Origin: Saccharopolyspora hordei
Lineage (GTDB): Bacteria; Actinomycetota; Actinomycetes; Mycobacteriales; Pseudonocardiaceae
DNA length: 64,000 nucleotides
Direction: 5' to 3'
Assembly (NCBI RefSeq): GCF_013410345.1
Contig: NZ_JACCFJ010000001.1
Span: 3,385,001-3,449,000, forward strand
Positions 1 to 64,000 of this stretch are shown here, piece by piece. Positions within the stretch are counted from its first letter, which is position 1. The number at the start of each line of letters is the position of its first letter. The position numbers were made by a program, and so were the translations under genes. The notes under the pieces were generated by a model, which saw only the letters and a list, made by a program, of their open reading frames with translations, was not told the origin of the DNA and did no database searches.

Positions 1-229
1 AGGGCGCGGTCACCATGTGATGGGCAGCTCGTGGACGCCGTGGACCGGGCCGTCGTGCTCGAACTCGCGCCGGTCCAGGTCGGTGGCCAGCGCGAGGGCG
101 GGAACACGCCGGTCGAGGGTGCGGTGGACGACCTCGAGCTCGACGGGTACCCGGCACGGGTGTGGTCGGCGACCACGTGGTCGTCAACGTGGCGTGCTCC
201 GTTCGCGCGGCGCCCCTCCGAGGCACGCT
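1..229. other. No supportable gene; unresolved minus-strand tail
   Basis: The minus strand has an open frame ending in TGA at 12..10. Its last residues read naturally (tail GVHELPITW) and could be the C-terminus of a real protein. The frame is closed by an in-frame TGA about 58 codons upstream and has no ATG or GTG in between. It could be a remnant, a frameshifted end or chance. No plus-strand frame looks coding. Confidence 0.3.
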
Positions 230-266
230 GAGGCCACAGTGGACATCGATCGTCCACTGTGGCCTC
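230..266 (-). terminator. Perfect hairpin terminator after the serine protease
   Basis: A perfect 15-bp inverted repeat (arms 230-244 and 252-266, 7-nt loop ATCGATC) lies 19 bases beyond the protease stop. Its arms contain GTCCACTGTGG, which recurs in other intergenic gaps of the window. There is no strong U-tract, as usual in high-GC actinobacteria. Confidence 0.7.
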
Positions 267-284
267 GACTGGTGCCTCGCCCGT

Positions 285-1163
285 TCAGGGGCGGGTGAAG
301 CCGCCCGGGCGGACGGGCCAGGGTGGCACCGGCACGGTGTCACGACCGGAGCCGGCGTCGGGCGAACCCGGCGACCCACCGGAGCCGATGACCTGGCTGA
401 TCCAGTCGGCGTGCGCGGAGACGCTGGTGTAGACGCCCGGCTTCTCCGTGCAGCTCTCCGCCAGTCCGCGGCTGGTCGCGCCGACCAGTGCGTAACCGCT
501 GCCTTCCCGGACCACGGCCGGACCGCCGGAGTCGCCGTAGCAGGCGCTGGCCCTGCCCTGCTGGTTGTCGATGCACAGCTCCCGCGAGGCGTCGAAGGGT
601 TCCCCTGAGCCGGTGCAGTTCGCCGGTTCGGTGGTCGTGGTCTCCAGCTCCTTCAGCTGCACGGGCGGCTCGCCGCACTTCGGGGTCGGGCAGGTCTGCC
701 CCCAGCCGAGCAGCTGCAGGGTGGTGCCGGGCTGCGGTGCGGAGTCCGCGATCGCGATCGGCTCGGCCTGGACGGGGCGGGAAAGATGCACCAGGGCGAG
801 GTCGTACCCGGCCTGCTGCTGCTTGGCCTGCGGGTGGACCACGAACTCGTCCGGTTCGACCAGTTCGCCCCCGCTGGTGCGGTCGGAGCTGCCGATCCGG
901 TACTGGACGTTGCTGGGCTGCTGCCCGTCCACGCAGTGCGCGGCGGTGACCAGCCACTCCTGGTCGATGAGCGAGGCGCCGCAGTGGTGCTGGCCGTCGG
1001 TGGACTGCATGGACGCGATGAAGCTGTGGTCCTGGGGCGCCGGGCCGCCTCCGATGATGAGCGGGGTGGCCTTCGCGCCGGCGACCGGGGCGGCCAGCGC
1101 CAGCCCGGCCAGCACCGACGCGACGAGTGCGGGGATCCTTCGGGTCAGAGAACCTCGGGGCAC
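285..1163 (-). CDS. Secreted S1 family serine protease, chymotrypsin-like
   Basis: A 292-residue exported S1 peptidase. The GTG start at 1163 is preceded by GGAAGGAG at good spacing; the longer open frame upstream has no such site. The N-terminus is a signal peptide (basic VPRGSLTRR, then a hydrophobic Ala/Leu/Val run, AGA). The catalytic triad is visible: TAAHC, GYDLALVHL and YGDSGGP. The mature chain would begin near LIIGG, the usual Ile-16 equivalent. The residue six before the active Ser (position 189 in chymotrypsin numbering) is Ser, not Asp, so chymotrypsin-like rather than trypsin-like cleavage is inferred. Several Cys pairs (TAAHC, QTCPTPKC) suggest disulfides. The C-terminal tail is short and rich in Gly, Ser and Pro. 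It stands alone with its own terminator. Confidence 0.85.
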   Translation of the reverse strand: MPRGSLTRRIPALVASVLAGLALAAPVAGAKATPLIIGGGPAPQDHSFIASMQSTDGQHHCGASLIDQEWLVTAAHCVDGQQPSNVQYRIGSSDRTSGGELVEPDEFVVHPQAKQQQAGYDLALVHLSRPVQAEPIAIADSAPQPGTTLQLLGWGQTCPTPKCGEPPVQLKELETTTTEPANCTGSGEPFDASRELCIDNQQGRASACYGDSGGPAVVREGSGYALVGATSRGLAESCTEKPGVYTSVSAHADWISQVIGSGGSPGSPDAGSGRDTVPVPPWPVRPGGFTRP

Positions 1164-1601
1164 GTTCTCTCCTTCCCGCTCGGCGCCGGAGAGGCGCCGT
1201 GAGCTGGGCGTTCGTGAGTTGTGGCGAAGATGTTGCCTGCTGGCAGGAGCAGACGCATTGCTCCGAACGGAGCAATCACGCGAGGTGCCTGATCCTGTGC
1301 GGAGAGTTCCGTGCGAGCGGTGAATTCCCTTGTGGCACGGGAGATCTTGGCGGAACGCGCGGCTGCCTTCTCGCGGTCCGGCGTGTGGATCGTCCACGGT
1401 GGTCAGCGTCGCCTCGGCTTCAGTGTCCACAAAGGACGATGATCGACCCGAGTGGGCCGTGAGCGGCCGGTGCGGGAGGCAGTGCCGCCACCTCGCTGCT
1501 CCCCGGGCAGTGCGGCCGCGCTCCCGAGCGGAACCGGTGGCAACCGGATCGGCGTCGCTGGCGTCTCCCAGGCGGAAGGGTCCACCGACTGAGAGGCAGT
1601 G

Positions 1602-2696
1602 ATGGCGAGAACGAGCGCAGCGGCGTTGGTCGCGGGAGTGGTCGCGGTCGTCAGCGTGGCGGGCACGGCGCTGGCTGAGGGGACCTGGGGCAGCGAGGAG
1701 TTCCCGGCCAAGCCGGACCTGGTCTCCCTCGTGACCACCGTGTCCAGCGGGGGCGGGGAGACCTGGGCGTTCGGCACCCACAACCGGCCGAACGCCCCGG
1801 GGTCGCTCACCACGCAGGCGTTCCACCGCGAGGAGGGCGGGCGCTGGGTGGAGGTTCCGGTGCCGAACATCGGCCAGGTGATGTCGTCCGCGGTGACCGG
1901 CCCGGACGACGCCTGGGTGGTCAGCGAGTTCTCCAAGGTCCACTCCGGTGCCACGATGCACTGGGACGGGACGGCGTGGACCGAGGCCCCGCTGGAGGTG
2001 CCGGACGCGCCGCGGGTGTCCCCGAGCGACGTCCTCGCCGTCGGGTCCGACGTCTGGGCCATCGGCAGCGCCTACCGCGACGGCGAGGACCCGCTCTCCC
2101 GGAGCTTCGCCGCGCGCTGGGTCGACGGCGCCTGGCAGGGCGTGGCACTGCCGCAGGAGGCCGACCAGCAGCGCTTCACCAGCATCGGCGGTGCCGCTCC
2201 GGACGACCTGTGGATGGCCGGGACGACTGGCGAGCGGCCGCAGCAGGTCGTCACGATGCACTGGGACGGCGCGCAGTGGAGCCAGGTCCCGGTCCCGGCG
2301 CTGGACACCGGGGAGTCCGACTACCTCACCGTGCACGGGGTCGCGGCCTTCCGGCCGGACGACGTCTGGCTGTCGGCGACCCAGTCGCCCTACGACCCCC
2401 AGGGGAAGAGCCGACCGGTGCTGCTGCACTGGGACGGCGCGGCGTGGACCGAGCAGCAGCTCCCGGTGCCGGTGCAGCGCCTCGGTGAGCTGGTCCAGGC
2501 CGGTGGCGCGCTGTGGAACCTCGGCCCGGACGCGCTCCTGCGCTACGACGGCAGCACCTGGCAGCAGGTCGACGGGCCGCAGGAGGGGGCGATCACCCAC
2601 GGTGCCGAGCTCCCCGACGGCCGACTGGTCGGCATCGGCAGCGGCGGCGAGGACCCGTTGCGGCCGCAACCCTTCGCCGTCGTGCAGAACCCCTGA
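1602..2696 (+). CDS. Secreted repeat protein, probable beta-propeller
   Basis: 364 residues. ATG at 1602 is chosen over GTG at 1599 because GAGAGG lies 5 bases before the ATG. A signal peptide is evident (MARTSAAALVAGVV..., cleavage near GTALA). The mature part has recurring blades with the signature (M/L)HWDGxxW: MHWDGTAWTE, MHWDGAQWSQ, LHWDGAAWTEQ and LRYDGSTWQQ, each preceded by a DDxW element (PDDAWVV, PDDLWMA, PDDVWLS). This periodicity fits an extracellular WD/kelch-like propeller of uncharacterised function. No catalytic residues are recognisable. It faces the GH16 glucanase gene, but nothing shows that the two cooperate. Confidence 0.7.
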   Translation: MARTSAAALVAGVVAVVSVAGTALAEGTWGSEEFPAKPDLVSLVTTVSSGGGETWAFGTHNRPNAPGSLTTQAFHREEGGRWVEVPVPNIGQVMSSAVTGPDDAWVVSEFSKVHSGATMHWDGTAWTEAPLEVPDAPRVSPSDVLAVGSDVWAIGSAYRDGEDPLSRSFAARWVDGAWQGVALPQEADQQRFTSIGGAAPDDLWMAGTTGERPQQVVTMHWDGAQWSQVPVPALDTGESDYLTVHGVAAFRPDDVWLSATQSPYDPQGKSRPVLLHWDGAAWTEQQLPVPVQRLGELVQAGGALWNLGPDALLRYDGSTWQQVDGPQEGAITHGAELPDGRLVGIGSGGEDPLRPQPFAVVQNP

Positions 2697-2703
2697 CGCA
2701 CGG

Positions 2704-2733
2704 ACCGACGCCGGGGACCGCCCCGGCGTCGGT
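2704..2733 (+). terminator. 13-bp hairpin terminator
   Basis: Perfect inverted repeat, arms 2704-2716 and 2721-2733 with loop ACCG, beginning 8 bases after the propeller gene stop. It is paired with a second hairpin for the convergent glucanase gene. Confidence 0.75.
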
Positions 2734-2750
2734 CGGCTGCGGGGATCGGA

Positions 2751-2779
2751 GCCCGCCCGGGACTCGCACCCGGGCGGGC
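2751..2779 (-). terminator. 11-bp hairpin terminator
   Basis: Perfect inverted repeat, arms 2751-2761 and 2769-2779 with a 7-nt loop, directly beyond the GH16 stop codon on the minus strand. The two hairpins at 2704-2779 separate convergent transcripts. Confidence 0.7.
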
Positions 2780-2786
2780 CGTGCGG

Positions 2787-3716
2787 TCAGCGGTTGTAGA
2801 CCGCCACGTAGTCGACCAGCATCGGGTGACCCGGCTCGGTGGCCTCGGTCGGGGTCGCGAAACCGGCGTCCTTGTCCGGGAACGCGCCGCCCATCGCCAC
2901 GTTGAGCAGCACGAAGAAGCCCTCGTGCGAGGTCATGGTCGCCCACGCCTCCGGGCTGACCTGGGACTCGCTCACCGAGTGGAACTGCTGGCCGTCGACG
3001 TACCAGCGCAGCTCCTCGACGTCCCCGGTGCGGTCCCACTCGAAGCGGTAGGTGTGGAACCCGGCCTGGCAGGTCTCACCGGGGCACGGGCTGCTGCCGC
3101 CCAGGCCCTCGGTCTCGTTGCACGAGCCGCCGGGGCTGACGTCGCAGTGCAGCACCCCGTGCGTCTCGTTCTTGCCGTTGACGTTCTCCATCACGTCGAA
3201 CTCGCCGATGCCGGGCCAGTTCCAGTAGTCCCCGCGGTACGGCGCGCCCAGGGCCCAGAACGCCGGCCAGTACCCGAGCGCGGCGTCACCGGTGACGTTG
3301 GGGACCTGCAGGCGCGCCTCGATGCGCACTGCACCGCCCTCCTCGGCCTTGAAGTCGGCGCGCTGCGTCTCGATCCGCCCCGACGTCCAGCCACCCGCGT
3401 CGTCGCGCAGCGGCGTGATCTGCAGGTTGCCGTTGCCGTCGAGGGAGAGGTTGGCCGGGTCGTCGGTGTAGGTCTGGATCTCCCCGGTGCCCCAGTTCGC
3501 CGGCCCGCCCGGGTAGGAGGTGCCGGTGTCGATGATCCAGTCCGATGACGGGAGGCTGCCCGCCTCGCCGGTGAAGTCGTCACCGAAGGTCAGCGTCCAG
3601 CCCTCCTCCGGCGGCGGGATGTCGGCCGCGGCGGGCGGCGCGGTGATGCCGGCGATGCCCAGGCCGAGCGCGAGCGTGGTGGTCGCGACGCGGTGCCGCG
3701 TTCGTGGTCGTGTCAT
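2787..3716 (-). CDS. Secreted GH16 family endo-beta-glucanase
   Basis: 309 residues with a signal peptide (basic MTRPRTRHR, hydrophobic run, PAAA). The ATG at 3716 has GGAGGA five bases upstream. The GH16 active-site signature is present as GEFDVMENV: E-F-D-V-M-E carries the nucleophile and acid/base Glu and belongs to the laminarinase-type subgroup. Family landmarks follow: LGYWPAFWALG before the active site, and FHTYRFEWD and WYVDGQQFH after it. The length is that of a single catalytic domain without a binding module. The likely substrate is beta-1,3- or beta-1,3-1,4-glucan of fungal or plant walls; the exact linkage cannot be read from the sequence. The gene is monocistronic. Confidence 0.88.
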   Translation of the reverse strand: MTRPRTRHRVATTTLALGLGIAGITAPPAAADIPPPEEGWTLTFGDDFTGEAGSLPSSDWIIDTGTSYPGGPANWGTGEIQTYTDDPANLSLDGNGNLQITPLRDDAGGWTSGRIETQRADFKAEEGGAVRIEARLQVPNVTGDAALGYWPAFWALGAPYRGDYWNWPGIGEFDVMENVNGKNETHGVLHCDVSPGGSCNETEGLGGSSPCPGETCQAGFHTYRFEWDRTGDVEELRWYVDGQQFHSVSESQVSPEAWATMTSHEGFFVLLNVAMGGAFPDKDAGFATPTEATEPGHPMLVDYVAVYNR

Positions 3717-3993
3717 GGCGTCCTCCGCGATGACTCGTCGGTGGGTTGTCGCGCACGAGGCGCTGTGGGGACCACGGCGGCCGGCTCCTGCATCGTTCAC
3801 GAGAACCCCGCCGTGCGGCGCAGTTCCGGTCGATCGGGCCAGCGGCACTGGGCTGGACGGGGCAACGCGGGACCCGCCGGAGCCCCTGCGGGAGACCGGC
3901 GCTGGCGAGTTCTCGCGCACGGCGGGTGGAGATCGTCGTACCGTGCGAACCTGGGACCGGGCCCACCGCGGCACGGGTGAACGGGGAGGCGGT

Positions 3994-5259
3994 ATGCGCA
4001 GGACGATGGTGCTGGCGAGTGTGGTGAGCGCGGTGCTGCTGGGCACGCCCGCCGCGGAGGCCGCCCCGCCGCAGGCCGAGGTCGCCTTCCACGAGTGGAG
4101 CTCCGCCGCGGACTTCCGGTCCGGTTCCGCCGAGGGGACCGAGGTCGACGGGGAGGGCGTCCGGCTCGGCAGTTCGCTCGGCACCGTCCCGCACCCGGCG
4201 CCCGACGGCAGCACCCGGGAGTACGACCACGCCCGCTGGACCTCACCGCCGGCCCCGACCGGCTTCCCCGCCACCGAACTGGTGGCCTCGTGGAACGCCA
4301 CGACGCCACCGGGCACCTGGGTGCAGGTGGAGATGCGCGGGCAGACCGTCAGCGGTGCCGAGACCGGGTGGTACGTGTTGGGGCAGTGGGCGTCCGGGGA
4401 CGCCGACATCCTCCGCACCAGCGTCGACGGCCAGTCCGACGAGCACGGGAGCGTGTCGGTGGACACCTTCGTCGCCGCACCCGGTGCGGAGCTGACCGGC
4501 TACCAGCTGCGCGTCACCCTCTACCGCGCCACCGGCACGTCCGCGTCGCCCTCGGTGTCGATGGTGGGGGCGATGGCCTCGGCGGTCCCGGACCGGTTCG
4601 AGGTGCCCACCTCGGGACCCGGCGGCGCGTGGGGGATCGAGCTCCCGGTGCCGCGCTACTCGCAGAACGTCCACGCTGGACACTACCCGCAGTACGGCGG
4701 GGGCGGTGAGGCGTGGTGCAGCCCGACCTCCACGCAGATGGTCGTGGAGCACTGGGGGAAGCGCCCGTCCGACGAGGACCTGTCCTGGATCGACCCGGAC
4801 CACCCGGACCGGGTCGTGGACCACGCCGCGCGGCACACCTTCGACCACGCCTACGACGGCACCGGGAACTGGCCGTTCAACGCCGCCTACGCCGCCACCT
4901 ACGGCCTGGAGGCGCGCATCACCCGCCTGCGCTCGTTGACCGAGGCCGAGCAGTACATCCGGGCCGGCATTCCGCTGGTGACCTCGCAGTCGTTCCGCGA
5001 GGACGAGCTCGACGGCGCTGGGTACAGCACCGACGGCCACCTCATGGTCGTCGTCGGGTTCACCGAGAACGGTGATGTCATCGCCAACGACCCGGCGTCG
5101 CCCGACGACGCATCCGTCCGCCACGTCTACCGGCGCGACCAGTTCGAGACCGTCTGGTTGCGCACCCAGCGCTACGACGCCGACGGCGAGGTGGCCGGCG
5201 GTCCCGGCGGCATCGTCTACGTCATCACCCCGCCCGGGACACCGCTGCCCACGCTCTGA
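3994..5259 (+). CDS. Secreted C39-like cysteine peptidase
   Basis: 421 residues. ATG at 3994 follows GGGGAGG and starts a clear signal peptide (MRRTMVLASVVSAVLL..., EAA). The first half (about residues 30-200) is a beta-rich domain with DHARWTSP and ELVASWNA, resembling an N-terminal carbohydrate or surface-binding region. The second half is a Peptidase_C39_2 papain-like domain. The putative Cys is in GEAWCSPTS, the His in TDGHLMVVVGF, and the Asp/Asn in VIANDPAS. ABC-transporter-linked C39 proteins have a membrane part; this one has none, so it is a free exported peptidase or bacteriolytic-type enzyme. The substrate is unknown. Confidence 0.75.
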   Translation: MRRTMVLASVVSAVLLGTPAAEAAPPQAEVAFHEWSSAADFRSGSAEGTEVDGEGVRLGSSLGTVPHPAPDGSTREYDHARWTSPPAPTGFPATELVASWNATTPPGTWVQVEMRGQTVSGAETGWYVLGQWASGDADILRTSVDGQSDEHGSVSVDTFVAAPGAELTGYQLRVTLYRATGTSASPSVSMVGAMASAVPDRFEVPTSGPGGAWGIELPVPRYSQNVHAGHYPQYGGGGEAWCSPTSTQMVVEHWGKRPSDEDLSWIDPDHPDRVVDHAARHTFDHAYDGTGNWPFNAAYAATYGLEARITRLRSLTEAEQYIRAGIPLVTSQSFREDELDGAGYSTDGHLMVVVGFTENGDVIANDPASPDDASVRHVYRRDQFETVWLRTQRYDADGEVAGGPGGIVYVITPPGTPLPTL

Positions 5260-5263
5260 CGCG

Positions 5264-5304
5264 GTCCGCCGCGCGCTCCGCTGTGGACGGACCGCGCGGC
5301 GGAC
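5264..5304 (+). terminator. Hairpin between the C39 gene and the tRNA-Sec
   Basis: A 12-bp perfect repeat (5264-5275 with 5293-5304) has an inner small stem in the loop. It can end transcription of the peptidase from the left and of the selenocysteine tRNA from the right. Confidence 0.65.
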
Positions 5305-5309
5305 GGAGC

Positions 5310-5405
5310 TGGCGGAGGTGGACGGGAATCGAACCCGCCTGACCGAGGTACTCGGCCACGTCGGTTTTGAAGACCGCGGGGACCACCAGGTGCCCTGACA
5401 CCTCC
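5310..5405 (-). tRNA. selC: Selenocysteine tRNA (anticodon TCA)
   Basis: Read on the minus strand, the sequence begins GGAGGTG and ends CACCTCC-G-CCA, so CCA is encoded (5312-5310). The anticodon loop is CTTCAAA with TCA at 5370-5368, which reads UGA. The T loop is TTCGATT. A long variable arm (CCGAG/CTCGG) and an extended acceptor plus T stem (7+6, 13 bp in all) are the diagnostic features of bacterial tRNA-Sec. The total is 96 nt, longer than canonical tRNAs. A possible -10 box TATCCT lies 8-13 bases upstream (5418-5413). None of selA, selB or selD is in the window, so the machinery must be elsewhere. Confidence 0.93.
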
Positions 5406-5505
5406 AGCGCCGAGGATAGGTCCGGTGCGGCGATCCGGCGAGGTTGTGACAGAACCATGACACAGCGGGCACCGGGCGCGGACATCCCCGGCGGACGCTG
5501 GCCTC

Positions 5506-6132
5506 GTGATGCTGGAAACCTCTCGCCCGTCCCGAGGAGTGCGCGGTGACGCGGTGCTGGTGCCGGTCCTGCTGCTCGCCCTCGTCGCGACCTGCGCGCT
5601 GTTCGTGTGGACACCGTTCGGCCAACAGCTCGACCAGCACCTCTTCGACCGCGCGGACCGGGGCAGCGCCGCGCTGTCCTGGGCCACGTCGCTGCTGGCC
5701 GTGGTCGGCGACCCGCTGGTGCTGGTCGGCCTGCTCGCGGCGGTCGTCGCGGTCGGCGCGCTCGGCGGCCGGCTGCGCCCGGCGCTCGCCGGGGCGGCCG
5801 CGTTCGCCGCCACGGTGGCCGGCGCCCGGCTGCTCAAGGTGCTGCTGCCCCGACCCGACCTCGACGTCGCCGGTTCGACGACGCACAACAGCTTCCCCAG
5901 TGGGCACGTCGCCGCCGCGGCCGGACTGCTGGTCGCGGTGCTGCTCACGCTGCCGCCCCGCGCGCGGTGGTGGTGCGCCGTGCCGGGCGCGGTGGGCGTG
6001 GCCGCCGTCGGAGCGGCCACGGTGGTCGCGGGCTGGCACCGGCTCAGCGACGTCGTGGGTGCGGTGCTGTGGGCGGCCGCCTGCGGCTGCGCGGCGTCGT
6101 GGTGGTCGGGGCAGCCCGGGAGGCGGGTGTGA
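5506..6132 (+). CDS. PAP2 family membrane phosphatase
   Basis: About 207 residues; GTG at 5506 and ATG at 5509 are equivalent candidates and neither has a strong ribosome site. The three PAP2 phosphatase motifs are seen: KVLLPRP, FPSGH and a C-terminal AGWHRLSDVVG. Five or six hydrophobic helices surround them (AVLVPVLLLALVATCALFV, LVLVGLLAAVVAVGAL and others). The expected activity is dephosphorylation of lipid phosphates such as undecaprenyl diphosphate or phosphatidic acid, with the active site outside. The gene ends at the start of the response regulator. It may therefore be co-transcribed with the two-component system, which suggests an envelope link. Confidence 0.82.
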   Translation: MMLETSRPSRGVRGDAVLVPVLLLALVATCALFVWTPFGQQLDQHLFDRADRGSAALSWATSLLAVVGDPLVLVGLLAAVVAVGALGGRLRPALAGAAAFAATVAGARLLKVLLPRPDLDVAGSTTHNSFPSGHVAAAAGLLVAVLLTLPPRARWWCAVPGAVGVAAVGAATVVAGWHRLSDVVGAVLWAAACGCAASWWSGQPGRRV

Positions 6133-6143
6133 TACTGACCGGC

Positions 6144-6818
6144 GTGCCGAGGGTGCTGCTGATCGAAGACGACCCAGCGGTGCGGCGAGGTCTCGAACTC
6201 GCGCTGACCAGGCAGGGGCACCGGGTGGACGCGGTGGGGACGGGCGAGCTCGGCCTCGAGCGCGTCCGCACCGACCGGCCCGACGTCGTGGTGCTGGACC
6301 TGATGCTGCCCGGCATCGACGGGTTCGAGGTGTGCCGCCGGGTCCAGGCCGAGAGCACCGTGCCGATCATCATGCTGACCGCGCGCGGGGACGACGTCGA
6401 CGTGGTGGCCGGGCTGGAAGCCGGCGCCGACGACTACGTGGTCAAACCGGTGCAGGCCCGGGTGCTGGAGGCGCGGATCCGCGCGGTGCTGCGCCGCGCC
6501 GGGCGGAACGGGAGCGAGTCGGAGCAGCACGGTGACCTGGTGATCGACCGGGCGGGTCTGGTGGTCACCAAGCGCGGCCAGCGGGTCGCGCTGACGCCCA
6601 CCGAGCTGCGGCTGTTGCTGGAGCTGTCGGCCACCCCGGGACGGGTGCACAGCCGCCAGCAGCTGCTGGAATCGGTGTGGGACCACGGCTACCTCGGCGA
6701 CTCGCGCCTGGTGGACGCCTGCGTGCAGCGCCTGCGCGCCAAGATCGAGGACGACTCGTCGGCACCGGTGTACGTGCAGACGGTGCGCGGGTTCGGGTAC
6801 CGGTTCGGGCCGCTGTGA
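6144..6818 (+). CDS. OmpR/PhoB-type response regulator
   Basis: 224 residues from GTG 6144 (VPRVLLIEDD); an alternative GTG at 6129 overlaps the PAP2 stop. The receiver domain (residues 1-115) carries the acidic pair in IEDDP, the phospho-acceptor Asp in VVVLDLMLPG, the Thr in IIMLTARG and the Lys in DYVVKPV. The C-terminal winged helix (about 125-222) ends with LRAKIEDD and VRGFGYRFG, typical of OmpR/PhoB factors. Its stop overlaps the kinase start (GTGA), so translational coupling and pairing with that kinase are strongly indicated. The target genes are unknown. Confidence 0.9.
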   Translation: MPRVLLIEDDPAVRRGLELALTRQGHRVDAVGTGELGLERVRTDRPDVVVLDLMLPGIDGFEVCRRVQAESTVPIIMLTARGDDVDVVAGLEAGADDYVVKPVQARVLEARIRAVLRRAGRNGSESEQHGDLVIDRAGLVVTKRGQRVALTPTELRLLLELSATPGRVHSRQQLLESVWDHGYLGDSRLVDACVQRLRAKIEDDSSAPVYVQTVRGFGYRFGPL

Positions 6819-8251
6819 TCCGCTGGTGGGGGCTGCGCACCCGGTTGCTGGTCGCCTTCGCGATGCTGAGCGTGGTCACCGCGGCGGCCGTGGCCGGGGC
6901 GGACTACGTGCAGGCCCGCAACCTCGTCCTGCAGCAGTCCCAGGACGCCTCGGTGCGGGCGATGACGACCCGGCTGGAAACCCTGTTCCCACTGCGGGAC
7001 CCGGCGCCCGGACCGGTCGAGCTGGACGAGATCGCCGACGTGGTGCGCGACCGCGACACCGCGGCGGTCGCCTTCTTCGGCGCGGCGCGCTCGACCGCCC
7101 ACTTCCCGGTGGAGGTCGTCACGCCGGAGCTGCGGCAGGAGGTCGGCCGCGGCCACCTCGTCTGGCAGCGGGTGCGGCCGCACGGGGTGCCGCTGCTGGT
7201 CATCGGCGCACCGCTGGTCACCGTGCAGCCGGACGGCTCCACGCGGCCGTCCGGGATCGAGGTCTACACCGTGCGCGACCTGCTCGCCGAGCAGGAGAGC
7301 ATCACCGAGCTCGCCACGCGGTCCTGGCTCATCGGCGGCGCAGCGCTGGTGCTGGCGGTCGTGCTGGCGCTGGTGGCCGCGCGCGGCGTCCTGCGCCCGG
7401 TGCACGAGCTCAGCGCGGCGGCGCGGCGGATGGGCCGTGGTGACCTGGGAGTCCGGATGTCGGTGCGCGGCAACGACGAGCTGGCCGAGGTGGCGCGGAC
7501 CTTCAACGACACGGCGGCGGAGCTGGAACGGCACGTGGCGCAGCTGCGCGCGATGAAGGCCGACGCCCAGCGGTTCGTGGCCGACGTGTCGCACGAGCTG
7601 CGCACCCCGCTGGCCGCGGTGACGCCGGTGACCGACATGCTCGACGAGGACGCCGACCGGCTCCCCGACGACCTCGGCGCCGCGGCCCGCCTGGTCAGCC
7701 AGGAGATCCACAACCTGGGGCGGCTGGTCAACGACCTCATCGAGATCAGCCGCTTCGACTCCGGGACCGCGGCGCTCAGCGTGGACGAGGTGGACCTGGC
7801 CGACGTGGTCCGCGCGACGTTGCGGACGCGCGGGTGGGTCGACGTCGTGGAGGCCGACCTCGAGGCGGTCACCGCCGTGGTGGACCCGCGGCGGGTCGAC
7901 GTCGTGGTGGCGAACCTGGTGGGCAACGCGCTGCGGCACGGCGCCGCGCCGGTTTCGGTGCGGCTGCACGGCGACCAGGACTGGGCCACCGTCGAGGTCC
8001 GCGACCACGGCCCCGGCCTGGACCCCGACGTGCTGCCGCACGTGTTCTCCCGCTTCTACAAGGCCGACACCGCCAGGACGCGGTCGGAGGGCAGCGGCCT
8101 CGGGCTGGCCATCGCGCGGGAGAACGCGGCGCTGCACCGCGACGGCGACCGCCGAGGGGACCTGACCGCGGACAACCACCCGGAGGGCGGTGCGGTGTTC
8201 ACGCTGCGGCTGCCGCGTCGGGCGCGCGGCGGCGGAGGGGAGGACGCGTGA
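6815..8251 (+). CDS. Membrane sensor histidine kinase
   Basis: 478 residues, GTG at 6815 inside the regulator stop. TM1 is near residues 5-27 and TM2 near 170-192 (LIGGAALVLAVVLALVAARG). They flank an extracytoplasmic sensor region of about 140 residues. HAMP follows, then HisKA with the phospho-His in FVADVSHELRTPLAAV. The ATPase domain shows the N box (NLVGNALRHG), G1 (DHGPGLD), F box (FSRFYK) and G2 (GSGLGLAIA). Near the end, ALHRDGDRRGDLTADN is a few residues longer than the usual HGG-type turn, a small insertion just after G2. It pairs with the preceding regulator, and the next gene starts inside its stop. Confidence 0.9.
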   Translation: MIRWWGLRTRLLVAFAMLSVVTAAAVAGADYVQARNLVLQQSQDASVRAMTTRLETLFPLRDPAPGPVELDEIADVVRDRDTAAVAFFGAARSTAHFPVEVVTPELRQEVGRGHLVWQRVRPHGVPLLVIGAPLVTVQPDGSTRPSGIEVYTVRDLLAEQESITELATRSWLIGGAALVLAVVLALVAARGVLRPVHELSAAARRMGRGDLGVRMSVRGNDELAEVARTFNDTAAELERHVAQLRAMKADAQRFVADVSHELRTPLAAVTPVTDMLDEDADRLPDDLGAAARLVSQEIHNLGRLVNDLIEISRFDSGTAALSVDEVDLADVVRATLRTRGWVDVVEADLEAVTAVVDPRRVDVVVANLVGNALRHGAAPVSVRLHGDQDWATVEVRDHGPGLDPDVLPHVFSRFYKADTARTRSEGSGLGLAIARENAALHRDGDRRGDLTADNHPEGGAVFTLRLPRRARGGGGEDA

Positions 8252-8712
8252 CGGTCTCGCGGGGACGGCGGGTGCTGCTCGTCGCGGTCGCCTCGACCGC
8301 CCTCGCCGGCTGCGGGGTGCAGCCGAGCGGCATCATCCACGGCTCCTCGCCACCGAGCGGGGCGGTGGCCCCGGCGGCCAGCACGACGCTGTACTTCGTC
8401 TCCGGCGGCTGGCTGGAACCCGTTGCCCGCGGCCCGATGTCGCCCGCGGAGGCGCTGGGGGCGCTGGCCGGAGGGCCGACGGCGGAGGAGCGGGCTCGCG
8501 GGCTGACCAGCGAGGTGCCGCCCGCGGCCGCGCCCTTCACGGTGACCACCGACGTCTCCGGGCGCACCGTGGTCACCACCTCCGTCCCCGGCGGCGAGCT
8601 GTCGGCGCTGGCGGTGGAGCAGATCGTGTGCACGGCAGCCGCCGACGGCGGGCCGGTGGTGCTCGTCGGCGCGCGCGACGACTCTCCGGTGGGGTGCCCG
8701 CCCTGGTACTGA
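8248..8712 (+). CDS. Small lipoprotein of the two-component operon
   Basis: 154 residues from GTG 8248, overlapping the kinase stop by 4 bases. The lipobox is LAGC after a short Arg-rich, hydrophobic leader (RRVLLVAVASTALAGC). The mature part is about 130 residues with TLYFVSGGWLEPV at its start and repeated Thr-Val strands later. It loosely resembles a GerMN-type fold, but I do not identify a family with certainty. By position it may modulate the kinase, as accessory lipoproteins do in MtrAB-LpqB and CseABC-type operons. That role is inferred only from operon structure. Confidence 0.65.
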   Translation: MTVSRGRRVLLVAVASTALAGCGVQPSGIIHGSSPPSGAVAPAASTTLYFVSGGWLEPVARGPMSPAEALGALAGGPTAEERARGLTSEVPPAAAPFTVTTDVSGRTVVTTSVPGGELSALAVEQIVCTAAADGGPVVLVGARDDSPVGCPPWY

Positions 8713-8779
8713 CCCCGTCGCTCCACGTCGGACGACGCGCGCCGGCGTGGGTGGTGTCACTCGATCACCGGGCCTTGGG

Positions 8780-8798
8780 TTAGGTTAGGCTAACCCAA
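8780..8798 (+). promoter_or_regulatory. IdeR/DmdR (DtxR-family) iron box
   Basis: The 19-mer TTAGGTTAGGCTAACCCAA matches the actinobacterial iron-box consensus TTAGGTTAGGCTAACCTAA at 18 of 19 positions. It is centred 67 bases upstream of the DAHP synthase ATG and lies in the only gap between the lipoprotein and that gene. Fe-loaded DtxR-type repressors bind such sites, so iron repression of the synthase is predicted. Confidence 0.85.
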
Positions 8799-8855
8799 GT
8801 GGTCGGACGATCTCGCGGTGCCGACCGACTCGCGACGGAGGAGGAGCTCACCGGC

Positions 8856-9989
8856 ATGGCTGGACCCGCGGTACCCCTCGACCTGCCCGCTGTCGCCGAC
8901 GGACCCGGGTGGCCGGACGGCGTGGCGCGGGTGCTCGGGCCGCTGCCCACCCCCGCCGGACTCGCCGACCGGTTCCCGTGCGACGAGCGGCTGCGCCGCC
9001 AGGTGGCCGCGCACCGGCGGGCTGTGCGGGACGTCGTCGAGGGTGCCGACGACCGCCTGCTGGTCGTGGTCGGGCCGTGCTCGGTGCACGACCCGGACGC
9101 CGCGCTGCACTACGCGCGCGAGCTCGCCGCGGCGGCCGCCGAGCACGAGCGGGACCTGCTGGTGGTGCTGCGCGCGTACCTGGAGAAGCCGCGCACCTCG
9201 GTCGGCTGGAAGGGACTGCTGCACGACCCGCACCTGGACGGTCGCGGGGACCTGGTCGCCGGGTTGGCGATCGGTCGCGAGTTCCTGGTCCGCGCGGCGA
9301 CCACCGGCCTGCCGCTGGCGTACGAGTTCGTCGACCCGTTCCTCGCGCCGTACGTGCTCGACCTGGTCTCGTGGGGCGCGCTCGGCGCGCGCACGGTGGC
9401 GTCCCAGCCGCACCGCCAGCTCGCCTCGGCGCTGCCGATGCCGGTGGGCATGAAGAACGCGGTGACCGGGGACGTCGACGTCGCGATCGCCGCGGTGCGT
9501 GCCGCGCGGGTGCCGCACACCTTCCCCGGGGTGGCGCCGAGCGGGGCTCCCTCCGCGGTCGTCGGCGCCGGCAACCCCGCCTGCCACGTGGTGCTCCGCG
9601 GCGGCCACCGGCCCAACTACGACGCAGGGTCCGTCGGGGCGACGCTCGACGCGCTCACCGCCGCGGGCGTGCGGACCGGCGTGGTCGTCGACGCCTCCCA
9701 CGGCAACAGCGGGAAGGACCACCGGCGGCAGCCGGGCGTGGTCGAGGACCTGGCGAGGCAGGTCGCGGCCGGGAACCGCGGCCTGCGCGGGGTGATGGTC
9801 GAGTCCTTCCTGGGGGCGGGCAAGCAGGACATCGCGGCGGTGCCGCTGCGCTACGGCGTCAGCGTCACCGACGGGTGCCTGGACTGGCCCACGACCGCCG
9901 ACTGCCTGCGCGTCCTCGCCGAGGCCGCGCGCCGCCGGAGGGGCCTGAGCGCGCGCGGAACCGGTGTGGGGGAGCCACCTTCGGCGTGA
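8856..9989 (+). CDS. Type I DAHP synthase (3-deoxy-7-phosphoheptulonate synthase)
   Basis: 377 residues; ATG 8856 follows GGAGGAG. The enzyme condenses phosphoenolpyruvate and erythrose 4-phosphate in the first shikimate step. Family signatures are present: VVVGPCSVHDP near the N-terminus, RAYLEKPRTSVGWKG (substrate-binding Arg/Lys), MPVGMKNAVTGD, VVVDASHGNSGKDHRRQ and VMVESFLGAGKQD. This is the AroF/G/H class. Most actinobacteria use the larger type II enzyme for aromatic amino acids, and type I copies often accompany specialised metabolism. With the iron box upstream, supply of chorismate for a catechol siderophore is the favoured inference. No siderophore genes are in the window. Confidence 0.9.
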   Translation: MAGPAVPLDLPAVADGPGWPDGVARVLGPLPTPAGLADRFPCDERLRRQVAAHRRAVRDVVEGADDRLLVVVGPCSVHDPDAALHYARELAAAAAEHERDLLVVLRAYLEKPRTSVGWKGLLHDPHLDGRGDLVAGLAIGREFLVRAATTGLPLAYEFVDPFLAPYVLDLVSWGALGARTVASQPHRQLASALPMPVGMKNAVTGDVDVAIAAVRAARVPHTFPGVAPSGAPSAVVGAGNPACHVVLRGGHRPNYDAGSVGATLDALTAAGVRTGVVVDASHGNSGKDHRRQPGVVEDLARQVAAGNRGLRGVMVESFLGAGKQDIAAVPLRYGVSVTDGCLDWPTTADCLRVLAEAARRRRGLSARGTGVGEPPSA

Positions 9990-10171
9990 CGGGATCACCC
10001 GGTCCGGGCCTTGCCCCGCGCGAGGCACCTCCGCGGAGTCGCACCGGGCGGACGCTCCTCCGGTGGGGCGCGACCAGGCCGGACGGGGTGATCTCTGCGA
10101 TCCTGGGCGCGTAGAGCGGTGCTTTCGTCCGGTCAGTCGTACTCTGCTGCGACCTGGCACGAGGGGGTCGC

Positions 10172-11005
10172 GTGCGCACGGTGGAGCCCATCATCGCCGG
10201 TGTCGACGGGTCCGAGCACTCGGCCGTCGCGCTGGCCTGGGCGCTCGGCGAGGCCGAGCTCCGCCGGGCCGAGGTCCGCGTCCTCGTCGTCAACGACAAC
10301 CCGACCCGGGACCGCGTGGTCGAGGAGGCGGTGGCGGACGTCGTCAACCGCTTCCGAGCGAGGAGACCGACGGCCGGGATCACCGCGACGATCGCGCGCG
10401 GTCGCCCGGCGGCCGAGCTGATCCGGAGCTCCGCTCGAGCGCAGCTCGTGGTGCTCGGAGCGCGCGGGCGGGGCGCGGCCGCGGGGATGCTGCTGGGCTC
10501 GGTCAGCACCAAGGTCGCCACCCACGCCCACTGCCCGGTCGTGGTCGTGCGGGAGCACCGGGAGCGAGGGCCGGTGCTGGTGGGCGTGGACGACACCCCG
10601 CACGGCCAGCAGGTCCTGCGGTTCGCCTTCGAGGAGGCGGTCGCGCGGCAGGCGGAACTCGTGGTGGCGCGGGTCTGGGAGGCGCCCGGCGCGGAGTACT
10701 CGGTCGTGCTGGCCCCGCCGGAGGAGCTGGCCGAGGCGCGCAGCCAGGCCGAGTTCAGCCTCGGCATGCAGCTCGCCGGGTGGCACGAGAGGTACCCGGA
10801 CCTCCAGGTCCGCAGGCACACCCCGCGCGGCCACCCGGTCGAGACGTTGAGCGCGCGGGCGCGCCACGCGCAGCTGCTGGTCGTGGGGCACCGGACGCGA
10901 CGCGGCTGGTTCGGCAAGCTGCTGCTGGGCTCGGTCGCCTCCGGGCTGCTGCACCGCGCCCACTGCCCGATCGCGGTGATCCGCAGCGGCGTCCACGTGA
11001 CCTGA
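10172..11005 (+). CDS. Tandem universal stress protein
   Basis: 277 residues from GTG 10172 with a purine-rich site (GAGGGGG) before it. Two Usp domains lie in tandem: residues about 1-130 (IIAGVDGSEHS ... VVLGARGRGAAAGMLLGSVSTKV) and 138-275 (VLVGVDDTPHG ... LLVVGHRTRRGWFGKLLLGSVASGLL). The G-2x-G-9x-G(S/T) nucleotide-binding loop is recognisable in both halves, so ATP binding is likely. Such proteins are usually induced in stationary phase, hypoxia or redox stress. The gene ends 12 bases from the end of the convergent AcoR-like gene, leaving no room for separate terminators. Confidence 0.87.
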   Translation: MRTVEPIIAGVDGSEHSAVALAWALGEAELRRAEVRVLVVNDNPTRDRVVEEAVADVVNRFRARRPTAGITATIARGRPAAELIRSSARAQLVVLGARGRGAAAGMLLGSVSTKVATHAHCPVVVVREHRERGPVLVGVDDTPHGQQVLRFAFEEAVARQAELVVARVWEAPGAEYSVVLAPPEELAEARSQAEFSLGMQLAGWHERYPDLQVRRHTPRGHPVETLSARARHAQLLVVGHRTRRGWFGKLLLGSVASGLLHRAHCPIAVIRSGVHVT

Positions 11006-11017
11006 GCGACCCCGCGC

Positions 11018-12670
11018 TCAGCGGGGCAGGCCGAAGGCGCGCATCCGGTTGTACAGGGTGGTGCGGCTGATGCCCAGGTGCTGCGCGGCGTGCACCTTGT
11101 TGCCGCCCGTGATCCGCAGTGCTTCGACGATGGCGTCGCGCTCGGCGCGCTCCCGCCCGGTCAGCCGGGCGGCCCGCCCGGGGCTGCGGTACGCGGCAGG
11201 GAGGTCCTGGACGGTGATGTCCCCGGTGGTGCGGCGCTCGGCGATCGTGCGGAGCACCTCCCGCAGCTCCCGCACGTTGCCCGGCCACGGTTGCGCGATG
11301 AGCGCTTCGAGCGCGCTGGGCGCGATCCGCAGGTCGGCCCCGGGGCGGAGGTCGGTGAGCACCGCCCGCGCGATCCCGGCGAACTCGTCGTGGCGGTTGC
11401 GCAGCGCGGGCAGGTCGACGCGGGCCGGGCAGATCGCGGCGGCGCTGCGCACCACGTCGGGCAGGTCCGCTTCCGGGGCCGAGGTGAGCACCACGCGGGG
11501 ACCTTCCGCGAGCCGTCGGACCAGCCGCGCGCACAACGTGCCGGGCAGCAGCTCGATCCGCTCGACGACCAGCGCGCCCGCCGTCACCGAGTCGAGCCGT
11601 TCGGCCCATGCCCGCTTCCCCAGCACGACCACGTCGGCGGCGTCGAGGACCTCCGCGCGGGGGCCGGCGACGAGCATCGCCGCCCGGGTGCGCCCGGAAC
11701 CGGGTTCGCCGGTGATGAGCACCGGCTCGCGGCTGGTGCGCAGTCCCGCGAGTCGATCGTCCGGAGTGGACGATCGTGACCTCGCGGCCGCTCGGCCGCG
11801 CGGGATCCGCGTGCGGGAGCGGGGTGTCAGTTCGACGAGCACGCCGTCCGAGGTGCCGCCGACCTTCAGCGCGCGCAGGCTGACCGGCGCGCCGGAGTCG
11901 AGCACCAGGTCCCGTGCGAGTTCCCCGGACGAGGGGGCGGTGGAGGCGATGTCGCGCAGCACGGCGTGGTCGGTGGGGTCCAGCAGGTCGAGGGCGGCGC
12001 GGTTGCTGAGCACCAGCTCGTCGCCGAAGGCGACCACCGCCCGGCAGCGGTGCCGCGCGGTCTGCTGGAACGCTTGCAGCAGCCGCTTCTCGGACTGCCG
12101 GGCGCCTTCCCACAGGCGCTGCTCGATGTCCTCCACGGCGCGTTGCAGCAGCGGCGCGAACAGCGGGTTGGCCTCCGGGGCCACCCCGGTGATGTCCAGG
12201 ACGCCCTCGATGCGCCGGGTCACCGGGTTGCGGATGGGGTGGCCGTAGCAGCTGAACTTCTTCAGCGCGTCGACGTAGTGCTCCCGCCCGTGCACGGTGA
12301 CACCGCGCAGCACCTCCAGCGGGGTGCCCAGCGCGTTGGTGCCGACGTTCTCCTCGGTGAACTGCGCGCCGGGGACCGCGCTGATCCGGTCCAGCGCCCG
12401 CTCGGTGCGCAGGTCGGTGAACCTGCGGTCCACGATCCGGCAGGCGCTGTCGGCGAGCGCGACGCAGAGGGTGGTGCCGATCAGGCGCTCGGCGAGCGCG
12501 TCCAGCACCGGGGTGGCCGCCACCCGCAGTCGGCTGTCGGGGTCGAACTCGACGATGCTCAGCCGGTCCAGCCCCGAATCCGGTCGCAACCCGCTCATGC
12601 CGGCGCGCCGCCAGGACGAGGCGATCTCGGCCCGCATCGCACCGCTGACCTGGGCAGCGCCTGCGTTCAC
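11018..12670 (-). CDS. AcoR-like GAF/Fis regulator with degenerate AAA+ domain
   Basis: 550 residues; GTG 12670 has GGAGGA at proper distance. The N-terminal half (about residues 55-200) is a GAF-like sensor with the family run FTEENVGTNALGTPLE and FSCYGHPIRNPVTRRIEGVLDITG. The centre retains a P-loop-like GEPGSGRT and the conserved QPWPGNVREL. It lacks the GAFTGA loop and a clean Walker B, so it cannot work as a classical sigma-54 activator. The C-terminus is a Fis-type HTH (NKVHAAQHLGISRTTLYNRMRAFGL). This form is typical of actinobacterial AcoR relatives. It is divergent from the MFS porter, which is its most likely target, though this is inferred. Confidence 0.82.
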   Translation of the reverse strand: MNAGAAQVSGAMRAEIASSWRRAGMSGLRPDSGLDRLSIVEFDPDSRLRVAATPVLDALAERLIGTTLCVALADSACRIVDRRFTDLRTERALDRISAVPGAQFTEENVGTNALGTPLEVLRGVTVHGREHYVDALKKFSCYGHPIRNPVTRRIEGVLDITGVAPEANPLFAPLLQRAVEDIEQRLWEGARQSEKRLLQAFQQTARHRCRAVVAFGDELVLSNRAALDLLDPTDHAVLRDIASTAPSSGELARDLVLDSGAPVSLRALKVGGTSDGVLVELTPRSRTRIPRGRAAARSRSSTPDDRLAGLRTSREPVLITGEPGSGRTRAAMLVAGPRAEVLDAADVVVLGKRAWAERLDSVTAGALVVERIELLPGTLCARLVRRLAEGPRVVLTSAPEADLPDVVRSAAAICPARVDLPALRNRHDEFAGIARAVLTDLRPGADLRIAPSALEALIAQPWPGNVRELREVLRTIAERRTTGDITVQDLPAAYRSPGRAARLTGRERAERDAIVEALRITGGNKVHAAQHLGISRTTLYNRMRAFGLPR

Positions 12671-13079
12671 CGCGTCCTCCCAGCGATGCGCCGCGGGGGC
12701 CGACCGCTGCTCGGCCCACCTGTGTTAACGGAAGTTAACGACGGATTATGTGCAACCCCACCACGTGGATCAAGACCCTGCGTCCGTTCGCACGCCGGAA
12801 CGCCAGGTCCGGTCGGCGAGGTGCGGCCCCTGGGCGGGCTCGGCGGCGGGGCGGGATCGCAGCCGGGTGCGTCCCCTCGGTGTCTCGCTGCGCCGAACGG
12901 GTGGTGGCGTCGCCGACCGGCTGCGCGTCCGCGTGCGCCCGGGAGGCTGGCCGGGGTCGCGCCAGGAGCGCGGAACCCGGTGCTGTGACGGGAGGTCCGC
13001 GGTGCAGCGGGGTTGACCGGGGGCGGCCCGCTGCGTAGCTTTCGAGCAAGCGCTTGGTCAGCACTCCGGGGGAGCGGTG
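12671..13079. promoter_or_regulatory. Divergent promoter region with TTGACC-17-TAGCTT and CAAGCGCTTG
   Basis: This 409-bp gap has no credible gene. Toward the MFS gene a sigma-70-type promoter is visible: TTGACC 13013-13018, a 17-base spacer, and TAGCTT 13036-13041. The 10-bp palindrome CAAGCGCTTG (13047-13056) overlaps the expected transcription start, a repressor position; its AAGCGCTT core resembles LacI-family operators. Near the AcoR side, GTTAAC occurs twice (12724-12729 and 12734-12739), one helical turn apart. Confidence 0.6.
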
Positions 13080-14465
13080 GTGTCGATGGCGGTGCAGGAG
13101 CCGGTCGCTCCCGGGGCCGCGGGGCGTGGCGAGCGCGCGCGGCAGGTGCGCAGGGTGGCGTTCTCCGGGCTGCTCGGGACCGTCATCGAGTACTACGACT
13201 TCCTGCTCTACAGCACCATGGCCGCGCTGGTGCTCGGCACGCTGTACTTCCCCGGGGCGGACCCGGCGACCTCGACGATCGCCTCCTTCGGCACGCTCGC
13301 GGCCGGGTACGTCGCACGCCCGCTCGGCGGGGTGCTGTTCGGGCACTTCGGCGACCGGCTGGGCCGCAAGTCGGCGCTGGTGACGAGCATGCTGCTGATG
13401 GGGGTGGCGAGCGTCCTCATCGGAGTGCTGCCCACCTACGCCACGCTCGGGCTCGGCGCCCCGCTGCTGCTGGTGCTGCTGCGGGTGGTGCAGGGCATCG
13501 CGGTCGGGGGTGAGTACGGCGGCGCCGCGCTCATGGTCATCGAGCACGCCGACCCGCGGCGGCGCGGTGCGTGGGCGGGGATCATGCAGATGGGGTCCCC
13601 GCTCGGGGCGTTGATGTCCAACGGGGCGGTGGCGCTGGTGACCCTCCTGCCGCGGGAGGAGTTCCTGGCCTGGGGCTGGCGGATCCCGTTCCTGGCCAGC
13701 GCGGTGCTGCTGGTGCTCGGGCTCTACGTCCGCCTCAGCGTCGCGGAGAGCCCGCTGTTCCGCGAGGCCGTCGAGGCGGGGAAGCTCCGGGGGAGGACGC
13801 TCCCGCTGGTGCAGGTGCTCAGGGAGCCGCGCACCGTGGTGCTCGCCTGCGCGGCGGGCATCGGACCGTTCGCGCTGACCGCCCTGATCGGCTCGCACAG
13901 CGTCGCCCACGCCGCGAGTCTCGGCTACGAGCTGCCGGACATCATGCGGGCCCACCTGCTCATCAGCGTGACCGGACTCGTCGGCATCCCGCTGTTCTCG
14001 GCGCTGTCCGACCGGATCGGACGGCGGCCGGTGCTGTTCGCCGGCGCGCTGGGCGCGGTGGTCTTCGCCTTCCCGATGTACGCGCTCATCGGCACCGGGT
14101 CGGTGGCGGCGATGACCGTGGCGCTGGTGACCGCCCAGGTCGTGCAGAACCTGATGTACGCGCCGCTGGCCCCGATGCTGTCGGAGATGTTCGGCACCCG
14201 CGTCCGCTACACCGGCGTCTCCCTCGGGTACCAGGTGGCGAGCCTGCTGGGCGCCGGTTTCACCCCGATGGCCGCGACCGCGCTGCTCGCGGTCACCGGC
14301 GGATCGAGCCTGCCGCTGAGCTGGCTCATCGTGGTCGCGGTCGGCACCAGCACCGCCGCGGTGGTGCTGGTCTCCGAGACGCGCGGGCGCGACCTGCGCT
14401 CCAGCACCGGCGCAGCGAGGAGAGGAGAACCGTGGGACGGAACCAGCGCGCCGAGGTCGAGATGA
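13080..14465 (+). CDS. MFS metabolite:H+ symporter (MHS family)
   Basis: 461 residues. Starts at GTG 13077, GTG 13080 or ATG 13086 are possible; 13080 has the best spacing to GGGGGAG. About 12 hydrophobic helices are present. Marks of the MHS family (ProP, ShiA and citrate/alpha-ketoglutarate porters) are VIEYYDFLLYSTMAAL at the first helix, GHFGDRLGRKSALV (loop 2-3), QGIAVGGEYGGAALMVIEH, and SDRIGRRPVLFAG in the second half. The substrate is an organic acid or zwitterion imported with protons; which one cannot be read. It overlaps the PPOX gene by 34 bases, so the two are probably one operon. Confidence 0.85.
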   Translation: MSMAVQEPVAPGAAGRGERARQVRRVAFSGLLGTVIEYYDFLLYSTMAALVLGTLYFPGADPATSTIASFGTLAAGYVARPLGGVLFGHFGDRLGRKSALVTSMLLMGVASVLIGVLPTYATLGLGAPLLLVLLRVVQGIAVGGEYGGAALMVIEHADPRRRGAWAGIMQMGSPLGALMSNGAVALVTLLPREEFLAWGWRIPFLASAVLLVLGLYVRLSVAESPLFREAVEAGKLRGRTLPLVQVLREPRTVVLACAAGIGPFALTALIGSHSVAHAASLGYELPDIMRAHLLISVTGLVGIPLFSALSDRIGRRPVLFAGALGAVVFAFPMYALIGTGSVAAMTVALVTAQVVQNLMYAPLAPMLSEMFGTRVRYTGVSLGYQVASLLGAGFTPMAATALLAVTGGSSLPLSWLIVVAVGTSTAAVVLVSETRGRDLRSSTGAARRGEPWDGTSAPRSR

Positions 14466-14941
14466 CACCGGAGGAAGTCGCGGCCTTCGTGGCCTCCCGG
14501 CGCACGGCCACGTTGGTCACGCTCGGACCGAGCGGCCACCCGCACGCGGTGGCGATGTGGTTCGCCGTCCTCGACGGCGAGCTGTGGTTCGAGACCAAGG
14601 CCAAGGCGCAGAAGGCGGTCAACATCCGGCGGGACCCGCGGGTCACCGTCCTCATCGAGGACGGCCTGACCTACGACGCGCTGCGCGGGGTGTCGATGGA
14701 GGGACGCGCGGAGCTCGTCGACGACCCCGACGTGCTGTGGCGGGTCGGGGTGGGCATGTGGGAGCGCTACCACGGCCCGTACAGCGAGGAGGTCGAGCCG
14801 CTGGTGGCGGCGATGCTGCACAAGCGCGTCGCGGTGCGCGTGCACGTCGAGCGCACGAGGTCGTGGGACCACCGCAAGCTCGGGCTGCCGCCGATGCCCC
14901 TCGGCGGCACGACGGCCGCCTCGTACCCGCAGGCCGGGTGA
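14432..14941 (+). CDS. PPOX-fold flavin/F420-dependent oxidoreductase
   Basis: 169 residues. An ATG at 14462 overlaps the MFS stop, but GTG 14432 is preceded by AGGAGAGGAG at ideal spacing and gives the N-terminus VGRNQRAEVEM seen in this family, so the longer form is chosen. The split-barrel fold shows in TATLVTLGPSGHPHAVAMWF, LWFETKAKAQKAVNIRRDPRVTVLIEDG and GVSMEGRAELV. These proteins bind F420 or FMN and reduce varied substrates or bind tetrapyrroles. The specific reaction is unknown. The 34-base overlap with the transporter suggests coupled translation and perhaps metabolism of the imported compound. Confidence 0.8.
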   Translation: MGRNQRAEVEMTPEEVAAFVASRRTATLVTLGPSGHPHAVAMWFAVLDGELWFETKAKAQKAVNIRRDPRVTVLIEDGLTYDALRGVSMEGRAELVDDPDVLWRVGVGMWERYHGPYSEEVEPLVAAMLHKRVAVRVHVERTRSWDHRKLGLPPMPLGGTTAASYPQAG

Positions 14942-14961
14942 TCGTCCACTGTGGTTTGTCC

Positions 14962-14982
14962 CGGCCCTCGGGGCGAGGGCTG
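14962..14982 (+). terminator. Hairpin after the PPOX gene
   Basis: Stem GCCCTCG/CGAGGGC (14964-14970 and 14974-14980) is extended by flanking pairs, with a GGG loop. It lies 23 bases beyond the stop and just after a copy of GTCCACTGTGG (14944-14954). Confidence 0.5.
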
Positions 14983-15215
14983 CCGGGAGTGTGCCTGGTC
15001 CTCAGTGGACTTGCGTGGCGATCGCGGGTAGCCTGCTGGCCCAGCTCGTGAGCGGGCACCGCAGCCGTCGGGATCCTGGCCGAAAGTACGAGACGGCAGG
15101 TCACGACCTCGGCCGATCGGTTGATCACCGCTGACACTTCGGCCGATACGCCGGTCGCCCCGCGTGCCTAGCGTTGACCAGGTCAGGAGGACCGACCGGA
15201 TCGAGGCTGATCACG

Positions 15216-16259
15216 ATGACGTTTCCGGCCACTGCGGGCGCAGACCACGACCTGGGGCACAGCGCGGTGCAGCGCGCTCGCGAGCTCGTCGAACCGGTGC
15301 TGCGGGACCGGGTCGACCGCCTGGGACCGTCGCTGGGCGGCATCGGGCGCTACCACTTCGGGTGGAGGTCCGACGGGACCGGGGCGACGGGCAAGGGCAT
15401 CCGGCCGGCGCTGGCCGTCCTCGCGGCAGAAGCGGTCGGCGGCACGGCTCGGGACGCGGTGCCCGCTGCGGTGGCCGTGGAGCTCGTGCACAACTTCAGC
15501 TTGATCCACGACGACATCATCGACAACGACGACCTGCGCCGCGGGCGACCAGCCGTGTGGAAGGAGCACGGCGTCCCGGCGGCGATCCTGGTCGGCGACG
15601 CACTGCACACCGAGGCGTTCGGGGCCCTGCTGGGCAGCGGGCACCCGAACGCGTCCGCGGCGGCGCTGCGCCTGGCCACCGCGATGCGGGAGGTGGTGGT
15701 GGGCCAGGTCGACGACATCGGCTTCACCACGCGGCCGTGGACGGGGGAGCAGGCGGTGCGGATCGCCGAGTACCAGTCGATGGCCGAGGCCAAGACCGGT
15801 GCGCTGCTGGCCTTCGCCGCGGCGGGCGGAGCGTTGCTGGGCGGTGCCGACGCCGCGGTCGCGGACTGCTTCGACCGCCTCGGCCGCCACCTGGGCCTGG
15901 CGTTCCAGTGCACCGACGACGTGCTCGGCATCTGGGGCGACCCGGCGCGCACCGGGAAGCCCGTGTTCGGGGACCTGCGCGAGGGCAAGCGGACCCTGCC
16001 GGTCATCGCGGCGCTGACCGCCGGGGTGCCCGCGAGCGAGCGGTTGGGCGCGCTGTTCGAGCGCGGCGTCCGCAGCGACTTCGAGCTGCGGCTGGCGGCG
16101 GACCTGGTGGAGGAGGCCGGCGGCCGGGAGTTCGCCGAGGGCGAGGCGGCCCGGCACCTCGCCGAGGTCGACAGCTGCCTGGCGTCGCTGGCGATGCCCG
16201 CGGAGACGCGTGCTGCCTTCGACTCCCTCGCCCAGTCCTTGATCGGCAGGTCCCGATGA
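15216..16259 (+). CDS. Polyprenyl diphosphate synthase
   Basis: 347 residues. ATG 15216 gives the family-like N-terminus; a TTG at 15174 in the same frame is less likely. The first Asp-rich motif is LIHDDIIDND and the second is QCTDDVLGIWGD, both binding Mg-diphosphate. GKGIRPALAVLAAEA and KTGALLAFAAAGGALLGG are other family regions. It elongates isopentenyl diphosphate with an allylic starter to a trans-polyprenyl (geranylgeranyl-size or longer) diphosphate. Chain length cannot be fixed from the residues seen. No terpene cyclase or menaquinone gene is adjacent. The next genes are on the opposite strand, so it appears monocistronic. Confidence 0.88.
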   Translation: MTFPATAGADHDLGHSAVQRARELVEPVLRDRVDRLGPSLGGIGRYHFGWRSDGTGATGKGIRPALAVLAAEAVGGTARDAVPAAVAVELVHNFSLIHDDIIDNDDLRRGRPAVWKEHGVPAAILVGDALHTEAFGALLGSGHPNASAAALRLATAMREVVVGQVDDIGFTTRPWTGEQAVRIAEYQSMAEAKTGALLAFAAAGGALLGGADAAVADCFDRLGRHLGLAFQCTDDVLGIWGDPARTGKPVFGDLREGKRTLPVIAALTAGVPASERLGALFERGVRSDFELRLAADLVEEAGGREFAEGEAARHLAEVDSCLASLAMPAETRAAFDSLAQSLIGRSR

Positions 16260-16383
16260 CCGGGGCGGAGCCCGAGACGAAGGCCCCACGAGGCGTCGGT
16301 CATTGTGCCGACACCCGTCACCAGGGCTGAGGGGGCGACACCGGAGACGGTCGTGGCCCTGGACGGGCTCGGGTGTGTCGCGG

Positions 16384-17325
16384 TCAGTCGTGGGCGTCGC
16401 GGAACTCCAGGCTGCCCCGGTCCCACCCGCCGGTGTTGGCGGCGGCCTCGTAGGTCGACTGCAGGAACTCCAGCAAGGTCCCCTCCGGGTCGCGGGACGT
16501 GCGCACGGTCTCGTACGGCAGGACGAACTCGCCGAGGGCATCGTCGTAGCGGGCGGACCGCGGCCGCACGGGGCGCGTGGCGTAGTCGACCGGTTCGGGA
16601 TAGGCGTAGGAGTAGAAGGTGCCCTCGCTGCTGCCGCCGGGCCAGAAGCCGCAGCTGGACACCTCGTGCGAGTAGGCCTCCACCATGACCCAGTCAGCGC
16701 AGTTCGGCACACCTCCGGGGTGCGGCGGGGCGGTGCGCCCGGAGAACCGGGTGCAAGCCATGTCCATCGCGCCCCAGAAGAAGTGCACCGGGCTGGCCTT
16801 GCCGATGAACCGGGACCGGAACCGGCTCAGCACCCGGTGCGCGGCCACCAGCTGCCCCCAGAACCGCCGGGCGTGCTCCGGGTCGTAGGAGGCGTGCTCG
16901 GTGTCGTCGGTGAACGGGACGGCGCGCTCGACTTCGACCGGCCGCGCCAGGATCGGCACCGCGAGGTCGAGCGCGGCGAGCGCGGCCATGACCTCCTCGT
17001 AGAACGCCCGCACCGGTTTCGGCTCCAGAGCCACCTGGCGCCGGCCACCGTCGCTGGAGCGCACCTGCACCTGGTGGTCGAGGAAGTCGAACTCGATGTC
17101 GAACAGGCGGCCGTCGAGCGGGACCGCCGAGGTGGACAGGCCCCGCGAGGTCACGTACAGCGCCACCTGCCACCAGTGCGCGACCATCGGGGCGCAGGCC
17201 AGCCGGACCTTGCCGACGACCTGGGTCCACATGTGGAGGGTGTCCCGGGTGTCGACCCACTCGTCCACCGGGAGACTGGGCCAGGCCTCGGCGAGGCCGG
17301 GCTCGGTTCGACGGGTGCTGGTCAT
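16384..17325 (-). CDS. DUF5996 family protein
   Basis: 313 residues; ATG 17325 lies 7 bases from a G-rich site, while GTG 17331 is too close to it. The sequence is that of the DUF5996 family: WPSLPVDEWVDTRDTLHMWTQVVGKVRL at the start, HWWQVALYVTSRGLST, LFDIEFDFLDHQVQV, VHFFWGAMDMACTRFSG, and EAYSHEVSSCGFWPGG toward the end. It is soluble, with no signal peptide or helix. The function is not established; conserved His, Trp and Asp residues hint at an enzyme. It is followed in the same direction by the DUF4185 gene 115 bases away. Confidence 0.8.
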   Translation of the reverse strand: MTSTRRTEPGLAEAWPSLPVDEWVDTRDTLHMWTQVVGKVRLACAPMVAHWWQVALYVTSRGLSTSAVPLDGRLFDIEFDFLDHQVQVRSSDGGRRQVALEPKPVRAFYEEVMAALAALDLAVPILARPVEVERAVPFTDDTEHASYDPEHARRFWGQLVAAHRVLSRFRSRFIGKASPVHFFWGAMDMACTRFSGRTAPPHPGGVPNCADWVMVEAYSHEVSSCGFWPGGSSEGTFYSYAYPEPVDYATRPVRPRSARYDDALGEFVLPYETVRTSRDPEGTLLEFLQSTYEAAANTGGWDRGSLEFRDAHD

Positions 17326-17358
17326 CGGCACGCCCCCCGACGTCGTGGCCCACGGGAC

Positions 17359-17378
17359 AGCGCGGCTGCGGCCGCGCT
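17359..17378 (-). terminator. 8-bp GC hairpin after the DUF4185 gene
   Basis: AGCGCGGC/GCCGCGCT with loop TGCG lies about 60 bases beyond the minus-strand stop at 17440. It is a possible terminator between the DUF4185 and DUF5996 genes. Confidence 0.4.
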
Positions 17379-17439
17379 CCGGCCTGGGCTACCCGGGTGA
17401 GGGCGCTCGCCATGCACGACCGAGCCGGCGAGCTGCCGC

Positions 17440-18534
17440 TCACCCGGCGAAGCGCCGCGCGACCTCCCGCGCCAGGTCGAGCAGGCCGGGACCGCGACGG
17501 GGCTCGCCCGGCTCACCGGTGCCCGGCGGTGGACAGCCGGGTCGAGGTGCGCTGCCGGCGAACTGCATGGCGCGGTACGGCCAGTTGCGCTGCGTGTTCC
17601 ACTGGCTGACCACCAGGTGCAGGTCGTCCAGCGTCGACCCGGGCACGATGTAGCCGCCGTAGAGCTGGGCGATCCGGCCACCACCGTGGTCCTCACGGTC
17701 CCACGACGTGCCGTGCAGCACGGTGCCGCGGGTGGCCTCGTACAGGTTCGACGTGGGGTGGTCGAGGTTGAGCACGTCGATCCGGTAGTTGCCCGCGTCG
17801 AAGCAGCACAGCAGCCACCTGCCGTCGACGCGGCGCAGGCAGAGCTCGCCGAACGCCCCGGTGAGCGCGATCGTCGGCGGGTTGCCCCACGCCCAGGCAC
17901 CGTCGCGGAAGCCCCAGCCCTCCCACGCGCCGGGATCCTCGACGCGGTCCGCCGGGACGCGCTGCAGGACAAGGCCCTTGTCGCGCTGGAACCCGGTGGA
18001 GAAGGCGTAGACGTAGCCGTCCTCGCCCAGTTCCCAGGTCAGCACCTGGAACAGGCCGCCGTGCTGGTCACCGGGCCACGTCGCGCCGGTGGGGTGCCAG
18101 GTCTCGCCGTTGTCGGTGGACCGGTGCACCTCCGTCCAGTGCACGTTGCCGATCCCCTCGCACACCATCACGTGCAGGTACATCGTGTCGCCGATGGTGA
18201 TGACGTCGGTGGGGATCGTGGTGCTCACCCGCCGCCCGCGCACCACCGAGTCGTGCTCGTAGTCCAGCGCCTGCTCGGCGTAGTGCGACCGCGCACCGGC
18301 GGAACCGGTCCACCGGATCCCGCTCCGGACGGTCGTCGGGTCGCCGAACAGCACGACGGGCGATCGCCATCCCGGACCACCCACGCCGGCCCGCTCGAAG
18401 GTGTCGCCGAACACCGACACGAGTCGTCCGTCCGGCGCGAGCGCGGTCACCCCCAGATCGGTACCGCCCACCCCGAAGCGGTCCGTGATCCCCGGCCCGG
18501 TCAGGTCCTTCACCTTGCGCAACGGCAGCCACAC
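17440..18534 (-). CDS. DUF4185 protein, possible glycosidase
   Basis: About 364 residues. The start is uncertain: GTG 18534 precedes the conserved part, while ATG 18666 would add 44 mostly basic residues that look non-native. The DUF4185 core is clear: GTDLGVTALAPDGRLVSVFGDTF at the beginning, then TDVITIGDTMYLHVMV, HRSTDNGETWHPTG (an Asp-box-like element), YVYAFSTGFQRDKG, and YGGYIVPGSTLDDLHLVVSQWN near the end. The fold is a five-bladed propeller. Members were recently assigned to GH183 endo-D-arabinofuranases acting on mycobacterial arabinan. Whether this protein, which lacks an obvious signal peptide, has that activity is open. Confidence 0.72.
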   Translation of the reverse strand: MWLPLRKVKDLTGPGITDRFGVGGTDLGVTALAPDGRLVSVFGDTFERAGVGGPGWRSPVVLFGDPTTVRSGIRWTGSAGARSHYAEQALDYEHDSVVRGRRVSTTIPTDVITIGDTMYLHVMVCEGIGNVHWTEVHRSTDNGETWHPTGATWPGDQHGGLFQVLTWELGEDGYVYAFSTGFQRDKGLVLQRVPADRVEDPGAWEGWGFRDGAWAWGNPPTIALTGAFGELCLRRVDGRWLLCCFDAGNYRIDVLNLDHPTSNLYEATRGTVLHGTSWDREDHGGGRIAQLYGGYIVPGSTLDDLHLVVSQWNTQRNWPYRAMQFAGSAPRPGCPPPGTGEPGEPRRGPGLLDLAREVARRFAG

Positions 18535-18986
18535 CTTTCCCGCGCACCGCAAGCACTTCCCAGCGGCGCGTCGACTACGGCCGTCCACCTCGATCCTAAC
18601 GACCGCACGACACGGCCCGAGCGCGTCGGCGGAACGCCAGCGCACCAGCCGGATGCGCCGGCGCACCTCCCCACGCCGCTGCCAGGACGGTGATCGCGGT
18701 CACCACCCAGGTCATCGACGCACGGGACACCGACCCGACACGAGCCTCGACAGTGCGTCGGGATCCTCGCGAGTGCACTGGGGTCCAGGCACACGACTCC
18801 CACCGGGATCGCCCGCTCCCGTCCCCGGCCGCCGCCAGTGGGGTCGGCATCGGAGGGCTCGCGCCCGCTCCGCTCCTCGGAGCCCCGGTCGCGGCGATGG
18901 TGGCACCTCGCCAGCGGTCGAGAACCTCGCGTCTCCCCGCGGAGCCGGCTGCCGCGCGCTCGCCGCGCGCACCGACGGCCGGACGC
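18535..18986. other. Gene-poor interval upstream of the DUF4185 gene
   Basis: No supported gene. A 39-codon minus frame from ATG 18715 would encode one hydrophobic segment (MTWVVTAITVLAAAWGG), but it has no ribosome site. The interval probably holds the DUF4185 promoter and the 3' end region of fdhD. Confidence 0.4.
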
Positions 18987-19832
18987 CTACCCGACCGGCG
19001 CGGTGAGGTCGGTGCGGACCCGGTCCGCTCCGGTGTAGACGTTCATGGACGTGCCGCGGAGGAAGCCGACCAGCGTCAGTCCGGAGTCCGCGGCGAGGTC
19101 GACGGCCAGCGAGGACGGGGCGGACACGGCCGCTAGCACGGGGATCCCGGCCATGACGGCCTTCTGCACCAGTTCGAACGACGCCCGGCCGCTGACCATC
19201 AGCACGGAGTCGCGCAGCGGGAGCCGGTGCGCGCGCAGCGCCTCGCCGATGACCTTGTCGACCGCGTTGTGCCGACCGACGTCCTCGCGCAGGCAGGTGA
19301 GCCGGCCGTCGGCGGTGAACAACCCGGCGGCGTGCAGGCCGCCGGTGGAGTCGAACACCCGCTGCGCCTCCCGCAGCCGGTCGGGCAGCACGGTCAGCGT
19401 CTCCACGTCGACGCGCGGCTCGCCCGCGTCGAGCGGCCAGGTGGTCTTCGTGCGCACCGCGTCCAAGCTGGCCTTGCCGCACAGCCCGCACGAGGAGGTG
19501 GTGTAGAAGTTGCGCTCCAGCGACGCGTCGGGCAGCGCCACACCCGGGGCCAGCGCGACGTCGACCACGTTGTAGGTGTTGCTGCCGTCGGCGGTGGCGC
19601 CCGCGCAGTAGCGGATGCCGACGACGTCCTCGGCCGAGCGGACGACACCCTCGCTGACCAGGAACCCGGCCGCGAGGTCGAAGTCGTGCCCCGGGGTGCG
19701 CATGGTGACGGTCAGCGGCCGGCCGCCGACCCGGATCTCCATCGGTTCTTCCGCGGCGAGGGTGTCCGGGCGGTGCGTCGGCACCCCGTCGCGGATGCGC
19801 AGCACACGCCGTCGTGCGGTGACTCGTCCCAT
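18987..19832 (-). CDS. fdhD: FdhD, sulfur carrier for formate dehydrogenase
   Basis: 281 residues; ATG 19832 follows GGAAGGA. FdhD receives sulfur from a cysteine desulfurase and delivers it to the bis-MGD cofactor of formate dehydrogenase. The pair of sulfur-handling cysteines is in [13 protein letters not shown]. Other landmarks are [49 protein letters not shown] and [15 protein letters not shown]. It is 23 bases downstream of the dehydrogenase gene on the same strand, so one operon is likely. Its presence supports a molybdenum formate-dehydrogenase-type partner that needs cofactor sulfuration. Confidence 0.92.
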
Positions 19833-19855
19833 GGGTGCGTCCTTCCCCGCTGTGG

Positions 19856-22156
<2,301 letters not shown>

Positions 22157-22495
22157 CCCTCGTCCTCCGCGCCGGCCTCCGCAGTTGCCGGACCACCGCC
22201 CGCCCACTCAAGCGCGCGGGCGCGGGCGCGTCAAAGAAGCGATGTCGATCACTCGATAGGCGCCGGTTATCGCCGCACGGCGGGACGTTCTTGGCGGCAC
22301 GACGGCATGTCCAGCGTCACACGACGAGCCGTGCCCCTGGTCGGACGTGCTCGATCGGCGGCGTGGATCGACCGTTCGGTGCTGCCGTTTGAAACGGCAG
22401 CGCGGGTGGGGGAGGCTGGCGACGAGATCCCGAGGCGCCCGCGAAGTCCTCTGTGGACTCCCGTCGAGCGCCGCGACCGATGACCGGAGAACCCG
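22157..22495. promoter_or_regulatory. Divergent fdh/moeA control region with 21-bp palindrome
   Basis: This 339-bp gap contains a perfect palindrome GCTGCCGTTT-G-AAACGGCAGC (22381-22401), about 95 bases before moeA, likely an operator. The region nearer the dehydrogenase has several TCGAT-containing short repeats (22242-22256). No gene is seen. Confidence 0.55.
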
Positions 22496-23734
22496 ATGGA
22501 CCTGGCGAGGCTGAGCGGCGACCCGTCGAGCCCGGTGGAGACGCCGCCGGTGCGGACGTGGGAGCGGGCGAGGGAGATCGCCCGCACCACGCCCGGGCAC
22601 GCCCTGCCCGCGGTCGAGCGGGACCTCCCCGATGCCCTCGGCCACGCGTTGGCTGGGGACCTGACCGCCCGCGCGGACCTGCCTGCGTTCGACACCGCCG
22701 CGATGGACGGCTGGGCGGTGGCAGGAGCGGGGCCGTGGCGGGTGCGGGACGGGCGCGTGCTGGCCGGGGACCGCGCCGGACCGCTCGCGGAGGGCACCGC
22801 GCTGGGCATCGCCACCGGGGCCGAGCTGCCGCCCGGTGCGACGGCGGTGCTGCGCCACGAGCACGGTCTCGTCGACGAGTCCACCGGGATCCTCTCCGAG
22901 CGCGCGCCGACCCCGCTGACCGCGGGCCGCGACGTCCGGCCCCGGGGACAGGAGTGCCGGACCGGGCAGCTCCTGGTCCCGGCCGGGACCACGGTCACGC
23001 CCGCGGTGCTGGGCCTGGCCGCGGCGGCCGGCTGGGACCGGGTCGCGGTGCACCGCCGTCCCGCGGTGGAGCTGCTGGTGCTGGGCGACGAGCTGCTCGA
23101 CACCGGTCCGCCGCGCGGCGGTCGGGTCCGCGACGCGCTGACCCCGATGCTGGGCCCCTGGCTGCGCTGCGGGAGTGAGCCGCTCGGCAGCCACCGCGTC
23201 CCCGACGACGCCGCGCGGCTCCGCGACGCGATCAGCGGCTCGTCGGCCGACGTGGTGATCACCACCGGGGGCACGGCCGCGGGGCCGACCGACTTCCTGC
23301 ACCGGGTGCTGGCCGAGCTCGGCGCCCGGCTCCTGGTCGACTCGGTGGCCGTGCGCCCGGGCCACCCGATGCTGCTCGCCGCGCTCCCGCCGACCGCGGA
23401 CGGGCGGAGCCGGTGGCTCGCCGGGCTGCCGGGCAACCCGCTGGCCGCCGTCGCCGGGCTCGTGACGCTGGTCCACCCGCTGCTGAGCCGCCTCGGCGGC
23501 CGCGCGGACGAGGGAGCGCAGCGGCTCACCGCCGCCGCGGACCTGCCGGGGCACCCGCGCAGCACCCGGTTGCTGCCCGTGGCGGTGCGCGCGGGCGCGG
23601 CGACCGCGCTGTCCCACGACGGGCCCGCGATGCTGCGCGGGCTGGCGCGCTCCGACGGTCTCGCCGTGGTCCCGCCCGGCGGACTCCCCGCCGGGGCCAC
23701 CGTCGAGGTCTTCGCGGTTCCGCACCCGTGGTGA
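22496..23734 (+). CDS. moeA: Molybdopterin molybdenumtransferase MoeA
   Basis: 412 residues; ATG 22496 follows GGAGA. MoeA inserts molybdate into adenylylated molybdopterin. Family marks are LPAFDTAAMDGWAV near residue 65, LPPGATAVLRHE, the MoCF-biosynth core VELLVLGDELLDTG, DVVITTGGTAAGPTDF, VAVRPGHPMLLAA and WLAGLPGNPLAAVAGLV. The order of domains I to IV is normal and the length is standard. It is divergent from the formate dehydrogenase-fdhD operon and shares its control region. That arrangement couples cofactor supply to the enzyme. Confidence 0.92.
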   Translation: MDLARLSGDPSSPVETPPVRTWERAREIARTTPGHALPAVERDLPDALGHALAGDLTARADLPAFDTAAMDGWAVAGAGPWRVRDGRVLAGDRAGPLAEGTALGIATGAELPPGATAVLRHEHGLVDESTGILSERAPTPLTAGRDVRPRGQECRTGQLLVPAGTTVTPAVLGLAAAAGWDRVAVHRRPAVELLVLGDELLDTGPPRGGRVRDALTPMLGPWLRCGSEPLGSHRVPDDAARLRDAISGSSADVVITTGGTAAGPTDFLHRVLAELGARLLVDSVAVRPGHPMLLAALPPTADGRSRWLAGLPGNPLAAVAGLVTLVHPLLSRLGGRADEGAQRLTAAADLPGHPRSTRLLPVAVRAGAATALSHDGPAMLRGLARSDGLAVVPPGGLPAGATVEVFAVPHPW

Positions 23735-23915
23735 CCCGCGTCTGGCGCGGTCGCGCCGGGATCCCCGACCGTGGTGTCCCCAGTGGTCTCACCCGCGGAC
23801 AGTGCCAGCATGGACAGCGCGGCCGCGTCGCCGGTCGCGTCCTCCGCGTGCGCGCGGGGGAGCGCCGAACAGGACCGCTCGGGTGGAGTCCGCTGTGGAG
23901 GGATCGAGGACGCGG

Positions 23916-24455
23916 GTGCTGACCTTCGGGCACGGCATCGCCGACGCGACGACGATCGCCGAGCTGCTGCACGGCGCCGGGGTCCGCGAGCTGGTCGACG
24001 TGCGCACCGCGCCCGGCAGCAAGCGCAACCCCGACGCCACCCGGTCGGCGATGCAGCAGTGGCTGCCCGAGGCGGGCATCGGCTACCGCTGGGAACGGCG
24101 GCTCGGCGGGTGGCGCACGGCGCACGCGGACAACCCCGACACCGCGCTGCGCAACCGCTCGTTCAGCGGCTACGCCGAGCACATGCGCTCCGCGGAGTTC
24201 CGGGCCGCGGTGGACGACCTGCTCGCCGGGGCGGCCACCGCGCTGACCGCGGTGATGTGCGCCGAGTCGGTCTGGTGGCGCTGCCACCGCAAGATGATCG
24301 CCGACCACCTGACCCTGGTCCGCGGGGTCGACGTCGGCCACCTGATGCACGACGGCGCCGTGCGCCCGCACCGGCCCAGCCCGGAAGCGCGGCTGGACCC
24401 GGACCGCGGGGTGCTCGTCTACGACGCCGGTCAGCCCCCGCTCGGCGCCGGGTGA
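23916..24455 (+). CDS. DUF488 family protein
   Basis: 179 residues from GTG 23916 (VLTFGHGIADATTI), which has GAGGA five bases before it. Earlier GTGs at 23883 and 23895 are in frame but give an atypical N-terminus. The DUF488 fold is evident: TFGHG, ELVDVRTAPGSKRNPD, YRWERRLGGWR, and the terminal motif MCAESVWWRCHRKMIADHL with conserved Cys, Glu, Cys and His. The family is predicted to act in nucleotide or redox chemistry, but no reaction is established. It lies between moeA and the LysR gene on the same strand. Confidence 0.8.
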   Translation: MLTFGHGIADATTIAELLHGAGVRELVDVRTAPGSKRNPDATRSAMQQWLPEAGIGYRWERRLGGWRTAHADNPDTALRNRSFSGYAEHMRSAEFRAAVDDLLAGAATALTAVMCAESVWWRCHRKMIADHLTLVRGVDVGHLMHDGAVRPHRPSPEARLDPDRGVLVYDAGQPPLGAG

Positions 24456-24483
24456 CGACCGCCCCGACCACCACACCTGGTCT

Positions 24484-24503
24484 GGTACCACGCCCGTGGT
24501 GCC
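24484..24503. promoter_or_regulatory. Imperfect 9-bp dyad upstream of the LysR gene
   Basis: GGTACCACG and CGTGGTGCC (one mismatch, 2-base spacer) lie 60-79 bases before the LysR start. The position and symmetry suit an autoregulatory LysR-type site. Confidence 0.45.
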
Positions 24504-24562
24504 GGGTTGGCCCGCCCGCCGCGGCGGAGCGGCCGCGGCCGTGCGGCGTGGTCGAATGAGGC

Positions 24563-25489
24563 ATGCTCTTCCGCCAGCTCGAGTACTTCGTGGCGCTCGC
24601 GCGCGAGCGCCACTTCGCCCGCGCCGCTGCCGCCTGCTACGTCTCCCAGCCGGCGCTGTCCGAGGCCGTCCGCAAGCTCGAGCAGGAGCTGGGGGTGCCG
24701 CTGGTGCGGCGCGGGCGCAGCTTCGAGGGGCTCACCCCGGAAGGCGAGCGGCTCGTGCTGTGGGCGCGGCGCATCATGGCCGACCACGACGCGCTCAAGC
24801 AGGAGGTCGCGGCCCTGCAGACCGGCCTGACCGGCGAGCTCCGGATGGGGGTGATCCCGGCGGCCGCGAGCACCGTCGCGCTGCTCACCGACCCGTTCTG
24901 CGCCGAGCACCCGCTGGTGCGGGTGCAGCTGGCGACGAGCCTGCGCTCCGCGGAGATCATCGACCGCATCCGCCGCTTCGAGCTGGACGCCGGGGTGATC
25001 TACCCGCACGGGCTGGACACCACCGACCTCGTGGTCACCCCGCTCTACGAGGAGCAGCACGTGCTCCTCGCCAGCAGCGAGCTGCTCGCCGGGCAGGCCG
25101 ACTCGCTCAGCTGGGCCGACGCCGTGGAACTGCCGATGTGCCTGCTCGTCGAGGGGATGCGCGGCCGCCAGCTGATCGACGACGCGCTCGCCGCCCACGG
25201 CCTGGCGGTGGCGCCGCGGCTCGAGGCCGACTCCGTGGTGTCGCTGCTGGCGCACGTCGGCACCGGCCGGTGGGCCAGCATCGTGCCGCACACCTGGGTC
25301 CGCACCCTGCGCCCGCCGGTCGGCGCGCGGGTGGTGGAGCTGCGCGACCCGACGGTGTTCGCCGAGATCGCGCTGGTCACCAGCGCGGTGGAGCCCGGGT
25401 CGGTGCTCACCCGGGCGCTGGTCCAGGCGGCGCGGACGCTCCGCGCCGCCGGCGGGTTCGACCTCGAGGCGCAGGCCGGGACCAGCTGA
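24563..25489 (+). CDS. LysR-family transcriptional regulator
   Basis: 308 residues from ATG 24563. The N-terminal winged HTH is textbook (LFRQLEYFVALARERHFARAAAACYVSQPALSEAVRKLEQELG, about residues 2-45), followed by a linker helix. The periplasmic-binding-like effector domain covers about 90-295 (GELRMGVIPAAAS, ..., VSLLAHVGTGRWASIVPH). LysR regulators of this type are commonly found beside formate dehydrogenase genes in actinobacteria, and this one follows the fdh/moeA module. Control of that module is plausible but not shown. It converges on the Old Yellow Enzyme gene across a shared hairpin. Confidence 0.88.
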   Translation: MLFRQLEYFVALARERHFARAAAACYVSQPALSEAVRKLEQELGVPLVRRGRSFEGLTPEGERLVLWARRIMADHDALKQEVAALQTGLTGELRMGVIPAAASTVALLTDPFCAEHPLVRVQLATSLRSAEIIDRIRRFELDAGVIYPHGLDTTDLVVTPLYEEQHVLLASSELLAGQADSLSWADAVELPMCLLVEGMRGRQLIDDALAAHGLAVAPRLEADSVVSLLAHVGTGRWASIVPHTWVRTLRPPVGARVVELRDPTVFAEIALVTSAVEPGSVLTRALVQAARTLRAAGGFDLEAQAGTS

Positions 25490-25502
25490 CCGCGGTGCCG
25501 AG

Positions 25503-25538
25503 GAGCAGCGCGCAGCTCCGCGCCACCGCGCGCTGCTC
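25503..25538. terminator. Bidirectional 11-bp hairpin
   Basis: GAGCAGCGCGC (25503-25513) pairs perfectly with GCGCGCTGCTC (25528-25538). It lies in the 54-base space between the convergent LysR and flavin oxidoreductase genes and can serve both. Confidence 0.65.
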
Positions 25539-25543
25539 GCCGG

Positions 25544-26662
25544 TCAGTGCAGCTTCTCGGCGGCGGCCTTGCTGAACGGGACGAGCTCGTCCAGGCGGTC
25601 GTTGAGGACCTTCTCCGCCCACTCCGGGTCGGCGAGCAGGGCGCGGCCGACCGCGACGAGGTCGAACTCGTCCTGCTCCAGCCGGTCGAGCAGCTCGTCG
25701 ATGCTGGTCACGCTCGCGCTGGAGGCGTTGAGCGAGCCCGGCTCGAACACCTTGTTCAGGCCGACCGACCCGACGGTGATGACCGGCTTGCCGGTGACCT
25801 TCTTCGCCCAGCCGGCGATGTTGAGCGACGGGTCGGCCTCGGGGAACTCCGGCTCCCAGTAGCGGCGGCCGGAGGCGTGGAAGGCGTCCACCCCGGCCTC
25901 GGCCAGCGGGGTGAGCACCTCCTCCAGCTCGCCGGGGTTGTCGGCGAGCCGGGCGTCGTAGTTGTCGGCCTTCCACTGCGAGAAGCGCAGCACGACGGGG
26001 AAGTCGCGGGAGACCTTCTCCCGGACGGCGGCGACGACGTCCGCGGCGAACTTCGTGCGGGAGACCCGGTCGCCGCCGTAGGCGTCGGTGCGCCGGTTGG
26101 TGCGCTCCCACAGGAACTGGTCGATGAGGTAGCCGTGGGCGCCGTGCAGCTCCACGCCGTCGAAGCCGATCCGCTCCGCCGCCTCGGCGGCCTCGGCGAA
26201 GGCGCGGATGACGTCGTCGATGTCGGCGAGGCTCATCGTCTCGCCCGCGCCGGCCGTGCCGTCCAGCGCGATCCCGGACGGGCCGGTCGAGGGCGCCTCG
26301 GGGACCGGCGGCGCACCGGCGGGCCGCTGGATGCCCACGTGCCACAGCTGCGGCATGATCGTGCCGCCTTGGGCGTGCACGGCCTCCACCACCCGGGCCC
26401 AGCCGGCGAGCTGCTCCTCACCGTGGAACCGCGGGACGTCGTCGCTGAAGCCCGCGGACGGGTGGTCGACGGTGGTGCCTTCGGTGATGATCAGGCCGGT
26501 GCCGGCCGCGGCGCGCCGCGCGTAGTACACGGCCACGTCGTCCCCGGGTATGCCGCCCGGGGAGAACATGCGCGTCATGGGAGCCATGACGATCCGGTTC
26601 GGCAGCGTGGTCGAACCCAGTTCGAACGGTCGGGACAGCAGTTGAGCTGCGCGGGTGCTCAC
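25544..26662 (-). CDS. Old Yellow Enzyme family NADH:flavin oxidoreductase
   Basis: 372 residues; GTG 26662 follows AGGAGAG. The (beta/alpha)8 FMN barrel is complete: PNRIVMAPMTRMFSPGG at strand 1, IITEGTTVDHPSAGF, IMPQLWHVGIQ, GFDGVELHGAHGYLIDQFLWERTNRRTDAYGG, and the C-terminal FMN-phosphate region DLVAVGRALLADPEW. It should reduce activated alkenes or related electrophiles with NAD(P)H. It is divergent from an Rrf2-family gene with a symmetrical operator between them, a common arrangement for electrophile- or redox-responsive control. No partner enzyme lies in the operon. Confidence 0.9.
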   Translation of the reverse strand: MSTRAAQLLSRPFELGSTTLPNRIVMAPMTRMFSPGGIPGDDVAVYYARRAAAGTGLIITEGTTVDHPSAGFSDDVPRFHGEEQLAGWARVVEAVHAQGGTIMPQLWHVGIQRPAGAPPVPEAPSTGPSGIALDGTAGAGETMSLADIDDVIRAFAEAAEAAERIGFDGVELHGAHGYLIDQFLWERTNRRTDAYGGDRVSRTKFAADVVAAVREKVSRDFPVVLRFSQWKADNYDARLADNPGELEEVLTPLAEAGVDAFHASGRRYWEPEFPEADPSLNIAGWAKKVTGKPVITVGSVGLNKVFEPGSLNASSASVTSIDELLDRLEQDEFDLVAVGRALLADPEWAEKVLNDRLDELVPFSKAAAEKLH

Positions 26663-26693
26663 CGTGGGACTCTCCTGTCACGTGGTGCGACAT

Positions 26694-26720
26694 AAACTGT
26701 GCGAGTCAACATTACAGTTT
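26694..26720. promoter_or_regulatory. AAACTGT-N13-ACAGTTT operator between the OYE and rrf2 genes
   Basis: A perfect 7-bp inverted repeat (26694-26700 and 26714-26720) with a third AACTGT half-site at 26735-26740, inside an AT-richer stretch of the 136-bp divergent gap. It is the likely binding site for the Rrf2 product and would act on both promoters. Confidence 0.65.
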
Positions 26721-26798
26721 GTCAGCTCAAGTGCAACTGTGACCGTTGCTATTGTGGGGTCGGCTCCGATGTCGATCCGCGGGCGGGGGGTGGCAGCC

Positions 26799-27245
26799 GT
26801 GCTGGACGTCCGGTTCTCCCGTGCGTTGAAGTTGATGCTGTCCCTGGCGCTGGCCGAGGGCGGCACCGTCACCGCGGTCAGCTCGACCGAGCTCGCGCGC
26901 AGCCTGGACGCCAACCCGAGCCTGGTCCGCAAGCTGCTGGTGCCGCTGACCGAAGCCGGCCTGGTCGTGTGCGCGAAGGGCCGCGCCGGCGGGGCGCGGC
27001 TGGGGCGCCCGGCCGAGGAGATCACGCTGGCGGAGATCTACCGGTGCGCGGTCGGGGACAAGCCGCTGTGGGCTTGCTCCCCGGAGAGCGAGAAGGTGTG
27101 CCTGGTCAGCGCGCACGCCAGTGAGTACTTCGCCGAGCTCACCGCGGAAGCGGAGCGGGCGGTGCTCGCCTCGCTCGGTGACCGCACGCTCGCCGACAGC
27201 GTCCGCGAGCTCCGCCGCCGGGAGCAGGAGCAGGCCGAGGCGTGA
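26799..27245 (+). CDS. Rrf2-family transcriptional regulator with Cys cluster
   Basis: 148 residues from GTG 26799 (VLDVRFSRALKLML); GTG 26790 and ATG 26769 are in-frame alternatives. The winged HTH (SSTELARSLDANPSLVRKLLVPLTEAGLV) and wing (GRAGGARLGRPAEEITLAEIYRC) are characteristic of Rrf2. Three cysteines are spaced C-x9-C-x7-C (RCAVGDKPLWACSPESEKVC). This is near the Cys region that binds an Fe-S cluster in IscR/NsrR, but the first interval is longer than theirs. A thiol-redox or Fe-S sensor is inferred. It probably represses itself and the divergent Old Yellow Enzyme. Confidence 0.85.
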   Translation: MLDVRFSRALKLMLSLALAEGGTVTAVSSTELARSLDANPSLVRKLLVPLTEAGLVVCAKGRAGGARLGRPAEEITLAEIYRCAVGDKPLWACSPESEKVCLVSAHASEYFAELTAEAERAVLASLGDRTLADSVRELRRREQEQAEA

Positions 27246-27641
27246 CGCCCCGGCGAGCGGTGTCCTCGACGGACGTCCACAGTGGCCCGCGTGCGCGCCG
27301 TCCCGGGCCACCCGCGACCGGTGCTCACCGACCGCACCCGCCGTCGCCCGCGGGGCCGGACACTTCCCTTGCGCCAGGAATGGGACGCTCCCGCAGGAAG
27401 CCGACCATCCGGACGCGCTCCGGGTGTGGGTGATCGGGGTGCGCGAGCCGGGTCCGGTGGGGGAGCGGCCGAGCTCGGTCGAGGCCTTTTTGGTGACACC
27501 CTACAAATCTTGGTCGTGAATGCTGGCGCGCTGCTCCTGACGTCGCGCGCCGGTATCAGGCAGGGTTGAGGTCAAGTTCGGCGACGCTCCGAGACTGGGG
27601 GGCCGTCGCCTTTCTCGTGCAATCGTCAGATGTGAGGCTCG
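27246..27641. other. Intergenic region before the acyl-CoA carboxylase
   Basis: 396 bases without a gene. An 8-bp hairpin GTGGCCCG/CGGGCCAC (27282-27289 with 27304-27311) ends the rrf2 transcript and overlaps a GTCCACAGTGG copy (27275-27285). An AT-rich patch at 27487-27512 (TACAAAT at 27502) is the likely promoter area, which implies a leader of over 100 bases before the carboxylase start. Confidence 0.45.
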
Positions 27642-33131
<5,490 letters not shown>

Positions 33132-33137
33132 CACGTG

Positions 33138-33185
33138 CCGGGGGCGGTGCGTCCGCACCGCCCCCGGTTCTGGTCCACTGTGGAC
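33138..33185 (+). terminator. 13-bp hairpin plus GTCCACTGTGGAC palindrome
   Basis: CCGGGGGCGGTGC (33138-33150) pairs with 33155-33167, seven bases after the carboxylase stop. A separate perfect palindrome GTCCAC-T-GTGGAC follows at 33173-33185 and lies next to the stop of the convergent methyltransferase gene. Confidence 0.75.
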
Positions 33186-33205
33186 TTGATGGCGTCGTCC
33201 GCGCG

Positions 33206-34048
33206 TCAGCCTGCGGGCTCCGGGTCCAGGAACCCGACCGCACCCAGGACGTTGCCGCGGCGCGCTGCCGCGTCGTCGACCGGGTGGTCCGGACGCCAGT
33301 ACGCCGCGGGCACCACGCCCGGCTCGACGATCGTGTAGCCGGGGAAGAGCGCGGCGACCTCCTCGGCGTCGCGGATGTGCATCTGCGGCGTGGAGGTCTG
33401 GGACAGCAGCTCGCGCAGCGCGGCGATGTCCTCGTCGGTGCGGCTCAGCTGGGCGTTGTTGGACACCGCCAGGGCGCTGCCCGGCACGCAGGCGTCCCGG
33501 TACCGGGCGACCAGTGACGCGCCGTCCGGGCTCGGGATGATGTCGAGGATGCCGAACGCCAGCACCGCGATCGGCCGGGAGAAGTCCAGCAGCCCGGCCA
33601 CTCCCGGGGCGTTGAGCACCGTGTCCGGGTCGCACACGTCGGCCTCGGTGACCGTCACCTTGTCGTTGTCGCCGAGCAGGTGCCGGGCGTGGTGGCAGGC
33701 GACGGCTTCCCAGTCCACGTAGGCCACCCGGGCTTCCGGGTTGTGCGCCTGGGCGATCTCGTGGACGTTGCCGACCGTCGGCACGCCGGACCCGAGGTCG
33801 AGGAACTGGTCGATCCCGGCCTCGGTGGTCAGGTAGCGCACGGCGCGGCCGAGGAAGGCGCGGTTGACGTAGCAGTAGTCGCGCTCCGTCGGGATGATCT
33901 CCAGCGCCTTCTCCGCCGTGATCCGGTCGATCGCGAAGTTCGCCGATCCGCCGAGCATGTAGTCGTACATGCGCGCGATGTTCGGGTTGTCGAGGTCCGC
34001 GTGCGAGACCCTGGCCGCCAGTTCCGCGTCTCGCGAGTTCTCGTGCAT
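33206..34048 (-). CDS. SAM-dependent methyltransferase, DUF574 type
   Basis: 280 residues; ATG 34048 is chosen, with GTG 34060 as an in-frame alternative. The family signature NPNIARMYDYMLGGSANFAIDR begins near residue 22. The SAM pocket includes FLDLGSGVPTVGNVHEIA, VAYVDWEAVACHHARHLL and VTEADVCDPDTVL. AVLAFGILDIIPS and the C-terminal PGYTIVEPGVVPAAYWRPD are also conserved. The group is highly expanded in actinomycetes, and its members methylate unknown, often small-molecule, targets. It is monocistronic, convergent to the carboxylase and divergent from furA. Confidence 0.85.
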   Translation of the reverse strand: MHENSRDAELAARVSHADLDNPNIARMYDYMLGGSANFAIDRITAEKALEIIPTERDYCYVNRAFLGRAVRYLTTEAGIDQFLDLGSGVPTVGNVHEIAQAHNPEARVAYVDWEAVACHHARHLLGDNDKVTVTEADVCDPDTVLNAPGVAGLLDFSRPIAVLAFGILDIIPSPDGASLVARYRDACVPGSALAVSNNAQLSRTDEDIAALRELLSQTSTPQMHIRDAEEVAALFPGYTIVEPGVVPAAYWRPDHPVDDAAARRGNVLGAVGFLDPEPAG

Positions 34049-34290
34049 GTCGCCCACGGTAACCCGTCGATCACCGCTGTGGAGCGCCCTCGACGGATCT
34101 GCGCGCGGCCGAGACCCTTTCGCCCCGTCCGGTTCGCGCCGAGCCCGGCCGGGTGGTGACCTCTCCGGTGCGGACCGTCCTCCCCCCGGCTCGGTGGCGC
34201 GCTCCGCGGGACCACGGGGGAGGAGGTCCGGGGAGCGTGAGAACGCCTGCCGCGCACGGGGTTCCGCGCTGCGTCGCGTGACGGCTGCGT

Positions 34291-34377
34291 TGTTCACAGT
34301 GATCGATGGCTTCAGTGTGGACTGAAGATAACCGATCTGTGAACACACTTGATTCATTCCAGAAAGCCCGTCACACT
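34291..34377 (+). promoter_or_regulatory. Concentric dyad and leaderless promoter of furA-katG
   Basis: Two perfect inverted repeats share one centre (34318): outer TGTTCACAG/CTGTGAACA (34291-34299, 34337-34345) and inner CTTCAGT/ACTGAAG (34310-34316, 34321-34327). Immediately downstream is TTGATT (34349-34354), a 17-base spacer, then CACACT (34372-34377), 7 bases before the furA GTG. That spacing predicts a leaderless furA mRNA. FurA autoregulation through the dyad is inferred. Confidence 0.65.
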
Positions 34378-34384
34378 TCCGCGC

Positions 34385-37062
<2,678 letters not shown>

Positions 37063-37078
37063 TCCCGCTGGACCGCTG

Positions 37079-37113
37079 ACCGGGACCCCGTCCGCGCAGG
37101 GCGGGGTCCCGGT
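37079..37113 (+). terminator. 12-bp hairpin after katG
   Basis: Perfect arms 37079-37090 and 37102-37113 with an 11-base loop, starting 17 bases beyond the katG stop. Confidence 0.75.
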
Positions 37114-37250
37114 GCTCTTCCGAGGCATCCCGCCGGAGCCCGCGGCTCCGTCCACATGCGACCCTGCCTCCGGGCCGTCCGCAGGAGTCCGGCGGCCGCG
37201 GTGCGGGTCGTCCCCGTGCCCCGCCGCGGGCGTCGATAGTCTGGCCGATC

Positions 37251-40200
37251 GTGGACCGACCGACGTTGCCCGAGCACCTGCACCTGCTGCTGTCCGACGA
37301 ACCCGTGCTGGACGTGTACGCGCACGGTCCGTGGCGGGTCCCCGACGGGTTGTACCAGGAGGTCTGGGAGCGCGCCGAGGAGCTCAACCGGGACCCGGCG
37401 GCGGAAGCGCTGGCGGTGGAGCTGCCGGAGTTCTACGCCGAGGGCACCACGGTGGTCGGTGCCGAGCTGTGGTGCCTGCTGGAGTTCCTGCTCGGCACGG
37501 CGGCGGTCCGCGGCGGCACCGCCCCCGACGTGCAGTGCGAGGCGCTGAGCGGGTTCGTCGCGCAGCCCTGGCAGCCCCACCGCGGCTGGGGGTGGGCCGC
37601 GACCGCCTCGCCGTTCCGCCCGCCCGCGGAGTGGTTGCTGACCGGGGCCGGTGACGACCCGGAACTGCGGGAGGCCGCGTTCGACCTGGCCCGCCGTTGC
37701 CTGGACGTCTTCGCCGGGATCGAACCGCTCGAGACCCGCAGGCAGGCACTGATCGCCCTGCACGACCTGCGCGCGGCCGACCCGGCGCTGGCCAAGCAGG
37801 ACCTCGTCGCCCCGCTCGGGACGCTCCGCGACGTGTGGGCCGAGCGCGCGGACGAGTCGGTGCTGGCCGCGCTGCCCGAACTCGCCGGCCCGGCCGGGTA
37901 CCTGGACTGGGCGTGCTCGGGGTTCCTCGCCGCGCACCAGCGGTTGCTGGAGCGGGTGCCGGGAGCGGCGGGCACCGGACCGGTGCCCGAGATCAGCCCC
38001 GCGGTGGAGCACGAAGCCGCGCTCGCCCACCTCATGCTGCACGCCGACCTGGTGGAGGTGCCCGCGGAGCTGGCGCTCACCACGGGCCGCCCGATGTTCG
38101 AGACCGTGCAGAGCATGTTCGCCAGCCTCCGCGAGAGCTTCCACGCCGAGCGGTGGCACAACCTGGTGCTCGCCTGGCTGGGGCGCGGGCTCCTGGCCGG
38201 TGAGGTGGACGTCTGCCGCGCCTGGCTGGACATGGCGATGCGGATCACCGGCGTGGTGCAGGGCCTGCCGCACGGCGTGGTGCCGCCGAGCTGCGGGGCG
38301 CTGGTGCAGGGCTTCCAGCAGCAGCTGCGGGCGCTGGCCCGGCCGCGCCGGGTGCTCAACCCGCTGGTGGCGAAGCTGTCCACCGGTGAACAGCTGCACG
38401 ACGCGCCCGAGGACCCGGCCGCGGACCTGGTGGGCCAGCCGGACCTGGCGGAGGCGGTCCGCACCGAGCTGGCGGAGTTCCGGCAGGGCCGTTCCGGGGC
38501 GGTGCGGATGGTGCTGGCCGGGCCGGAGAGCACCGGCCGGGGCACGGCGGTCGGGCTGCTGCGCGGCGCCCTGCTCGCTCCCGGCAGGCAGGAGGTGTGG
38601 CTGTCCGAGTCGGAGTTCGTCAGCCTGGACGTCAGCAACGCCGTCGTGCACTTCCAGCAGCGGACCTACGGGCTCGGCGCCCGGGACCTGCTGGTGCTGC
38701 ACGGGCTCGACCAGGTGGCGGGCCTGGAGTGGTCCGGGCCCGCGCTGCTGGAGGAGCTGCGGCGGCTGCTGCACCGGCTGCCGGACCTGCACGTCCTCGC
38801 GGTGTGCCGGGCCGGGGGAGCCGACCGGGTGGGCGAGGTGAACCCGGCGCTGCTCCACCGGTTCCGGGTCGTCGGCACGCGCCCGTTCACGCTCGACGAG
38901 CGAACGGAACTGTTCCGGCGGGCGGTGGTCCGGCGCGGTGCGGTCGTCGCGGACGAGGTCGCCCGGGAGGGCGCTCGGCTGGCGGGGGCCGGGCGGCAGA
39001 ACCTGCGCGGCGCTCGCCTGGTCGAGCACCTCGCGGCGCGCGGCGTCGACGTGGCCCGGGCCCGCGGCGGCGACGGCCCGGTGGAGGTGCTGCGCCGCGA
39101 CCTGCCGGCGGCACCGGGCCGCGGCGCGGACTTCGCCGACTGCGTCGGCCTGGAGTCGGTCCGCCGCGAGCTGGACCTGGTGCTGGCCGAGGCGCGCGCC
39201 GCCGAGCTGCGCCGGCGAGCCGGGATGCCGGGGGAGGTGCGGCCCCGGCACCTGGTGTTCACCGGATCACCGGGCACGGGCAAGACGACCGCCGCCGGGG
39301 TGCTCGGCCGGATGTGCGCCGACCTGGGGTTGCTGTCCTCCGGGCACCTGGTGGTGGTCGACTGCGCGGACCTGGCCGGGCGGCACCTGGCGGAGGCCGC
39401 GGTCGGCGTGCAGCGCGCGATCGACCAGGCCGCCGGCGGCGTGCTCTGCATCGAGGACGCGGGCACCCTCGCCCGGCCCGGCATCGACCTCGACCAGGCC
39501 CGCAACCGCAGCGTCATCGACGCGCTGCTGGCCGGCCTGCAGGCGCGGCGGCACGACCTGCTGGTGGTGCTGTGCGGCCCGGACGCGGCGGTCAACGGGC
39601 TGCTCAAGGCCAACCCGGAGCTGGCGGTGGCCTTCCCGAAGGTGGTGCGCTTCCCGGACCTCACCGACGAGCAGGTCGTGGAGCTGTTCGAGCGCAAGGC
39701 CGCGGACGCGGGCTTCACGCTGGGCACCGGGGTGCGGCAGGAGGTCGCGCGGCTGGTCCGGTCCGCCCGCCGCGACGCGGCGATGAGCAACGGGCGCCTG
39801 GCCACCCACCTGCTGGAGCGCACGGTCTCCCTGCAGTCCCGGCGGATCCTGGCCGCGGAGGAGCCGGGCGAGCTGGACCGGATCGAGGTCGACGACGTCC
39901 CGGACACCCCGGTGGACCAGGTGCGCGCGGAGCTGCCGGCGGACCCGATGGCGGCGATCGACGACCTGGTCGGCCTGGAGTCGGTCAAGCGCGAGGTCCG
40001 GCTGCTGGTGGCGGAGGCCGAGGCGGACCAGCTGCGCCGCGACGCGGGGCTGTCCCCGGGCTCGCGCATGCGGCACCTGGTGTTCACCGGTAACCCGGGC
40101 ACGGCCAAGACCACGGTGGCCCGGCTGCTCGCGGCGGTGTACGCCAAGCTCGGCCTGCTGTCCTCCGGTCACCTGGTGGAGGTGTCGCACGCGGACCTCA

Positions 40201-40781
40201 TCGCCCAGTACATCGGGCAGACCGCGCCGAAGGTGCGCGCCGCGGTGGAACGCGCGCTGGGCGGTGTGCTGTTCATCGACGAGGCGTACGCGCTGACCCC
40301 GCCGGACGGCAGGCAGTCCTACGGGCCGGAGGCGATCGCCGAGCTGCTGCGGCTGATGGAGGAGCACCGCGACGACCTCGTGGTGATCGCCGCCGGGTAC
40401 GAGAGCCGCATGGTGGAGTTCCTGCGCACCAACCCGGGGCTGGCGTCCCGGTTCCCCTCGGTGGTGCACTTCCCGGACTACGACGAGGCGGAGCTGGTCG
40501 CGATCTTCGAGCGGATGGCGGCCGCTGCCGGGTTCACCCTTGACGAGGGGGTCGAGGCGGAGGTGCGCCGGATCCTGCGGGCGGCCAAGCGCGACGAGTC
40601 CTTCGGCAACGGCCGGGTGGTGCGCAACCTGCTGGACCGGGCCGTCGCGTTGCAGGGCGAGCGGATCACGGCGGGCGACGGGGACGCCGCAGAGGTCCGG
40701 CTGCTGCGCCCGGCCGACCTGGCCGGGGTGCGGGTCAGCCAGCTCGCCACCGGGGACGACCCGGTCGGCCAGTACCTCTGA
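37251..40781 (+). CDS. Triple CbxX/CfqX-type AAA+ protein
   Basis: 1176 residues from GTG 37251. Residues 1-380 are a helical region of unknown type. Three tandem CbxX/CfqX (EccA/SpoVK-like) AAA+ units follow. Unit 1 (about 415-560) has GPESTGRGT in place of the P-loop and should not hydrolyse ATP. Unit 2 (about 630-870) has a full Walker A, GSPGTGKTT, but LCIEDAG at Walker B and no pore loop. Unit 3 (about 900-1140) has GNPGTAKTT, the pore motif QYIGQT, a proper LFIDEAY and sensor VVIAAGYESRM. Only unit 3 looks fully competent. Such proteins remodel partners, as CbbX does Rubisco and EccA acts in type VII secretion. No ESX gene is nearby. Confidence 0.82.
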   Translation: MDRPTLPEHLHLLLSDEPVLDVYAHGPWRVPDGLYQEVWERAEELNRDPAAEALAVELPEFYAEGTTVVGAELWCLLEFLLGTAAVRGGTAPDVQCEALSGFVAQPWQPHRGWGWAATASPFRPPAEWLLTGAGDDPELREAAFDLARRCLDVFAGIEPLETRRQALIALHDLRAADPALAKQDLVAPLGTLRDVWAERADESVLAALPELAGPAGYLDWACSGFLAAHQRLLERVPGAAGTGPVPEISPAVEHEAALAHLMLHADLVEVPAELALTTGRPMFETVQSMFASLRESFHAERWHNLVLAWLGRGLLAGEVDVCRAWLDMAMRITGVVQGLPHGVVPPSCGALVQGFQQQLRALARPRRVLNPLVAKLSTGEQLHDAPEDPAADLVGQPDLAEAVRTELAEFRQGRSGAVRMVLAGPESTGRGTAVGLLRGALLAPGRQEVWLSESEFVSLDVSNAVVHFQQRTYGLGARDLLVLHGLDQVAGLEWSGPALLEELRRLLHRLPDLHVLAVCRAGGADRVGEVNPALLHRFRVVGTRPFTLDERTELFRRAVVRRGAVVADEVAREGARLAGAGRQNLRGARLVEHLAARGVDVARARGGDGPVEVLRRDLPAAPGRGADFADCVGLESVRRELDLVLAEARAAELRRRAGMPGEVRPRHLVFTGSPGTGKTTAAGVLGRMCADLGLLSSGHLVVVDCADLAGRHLAEAAVGVQRAIDQAAGGVLCIEDAGTLARPGIDLDQARNRSVIDALLAGLQARRHDLLVVLCGPDAAVNGLLKANPELAVAFPKVVRFPDLTDEQVVELFERKAADAGFTLGTGVRQEVARLVRSARRDAAMSNGRLATHLLERTVSLQSRRILAAEEPGELDRIEVDDVPDTPVDQVRAELPADPMAAIDDLVGLESVKREVRLLVAEAEADQLRRDAGLSPGSRMRHLVFTGNPGTAKTTVARLLAAVYAKLGLLSSGHLVEVSHADLIAQYIGQTAPKVRAAVERALGGVLFIDEAYALTPPDGRQSYGPEAIAELLRLMEEHRDDLVVIAAGYESRMVEFLRTNPGLASRFPSVVHFPDYDEAELVAIFERMAAAAGFTLDEGVEAEVRRILRAAKRDESFGNGRVVRNLLDRAVALQGERITAGDGDAAEVRLLRPADLAGVRVSQLATGDDPVGQYL

Positions 40782-40787
40782 CGCCCG

Positions 40788-42236
40788 TCAGTGGCCGGGG
40801 ACCTCGCTCTCGGTGCGGTCGCCGGACCACTGGGTGTGGAAGGTCCCCGGCCGGTCCACGCGCTGGTAGGTGTGGGCGCCGAAGTAGTCGCGCTGCGCCT
40901 GCACCAGCGCGGCGGGCAGGCGCTCGACCGCCAGCGAGTCGTAGTAGCTCAGCGCGGCGCCGAAGCCCGGCACCGGCACGCCGGACTGGGCCGCGGTGGC
41001 CACCACCCGGCGCCAGGCCCGCTCGCCGTCGGCGACCGCCTGCGCGAAGTACGGCGCCTCCAGCAGGGTCGCGACGTCCGGGTCCTCGTCGTAGGCCTCG
41101 GCGATGCGGTTGAGGAACTGGGCCCGGATGATGCAGCCCCCGCGCCAGATCTTGGCGATCCGGTCCTTGCGGATGTCCCAGCCGTACTTCCGGGCGCCCG
41201 CGGTGATCATGTCGAAGCCCTGCGCGTAGGCGACGACCTTGGAGGCGTAGAGCGCCTTGGCCACCTCGTCGGCGAAGGACGCGTCGACCCGCTGGGGCTG
41301 CGGGCGCGAGGCCACCACCCGCCGCACCGCCTCGCGCTGCGCCTGCTTGCCGGACACCGCCCGGGCGAACACGGCCTCGGCGATGCCACCGACCGGCACG
41401 CCGAGGTCGAGCGCGTTCTGCACGGTCCACACCCCGGTTCCCTTCGAACCGGCTTGGTCCAGCACCACGTCGACGAACGGCTTGCCGGTGGCGGCGTCGA
41501 CGTGGCGCAGCACCTCCGCGGTGATCTCGATGAGGTAGGACTCCAGCGGCCCCCGGTTCCACTCCGCGAAGACGTCGGCGATGGCGGCCGGCTCGAGACC
41601 GCCCACGGTCCGCAGCAGGTCGAAGGCCTCGGCGATGAGCTGCATGTCCGCGTACTCGATGCCGTTGTGGATCATCTTGACGAAGTGCCCGGCGCCGTCG
41701 GTGCCGACGTGGGTGACGCAGGGCTCGCCCTCGGCGACGGCGGCGATGGAGGCCAGGATCGGGCCCAGCGTCTCGTAGGACTCCGCCGAACCGCCCGGCA
41801 TGATCGACGGCCCGTGCAGCGCACCCTCCTCGCCGCCGGAGATCCCGGCCCCGACGAAGTGGATGCCGGTGGGCGCGATCCGCTGCTCCCGGGCGATGGT
41901 GTCCTGGAAGTTGGCGTTGCCGCCGTCGACGATGATGTCGCCGGGCTCGAAGCGCTCGGCGAGCTGGTCGATCACCGCGTCGGTGCCCTTCCCGGCCTGC
42001 ACCATGATGATCGCGGTGCGCGGCTTGGCCAGCGAGGCGACGAAGTCGTCGATCGACTCGCTCGGCACGAAGCCCGCCTCGGGGTGCTCGGTGACGAGCT
42101 GTTCGGTGCGCGCGTAGGTCCGGTTGTGGACCGCGACGGTGTTGCCCTCGCGCGAGGCCAGGTTGCGGGCCAGGTTCGAGCCCATCACCGCCAGTCCGAC
42201 GACCCCGATGTTGGCTCGTGCTGTGCTGCTGCCCAT
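40788..42236 (-). CDS. gnd: 6-phosphogluconate dehydrogenase, decarboxylating
   Basis: 482 residues; ATG 42236 has GGAGG upstream. It converts 6-phosphogluconate and NADP to ribulose 5-phosphate and CO2 in the pentose phosphate pathway. The Rossmann start is IGVVGLAVMGSNLARNLA. The substrate motif is VGAGISGGEEGALHGPSIMPGG, and the catalytic Lys/Asn region is GHFVKMIHNGIEYADMQLIAEA. The C-terminal part includes DQAGSKGTGVWTVQNALDLGVP and AQRDYFGAHTYQR. It is the long (about 470-residue) form. The stop lies only 6 bases from that of the convergent AAA+ gene. Confidence 0.95.
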   Translation of the reverse strand: MGSSTARANIGVVGLAVMGSNLARNLASREGNTVAVHNRTYARTEQLVTEHPEAGFVPSESIDDFVASLAKPRTAIIMVQAGKGTDAVIDQLAERFEPGDIIVDGGNANFQDTIAREQRIAPTGIHFVGAGISGGEEGALHGPSIMPGGSAESYETLGPILASIAAVAEGEPCVTHVGTDGAGHFVKMIHNGIEYADMQLIAEAFDLLRTVGGLEPAAIADVFAEWNRGPLESYLIEITAEVLRHVDAATGKPFVDVVLDQAGSKGTGVWTVQNALDLGVPVGGIAEAVFARAVSGKQAQREAVRRVVASRPQPQRVDASFADEVAKALYASKVVAYAQGFDMITAGARKYGWDIRKDRIAKIWRGGCIIRAQFLNRIAEAYDEDPDVATLLEAPYFAQAVADGERAWRRVVATAAQSGVPVPGFGAALSYYDSLAVERLPAALVQAQRDYFGAHTYQRVDRPGTFHTQWSGDRTESEVPGH

Positions 42237-42364
42237 GCGGACCTCCGAACAGTGCGCGTGCGGTGACGACCGGGCGCCGGCGGTGGTCTCGACGTCGGCG
42301 TGCCGGACGCCGGCGCTTCCCCGATCATCGCCTCCCGGTCGCCGCGTCGCAGCGCGGCAGCGGT

Positions 42365-43528
42365 TCAGCGCTGCTCGTGGAGGGCGCTGCCGCGGACGTA
42401 CTCCTCCCACGGGATCGTCCAGTCCGGGATGTCCCCGTCCGCGGTCGTCAGCGGCTTGTCCGAGCCGACGATCTCCACCGGGTCGCCGATCTGCACGAAG
42501 TCGAAGAACCACTTGCCGTCCTCGGGCGAGAGGTTGATGCACCCGTGCGAGACGTTGGAGACGCCCTGCGCCCACACGGTGGCGGGGTTGACGTGGACGA
42601 ACTCGCCGTTGTTGGAGATGCGCACCGCGTAGGGCAGGACCTCGTCGTAGTAGCCGGGCTCGCCCTTCTGCGGCCCGCCCCAGGTGTCTGAGCGCATCCG
42701 GGTCGAGGTGTGCTTCTCGAAGGCCACGTGCACGCCGGACTGGGTCGGGTAGACGCTGCGGCCGTAGGAGGCAGGCAGCCGCCGGACCTCCTGGCCGTCC
42801 TGGTACACGACGAACTCGTGGGTGTTGACGTCACCGACGGCGCGCTGGTCCCGCCCGATGCGGAAGTTCGTCTCGTGGTCGGCGGTGCCCATGACGCCGC
42901 CCCCGGTGTCCACCCCGTACAACCGCGCGCGCACCCGGACGGTGGTGCCGGGCTTCCAGTACTCCTTGGGGCGCCAGTTCACCTGCTCGTCGCTCATCCA
43001 GTGGAACGAGCCCTCGGTGGGCACCGACGTCTCGACCGACAGGCGGCGTTCCACGGCGGCGCGGTCGGTCACCGGCCTGCTGAAGTAGATCGACACCGGC
43101 ATGGCGATCCCGACCTCGTCACCGTCGCTGGGCCGGGTCCGCTCCACCACGACCTCGTCCACGGGCGTGGCGGTGGTGAACGTCGTGTGCGTCGGCGGGG
43201 CGGGGATGCGCTCGGCGTCCTGCGCGTGCGCCTGCACCCGGTAGGTCGTGCTGAACTCCAGCGGCGTGGTGGTGCTCCAGCGCCGCCCGCCGTCGATCAT
43301 CTCGCCCGGCACCACGGCCCCGTCGTCGGTGGTCACGGTGACCGAGGTGAGCACGCCGCGGTGCGCGGTGACGACCAGCGGGTCGCTCGGCGGGACCTGC
43401 TGCGCCCGGTCCGGCACCGACGTCGTCACCGTCGCCTCGGAGACCTCCGGCTCCGGTTCCGAGCACGACGTCAAGGCGCAGGCCAGCACGGTCGCGATGA
43501 TGAGTGGCCACCTCTTGACGCCCTGCAT
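42365..43528 (-). CDS. L,D-transpeptidase lipoprotein
   Basis: 387 residues; ATG 43528 follows a GGGGGG site. The lipobox is LTSC after WPLIIATVLACA, so the protein is anchored outside the membrane. Two Ig-like domains (about 35-150 and 150-250, with SIYFSRPVTDRAAVERRL in the second) precede a YkuD catalytic domain. The catalytic signature is VSNVSHGCINLSPEDG with the active Cys after Gly; the upstream His is in VHVNPATVW. The architecture equals mycobacterial LdtMt2-type enzymes that form 3-3 peptidoglycan cross-links, and also explains carbapenem sensitivity in this group. It is monocistronic. Confidence 0.9.
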   Translation of the reverse strand: MQGVKRWPLIIATVLACALTSCSEPEPEVSEATVTTSVPDRAQQVPPSDPLVVTAHRGVLTSVTVTTDDGAVVPGEMIDGGRRWSTTTPLEFSTTYRVQAHAQDAERIPAPPTHTTFTTATPVDEVVVERTRPSDGDEVGIAMPVSIYFSRPVTDRAAVERRLSVETSVPTEGSFHWMSDEQVNWRPKEYWKPGTTVRVRARLYGVDTGGGVMGTADHETNFRIGRDQRAVGDVNTHEFVVYQDGQEVRRLPASYGRSVYPTQSGVHVAFEKHTSTRMRSDTWGGPQKGEPGYYDEVLPYAVRISNNGEFVHVNPATVWAQGVSNVSHGCINLSPEDGKWFFDFVQIGDPVEIVGSDKPLTTADGDIPDWTIPWEEYVRGSALHEQR

Positions 43529-44129
43529 GCCGACCCCCCGAACCTCGACGCTGCGGCTCCCCGTCCTCACACTGTCGGTGCAGAACCGCCACTTCTCAAC
43601 ACGATCATGTTGAGGAGCAACCGCTTCCGCGTGCCCGGCGATCGGCTCCGCGGGTGACGGGTCCGTTGCGACGAACCGGGGATCGGTCCGTCGTCGTGAT
43701 CGACACGCCCGTCCGGTCGAGGGCCGCCGGGCTGGGCTCGCGCGCACGGGGAGGCACGGCTGCGAGGTGGTGGACGGTGGCCGCGGCACGCAGGACGACC
43801 GCGCGCTGGGGCTCGCGCCGGCCGCAGACCAGACCGACCCCCATCGCTGGCCGCGACTCCGGTGCGCCCGGACCCGCCGCACCTGCAGCAAGTCCCGGCC
43901 CGCAGCGGTCGTCCCGTCGACGCCCGGCCCGGTTCCCGCCGCACCGCGGGGCGACGAGCCCCCGCCGCGGCCCCCACGGGTCGAGGAGACCCCCCCACGT
44001 CGCCGACGTGCGGGTGGAGGTCTCCCTACCGGTGCTCGGCGTGGCGGTCGAGCTCGACGTGGACCGGGACCAGGTCGGCCGGGACGCCGAGGTGGAGGCG
44101 GGGCCGCCGCGCTGGACGGCGGGCACACC
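43529..44129. other. 600-bp gene-less interval with a dyad
   Basis: No frame here looks coding. CTCAACA-N6-TGTTGAG (43595-43601, 43608-43614) lies about 70-85 bases upstream of the transpeptidase start and is a likely operator or promoter element. The rest is highly GC-rich, low-complexity Pro/Arg-coding sequence in every frame. Confidence 0.45.
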
Positions 44130-45476
44130 TCATCCGTCGAGCAGCTGCTCCAGCCACGTCGTGTGCACGGGTCCGTGGCGCAGCTCCGGCTCGTCGAGCA
44201 GCCGCCGGTGCAGCTCGGCCGTCGTGGCGATGCCGTCGGCGTGGAACTCCCGCAGCGCCTGGCGCGCCCGCGCGAGCGCCTGCTCACGGTCGGCTCCCCA
44301 GCACACCAGCTTGCCGAGCAGCGAGTCGTAGAACGGGCTGACCCGGTCGCCGACGTCGATCCAGGTGTCGAACCGCACCCCCGGCCCGCCGGGCAGCTGG
44401 AACGCGGTGACCTCGCCGGGGGTCGGGGCGAAGCCGCGCTGCGGGTCCTCGGCGTTGATCCGCAGCTCCACCGCGGCACCGCGCACCGCGACGGAGTCCT
44501 GGTCGAACGACACCGGCGCACCGCCGCTGATCCGCAGCTGCTCGGCGACCAGGTCGACGCCCGTGACCTCCTCGGTGATCGGGTGCTCGACCTGGATCCG
44601 CGTGTTCATCTCGATGAAGTAGAAGCCCTCCTCCTCGTCGACGAGGAACTCGACCGTCCCGGCGTTGCGGTAGCCGACGTGCTCGGCCAGGCGCACCGCC
44701 GCGTCGGCCAGGCCGCGGCGCACGTCCTCGGACAGCTGCGGCGCCGGTGCCTCCTCGATCAGCTTCTGCCTGCGCCGCTGCACCGAGCAGTCCCGCTCGA
44801 ACAGGTGCCGGACGCCGCCGTGCTCGTCGGCGAGCACCTGCACCTCGACGTGCCGGGCGCGGGGGAGGGCGCGTTCCAGGTAGACGGTCGGGTCCCCGAA
44901 CGCGGACTGCGCCTCCGCCTGCGCGCTCGGCAGCACGTCGGCCAGCTCCTGCGCGTCGCGCACCGGACGGATGCCCCGGCCGCCGCCCCCGGCCGCGGCC
45001 TTGATGAGCAACGGGTAGCCCAGCTCCGCGGCGGCCCGCTCCGCCTCGGACTGGTCCGAGCACGGACCGCTGCCCGGCACCACCGGCACACCGGCCGCCT
45101 CCGCCGTGCGGCGCGCGGTCGCCTTGTCCCCCATCAGGTCGATGGCCTCCGGCGGCGGGCCGATGAACACCAGCCCCGCGTCGCGCACCGCCCGCGCGAA
45201 ACCGGAGTTCTCCGCCAGGAACCCGTAACCGGGGTGCACGGCGTCCACCTCGGCCGCCTTGGCGGCCTTGAGCAGCCCCTCGACGTCGAGGTAGGACTTC
45301 TGCGCGGAGGAGCGGCCGATGTGCAGGGCCTCGTCGGCCATCCGGACCCACCGGGCGTGCTCGTCGGCGTCGGAGTAGACCGCGACCGCCTCCACCCCCG
45401 CGGTGTGGCAGGCGCGGACGATCCGCACCGCGATCTCGCCGCGGTTGGCCACCAACACGCGGCGCAGCCCGGTCAT
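44130..45476 (-). CDS. accC: Biotin carboxylase subunit
   Basis: 448 residues, the standard length of a free AccC; ATG 45476 overlaps the BCCP stop (ATGA). It carboxylates biotin using ATP and bicarbonate. Motifs seen are RRVLVANRGEIAVRIVRAC, HPGYGFLAENSGFA, the ATP-grasp Gly-rich IKAAAGGGGRGIR, HVEVQVLADEHG, FERDCSVQRRRQKLIEEAPAP, FIEMNTRIQVEHPITEEVTG and RINAEDPQRGFAPTPG. It is the last gene of the PxpB-PxpC-BCCP-AccC operon. No AccA/AccD-type carboxyltransferase accompanies it, so its acceptor reaction probably belongs to the Pxp/Kip partners. Confidence 0.9.
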   Translation of the reverse strand: MTGLRRVLVANRGEIAVRIVRACHTAGVEAVAVYSDADEHARWVRMADEALHIGRSSAQKSYLDVEGLLKAAKAAEVDAVHPGYGFLAENSGFARAVRDAGLVFIGPPPEAIDLMGDKATARRTAEAAGVPVVPGSGPCSDQSEAERAAAELGYPLLIKAAAGGGGRGIRPVRDAQELADVLPSAQAEAQSAFGDPTVYLERALPRARHVEVQVLADEHGGVRHLFERDCSVQRRRQKLIEEAPAPQLSEDVRRGLADAAVRLAEHVGYRNAGTVEFLVDEEEGFYFIEMNTRIQVEHPITEEVTGVDLVAEQLRISGGAPVSFDQDSVAVRGAAVELRINAEDPQRGFAPTPGEVTAFQLPGGPGVRFDTWIDVGDRVSPFYDSLLGKLVCWGADREQALARARQALREFHADGIATTAELHRRLLDEPELRHGPVHTTWLEQLLDG

Positions 45477-45712
45477 GACTCGTCCAGTTCGAACAAGGGC
45501 TGCCCGACCTCGACCTCGTCGCCGTCGTCCAGCAGCACCTTGGTGATCACCCCGGCGGTCTCCGCCTTGATCTCGTTGTAGGTCTTCATCACCTCGATGA
45601 GACCCAGCGTCTGCCCCGGTTCGACCTTGTCCCCGGGCTTGATGTACGGGTCGGCGTCGGGGGACGGACGGCGGTAGAACACGCCCGGCAGCTGGGCGTC
45701 CACTTCGGACAT
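45473..45712 (-). CDS. Short biotin carboxyl carrier protein
   Basis: 79 residues; ATG 45712 follows GGGAGGA. It consists of little more than the biotinyl barrel: PYIKPGDKVEPGQTLGLIEVMKTYNEIKAE contains the biotin-accepting Lys in EVMKTYN, and DDGDEVEVGQPLFELDE closes the fold. The N-terminal half of typical AccB is absent. It sits between PxpC and AccC with only a 13-base gap and a 4-base overlap respectively, so it is the carrier for that operon rather than for fatty-acid ACC. Confidence 0.88.
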   Translation of the reverse strand: MSEVDAQLPGVFYRRPSPDADPYIKPGDKVEPGQTLGLIEVMKTYNEIKAETAGVITKVLLDDGDEVEVGQPLFELDES

Positions 45713-45725
45713 GGTTCCTCCCGGT

Positions 45726-46709
45726 TCAGCTGGGGTCCGCGTCGAGGGCGACGCGGGCCTTGGCCAGTCGCGCACGTCGTTCCTGCCGGGCCACCAGCGC
45801 GGCGTCGAGGTCGACGGCGGTGAAGCGCACCTTGCTGCCGGTCCGCGCCTGCGCGACGCGGTCGCGGTCCGCCGAGATCACCGTGCCGATCGTGGCGTAG
45901 CCGCCGCCGGTCACGGCGTCGTTGAGCAGGACGATCGGCTCGTCACCACCGGGGACCTGCACCGACCCCACCGGGTAGCCGAGGTCCACCACGTTGGCCG
46001 GGTCACTGCCCGCGCCGAAGGGCTGCTCCCGCTCGACGAAGTCCAGCGATCCGCCGCGCAACCGGTAGCCCACCCGGTCGGCGTCCTTGGTGACCCGCCA
46101 CTCGGTGTCCAAGAAGGACCGCAGCGCGCCCTCGGTCAGCCGGTAGGAGCACAGCCCCACGACCACCCGCAGCTCGACGACGTCGGGGAAGTCCACGCGC
46201 AGTTCCGCCGGCAGCTCCGCGCCGGCCGGTGCCGACGGCGCGGCGCCCAGCGGCAACCGGTCGCCGGAGGCCAGCGCGCGGCCCTGGAAGCCGCCGATGC
46301 CGGTGAGCATGTAGGTGGACCGCGATCCCAGGTAGGGCGGCACGTCGATGCCGCCGCCGATCGCGATGTAGGGCCGGGCACCGCGGTGGACCCGCGTCGC
46401 CGCCAGCACGTCACCGGGCCCCACCCGCAGCGGCTGCCAGGTCGGGGCGGGCTGGCCGTTGATCGTGACCTCGCAGTCGGCGCCGGTGACCGCGACGTGG
46501 CGGGAGTCGGTGAACTCCAGCTCCGGGCCCAGGTAGGTCGCCTCCAGCACGGCGGCACCGCGCGGGTTGCCGACCAGGAGGTTGGCGATCTCGTAGGAGT
46601 ACTGGTCCATGGCTCCGGACGGCGGCATGCCGATGGCGTACTGCCCGTCCCGCCCGGCGTCCTGCACGGTCGTGGACAGGCCGCCCGAGCGCACGATCAC
46701 CTCGGTCAT
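45726..46709 (-). CDS. pxpC: 5-oxoprolinase subunit PxpC / KipA-type carboxyltransferase-domain protein
   Basis: 327 residues; ATG 46709 overlaps the PxpB stop. It belongs to the family named biotin-dependent carboxyltransferase (allophanate hydrolase subunit 2). Signatures are GGLSTTVQDAGRDG at the start, GMPPSGAMDQYSYEIANLLVGNP, PYIAIGGGIDVPPYLGSRSTYM, DADRVGYRLRGG and the terminal GGYATIGTVISADRDRVAQ. In the PxpABC complex it helps cleave 5-oxoproline with ATP. Direct linkage to a biotin carrier and carboxylase here suggests a biotin-using variant. The exact substrate is not proven. Confidence 0.85.
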   Translation of the reverse strand: MTEVIVRSGGLSTTVQDAGRDGQYAIGMPPSGAMDQYSYEIANLLVGNPRGAAVLEATYLGPELEFTDSRHVAVTGADCEVTINGQPAPTWQPLRVGPGDVLAATRVHRGARPYIAIGGGIDVPPYLGSRSTYMLTGIGGFQGRALASGDRLPLGAAPSAPAGAELPAELRVDFPDVVELRVVVGLCSYRLTEGALRSFLDTEWRVTKDADRVGYRLRGGSLDFVEREQPFGAGSDPANVVDLGYPVGSVQVPGGDEPIVLLNDAVTGGGYATIGTVISADRDRVAQARTGSKVRFTAVDLDAALVARQERRARLAKARVALDADPS

Positions 46710-47608
46710 CGGTACAGCACCTCCATCAGCCTGTCGTTGACGCCGTCGGGGTCGGCGAGGAACTCCGCGGGCCGGAACGACACCTCCCGGGTGCGGTAGC
46801 GGAACGTGCCCGCCTCCACCTCGGCGCGGACGGCCTCGTACTCCTCGAGGTCGATCGACCGGTAGCGCAGCACGTCACTGGCCTGGGGGAACGCGATGCG
46901 GTCGGCGAAGTCCGGCAACCGCTGGGAGAGGTCGAACACCGGCGCGGGGGCGATGCCGAACAGCTGGTACCCGCCGGCCCCGCGCACCGGGTAGACGACG
47001 GCGAACGCGCCGCCGAAGCCGAACGCCCGCTCCGGGGTGTCCGTGCGCGGCCGCACGTACTTGGGCACCTCGATCTGCCGGTCCCGCGGCACCATCTGGT
47101 AGCAGAACGGCAGGCCGGGCACGAACCCGAGCATGGTGACGATGAACGGCGCCGAGGTGATCGCGTCGATGAGCGAACCGACGTCGGGGTGGCCGTTGAT
47201 CCGCGCCGCGTACTCGAGGTCGGTGGCCTCCGGGTCCTGGTGGCGGTCCCGGAACCGCATCAGCGTCTCGCGGGTCCACGGGTCGTCGAAGAGCACCGGG
47301 ACGTCGACCACGCGGGTGTGCACGGTGTAGTCCTCGGGGAGCTCGCCCGCGGAGTGCTCCAGCTCCTCCAGCCGCTCCACCAGCGCCGCGGGGTGCAGCC
47401 GGTCCGGGTCGACCCGGACCAGGTAGGAGGCGTTGGACGGGCAGATGTCGATGACGCCGTCCAGGTCGAGCTCCCGCAGCGCCCCGGTGATCGCCATCGC
47501 CTTGAAGTTCGCCTCGAGGCTCATCTCGCGGTCGAGCTCGACGAAAACGAACTCGTCGCCACCGAACTCGTACCGGGCGGGTGGTAGGTCAACCTTCGTC
47601 GCGGTCAC
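46706..47608 (-). CDS. pxpB: 5-oxoprolinase subunit PxpB / KipI family
   Basis: 300 residues; GTG 47608 is chosen because AGGAGGGG lies four bases before it, whereas GTG 47623 sits inside that site. The family is allophanate hydrolase subunit 1/KipI. Marks are IDICPSNASYLVRVDPD, LDLEYAARINGHP-type central text (actually DLEYAARINGHPDVG), MLGFVPGLPFCYQMVP, RTDTPERAFGFGGAFAVVYPVRGAGGYQLFG and LPDFADRIAF. It is the first gene of a four-gene minus-strand operon. A 34-base tandem duplication lies directly upstream and doubles the ribosome-site sequence. Confidence 0.85.
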   Translation of the reverse strand: MTATKVDLPPARYEFGGDEFVFVELDREMSLEANFKAMAITGALRELDLDGVIDICPSNASYLVRVDPDRLHPAALVERLEELEHSAGELPEDYTVHTRVVDVPVLFDDPWTRETLMRFRDRHQDPEATDLEYAARINGHPDVGSLIDAITSAPFIVTMLGFVPGLPFCYQMVPRDRQIEVPKYVRPRTDTPERAFGFGGAFAVVYPVRGAGGYQLFGIAPAPVFDLSQRLPDFADRIAFPQASDVLRYRSIDLEEYEAVRAEVEAGTFRYRTREVSFRPAEFLADPDGVNDRLMEVLYR

Positions 47609-47676
47609 GGTGCCCCTCCTCACTCACCGGCGGCAAGGAAAGGGTGCCCCTCCTCACCTCCTGGCGGCAAGGAGTA
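47609..47676 (-). repeat. 34-bp imperfect tandem duplication in the pxpB leader
   Basis: Segments 47609-47642 and 47643-47676 share GGTGCCCCTCCTCAC (47609-47623, 47643-47657) and GGCGGCAAGGA (47629-47639, 47663-47673) at exactly 34-base offset. On the minus strand each copy carries GAGGAGGGGCACC, the pxpB ribosome site; only the proximal copy is next to the start codon. Confidence 0.8.
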
Positions 47677-47827
47677 AGGATGCGCCGCGGACTCCCGGCG
47701 CGCATCGCCGTCGTGACCGCACGCCCCACGTTCGAGTGGGTTCGGCAGTGTGCTTCGGGGGCTGCACCGGGGATGGCCCGGGCTTATGATCGGTTCTTCA
47801 AGCCCTTCTTCCGGGAGGTGCAGGGAC

Positions 47828-48598
47828 GTGCGCACGCTCATCGATCTCAACGCCGACGCGGGGGAGAGCTTCGGCCGGTGGCGGCTGGGGGACGACGCCG
47901 GGCTCATCCCGCTGGTGTCGTCGGTCAACGTGGCCTGCGGGTGGCACGGGGGAGACCCGGCGACCATGCGCCGCTCGGTGCAGCTGGCGCGCGACGGAGG
48001 GACGTCGGTGGGGGCCCACCCCGGGTTCCCCGACCTGGCCGGGTTCGGGCGGCGCGCGATGGCGATGAGCCCGCAGGACGCCGCCGACGCCTGCCTGTAC
48101 CAGTTCGGCGCCCTGCGGGCGATCGCCGACCTGCACGGGGTCGAGGTGGCGCACGTGAAACCGCACGGGGCGCTGTACGGGCTCGCCGCCCGGGACGCCG
48201 CCGTCGCCGAGGCGATCGTCGAGGCGTTCGCGACCGCGGCACCGGGCGTGCTGGTGGTGCTGCTCGCCGGACCGGTCGCCGAGGGGCTCGCCGAGCGCGG
48301 GTTCCCGGTGGTGCGGGAGGCGTTCGCCGACCTCGACTACGACGACGACGGCCACATCATCATCGAGCCGGACCCGCAGGCCAAGCCCCCGCAGCAGTGC
48401 GCCGAACAGGCCGTCGCCGTGCTCCGCGGGGCGGTCACGTCGACCTCGGGCCGTCAGGTCGAGGTCGACGCGGACACCATCTGCGTGCACGGCGACCGCC
48501 CGAACGCGGTGGCGGTCGCGCAGGCGATCCGCGACCGGTTCGCCACCGAGGGCGTGACCCTCGCCCCGATGGCGGAGGTGGCGAGCAGCCGCCGGTGA
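47828..48598 (+). CDS. pxpA: LamB/YcsF family 5-oxoprolinase subunit PxpA
   Basis: 256 residues from GTG 47828 (VRTLIDLNADAGESFG), with GGGAGG upstream. The conserved text covers the family: LNADAGESFGRW, SSVNVACGWHGGDPATMRR, VGAHPGFPDLAGFGRR, VAHVKPHGALYGLA, REAFADLDYDDDGHI and ICVHGDRPNAVAVA. It forms the PxpABC 5-oxoprolinase with PxpB and PxpC, encoded divergently 219 bases away. Its stop is one base from that of the convergent nitrilase gene. Confidence 0.88.
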   Translation: MRTLIDLNADAGESFGRWRLGDDAGLIPLVSSVNVACGWHGGDPATMRRSVQLARDGGTSVGAHPGFPDLAGFGRRAMAMSPQDAADACLYQFGALRAIADLHGVEVAHVKPHGALYGLAARDAAVAEAIVEAFATAAPGVLVVLLAGPVAEGLAERGFPVVREAFADLDYDDDGHIIIEPDPQAKPPQQCAEQAVAVLRGAVTSTSGRQVEVDADTICVHGDRPNAVAVAQAIRDRFATEGVTLAPMAEVASSRR

Positions 48599-48599
48599 G

Positions 48600-49532
48600 T
48601 CAGCCCGCGGGCAGCAACCGGTCGCCGACGGGCAGCCGCGAGTTGGTCAGGTGGTTGCCCTCCGGGCTGAACGGCGGTACCGCGTCCGGCACGCAGTCGG
48701 CCACCAGGAGCGCGTCCGCGGTCTGCTCGGCGGGACCGGCGCACACCACGGGCTGCCCGTCCGGGCCCCAGACCCCGGAGTTGCCCCGGTACTCCCACTG
48801 CCCGCGCTCCGAGACCTCCCAGCCCCGCCGGTTGGCGTAGGCGACGAACACCCGCCACACCGCGGCCATCGCCGGGATGATGTGCTCGGTGGCGTCCGGG
48901 TACGGCACCTGCGTCGGCGAGCCGTCGTGCAGCACGAAGTGCCGGTCGGCGGCGGTGGGACCGACGACGAGCCGCGCGCCGTGCCGCGCCAGGTGCTGGT
49001 ACAGCGGCGGGAACTCGCACTCGTAGCAGTTGAGCACACCCACCCGGAACCCGTTGATCTCCACCACCGGCGGCAGCTCGTCGCCCGGGGTGAAGTTGGC
49101 GCGCTCGGCCGCGCCGTACAGGTGGGTCTTGCGGTAGTTGGCCAGCAACTGTCCATCGTGGACGACCGCCACGGAGTCGTGCAGCGCGCCGTCGGCGGCC
49201 TGCTCCACGTAGGGGAGCACGATGCCGATGTCGTGCTGCTGCGAGAGCTTCCGCGCCGCGCGCACCGACTGGCCGTCGCTGGGTTCGGCGAGCCGGGCGC
49301 ACTCCTCCGGGCCGAGCGAGTACCCGGTGTTGTAGCACTCCGGGAACGCGCACAGGTGGCAGCGGTAGCGCGCGGCCAGCGCCACGGCCTGCTCCATCCT
49401 CGCCAGGTTGTCCACGACCGCCTGCGGTGTGCCCACGGGGTTCTCCGCCTGGAAGATCGCCAGCCGCAACCCGGTGCCGGGGCGGGGCGGTTCGCTGTGC
49501 ACGAGCTTGCCGAGAACGCGGATGGGACGCAT
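48600..49532 (-). CDS. Nitrilase-superfamily carbon-nitrogen hydrolase
   Basis: 310 residues; ATG 49532 has GAGGAG at good spacing. The catalytic Glu-Lys-Cys triad is present: CAFPECYNTGY, ANYRKTHLYG and VGVLNCYECEFPPLY. It is soluble, with no signal peptide. The family hydrolyses amides or carbamoyl groups; this branch resembles amidases (AguB or R-amidase type) rather than true nitrilases, but the substrate is not deducible. It lies 91 bases downstream of the decarboxylase-like gene on the same strand, and the two may form one amino-acid/amine pathway. Confidence 0.8.
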   Translation of the reverse strand: MRPIRVLGKLVHSEPPRPGTGLRLAIFQAENPVGTPQAVVDNLARMEQAVALAARYRCHLCAFPECYNTGYSLGPEECARLAEPSDGQSVRAARKLSQQHDIGIVLPYVEQAADGALHDSVAVVHDGQLLANYRKTHLYGAAERANFTPGDELPPVVEINGFRVGVLNCYECEFPPLYQHLARHGARLVVGPTAADRHFVLHDGSPTQVPYPDATEHIIPAMAAVWRVFVAYANRRGWEVSERGQWEYRGNSGVWGPDGQPVVCAGPAEQTADALLVADCVPDAVPPFSPEGNHLTNSRLPVGDRLLPAG

Positions 49533-49623
49533 GGATTCTCCTCACTCGGGGGTTTCGGGACGGGGATGGTCGGAGCGGGGGGGCGGTGCGGGAGGTTCCG
49601 CGCACCGCTCACCCGCACCGGGG

Positions 49624-50913
49624 TCACACTGCGTGGGGACGGGTGAACTCGTCGACGGCGGCCGCGAACGCGACCACGTCCGACGGGCGCAGGTCGCTGC
49701 GCACCACGACGCGCATCGCGGTCAGCTCCTCGAGGTCCGGCGGCAGCTGGTACACCGGGACCGCCCAGCCGCACTCGCCGAGCCGCCGGGCCAGTTGGGA
49801 GAGCTTGAGGTCGGGCTCGGCGGTCACCGCCACCACGGGGAGGTCGCTGCCGTCCCCGAGGAACTGGAACCGTCCCGTGGCACGCAGCCGCGCGGCCAGG
49901 TCCTGCGCCAGGCGCCGGGAACGCGCGTGGAGGCTGCGGTAGCCGGCGAACCCGTAGCGGAGGAAGTTGTAGTACTGCAGCACCACCGGCGCGGCCGAGC
50001 GCGAGAAGGTGAACTCGTGGTAGGTGTGGTTGCTGCCCAGGTAGTTGACCGGGAAGCCGAGCCGCCCGCTGCGGTGGTCGCGGTCGCGCCACAGCACCCA
50101 CCCCAGTCCGGGCGGCACCTGGCCGTACTTGTGGCCCGACGCGTTGATCGACACCACCCGGGGCAGGTCGAAGCCCCACTGCAGGTCGGGGTCGAGGAAG
50201 GGGGCGATGAAGCCGCCCCCGGCCGCGTCGACGTGCACCGGCACGTCGATCCCGGACCGGTCGGCCAGCTGGTCCAGCTCGGCGGCGATGTCCCGCACCG
50301 GTTCGTAGCGCCCGTCGAGGGTGCCGCCCAGGACGGCCACCACGCCGATGGTCGACTCGTCGCACAGCTCGGCCGCGACGGCTCCGTCGAGCCCGACGCA
50401 CCCGGGCCGGGCGGGCGCGACCCGCGGTTCGACTCCCCAGTGCCGGCAGAAGTTCCGCCAGCAGGCGTGCACGCCCGCGCCCATCACCAGGTTGGGGCGC
50501 CGCGCGCCGGACCCGGTGCGTTCTTCCCAGCGGTGCAGCAGGGAGAGCCCAGCCAGCAGCGCGGCTTCGCTCGACCCGGTGGTCGCCGACCCCACCACCC
50601 GACAGCCGTCACCGCCCCAGAGCTCGCCGAGGATGCGCACGCACTCCTGCACCAGTTCGTCCGTGGCCGGGTACTGCTCGCGGTCGGCGAGGTTCCGGTT
50701 CAGGTAGGCGCTGTGCAGCTGCACGGCTTCCGGCTCGAACGACGTGGTCAAGAACGTCGCGAGGTTGCGCACCGGTTCGGCGTCGTCGCGCAACCGGTGC
50801 CGCACGGCCGCGGCCGCGGCGGCGGGGTCCATGCTGCAGCGGGGGATTCCGCCCGTACGGCCGGACCGATTGGGCCGTGCGGGATCCTCTTTCGCGCCTG
50901 GCGGGACTAGCAT
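49624..50913 (-). CDS. Glutamate-decarboxylase-like PLP enzyme
   Basis: 429 residues from ATG 50913, which has GGGGGAG six bases upstream. The internal ATG 50832 lacks a ribosome site and would remove the GGIPRCSMD segment that aligns with the N-terminal part of Gad proteins. PLP-family marks are NLATFLTTSFEPEA, GSATTGSSEAALLAGLS, PVHVDAAGGGFIAPF (PLP-ring Asp) and VVSINASGHKYGQVPPGLGWVLWR, where the Lys forms the Schiff base. It probably decarboxylates glutamate or a related amino acid to an amine. It is followed by the nitrilase gene and is divergent from a small LuxR gene. Confidence 0.83.
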   Translation of the reverse strand: MLVPPGAKEDPARPNRSGRTGGIPRCSMDPAAAAAAVRHRLRDDAEPVRNLATFLTTSFEPEAVQLHSAYLNRNLADREQYPATDELVQECVRILGELWGGDGCRVVGSATTGSSEAALLAGLSLLHRWEERTGSGARRPNLVMGAGVHACWRNFCRHWGVEPRVAPARPGCVGLDGAVAAELCDESTIGVVAVLGGTLDGRYEPVRDIAAELDQLADRSGIDVPVHVDAAGGGFIAPFLDPDLQWGFDLPRVVSINASGHKYGQVPPGLGWVLWRDRDHRSGRLGFPVNYLGSNHTYHEFTFSRSAAPVVLQYYNFLRYGFAGYRSLHARSRRLAQDLAARLRATGRFQFLGDGSDLPVVAVTAEPDLKLSQLARRLGECGWAVPVYQLPPDLEELTAMRVVVRSDLRPSDVVAFAAAVDEFTRPHAV

Positions 50914-51185
50914 TCGTGGCTCCCCCTGTTCGTTGTGGGCCGACGAACGCGAACCTACGGTCGCGCGGAGATCGAAACCATGAACAATTCGGCCCAGGTC
51001 TTCTGGCAGGGGTACCGGATCGGGTGTGCGCTGGGCTGTTCGCGTCAATCTCCTCGGCATTCGAGGGAACAGCCGCTCGACCCAGCAACGATGCGCGCTG
51101 CGCGAACGAAACTGTGGGCGTCAGAACGGATTCGACCGCTGCGTGCTCGCGCACCAGCGATCACTCGCACAGGTGGAGTACCTCG
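50914..51185. promoter_or_regulatory. Divergent control region of the decarboxylase and LuxR genes
   Basis: This 272-bp gap includes GTTCGT-N9-ACGAAC (50928-50933, 50943-50948) just upstream of the decarboxylase. It is richer in A and T than its surroundings. A frame starting MNNSAQVFWQGYRIG at ATG 50981 is open but reads into Arg/Pro-rich text and is not accepted as a gene. Confidence 0.4.
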
Positions 51186-51560
51186 ATGGCCCTCTCGTAC
51201 GATCAGGCGTTGGACCGGGCGATCACCGCACTGCTGCTGGAGGCCGTCGAGCACTCCCGCGCGCTGCGGCACGTCCTGGAACAGGTGGGACATCTGGTGA
51301 TGCTGCGCGTCCAGCTCCACCACGCCGGCGCCGCGGCCGGATCGACCGAGGAGCCCGACGGTGAGGGCTTCCCCGAGCTGACGAACCGCGAGCACGAGGT
51401 GCTCGGCTACCTCGTGCGTGGCGGTACGAACCGGGAGATCGCGAAAGCTCTCGGGATCTCCGAGCGGACCGTGAAGAACCACATGCGCAACATCTTCACG
51501 AAGCTCGGCGTCGCCGACCGGACTTCGGCCGCGGTGAAGGCTCTGGAGAGTCGCCGATGA
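51186..51560 (+). CDS. Small LuxR-type DNA-binding regulator
   Basis: 124 residues; ATG 51186 follows GGTGGAG. The N-terminal 55 residues are helical (LDRAITALLLEAVEHSRALRHVLEQVG) with no receiver or ligand domain. The C-terminal LuxR/GerE HTH is complete: ELTNREHEVLGYLVRGGTNREIAKALGISERTVKNHMRNIFTKLGVADR. It is a stand-alone HTH regulator; the signal is unknown. Being divergent from the decarboxylase gene, it may control that gene. Confidence 0.85.
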   Translation: MALSYDQALDRAITALLLEAVEHSRALRHVLEQVGHLVMLRVQLHHAGAAAGSTEEPDGEGFPELTNREHEVLGYLVRGGTNREIAKALGISERTVKNHMRNIFTKLGVADRTSAAVKALESRR

Positions 51561-51576
51561 TCAGGAGGTGAACGGT

Positions 51577-51590
51577 CACTGTGGACAGTG
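51577..51590. terminator. Short CACTGT-GG-ACAGTG dyad
   Basis: A perfect 6-bp inverted repeat between the convergent LuxR and PIG-L genes, related to the GTCCACTGTGGAC element seen elsewhere. It is weak for a terminator but in the right place. Confidence 0.4.
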
Positions 51591-51618
51591 TCGCTCCGCG
51601 GCCGCCCGTCCGCACCCG

Positions 51619-54285
51619 CTAGGGCCGGCGGACCTCAGCGGCGGACGCCGCAGTGGCCCCGTCCGGCCCGGCGAACCCGGCCAGGACCCTCGCCGGGGTG
51701 CCCTCCGGCACCGCGATCGGCACGCTCCGCTCGCCGCGCTCGGCGACGTCGACCTGCCGGTCCGCGAGGACCGCGCCGTCCGCGTCCAGCACGAACAGGT
51801 GGACCCGGCCCGGGCCGTGCACGTCCACCCGGGCGTGCACCTCGCCCTGGTGCGCCTGCGCCCCGACCACCCGGGCCGCCGCGTCACCGGCCGGGGCCGC
51901 GCCGCCGAGCGCGGTGCCCGACCGGACCGCCTGCGCGAGGCTCGCCGGGGAGTCCACCGAGGACAGCGCGTCCAGCGGGAGCACCGGAGCAGGAGCCGGG
52001 GTGGGCTGCTCCGCGGGCCGGTCCTGGAGGACCGCCCGGCCCCAGCGGTACGGGTCGCCCTGCACGCCGGCCCAGGTGGACCAGCCGATCCGCGACTGGC
52101 CGGTCAGGTCCGGGGTGTCGGAGTCGTAGACCAGCACGTCGACCCCCAGCCGCTGGGGATCGACGGACCCGGGCAGCACCTGCAGCGGGATCGCCAGCTC
52201 GACGGTGTAGCCGCCGTCGCGCAGCGTGGACGCCACCTCGACGCCGGGCGCGGTCTCCTCACCCGGGCCCTGGTGGTTGTCGGCGTCCCTGGCGAAGCAC
52301 GGCGTCCCGGCGCCCGCGGTGACCGGCAGCACCGCGAGCTTGAACGTGCTCGAGGTGTTCTCCGAGTCCGCCCGCGGGTCGAGGGCGATCTCGACGGCGT
52401 CCGTGCGCCAGTGCCGCTTGCAGTCGTCGGGGGACAGCACCGCGCCCTGCTGGTCGTCCACCACGTCGACCAGGGCGTGCAGCGTGTCGCCGTGCCACGA
52501 CAACCACGCGGTGGCGGCGCAGTCCGGGGCGGTGCACTCCTCGCCCTCCCACAGCGACGACACGTCGAGCGGGGCGCCCGGGTACTCCTGCGGCCCGGCT
52601 TCGCCGTCCACCACCGGCGGCACCTCAGCCCGCGGGACGGTCGTGGCCGGGACCAGTTCCAGGGCGGCGCTGCTCGTCGCGGTCGTGCCGTCGTCGGCAC
52701 GGGTGGTCAGCGTGTAGCGGTGATCGCCGCCCCGTGAGCCGGTGGGCATCGTGGGATCCGTGCTGCGGACCGGGAAGGTGAGCACCGCCTCCTGACCGGG
52801 AGCGAGGCCGGTGAAGCGCTGCGTGGCCTCCAGCACCTCGAAACCGCGCGGTGGGGCGAACTCCACCTCGCCGGACCGCCTCTGGTCGCTGTGGTTGCGC
52901 ACGACCACCCGGACGTCCTGCGTCCCGAGGGCGGGGACGGTCTGGACGGGCGGGACCTCGTCCTGCAGCAGCGGGAAGCCGGAACGGGCCGCCCACCGCT
53001 GGAACTCCGCCACACCCGGCAGCGGTGCCTGGTCGGCGACCACCGGGGGCACGACGTCGACGCGCAGCTCGCTCTCGCCGCGCCCCTGCGGGGTCTCCAC
53101 CCGGACCGGGACCGGGACCCGTCCGGCCCGCTCCCGGTCGGGGACCACCACGGACAGGTCCACGCGGGCCGCCGTCCCCGGCGCCAGTGGCCCGAACACG
53201 CCGTCGCCCTCGACGTCCCAGCCCGGCGGCACGTCCAGCGTGACGCGGCCCCCGTGCAACGCCCCGTCCGGCGGTGCGGTCACCTCGACGTGGACCTCGG
53301 TGCGCTGCCCGGGGGTGAGGCGCTGGCTGGCGGCGGTGGCGGCCAGCCCGGTGCCGACCGGCAACCCGCCGGGCACGGGCAGCAGCGCGCCGAGCAGGGG
53401 TGCGTCCGCGCCCTGCGCCCCCGGGACGTGCGGTGCGCGGTCGGCGAGCACGGTCAGGTGGTCGCAGCCCACCTGCGCGGGATCGTCCGGGACGTCCGGT
53501 CGGGACGCCCAGCCCTGGCTGCGGTACTCGCGCTCGGCCAGGCGCTCCCGCTGCTCCCAGTTGGTGTTCCCGTCGAGACCGTGCACGTGGTGCTCCGGAC
53601 CGACGGATGTGGGCGGGGTGGTGCGCTGTTCGCAGTCCGGACCGGTGACCTCCTCCTCCGCTCCGGCCGCGTTGGACAGCACCCGCCGCACCGACCAGGG
53701 CGCCAGCCCTTCCTGCTGGAGCTGCTCGGGGAACGCCGCCGGGTCGGCGGCCCGGTGGTAGGCCTCGAGCGCCAACCGGGCGGCGTACTGGTGGTTCCCG
53801 TGGTTGCCCGGAGTGGGGGCCGGGTCCATCGTGACCACGACCTCGGGTCGGGTCTGCCGCACGACGCGGACCAGCTTGGCCAGCACGTCGTCGTGGTCCC
53901 AGGCTTGCTCGGTCAGCGGTGCGCTCACCGTGTAGTAGAGGTCGGGCTCGTCGAGGTTGTGGACGTCGGTGATGCCGAGGGCGCCCACGGCGCGCCGCTC
54001 CTCGTCCTCGCGCAGCAGGCCGAGCGCCGGCCCTTCCTCCGGGCCGACGGCGTTGCCGCCGCCTTCTCCGCGGGTGATGGTCACGACGCCGGTGCTGATC
54101 TGGTGGTCGTGCCGCCAGCGACCGAACGTCGACAGCAGGGAGGCCTCGTCGTCGGGGTGCGCGCCGACGAAGAGGGCGTCGAGGTCGGGCGCGGGGACCG
54201 GGTGCGCGACGCCGGTCGGCGCCAGGACTCCGGCACCGAGCGCCGCCGCGACCGCGATGACCGAACCGGGACGAACTGCGGGCAC
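51619..54285 (-). CDS. Large secreted PIG-L deacetylase with NEW3 and CBM9-like modules
   Basis: 888 residues from GTG 54285, which follows GAGGAG. A signal peptide (VIAVAAALGAGVLAPTGVAHP) leads to a PIG-L/LmbE domain (about 35-290). Its zinc motif is FVGAHPDDEASLL, and the second His region is PGNHGNHQYAARLALEAYH. Two Ig-like NEW3-type segments follow (about 315-420 and 445-550, with VTLDVPPGWDVEG and VEFAPPRGFEVLEA). A CBM9-like sugar-binding region spans about 555-760 (AWLSWHGDTLHALVDVVDD, DAVEIALDPRAD). It probably deacetylates an extracellular amino sugar while bound to polymer. The target is unknown. Confidence 0.83.
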   Translation of the reverse strand: MPAVRPGSVIAVAAALGAGVLAPTGVAHPVPAPDLDALFVGAHPDDEASLLSTFGRWRHDHQISTGVVTITRGEGGGNAVGPEEGPALGLLREDEERRAVGALGITDVHNLDEPDLYYTVSAPLTEQAWDHDDVLAKLVRVVRQTRPEVVVTMDPAPTPGNHGNHQYAARLALEAYHRAADPAAFPEQLQQEGLAPWSVRRVLSNAAGAEEEVTGPDCEQRTTPPTSVGPEHHVHGLDGNTNWEQRERLAEREYRSQGWASRPDVPDDPAQVGCDHLTVLADRAPHVPGAQGADAPLLGALLPVPGGLPVGTGLAATAASQRLTPGQRTEVHVEVTAPPDGALHGGRVTLDVPPGWDVEGDGVFGPLAPGTAARVDLSVVVPDRERAGRVPVPVRVETPQGRGESELRVDVVPPVVADQAPLPGVAEFQRWAARSGFPLLQDEVPPVQTVPALGTQDVRVVVRNHSDQRRSGEVEFAPPRGFEVLEATQRFTGLAPGQEAVLTFPVRSTDPTMPTGSRGGDHRYTLTTRADDGTTATSSAALELVPATTVPRAEVPPVVDGEAGPQEYPGAPLDVSSLWEGEECTAPDCAATAWLSWHGDTLHALVDVVDDQQGAVLSPDDCKRHWRTDAVEIALDPRADSENTSSTFKLAVLPVTAGAGTPCFARDADNHQGPGEETAPGVEVASTLRDGGYTVELAIPLQVLPGSVDPQRLGVDVLVYDSDTPDLTGQSRIGWSTWAGVQGDPYRWGRAVLQDRPAEQPTPAPAPVLPLDALSSVDSPASLAQAVRSGTALGGAAPAGDAAARVVGAQAHQGEVHARVDVHGPGRVHLFVLDADGAVLADRQVDVAERGERSVPIAVPEGTPARVLAGFAGPDGATAASAAEVRRP

Positions 54286-54621
54286 CGATCCACTCCTCGG
54301 GTAGGACGATCATGCGCACCTGAGCCTGGCACGGCTCCCGATCACCGCGCAGCCGAGCACACCCGGAAGCAGGGGGACTCCCACCGTCCGGGACGACGAG
54401 CCAGCACAGTTCAACTGCCTCGATCGCTTCAGATTGGAGTGAAATCAATCCCGACCGGAGGTGCCGCAGAAGTCGGTGTGTCACCCGAAGACCGGCTCCG
54501 GAGCCGCCGTTCGGCGGACCGCCACCCGGCTGCGCGCAGGCGGCTCCCCGGCGGTTGCCGGACGTCGTGAAGATCGGCAAGCTGATCACTCCGAGGCCAC
54601 GACGCGACCCCGGGGGTGGGC
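54286..54621. promoter_or_regulatory. Divergent promoter region of the PIG-L and Crp-like genes
   Basis: 336 bases with no gene. The AT-richest part (54408-54452) contains TTCA-N8-TGAA and is the likely promoter zone for both divergent genes. The remainder is featureless GC-rich sequence. Confidence 0.35.
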
Positions 54622-55323
54622 ATGGGCGGCACCCACGCCCGCGCCGACGACCGTCGGCATCCGTTCCACGGCACGTTCTGGGCGATGCTGCAGCCACCGG
54701 AGCGGGACCTGGTGCGGGGAGCGGGTGCGGTCCGGCGGTTCGCGCCCGGCGAATCCCTCTGCAGGCAAGGCGATTCCTCCCAGCACGTCTACGTCCTGCT
54801 CGCGGGCAGCCTCGAGATCGTCACGGACGTCCGCACCGGTTACGAGAGCGTGCTCGCCGTTCGCGGACCCGGTGACATCGTCGGAGAACTCGCCGCGGTG
54901 GACGGCAGACCGCGGTCGGCGACGATGCGGGCGCTCGAACACGTGGAGGCCCTCGTCGTCCCCGCCGAGCGGTTCGCCGCGCTGTGCCAGTCGAGGCCGG
55001 GGCCCGCGTGGGCGCTGCTGCTCGTCGTCACCGGCCGGTTGCGGGAGCTCAGCCAGCAGCACGCGGACCACGGCGGCCGCCCCGTCCTGCAGCGGCTGGT
55101 CGCGCTGCTGCTCGACCTCGCCGGTCGCTACGGCGTGGCCGCGGGGAGCGCTGTCACCATCGCGATACCGATCACGCAGAAGAGCATGGCCGGACTCATC
55201 TCGGCCTCCCGGGAATCGGTGGTGCGGGTGCTGGCCGACCTGCGCCGGCGGCGCCTGGTCACGACGGCTCGCCGGCGGTTGACGATCCTCCGCCCGGACG
55301 CCCTCGAACAGCTCCTGTCGTGA
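54622..55323 (+). CDS. Crp/Fnr-family regulator
   Basis: 233 residues from ATG 54622 (GTG 54616 is in frame). The cyclic-nucleotide-binding beta-roll spans about 15-130: VRRFAPGESLCRQGDSSQHVYVLLAGSLEIV and GPGDIVGELAAVDGRPRSATMRALE. In the latter, GE and PRSAT resemble the cAMP phosphate-binding cassette. The C-terminal winged HTH spans about 165-230 (ITQKSMAGLISASRESVVRVLADLRRRRLV). There is no N-terminal Cys cluster, so it is Crp-like rather than Fnr. It lies 670 bases upstream of a gene with a nucleotide-cyclase domain, but no link is proven. Confidence 0.87.
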   Translation: MGGTHARADDRRHPFHGTFWAMLQPPERDLVRGAGAVRRFAPGESLCRQGDSSQHVYVLLAGSLEIVTDVRTGYESVLAVRGPGDIVGELAAVDGRPRSATMRALEHVEALVVPAERFAALCQSRPGPAWALLLVVTGRLRELSQQHADHGGRPVLQRLVALLLDLAGRYGVAAGSAVTIAIPITQKSMAGLISASRESVVRVLADLRRRRLVTTARRRLTILRPDALEQLLS

Positions 55324-55451
55324 ACTCGCCGCGGTGCGGCGGATCCCCAACTCCGTGCAATTGCAGCTGAATGAGTCACCTGACGCACTGCGCGGCGGAG
55401 AACTGCCGTACACGTGAGGTCATCGCCCTCGTGCGGAGGAGGTTGACGACC

Positions 55452-55721
55452 ATGACGAAGACTCGTTCACCGCAGCGGAACCTGGCCGGCGTCCCGCGGA
55501 CCACGACGGTGCCGACCGCAGTCGCGCCGGAACGCCCGAGCCGGTGGTGGGACCGGCCGTCGCTGGTGCTCAGCGTCGTGTTCAGCGTCGTCCAGGTGTG
55601 GGCGCTGGTCGTCGTGCTGGTGTCGGTGCAGCCCGAAGGCGCGGTCCGCGTGGCCCTGGCCTGCGTGATGGCCGCCGCCGTCCTGGCGGTCATGTCGGCG
55701 TGGGGGAGGGCGCGCACCTAG
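55452..55721 (+). CDS. Small two-helix membrane protein
   Basis: 89 residues from ATG 55452, with GGAGGAGG nine bases upstream. The first 35 residues are polar and basic (MTKTRSPQRNLAG...). Two hydrophobic helices follow (LVLSVVFSVVQVWALVVVLVSV and VALACVMAAAVLAVMSAWG) joined by a short loop QPEGAVR. No family is recognised. A strong 17-bp terminator follows, so it is not part of the downstream operon. Confidence 0.6.
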   Translation: MTKTRSPQRNLAGVPRTTTVPTAVAPERPSRWWDRPSLVLSVVFSVVQVWALVVVLVSVQPEGAVRVALACVMAAAVLAVMSAWGRART

Positions 55722-55757
55722 CGGGAGCTCCTGGGGGTCACCGGCGACACCGCCGGG

Positions 55758-55797
55758 CGGGCGGGAAGCGGCGCCTCTCCGCGCCGCTTCCCGCCCG
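55758..55797 (+). terminator. 17-bp perfect hairpin
   Basis: Arms 55758-55774 and 55781-55797 pair without mismatch around loop CTCTCC. It isolates the small membrane-protein gene from the VMAP/MoxR/vWA operon. It is the longest stem noted in the window. Confidence 0.85.
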
Positions 55798-55990
55798 TGT
55801 GCGTGGTGACCGCCCCCAGCCGGGCCACCAGGACGAAGATCAGAAAAGATCACTCGCGGGAGGGCGTTCGCGTACAGTACCTCCGAGATACCGGGTGACA
55901 GCGGTGCGATGTCCCGGGGCAGGCCACCAGCGACGACGGTGGCCTTCGGCGGGGCGGCGTGCGGGTATCGCGGTGCTGGGAGGGGGTCTC

Positions 55991-57754
55991 ATGCCGCTGT
56001 ACTCAGAAGCGCTCTACCGGAGCATCGTGCTGGTGGACGTCGCTCGTTTCACCGACCCGCGGCGGTCGTTCCAAGACCAGGTCGCCGTGCACCGGAGCCT
56101 CGCGGAGTTGCTGGAGCGAGCGTTCGACGACGCCGGCGTGGAGTGGTGCTCCTGCTACGTGGAAGACCGTGGTGACGGGAAGATGATCCTGGTACCGCCC
56201 GAGGTGCCCCAGTCCCGGTTGGTGGACAACCTGGGCAGCCGCCTGCTCGCGGAACTCCGCAGGCACAACGCGGTGCACTCCGACGCGGCGGCGATGCAGC
56301 TGCGGGTCGCGCTGCACGCCGGGAACGTCGCGCGGAGCTCCAACGGCACGGTCAGCCCGGCGATCAACTTCGCGTCCCGGCTCCTCGACGCGCCCGACGC
56401 GAAGGCCCGGTTGGCGCGAACGGGGAGCACACTGGCGCTGATCGCCTCGGAGGAGTTCTACCGCGACGTCATCAAGCACGACCACGCCGCCGAACCCGAC
56501 GAGTTCCGGCAGATCCCGGTGGAGGTCAAGGAGACCAGCGCGGTCGCGTGGTTGCGGCTCTTCGGGGCCACGACCGCCGAAGCCGTGCCCGCGCCGTCTC
56601 GCGAGGTGCTCGACCTGCTGCCGTCCGGTGACCTGGAGGAGCTGCGGGACCCGCTGGAGCACCTCCACGTCCCACAACTGCCGACGCTGGTGCACCGCGC
56701 GGCCGGGCCGGGTGTTCTGCCCCAGCCTCCGGACGCGAACCCGTGGCAGGTGCTCAAGTACCTGGCGGACGTCAACGCCGGTGCGGACGGGTTCCCGCCG
56801 GCGCTGGCGTTCGTCGAGCTCCTGGCTCGGCAGGTCGCCGACAGTGCGGTGCGCACCAAGCTCGCGGAGTGGAGCGACCGGCAGGCGCGGCGGCTGCAGC
56901 TGGAAGCCCGGCTGGAGGAGTTCCGGGCGACGCACGCCCGGCCCGTTCCCGCCGACGCGCGGCTGCACCTGATGATCGTGATCCAGCACGACGGCCTCGA
57001 CCCGGAGCTCTTCACGGTCTCGCACTGGCGGCAGGACGACCCCGCGGAGTGGCCACCAGCGCGCGGGCACGACCGCAGTGCCCGCATCGACGAGATCGAG
57101 CGGCACGTCGACGAGCTGGTGGTCGAAGCCGAGCGGGCCTGGTGCGGGCACACGGGCTCGGTGGCGCTGGAGGTCGTGCTGCCGAGGGCGCTGCTGAACC
57201 TGCCGGTCCACCTGTGGCACAAGGAGCACGACACCGGGATGCCGCGCCCGCTGTGCCTGGACTACCCGATCACCGTGCGGTCGCTGGAGCGGATGAGGTC
57301 CCCGCACTGGCACCGGATGTGGAACCGGAGGTGGCGGACGCTGTGGGAAGATCCGCGGAGCGCGGTGGTGCACTACGCCCGCCCCGCTCGCCCGGACAAC
57401 CCGCACGCCCTCGACGCCGCGCTGGAGCGCGACCAGCGGTGCGCGGCGATCCTGCTCACCGCCGCGCCGTCGCGGGAACCGCGGCGTGGCGACCAGTTGA
57501 TCTCCGCGTTGCGCGCGGGGCTGCCGGCGGTGTTCTGGCACCGCACCGACGCGGAGCCGGAGCGCGTGCGGGAAGTCGTGGAGTGGTTGGCCGAGGAGGG
57601 CGGCTTGACGGAACTGCCGGACCGGACGCACGCCGTCCGGCGGGACGCGCACCTCGACGCGCCGACCCGGTTCGACAGCAAGGTGGTACAAGAACTGGTG
57701 GTCCTGTGGGATGATCCGGACCGTTTGGTCGATCCCGAGGAGCTCGCTGGCTAG
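55991..57754 (+). CDS. VMAP-like protein with class III nucleotide-cyclase domain
   Basis: 587 residues; ATG 55991 follows GGGAGGGGG. Residues 8-205 resemble a class III adenylate/guanylate cyclase catalytic domain. VLVDVARFTD supplies the first metal Asp (16), DRGDGKMIL the second (62), and the late AINFASRLLDA keeps the Asn and Arg of the transition-state pair. Residues about 235-325 are a helical middle region. Residues 326-587 (LMIVIQHDGLDPELF, LPRALLNLPVHLWH, RCAAILLTAAPSREP) match my recollection of the VMAP C-terminal domain of vWA-MoxR-associated proteins. It leads an operon with MoxR and vWA/NB-ARC genes, the classical ternary set. Cyclase activity is inferred from residues only. Confidence 0.7.
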   Translation: MPLYSEALYRSIVLVDVARFTDPRRSFQDQVAVHRSLAELLERAFDDAGVEWCSCYVEDRGDGKMILVPPEVPQSRLVDNLGSRLLAELRRHNAVHSDAAAMQLRVALHAGNVARSSNGTVSPAINFASRLLDAPDAKARLARTGSTLALIASEEFYRDVIKHDHAAEPDEFRQIPVEVKETSAVAWLRLFGATTAEAVPAPSREVLDLLPSGDLEELRDPLEHLHVPQLPTLVHRAAGPGVLPQPPDANPWQVLKYLADVNAGADGFPPALAFVELLARQVADSAVRTKLAEWSDRQARRLQLEARLEEFRATHARPVPADARLHLMIVIQHDGLDPELFTVSHWRQDDPAEWPPARGHDRSARIDEIERHVDELVVEAERAWCGHTGSVALEVVLPRALLNLPVHLWHKEHDTGMPRPLCLDYPITVRSLERMRSPHWHRMWNRRWRTLWEDPRSAVVHYARPARPDNPHALDAALERDQRCAAILLTAAPSREPRRGDQLISALRAGLPAVFWHRTDAEPERVREVVEWLAEEGGLTELPDRTHAVRRDAHLDAPTRFDSKVVQELVVLWDDPDRLVDPEELAG

Positions 57755-57775
57755 GCCGGGAGGGACACCGCGGAG

Positions 57776-58891
57776 ATGAGCATCGACGAGCAACCCGACA
57801 ACGACTCGTCGCGTGAGCGGTCGGCGGGCTTCGGAACGCCCGACTGGTGGATCTACCGGGGAACCGGCCGTCCGTTGCCGGACGTCCGGTTGACCGATCT
57901 CCTCCCCGCTCCACCGCCGTGGCGGGACTTCCGCGGCGGCCCGCTGCCCGAGCGCGACGCCCCGCCGCCCGACGACGGCGAGGCGCGGCGTCGGCTGGGT
58001 GCGGAATCGCACCTCTCCGAACGGGACGTCGACCCGCACGAGGTCGACATGGTGAACGCCGCGCTGTACCTGCGCCGTCCGCTGCTGGTGACCGGTCGGC
58101 CCGGCACCGGCAAGTCCAGCCTGGCCTTCCGGATCGCCCGCGAGCTCAACCTCGGTCGCGTGCTCCGGTGGCCGATCACCAGTCGCACCACGCTGAAGTC
58201 GGGCTTGTACGCCTACGACGCCATCGGTCGCGCGCAGGCCGCCGCGACCCGGCAAGCGCTGGCGCGGTGGGGCCCGGACCCCGATCGCCCGCTGCCGGAC
58301 GCGGAACCGCCGGTGGGTGACTTCGTGCGCCTGGGGCCGCTGGGCACGGCGTTCCTGCCGACCGAGCTGCCGCGCGTGCTGCTCATCGACGAGCTCGACA
58401 AGAGCGACGTGGACCTGCCGAACGACCTGCTCAGCATCTTCGAGGACGGCCAGTTCACCATCCCGGAGCTGGAGCGGGTGCGGGACCGGTCGCCTGAGGT
58501 GTCGGTGCTGACCGACGATCCCGGTGCCACGGCCACCGTGGTCGACGGCCGCGTGAGCTGCCGGGCGTTCCCGGTCGTGGTGATCACCAGCAACGGGGAG
58601 CGGGAGTTCCCGGAGGCGTTCCTGCGCCGCTGTCTCCGGCTGACGATCAAGGAACCGGACGCCGAGCAGCTCGCCGCGATGGTCGCCGCTCATCTGTCCG
58701 GCACCGACGACGAGCAGCGACGGCGGATGATCCAGGAGTTCCTCGACCGCGGGGCCGAGGGTGGCGGCCTGCCGGCCGACAAGCTCTTGGACGCGTTGTA
58801 CTTGGCGACGTCGGGCACCTACCGCGGCGACGACGAGTCGTGGGCGCGGTTGCGCGACGCGCTGTGGCGGCAACTCACCCCGGCCACGTGA
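57776..58891 (+). CDS. MoxR-type AAA+ ATPase of the ternary system
   Basis: 371 residues from ATG 57776, 21 bases after the VMAP gene. Residues 1-75 are polar and include PDWWIYRGTG, a segment typical of MoxR proteins in these systems. The AAA+ core has Walker A VTGRPGTGKSSLA (about 105), the WPITSRTTLKSGLYAYDAIGR insert, Walker B VLLIDELDKSDVDLPNDLL, sensor 1 VVVITSNGEREFPEAF, and an arginine-finger region FLRRCLRLTI. It is the NTP-hydrolysing arm that would remodel or license the vWA and VMAP partners. The next gene begins one base after its stop. Confidence 0.88.
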   Translation: MSIDEQPDNDSSRERSAGFGTPDWWIYRGTGRPLPDVRLTDLLPAPPPWRDFRGGPLPERDAPPPDDGEARRRLGAESHLSERDVDPHEVDMVNAALYLRRPLLVTGRPGTGKSSLAFRIARELNLGRVLRWPITSRTTLKSGLYAYDAIGRAQAAATRQALARWGPDPDRPLPDAEPPVGDFVRLGPLGTAFLPTELPRVLLIDELDKSDVDLPNDLLSIFEDGQFTIPELERVRDRSPEVSVLTDDPGATATVVDGRVSCRAFPVVVITSNGEREFPEAFLRRCLRLTIKEPDAEQLAAMVAAHLSGTDDEQRRRMIQEFLDRGAEGGGLPADKLLDALYLATSGTYRGDDESWARLRDALWRQLTPAT

Positions 58892-58892
58892 C

Positions 58893-61800
58893 GTGCGGGG
58901 CGGGGATGGCGGTGGAGCGGTCGGGCCGGTCGGCCCGGCCGCTCCGAACGGTTCCGCACCGGCGTTGGGGACGAGCGACCTCAGCTGGATGGAGGTCGCC
59001 GACGCGCTCTGGCTGACGGCTGCCACCCAGTTCGCCTGGGGCAGGTACCGCACCGGTGACGTGGAGCAGCGGCCCGACGAGCAGGACCCGGAACCGGCGC
59101 TGGCAGCCGTGGGATCCCCGCACGAGCCGGACCGCCCGGAGCCGCCGCTCGAACCGCCGCCGAGCGCGAGCGAGGACGACACCGACGCCTCGGCGCGGAC
59201 CGTCGCTGAGCCGGACGCGGACGTGCCGGCGTCCGACGGACGCAGCGCGCGACCGTGCCCGGCTGAGGTGGTCAGCGTGCCGGCGGAGCCCCGCCGGCCG
59301 GCGCCGGGACCGAACGTCGTCCGGGCGCTCCGCCCGTTCAAGCAGGAAGTCCGTTCCCCGCACGACGAAGACGCACTCCTCGACGAGGACCTGACCGCGG
59401 AGCGCGCGGCTGAAGACGGGTTGTGGTTGCCGATGACCCGACCGGGCACGACGCGGTGGCTCGACCTGACACTGGTCGTGGACACCCATCCGTCGATGGC
59501 GCTGTGGCGCTCGACGATCACCGAGTTCACCCGGGCGCTGGAACGGCTCGGCGCCTTCCGATCGATTCAGCGGCGATCGCTGGACACCACCGGCGACACG
59601 CCGGTGCTGCGCGGCGGTTCCGCACGGACCCCGGTGCGCGACCCGGCAGAGCTGATCGACCCGTCGGGACGGCGGGTCGTCCTCGTCCTCACCGACGGGG
59701 TCGGTGCCTGCTGGCGACGTGGTTCGGTCGAGCCACTGCTGGCGCGGTGGGGCGCCTCGATGTCCGTGGCGGTGGCGCACCTGCTGCCGCAGCGGCTCTG
59801 GCGGCGCGGCGGGATGCGACCGCACCGCGCCAAGGTGACCACGCCGCGGCCGGTGGCCCCGAACCGGCAGTGGTGGGTGGAACTGCCCGACGCGTGGCTG
59901 GAACCTGACCCGTCGCCACCGCCCGGCTCGGTGGCGGTCCCGGTCCTGGAGCTGGAGACGCGGTGGCTCTCCCGGTGGGCGCAGCTGGTCACCGGCCATC
60001 GCGGGCGGTCCGCGGACGCCGTGGTGCTGCTGGCGAGTGGCGAGCGGGCGGAGACTCCGGCACCGACCGAGGGCAGGGCGGGGTCGCCGCGGCAGCGGGT
60101 GATGCGCTTCCTCAGCACGGCGTCGCCGCCCGCCTTCCGGCTCGCCACGCTGCTCGCCGCGGTCCCGGTGAGCGTTCCCGTCGCGCGGGCGATCCAGCAC
60201 GAGCTGGTGCCGGGATCAGGACCCGACGACCTCGCCGAGGTGCTCACCAGCGACCTGCTGCGCCCGGTCGACGGGTCGGCGGCGGGAGGCTGGGAGGACG
60301 CCACGTTCGCCTTCGACCAGCCGGTCCGAGAGCTGTTGCTCAGCGGCGCGCGGCGCTCGGAGACCGCGCGGGCACTCCACATCGTCGCCGAGGAGTTCGG
60401 TGACCGCGTCACCGGCGTGCGGCACCTCACCGAGGTGCTGTCCGATCCCGACCACGCCCCGGAGTCGGGGGTGGAAGCCGATCCCGCGATCGAGCGCACC
60501 GTGCTGCGCGCCCTCTCCGGGCCGTACCTGGCCCGCGCGCGCCGATCGGTGCCGGGCGGCGACACCGGGCCACCTACACCTTCGGTGGAAGGACGCTTCA
60601 GCCCTCCGAGTCCGCAGGCCGATGGAACCGTGGGTACACATGAGACAACGGCGAGTGGGGACATGTCAGTTCAGAGCACTGGATCACCGAACGGCACGGG
60701 TTCAGCGGACGCACCGCAGTCGTCGCCTCGCCCCGCCGACACCGTGCGGGCGGTCCCGACTCCGTCCGCTGAGGACACAACCGCCCCCGCGGACCCGTTC
60801 ACCCCACCGTCCACAGTGACCGCCCGCATCCTCCGCGAGCGGCAGATGGACGACGTGCCACCGATCTGGGGTGACGTGCCACCGCGCAACCCGATCTTCA
60901 CCGGTCGCGAGGAGCCGCTGGCTGAGCTGGAGGCGCGGCTGAAGGACGCCGGCACCACCGCCATCCTGCCCTCGACGCTGCACGGCATGAGCGGCATCGG
61001 CAAGACCCAGATCGCCGTCGAGTACATCTACCGGCACCTCGCGGACTACGACCTGGTGTGGTGGGTCCAAGCAGGACAGCGGTCGCAGATCCGCGCCGGC
61101 CTGACCGAACTGGCGCAGGCGCTGCAGCTGCCGGGCAGCTCCGAAGCCCACACGGCCGTGCCCGCGGTGCGCGAAGCGCTGCGCTGCGGGCACCCGATCC
61201 GCCGGTGGCTGCTGGTGTTCGACGCCGCGGAGAGCCCGGAGGACGTGCGCCCGTTCTTCCCCGCCAACGGGCCGGGCGAGATCATCATCACCTCGCGGAA
61301 CCCGGACTGGGCCGAGGTGGCCCGCCCGTTGGAGGTCAACCTCTTCGAGCGGTCCGAGAGCAAGGCGTTGCTGCGCAGCCGCGGCCCGGAGATCACCGAG
61401 GAGGAGGCCGACGCGCTGGCCGAGAAGCTCGGTGACCTGCCGCTGGCGATCGCCCAGGCGGCCGCCTGGCGGGCGGAGACCGGGATGACGGTCAGCGAGT
61501 ACCTCCGGGTGTTCGACGAGAAGGTCGCCGAGATCCTCGACGTGTCGGCGCCCAACGACTACGAGGTCTCGCTGGCCGCGGCCTGGAACGTCTCGCTGGA
61601 CCAGCTGGAGTCCCGGAACCCCGCCGCCTACCAGCTGCTGCAGGTGTGCGCGTTCTTCGACCCGGAACCAATCCCGCGCAGCCTGTTCTCCGGCGGGCGG
61701 GGTACCGCGGTCGCGCCCGAGCTGGACGCCGCCCTGCGCGACCCGATCCGGCTCGGGCGCGCCATCCGCGACATCAACCGGTTCGGGCTGGCCAAGATCG

Positions 61801-63338
61801 ACCACCGCAGCGACACGCTGCAGCTGCACCGGCTGGTCCAGCTCGTCCTCCGCGACCGGATGTCACCGCAGCGCCAGACCGAGATGCGTCACGGTGCGCA
61901 CCTGCTGCTGGCCAACTCGAACCCGGGCAGCCCCAGCGATCCCGTCCAGTGGCCCCGCTTCAAGGCGATCCTGCCGCACGCCTACGCGTCGAACGTGCTG
62001 GAGTGCGACGACCCGTGGGTGCGCCAGATGGTCGTCGACCTGATGGTGTACCTGTTCTTCTGGGGTGACCACCAGGAGAGCGTCGCGCTGGGCGAGAGGG
62101 CGATGAAGGCGTGGTCGGCGAAGCTGGAGGAGACCGACCCGCAGCTGCTCCAGGTCGCCGGACTGCTCGGCCCGTACCTGTGCACCTTGGGCCGCTACGC
62201 GGAGGCAGCGGAGCTCAACCAGCGGACCCTGGCGCTGCGTCGGCAGGTCTCGGGGGACAACAGCGAGGAGACGTTGAGCGCGCAGCTCAGCGTCGCCTAC
62301 GACCTCAAGGCCAAGGGCGACTACCTGCGCGCCCGGGAGCTGAACGAGGAGGTCTACCACAAGGCCAAGACGCTCTACGGCGAGGACGACCCGGTCACGC
62401 TGAGCGCTGCGCACGACCTGGCCGTCACGCTGCGGTTGCTCGGGGAGTACCGGCGGGCGCGGGACCTGGGGGAGGTGACCCACCACCGGCAGGGCGTGGT
62501 CCGCGGGTTCGACAGCCCGAACGCGGTGAACTCGCTCGGCGGGTACATCCTGGACCGCCTGGAGCTGGGCGACTACGCCTGGGCGCACGCCGAGCTGGAG
62601 CGGTTGCTGGAGCGGTGCCAGAAGCTGTTCGGCAAGGACAAGGCGATCACCCTGTACCGCCAACACCGGTTGGCCATCGCCACCCGGAAGAACGGCGACC
62701 ACCAGGGCGCGTTGAAGCTCTCGAGGCAGGCGCTGGAGCTGTACCGGTACCGCTACGGCGTCGACCACCCGAGCACCCTCGGCTGTGCCATCTCGCACTC
62801 CATCGATCTGCGGCAGACCGGTGACCTCAAGGCGGCGCGCGAGCTCGGCGAGGACACCTTCAACCGGTACCGGCGCAGCCTCGGGGAGAACCACCCGCAC
62901 ACGCTGGCGGCCGCGATCGACCTGGCGGTCACCTTGCGGCTGCTCGGGGAGGTGGGCAGCGCGCGGCAGCTCGACGAGCGTGCCGTCGAGCAGCTCCGCG
63001 CGCAGTTCGGCCCGGACCAGGCACACGCGGTGATCGCGACGATCAACCTGGCCAGTGACGTGGCCGCGCTGGGCGACATCGAGACAGCCCTGCAGCTGGG
63101 CAGGGAGGCGGCGCAGCGGGCGGAGCGGGTCTTCGGTGCCGACCACCCCACCACGATCGCGGCCGACCACAACGTCGTCCTGGACTTGCGTGCTGCGGGC
63201 GAGGGGGAGCAGGCCGAGGCCGAGCGCAGCGAGGTCCTCGCCCGCTTCCGCCGGGCGCTGGGCGAGAGCCACCCGGCGGTGGTGGCCGCGACCCGGGGCG
63301 TGCGGGCCAACTGCGACATCGACCCCGCGCCGCTGTGA
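58893..63338 (+). CDS. FxsT-like vWA / NB-ARC / TPR protein
   Basis: 1481 residues from GTG 58893. The N-terminus has WMEVADALWLTAATQF, the short helical element of SAV_2336-type proteins, then a Pro/Glu-rich linker. A vWA-like domain follows (about 190-380; LTLVVDTHPSMALW has DTHPS where MIDAS usually reads DxSxS, so the metal site is altered). The associated helical region reaches about 560. NB-ARC lies at about 665-990 (FTGREEPLAELEARL, P-loop GMSGIGKT, LLVFDAAE, GDLPLAIAQAAAW). Tetratricopeptide repeats fill about 1070-1470 with the repeat FGxDHPxT. The length and order match FxSxx-COOH system TPR protein FxsT. It is the sensor and scaffold of the operon. Confidence 0.82.
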   Translation: MRGGDGGGAVGPVGPAAPNGSAPALGTSDLSWMEVADALWLTAATQFAWGRYRTGDVEQRPDEQDPEPALAAVGSPHEPDRPEPPLEPPPSASEDDTDASARTVAEPDADVPASDGRSARPCPAEVVSVPAEPRRPAPGPNVVRALRPFKQEVRSPHDEDALLDEDLTAERAAEDGLWLPMTRPGTTRWLDLTLVVDTHPSMALWRSTITEFTRALERLGAFRSIQRRSLDTTGDTPVLRGGSARTPVRDPAELIDPSGRRVVLVLTDGVGACWRRGSVEPLLARWGASMSVAVAHLLPQRLWRRGGMRPHRAKVTTPRPVAPNRQWWVELPDAWLEPDPSPPPGSVAVPVLELETRWLSRWAQLVTGHRGRSADAVVLLASGERAETPAPTEGRAGSPRQRVMRFLSTASPPAFRLATLLAAVPVSVPVARAIQHELVPGSGPDDLAEVLTSDLLRPVDGSAAGGWEDATFAFDQPVRELLLSGARRSETARALHIVAEEFGDRVTGVRHLTEVLSDPDHAPESGVEADPAIERTVLRALSGPYLARARRSVPGGDTGPPTPSVEGRFSPPSPQADGTVGTHETTASGDMSVQSTGSPNGTGSADAPQSSPRPADTVRAVPTPSAEDTTAPADPFTPPSTVTARILRERQMDDVPPIWGDVPPRNPIFTGREEPLAELEARLKDAGTTAILPSTLHGMSGIGKTQIAVEYIYRHLADYDLVWWVQAGQRSQIRAGLTELAQALQLPGSSEAHTAVPAVREALRCGHPIRRWLLVFDAAESPEDVRPFFPANGPGEIIITSRNPDWAEVARPLEVNLFERSESKALLRSRGPEITEEEADALAEKLGDLPLAIAQAAAWRAETGMTVSEYLRVFDEKVAEILDVSAPNDYEVSLAAAWNVSLDQLESRNPAAYQLLQVCAFFDPEPIPRSLFSGGRGTAVAPELDAALRDPIRLGRAIRDINRFGLAKIDHRSDTLQLHRLVQLVLRDRMSPQRQTEMRHGAHLLLANSNPGSPSDPVQWPRFKAILPHAYASNVLECDDPWVRQMVVDLMVYLFFWGDHQESVALGERAMKAWSAKLEETDPQLLQVAGLLGPYLCTLGRYAEAAELNQRTLALRRQVSGDNSEETLSAQLSVAYDLKAKGDYLRARELNEEVYHKAKTLYGEDDPVTLSAAHDLAVTLRLLGEYRRARDLGEVTHHRQGVVRGFDSPNAVNSLGGYILDRLELGDYAWAHAELERLLERCQKLFGKDKAITLYRQHRLAIATRKNGDHQGALKLSRQALELYRYRYGVDHPSTLGCAISHSIDLRQTGDLKAARELGEDTFNRYRRSLGENHPHTLAAAIDLAVTLRLLGEVGSARQLDERAVEQLRAQFGPDQAHAVIATINLASDVAALGDIETALQLGREAAQRAERVFGADHPTTIAADHNVVLDLRAAGEGEQAEAERSEVLARFRRALGESHPAVVAATRGVRANCDIDPAPL

Positions 63339-63357
63339 TCCCGGTGGCGGGCGTGGA

Positions 63358-64000
63358 TCAGGTCAGGAAGCGCCCGATCCAGTCGGCCAGCTCGTCCGGG
63401 GCGACCTCGCTGGTCGCCTCGGACCGGACCCGCCGGTGCACTGCCCGGACCAGTTCCGGGCAGCTCAGCAGTGCCCGCGCGGCCGCGTGCGCACCGAGCC
63501 CGGACAGGGCCAGGCCGAGCCCGATCCAGGAGGCCGGGCGGTCGGGGTCGGCGGCCAGTTCGGCGCGGTAACCGTCTGCGGCCTCGTCGAGCCGACCAGT
63601 GGCGTAGGCCAGGTCCGCCGGAGTGGCGTCGGGCACGTTCTGCCACGTCTCCTGCACGATTCCCGGCGCGTCCTCGAAGAACCTGAGCCGCACGAGGTCG
63701 AGCCGCGCCTGCGACCAGGGACCGTCGGAGACCGGGGTGGGTGCCCGGTCGTCGGTCACGCGGACACCGGTCAGGCGCCGGTGACCGGCCAGCCACGCGT
63801 CCGACACGGCCCGCACGGTTTCCGGGTCCGGGCGGACGTGCCGGATCCGCCAGCCGGCGTGGTGGTCGGTGACGAGCGCCCGGGCCTGCTCGGCGAGGTC
63901 GGCGGACACCGGTTCGTCCTGCCAGGGGCCGAGTTCGGCGGCGACGCCGTCGACGAACCGGCGCCCGGCATCGGTGAGCGCCGAGTCCTGCCGCAGGGCC
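63358..64000 (-). CDS. C-terminal part of a HExxH-domain peptide-modification protein (FxsB-like), cut by window end
   Basis: At least 213 residues in an open minus frame running off the right edge; the stop is at 63358. Visible text includes LTDAGRRFVDGVAAELGPWQ, DHHAGWRIRHVRPDPETVRAVSDAWLAGH, LRFFEDAPGIVQETWQNVPDATPADLAYATGR, a TPR-like YRAELAADPDRPASWIGLGLAL, and the end DELADWIGRFLT. This pattern is what I recall at the end of HExxH putative peptide-modification proteins, including the C-terminal half of FxsB radical SAM enzymes. The HExxH itself would lie beyond 64000. It is convergent to the FxsT-like gene with 19 bases between the stops. Confidence 0.55.
   Translation of the reverse strand, partial: ALRQDSALTDAGRRFVDGVAAELGPWQDEPVSADLAEQARALVTDHHAGWRIRHVRPDPETVRAVSDAWLAGHRRLTGVRVTDDRAPTPVSDGPWSQARLDLVRLRFFEDAPGIVQETWQNVPDATPADLAYATGRLDEAADGYRAELAADPDRPASWIGLGLALSGLGAHAAARALLSCPELVRAVHRRVRSEATSEVAPDELADWIGRFLT

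Follow-up and report, generated by a model that had tools for sequence, protein, structure and literature searches.

In 2020, VMAP-ternary systems were predicted to serve multicellular bacteria as immune devices (Kaur et al., 2020; PMC7159879), and a limited literature search retrieved no experimental test of any of them. According to the accessible portions of that work, a fused AP-ATPase/TPR unit accompanies RxD or acidic peptides, a radical SAM/SPASM gene accompanies FxSxx among the VMAP types, cNMP cyclases are the most common nucleotide-signal domains on VMAPs, and the MoxR proteins of these systems carry two N-terminal motifs, WxhapG and PsWRxa. Besides, enzymes called aKG-HExxH have been characterised in two pathways, described in the available text of their reports as oxidising the Ala before RMD in PosA/PflA (PMC12636437) and hydroxylating the Pro before R(V/T)DN in PesA (PMC13060819).

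Here we describe a locus from a Saccharopolyspora-type actinomycete, lying in and beside an analysed stretch of 64,000 nucleotides (the window), which we consider somewhat probably to be an RxD-type, peptide-coupled VMAP-ternary conflict system working by the mechanism proposed below. The locus resembles the RxD type outlined by Kaur et al. (PMC7159879) in its 5' to 3' order of VMAP, MoxR and putative vWA genes, its VMAP-M0 and VMAP-C domains, the N-terminal motifs of MoxR, the AP-ATPase/TPR fused to the presumed vWA region, the HExxH gene and the small precursor ending in RxD, as well as in the occasional CRP-like gene and the cyclase on the VMAP. It shares with FxSxx-COOH systems (TIGR04268, TIGR04269, NF040586) an FxsA-like leader, a HExxH domain and an FxSxx_TPR-like NB-ARC/TPR, but it lacks their radical SAM/SPASM enzyme and FxSxx tail, and its NB-ARC/TPR is fused to the presumed vWA region. 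PflC/PosC and PesO (PMC12636437, PMC13060819) are similar by description, being called aKG-HExxH enzymes while that of the window matches TIGR04267, and their precursors carry R-x-D either at the very C-terminus or directly beside it. They differ in that MNIO enzymes and transporters belong to their clusters, and in the leader of PflA, which is of the nitrile-hydratase type (PMC12636437), that of the window being FxsA-like; no VMAP link was seen in the accessible portions of the two reports, the word VMAP being absent from that of PMC12636437.

Organization of the locus and its relatives

The first-pass annotation had described three co-directional, nearly abutting genes for a VMAP-like protein, a MoxR ATPase and a vWA/NB-ARC/TPR protein, facing the tail of a convergent gene for a HExxH peptide-modification protein, and this arrangement was recovered (Table 1) except that the vWA name found no Pfam match at E<=1. 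The first protein comprises a class III cyclase-like domain (residues 1-205), VMAP-M0 (residues 210-312; Pfam E=3.9e-26) and VMAP-C (residues 340-576; PF20028, E=2.1e-41, 142.8 bits against a cut-off of 27). The second has the Walker A sequence GRPGTGKS and the Walker B sequence LLIDELDK, and we call it MoxR on the basis of its AAA_5 match and N-terminal motifs, since its match to Pfam bpMoxR (E=0.022) falls below the cut-off of that model. Both motifs of Kaur et al. are present, as WWIYRG and PPWRDF, and they are well kept among relatives (W in 34/34 and G in 33/34 for the first; P in 35/35, W in 33/35 and R in 35/35 for the second).

Table 1. Features of the locus, in window coordinates (L009 coordinate = window coordinate - 53000)
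Feature	Position	Strand	Basis or remark
CRP/FNR-type regulator	54616..55323	+	NCBIfam CRP model E=8e-18, below equivalog cut-off
Small 116-aa protein between CRP and VMAP	55371..55721	+	Hydrophobic C-terminal half (by eye)
VMAP, 587 aa	55991..57754	+	Pfam VMAP-M0, VMAP-C; cyclase profile
MoxR-like AAA+ ATPase, 371 aa	57776..58891	+	Pfam AAA_5 E=3.2e-7, N-terminal motifs
SAV_2336 N-terminal domain, NB-ARC, DUF7779 and TPR in one ORF	about 58893..63338	+	Pfam, NCBIfam
aKG-HExxH peptide hydroxylase homologue, C-terminal part	63358..64000	-	Gene start 65193, beyond window edge
65-aa precursor gene	65257-65454, outside window	-	FxsA-like leader, C-terminus GGERVD-COOH

The third gene is placed at its listed start because an in-frame GTG at 58893 follows the MoxR stop codon (58889-58891). 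Its product unites in a single ORF the SAV_2336 N-terminal domain (429 bits, cut-off 200), which we read as the vWA region, with NB-ARC (the AP-ATPase), DUF7779 and TPR, all matched by Pfam, and it is recognised by NF040586, "FxSxx_TPR", with 887 bits against a cut-off of 300. The published association of a fused AP-ATPase/TPR with RxD peptides is thus seen here, with the fusion partner being the vWA protein. Between the regulator and the VMAP gene lies a 116-aa protein that is probably a membrane protein; it found no Pfam family over cut-off and is also present in the three orthologous loci of the Saccharopolyspora group (L055-L057).

Conservation was followed in a sample of 42 chosen loci, of which 40 came from the 114 genomes in which a match was found, the other two being the window and L054. 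The operon ending in TPR is convergent with the HExxH gene in 40/42 (the exceptions being L061 and L094), VMAP-C was seen in 40/42, the vWA region in 41/42 and a MoxR match in 36/42, one of the six loci without it being cut by a contig end. Within the SAV_2336/vWA region, the D of a DTHPS stretch is present in 41/41 loci and its last S in 29/41.

The HExxH enzyme homologue and the adjacent peptide

The window holds the C-terminal third of the HExxH protein, which flanking sequence completes to 611 aa. The protein matches TIGR04267 with 170.8 bits (cut-off 40), has a HEFQH motif and no radical SAM domain match, and is weakly TPR-like at its C-terminus, where TPR matches stay below the Pfam cut-off. 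Solved structures related to it by profile include 22nu (E=1.1e-63) and ChlH (8s5f, E=1.9e-9). The H, E and H of the motif, as well as four positions (W, R, D and R) of PWRxDxR, are invariant in 42/42 loci. The gene encodes a standalone aKG-HExxH peptide hydroxylase homologue, which is predicted to oxidise the peptide.

The precursor gene lies upstream of the hydroxylase gene, its stop codon ending 63 bases before the hydroxylase start codon. A leader of this kind was found upstream of 59/75 HExxH homologues and was not found for the remaining 16/75, and an RxD-COOH tail ends 22/59 of these precursors versus 2/512 other ORFs of the same upstream regions (Fisher p=8e-22). The precursors are under purifying selection, with dN/dS below 1 in all ten pairs of related sequences, three of which include the window precursor. 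The tail of the latter places it in the RxD type of Kaur et al. Other tails occur in 5/22 close loci and in most distant ones, and those of the forms GGH[DNE]S and QVQ[DN]E fall outside the four types named in the accessible text of Kaur et al. (PMC7159879), although some may be in their source data.

The leader aligns with FxsA at an hhalign probability of 96.5% (E=7.6e-10 for that single comparison). By itself the window peptide gave no NCBIfam match at E<=10, and an RxD-tailed relative (that of G161) reached 25.7 bits with TIGR04268 against a cut-off of 28. Three peptides beside such HExxH enzymes exceed that cut-off, covering model positions 1-33, 1-33 and 1-42 of 44, and the two whose tail is visible are not RxD.

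Cyclase-like domain and CRP-type regulator

At E<=1 the N-terminus of the window VMAP finds no separate Pfam family, and Pfam Guanylate_cyc reaches E<=1 in just two of 37 homologues, the window protein not among them; a profile built from these 37 retrieves class III cyclases of known structure with E=1.8e-6, in line with the class III relationship proposed by the first-pass annotation. The window domain keeps D16, D62, N126 and R130, which we take to be the metal aspartates, the transition-state asparagine and the arginine of class III cyclases. Both aspartates and the arginine are invariant in 37/37 homologues, N126 is present in 21/37, and E58, presumably a determinant of GMP-like specificity, in 27/37. 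The predicted cyclase activity is uncertain, because the asparagine is lost in 16/37 homologues and the segment preceding it is short relative to known cyclases. A cyclase domain occurs in 36/42 loci, fused to VMAP in 18 and separate in 18, ten of the separate domains lying upstream of the peptide-HExxH pair on the same strand; it was not found in 6/42, one of which is cut by the end of the stretch analysed for it. Its description as an unusual module therefore has to be abandoned, these counts agreeing with the commonness of cNMP cyclases reported by Kaur et al. (2020).

The regulator adjoining the operon, one of only two PF00027 matches over cut-off in the genome, contains the phosphate-binding cassette GELAAVDGRPRSAT, which we take to be the canonical one for cNMP. 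Linked CRP genes were seen in 15/42 loci, plus one partial match, and in none of the other 26; the 15 homologues keep the cassette Glu in 15/15 and the Arg in 14/15. A search for a CRP box found no convincing one.

Alternative explanations

At the sequence level, then, the locus combines three core proteins, a standalone aKG-HExxH homologue, a peptide whose leader is FxsA-like and whose R-x-D-COOH tail is conserved, a cyclase-like domain that keeps both metal aspartates and the arginine, and, linked to these, a CRP-type regulator in which the cNMP cassette is intact. A canonical FxSxx-COOH system with its radical SAM enzyme and FxsA elsewhere in the genome, suggested by the FxSxx_TPR match and the FxsA-like leader, is scarcely credible: FxsB is absent above cut-off from the complete genome (best 31 bits against 370, with 5/5 first-look candidates scored), FxsA (TIGR04268) from the 150 of 498 first-look candidates scored, and, by coordinates, FxsB over cut-off is missing from 39/40 genome stretches, L094 alone having one, beside its HExxH gene. 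A distant FxsB is thus refuted for the host genome at the curated cut-off. The window together with the 23 kb on its right, 87 kb in all, contains two ORFs ending in F-x-S-x-x, neither of them beside the enzyme and one lacking a start codon, and no radical SAM gene or FxSxx peptide of such a system was found to the right, an outcome that the first-pass annotation had itself named as contrary to its FxSxx assignment. The locus is not an FxSxx system, given that no FxsB in the genome reached the cut-off, that no FxSxx peptide was found among the candidates scored or beside the enzyme, and that the peptide next to the enzyme is of the RxD type.

The HExxH protein was read by Kaur et al. (PMC7159879) as a metallopeptidase, in which case a zinc enzyme would clip the precursor and release a short C-terminal peptide, and the related PflC does hydrolyse leaderless substrates with Zn, Co or Fe (PMC12636437). 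Nevertheless, the family model TIGR04267 takes its name from aKG-dependent hydroxylation, the relatives of solved structure include ChlH, and PflC without oxygen hydrolysed nothing in the full-length precursor (PMC12636437), so that our evidence favours an aKG-dependent peptide oxidase and the peptidase appears rather unlikely. It is still more doubtful that the peptide stays unmodified, its R-x-D-COOH end serving the TPR repeats as a ligand or docking tail while the HExxH protein acts elsewhere or only binds. In other proteins, acidic tails at the C-terminus are bound by TPR grooves; here R-x-D is a conserved C-terminal tail, and R304/R346 and N382/N424 are invariant in the TPR region at 42-residue spacing (each 42/42). 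Against this stand the pairing of precursor and HExxH gene and the invariant catalytic residues of the enzyme. MoxR-vWA pairs are often chaperones, and one for metallocofactor insertion, of the NorQ/NorD or RavA/ViaA sort and unrelated to conflict, could be imagined; it is very improbable in view of VMAP-C, the VMAP-specific MoxR motifs, NB-ARC/TPR and the peptide gene, which are not expected in such chaperones, and of a patchy distribution within the genus (4/22 genomes have a HExxH orthologue with 70% identity or more).

Proposed mechanism and significance

We know of no biochemistry for this clade. Since oxidation falls on the residue immediately preceding R-x-D in the two characterised pathways cited above, oxidation in the peptide-coupled VMAP-ternary system is predicted at or beside Glu-62: the oxidised position would be either Glu-62 of GGE62-R-V-D65 or its neighbour Gly-61, and in the latter case alpha-oxidation would cleave the chain, leaving an amide at the C-terminus. 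PosC tolerated the single loss of R, M or D (PMC12636437), so recognition by the enzyme does not have to involve R-x-D. The NB-ARC/TPR part of the vWA protein may sense the peptide itself or the state of its modification, with MoxR and vWA acting as an AAA+ remodelling switch and VMAP transmitting the state by making a cyclic nucleotide, for which E58 suggests GMP-like specificity. The CRP protein would read this nucleotide and set expression of the operon, the peptide or both, and invasion might be answered by an immune or self-limiting response.

More speculatively, and in our view doubtfully, the locus could be a bacterial NLR that is gated by a peptide, matures its ligand with an enzyme of its own and includes a second-messenger loop. 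The ligand of NB-ARC/TPR/vWA would then be the peptide end as oxidised just before R-x-D, or the amide left by oxidative cleavage, while the state of MoxR/VMAP would set the cNMP level that CRP reads to adjust expression of the peptide or the operon. If so, X-R-h-D would be a substrate code common to aKG-HExxH enzymes of unrelated pathways.

The kind of system has been known since 2020, and what is new is the peptide chemistry and cyclic-nucleotide wiring proposed here. According to a 2026 preprint, the transformations of MNIO and aKG-HExxH enzymes "at present cannot be predicted" (PMC13060819, accessible portion); if the X-R-h-D rule holds, the sites of the latter would become more predictable. 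Moreover, one small locus supplies a name for each of the parts, namely the peptide, the enzyme, the likely modification site, the candidate receptor and a reader of the cyclic nucleotide, so that the effect of the peptide on an NLR-like protein could be reduced to simple assays.

Gene content and class of the locus

VMAP-ternary systems were described by Kaur et al. (2020; PMC7159879), according to whom a peptide-processing unit is found in approximately 20% of the actinobacterial systems, with precursors of four types (FxSxx, RxD, acidic and FtsH-associated). In the same description, the FxSxx type comes with a radical SAM/SPASM gene and the FtsH type with a radical SAM gene of a different kind, and the RxD and acidic types have an AP-ATPase with TPRs fused to a vWA domain (PMC7159879). 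The window (G000:C1:3385001-3449000) is part of a single-contig genome of 5.78 Mb and, judged from the sequence by gene content and order, its locus is placed firmly in a known kind of system. It fits the RxD type of Kaur et al. on each point that could be tested, apart from the vWA domain of protein 3, for which Pfam gave no match at E<=1.

Features of the VMAP-ternary locus of Saccharopolyspora hordei, numbered as in the window and continued beyond its right edge
Feature	Position	Strand	Content
PIG-L-like protein, 888 aa	51619-54285	-	AHPDDE motif (by eye); just left of the system
Protein 1	55991-57754	+	VMAP-M0 and VMAP-C (Pfam)
Protein 2	57776-58891	+	AAA_5-type ATPase (Pfam); both Walker motifs; two N-terminal VMAP-MoxR motifs
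Protein 3	~58893-63338	+	SAV_2336 N-terminal domain, NB-ARC and TPRs in one protein
HExxH enzyme, 611 aa	65193-63358 (partial ORF at window edge)	-	TIGR04267 match
Precursor, 65 codons	65454-65257	-	Directly upstream of the enzyme gene; ends -GGERVD

Conservation was counted over 42 loci, namely the window, L054 and L055-L094. The last 40 were our choice from the 114 genomes that matched in a search of 297, with 20 taken from the best full-length matches and 20 from weaker ones; L052 and L053 duplicate L055 and L057 and were not counted. The two N-terminal motifs of protein 2, which Kaur et al. reported to be unique to the MoxR proteins of VMAP systems (PMC7159879), read WWIYRG and PPWRDF in the window, and among the loci aligning there the first keeps its W in 34/34 and its G in 33/34, and the second its P in 35/35, W in 33/35 and R in 35/35. 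The NB-ARC P-loop (GMSGIGK) has invariant G at residues 1, 4 and 6 and invariant K in all 42 loci. VMAP-C and TIGR04267, the model of the HExxH enzyme, each have a single match in the genome of the window. A real and well-conserved system is present at this locus. In PADLOC, the VMAP, the vWA protein and the in-window piece of the HExxH enzyme had no match at E<=1, and the MoxR protein gave weak AAA matches only.

The HExxH enzyme and its precursor

The enzyme scored 170.8 bits against TIGR04267 (aKG-HExxH peptide beta-hydroxylase; cut-off 40) and 128 bits, below the cut-off of 225, against NF040587, an FxsBH form whose extension is inactivated; none of the radical SAM families matched the enzyme over its cut-off. 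A profile of three orthologues reached 22nu (E=1.1e-63, residues 3-434), a 440-residue chain deposited as 'radical SAM core domain-containing protein' in which we see the HExxH half of a protein of FxsBH type, the aligned part including its HEFQH segment; the same profile also reached ChlH from Chlorogloeopsis (8s5f, E=1.9e-9). Besides, all 42 loci keep without exception the named residues of HExxH (His, Glu, His) and four positions of PWRxDxR (W, R, D and R). Kaur et al. regarded the HExxH protein as a metallopeptidase (PMC7159879). All fold assignments in this work come from sequence profiles.

Hand-written patterns missed many precursors, and a leader profile, built from 14 seed leaders and iterated on the ORFs of the loci from which the seeds came, was used in their place; detection of the leader is therefore not independent, and because the seeds stop short of the C-terminal ends, the count of RxD tails is largely independent of the search. 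Precursors were detected in this way for 59 of 75 HExxH genes and none for the other 16, over the window, L054-L094 and L123-L151 (the 29 best-match loci besides that of the window, from a search in which 47/394 genomes matched at E<=1e-60), HExxH matches shorter than 700 bases being left out. The ends of the precursors are clade-specific. R-x-D-COOH tails close 22/59 precursors, 17 of them from the group of 22 genes that encode enzymes with 55% or more identity to that of the window and the remaining five from another family of the class. Among other ORFs of the same upstream stretches, such an end occurs in 2/512 (Fisher p=8e-22, a value that overstates the case, since the loci are related by descent). 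Purifying selection was apparent in 10/10 precursor pairs from three groups (dN/dS ~0.14-0.56), with two of the 11 extracted precursors (L058 and L060) left unpaired.

Other endings mark other branches. In a distant branch, 7/59 precursors end in GGH[D/N/E]S (L076, L078, L079, L081, L085, L087 and L088, with L089 close), a tail that differs from the four types named in the accessible part of Kaur et al. (PMC7159879), and in this branch the cyclase has a gene of its own, upstream of those for the peptide and the enzyme. In L080, L082 and L091, from genomes of one genus, two units of VMAP, MoxR, vWA/NB-ARC/TPR and HExxH genes stand in tandem, and several of the precursors have ends close to QVQ[D/N]E. 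A tandem pair of HExxH genes, each with a precursor of its own (ends AKRVD and MDRVS), lies alongside a single ternary operon in L068:10490-14550.

Relation to FxSxx-COOH systems

The first-pass annotation had taken the locus for an FxSxx-COOH system, a reading that we reject. No FxsB exceeds the cut-off anywhere in the genome (top score 31 bits against 370, all five candidates scored), no FxsA passed among the 150 of 498 first-look candidates scored, a scan of 87 kb for ORFs ending F-x-S-x-x gave two, neither of them beside the enzyme, and the adjoining peptide ends in R-x-D instead. In related genomes, FxsB exceeded its cut-off in 14/40, and only in G112 (L094) does it lie beside the fetched HExxH gene, the others being on other contigs or at least ~60 kb away by coordinates. 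A rough pattern scan of the long ORFs of the 42 loci for the radical SAM cysteine motif recovered L094 alone, a looser match in L074 having failed a second filter. An FxSxx-like tail (...FQSSI) does occur in the precursor of L151, a distant homologue, where we read an upstream ORF, by eye from a GGEP stretch, as a putative radical SAM protein.

Kinship with FxsA is visible in the leader (hhalign 96.5%, E=7.6e-10, in one comparison of 22 RxD precursors with nine FxsA sequences). With TIGR04268, the FxsA model, at least three peptides beside such enzymes passed the cut-off, covering positions 1-33, 1-33 and 1-42 of its 44; the search took in the 40 related genomes, where in most cases part of the first-look candidates was scored, e.g., 134/418; two of these three end in DSWHH and WQSC, and an RxD-tailed peptide of G161, at 25.7 bits, stayed below the cut-off of 28. 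The peptide of the window was absent at E<=1 from the search of its own genome (150/498 candidates scored), and hmmscan with this peptide by itself found nothing in NCBIfam at E<=10. The C-terminal part of protein 3 matches NF040586, 'FxSxx-COOH system tetratricopeptide repeat protein', at 887 bits; this FxSxx_TPR name is misleading here, since the protein belongs to an RxD system, and automatic annotation will thus mislead readers about the type of peptide.

The cyclase-like domain and the CRP-type regulator

The cyclase-like N-terminal domain of the VMAP had no Pfam match when searched alone, and among PDB entries a 37-sequence profile reached class III cyclases, with atrial natriuretic peptide receptor 1 as the best match (E=1.8e-6) and 3mr7 also found (E=4.7e-5). 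D16 and D62, the metal aspartates, are invariant together with R130 (37/37), N126 is present in the window and kept in 21/37, and E58, kept in 27/37, aligns with a guanylyl cyclase Glu that has a role in base choice. The domain was found in 36/42 loci, fused to the VMAP in 18 and as a separate gene in 18, ten of which precede the precursor and enzyme genes on the same strand as these. It was not found in L080, L082, L091 and L094; of the other two loci in which it is missing, L061 is truncated by the fetched stretch and L073 has a VMAP that is broken up. Having been described at first as an unusual module, the domain proves common on this count, and cNMP cyclases are the commonest nucleotide-signal domains on VMAPs according to Kaur et al. 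(PMC7159879). Two loci carry a standalone cyclase-like gene near the system: in L066:1106-6162 it occurs besides the fused copy and next to an extra NB-ARC/TPR gene without vWA, and in L071:5264-5947 the VMAP gene is off the contig.

CRP-like genes have been linked to some peptide-processing units (PMC7159879). In our set, a CRP-type gene with a cNMP cassette, keeping its Glu in 15/15 and its Arg in 14/15, is found in 15/42 loci, with one further partial match. In four Saccharopolyspora-group loci it stands upstream of the VMAP and shares its strand, in seven loci it precedes the precursor and shares the strand of that gene, and it is divergent from the cyclase gene in three and from the HExxH gene in one. 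Since only two PF00027 genes exceed the cut-off in the whole genome of the window, this position is unlikely to be due to chance. The four Saccharopolyspora-group loci shared no palindrome upstream of the peptide, CRP and VMAP genes, nor did 18 loci compared ahead of their peptide genes. In the regions searched, promoter-like blocks are conserved (CTTCACA followed by a stretch resembling CATCAT/TATCAT), and the window has a dyad, TGAACACGCGCTCA, that decays in relatives; both the blocks and the dyad were excluded from the evidence.

Distribution and genomic setting

Close orthologues of the enzyme occur in 4/22 genomes of the genus, a patchy presence that agrees with a conflict role without proving it. 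In Saccharopolyspora oryzae the system has the same setting, the two species sharing flanking genes to its left and to its right. The PIG-L-like neighbour, with homologues in 11 of the 22 genomes of the genus (E<=1e-100), is next to the system there too. On the right side, adjacent genes resembling the beta and alpha subunits of a pyruvate/2-oxoacid dehydrogenase E1 (by eye) are shared with S. oryzae (L009:17577-19637, minus strand; L009 coordinates are window coordinates minus 53000). Five loci with the PIG-L-like gene and no close orthologue of the system (L152-L156) yielded no clean empty site: within 18 kb, the PIG-L-like gene alone exceeds 55% identity, and two of the five have one more such gene.

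Predicted modification and working model

Oxidation next to an R-x-D-like end is known from other aKG-HExxH pathways. In PosA/PflA, Gln residues are hydroxylated and the Ala directly before the C-terminal R-M-D is oxidised and the chain cut, leaving an amide; Gly at this position is also partly cut, Gln and Val are hydroxylated without cutting (for Val, at an inferred beta carbon), and Ser is oxidised to an aldehyde, uncut (PMC12636437). In PesA, the Pro directly before R-(V/T)-D-N is hydroxylated (PMC13060819). The residue before the Arg is Glu in the window peptide and in 13/16 other close R-x-D precursors (Lys in two, Gly in one), and by analogy beta-hydroxylation of Glu-62 or alpha-oxidation at Gly-61 is predicted. 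Against this prediction, single Ala substitutions of the R, M and D of PosA are tolerated (PMC12636437), so the resemblance of the R-x-D ends may be coincidence.

The most likely working order is one in which the precursor would be made, its leader bound by the HExxH enzyme and its tail oxidised; the peptide would be sensed by the NB-ARC/TPR part and MoxR-vWA-VMAP would be switched; and a cyclic nucleotide would then be made and read by the CRP-type regulator. The parts themselves are observed, and from them we infer each of the steps. Among open-licence papers, we found none that links RiPP enzymes of the HExxH kind to VMAP, MoxR or vWA systems, Kaur et al. alone was relevant for 'FxSxx', and nothing relevant was found for FxsA/FxsB. 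To a known kind of system this locus adds a new and testable connection of the RxD tail with aKG-HExxH chemistry, and gene linkage points to a cNMP loop.
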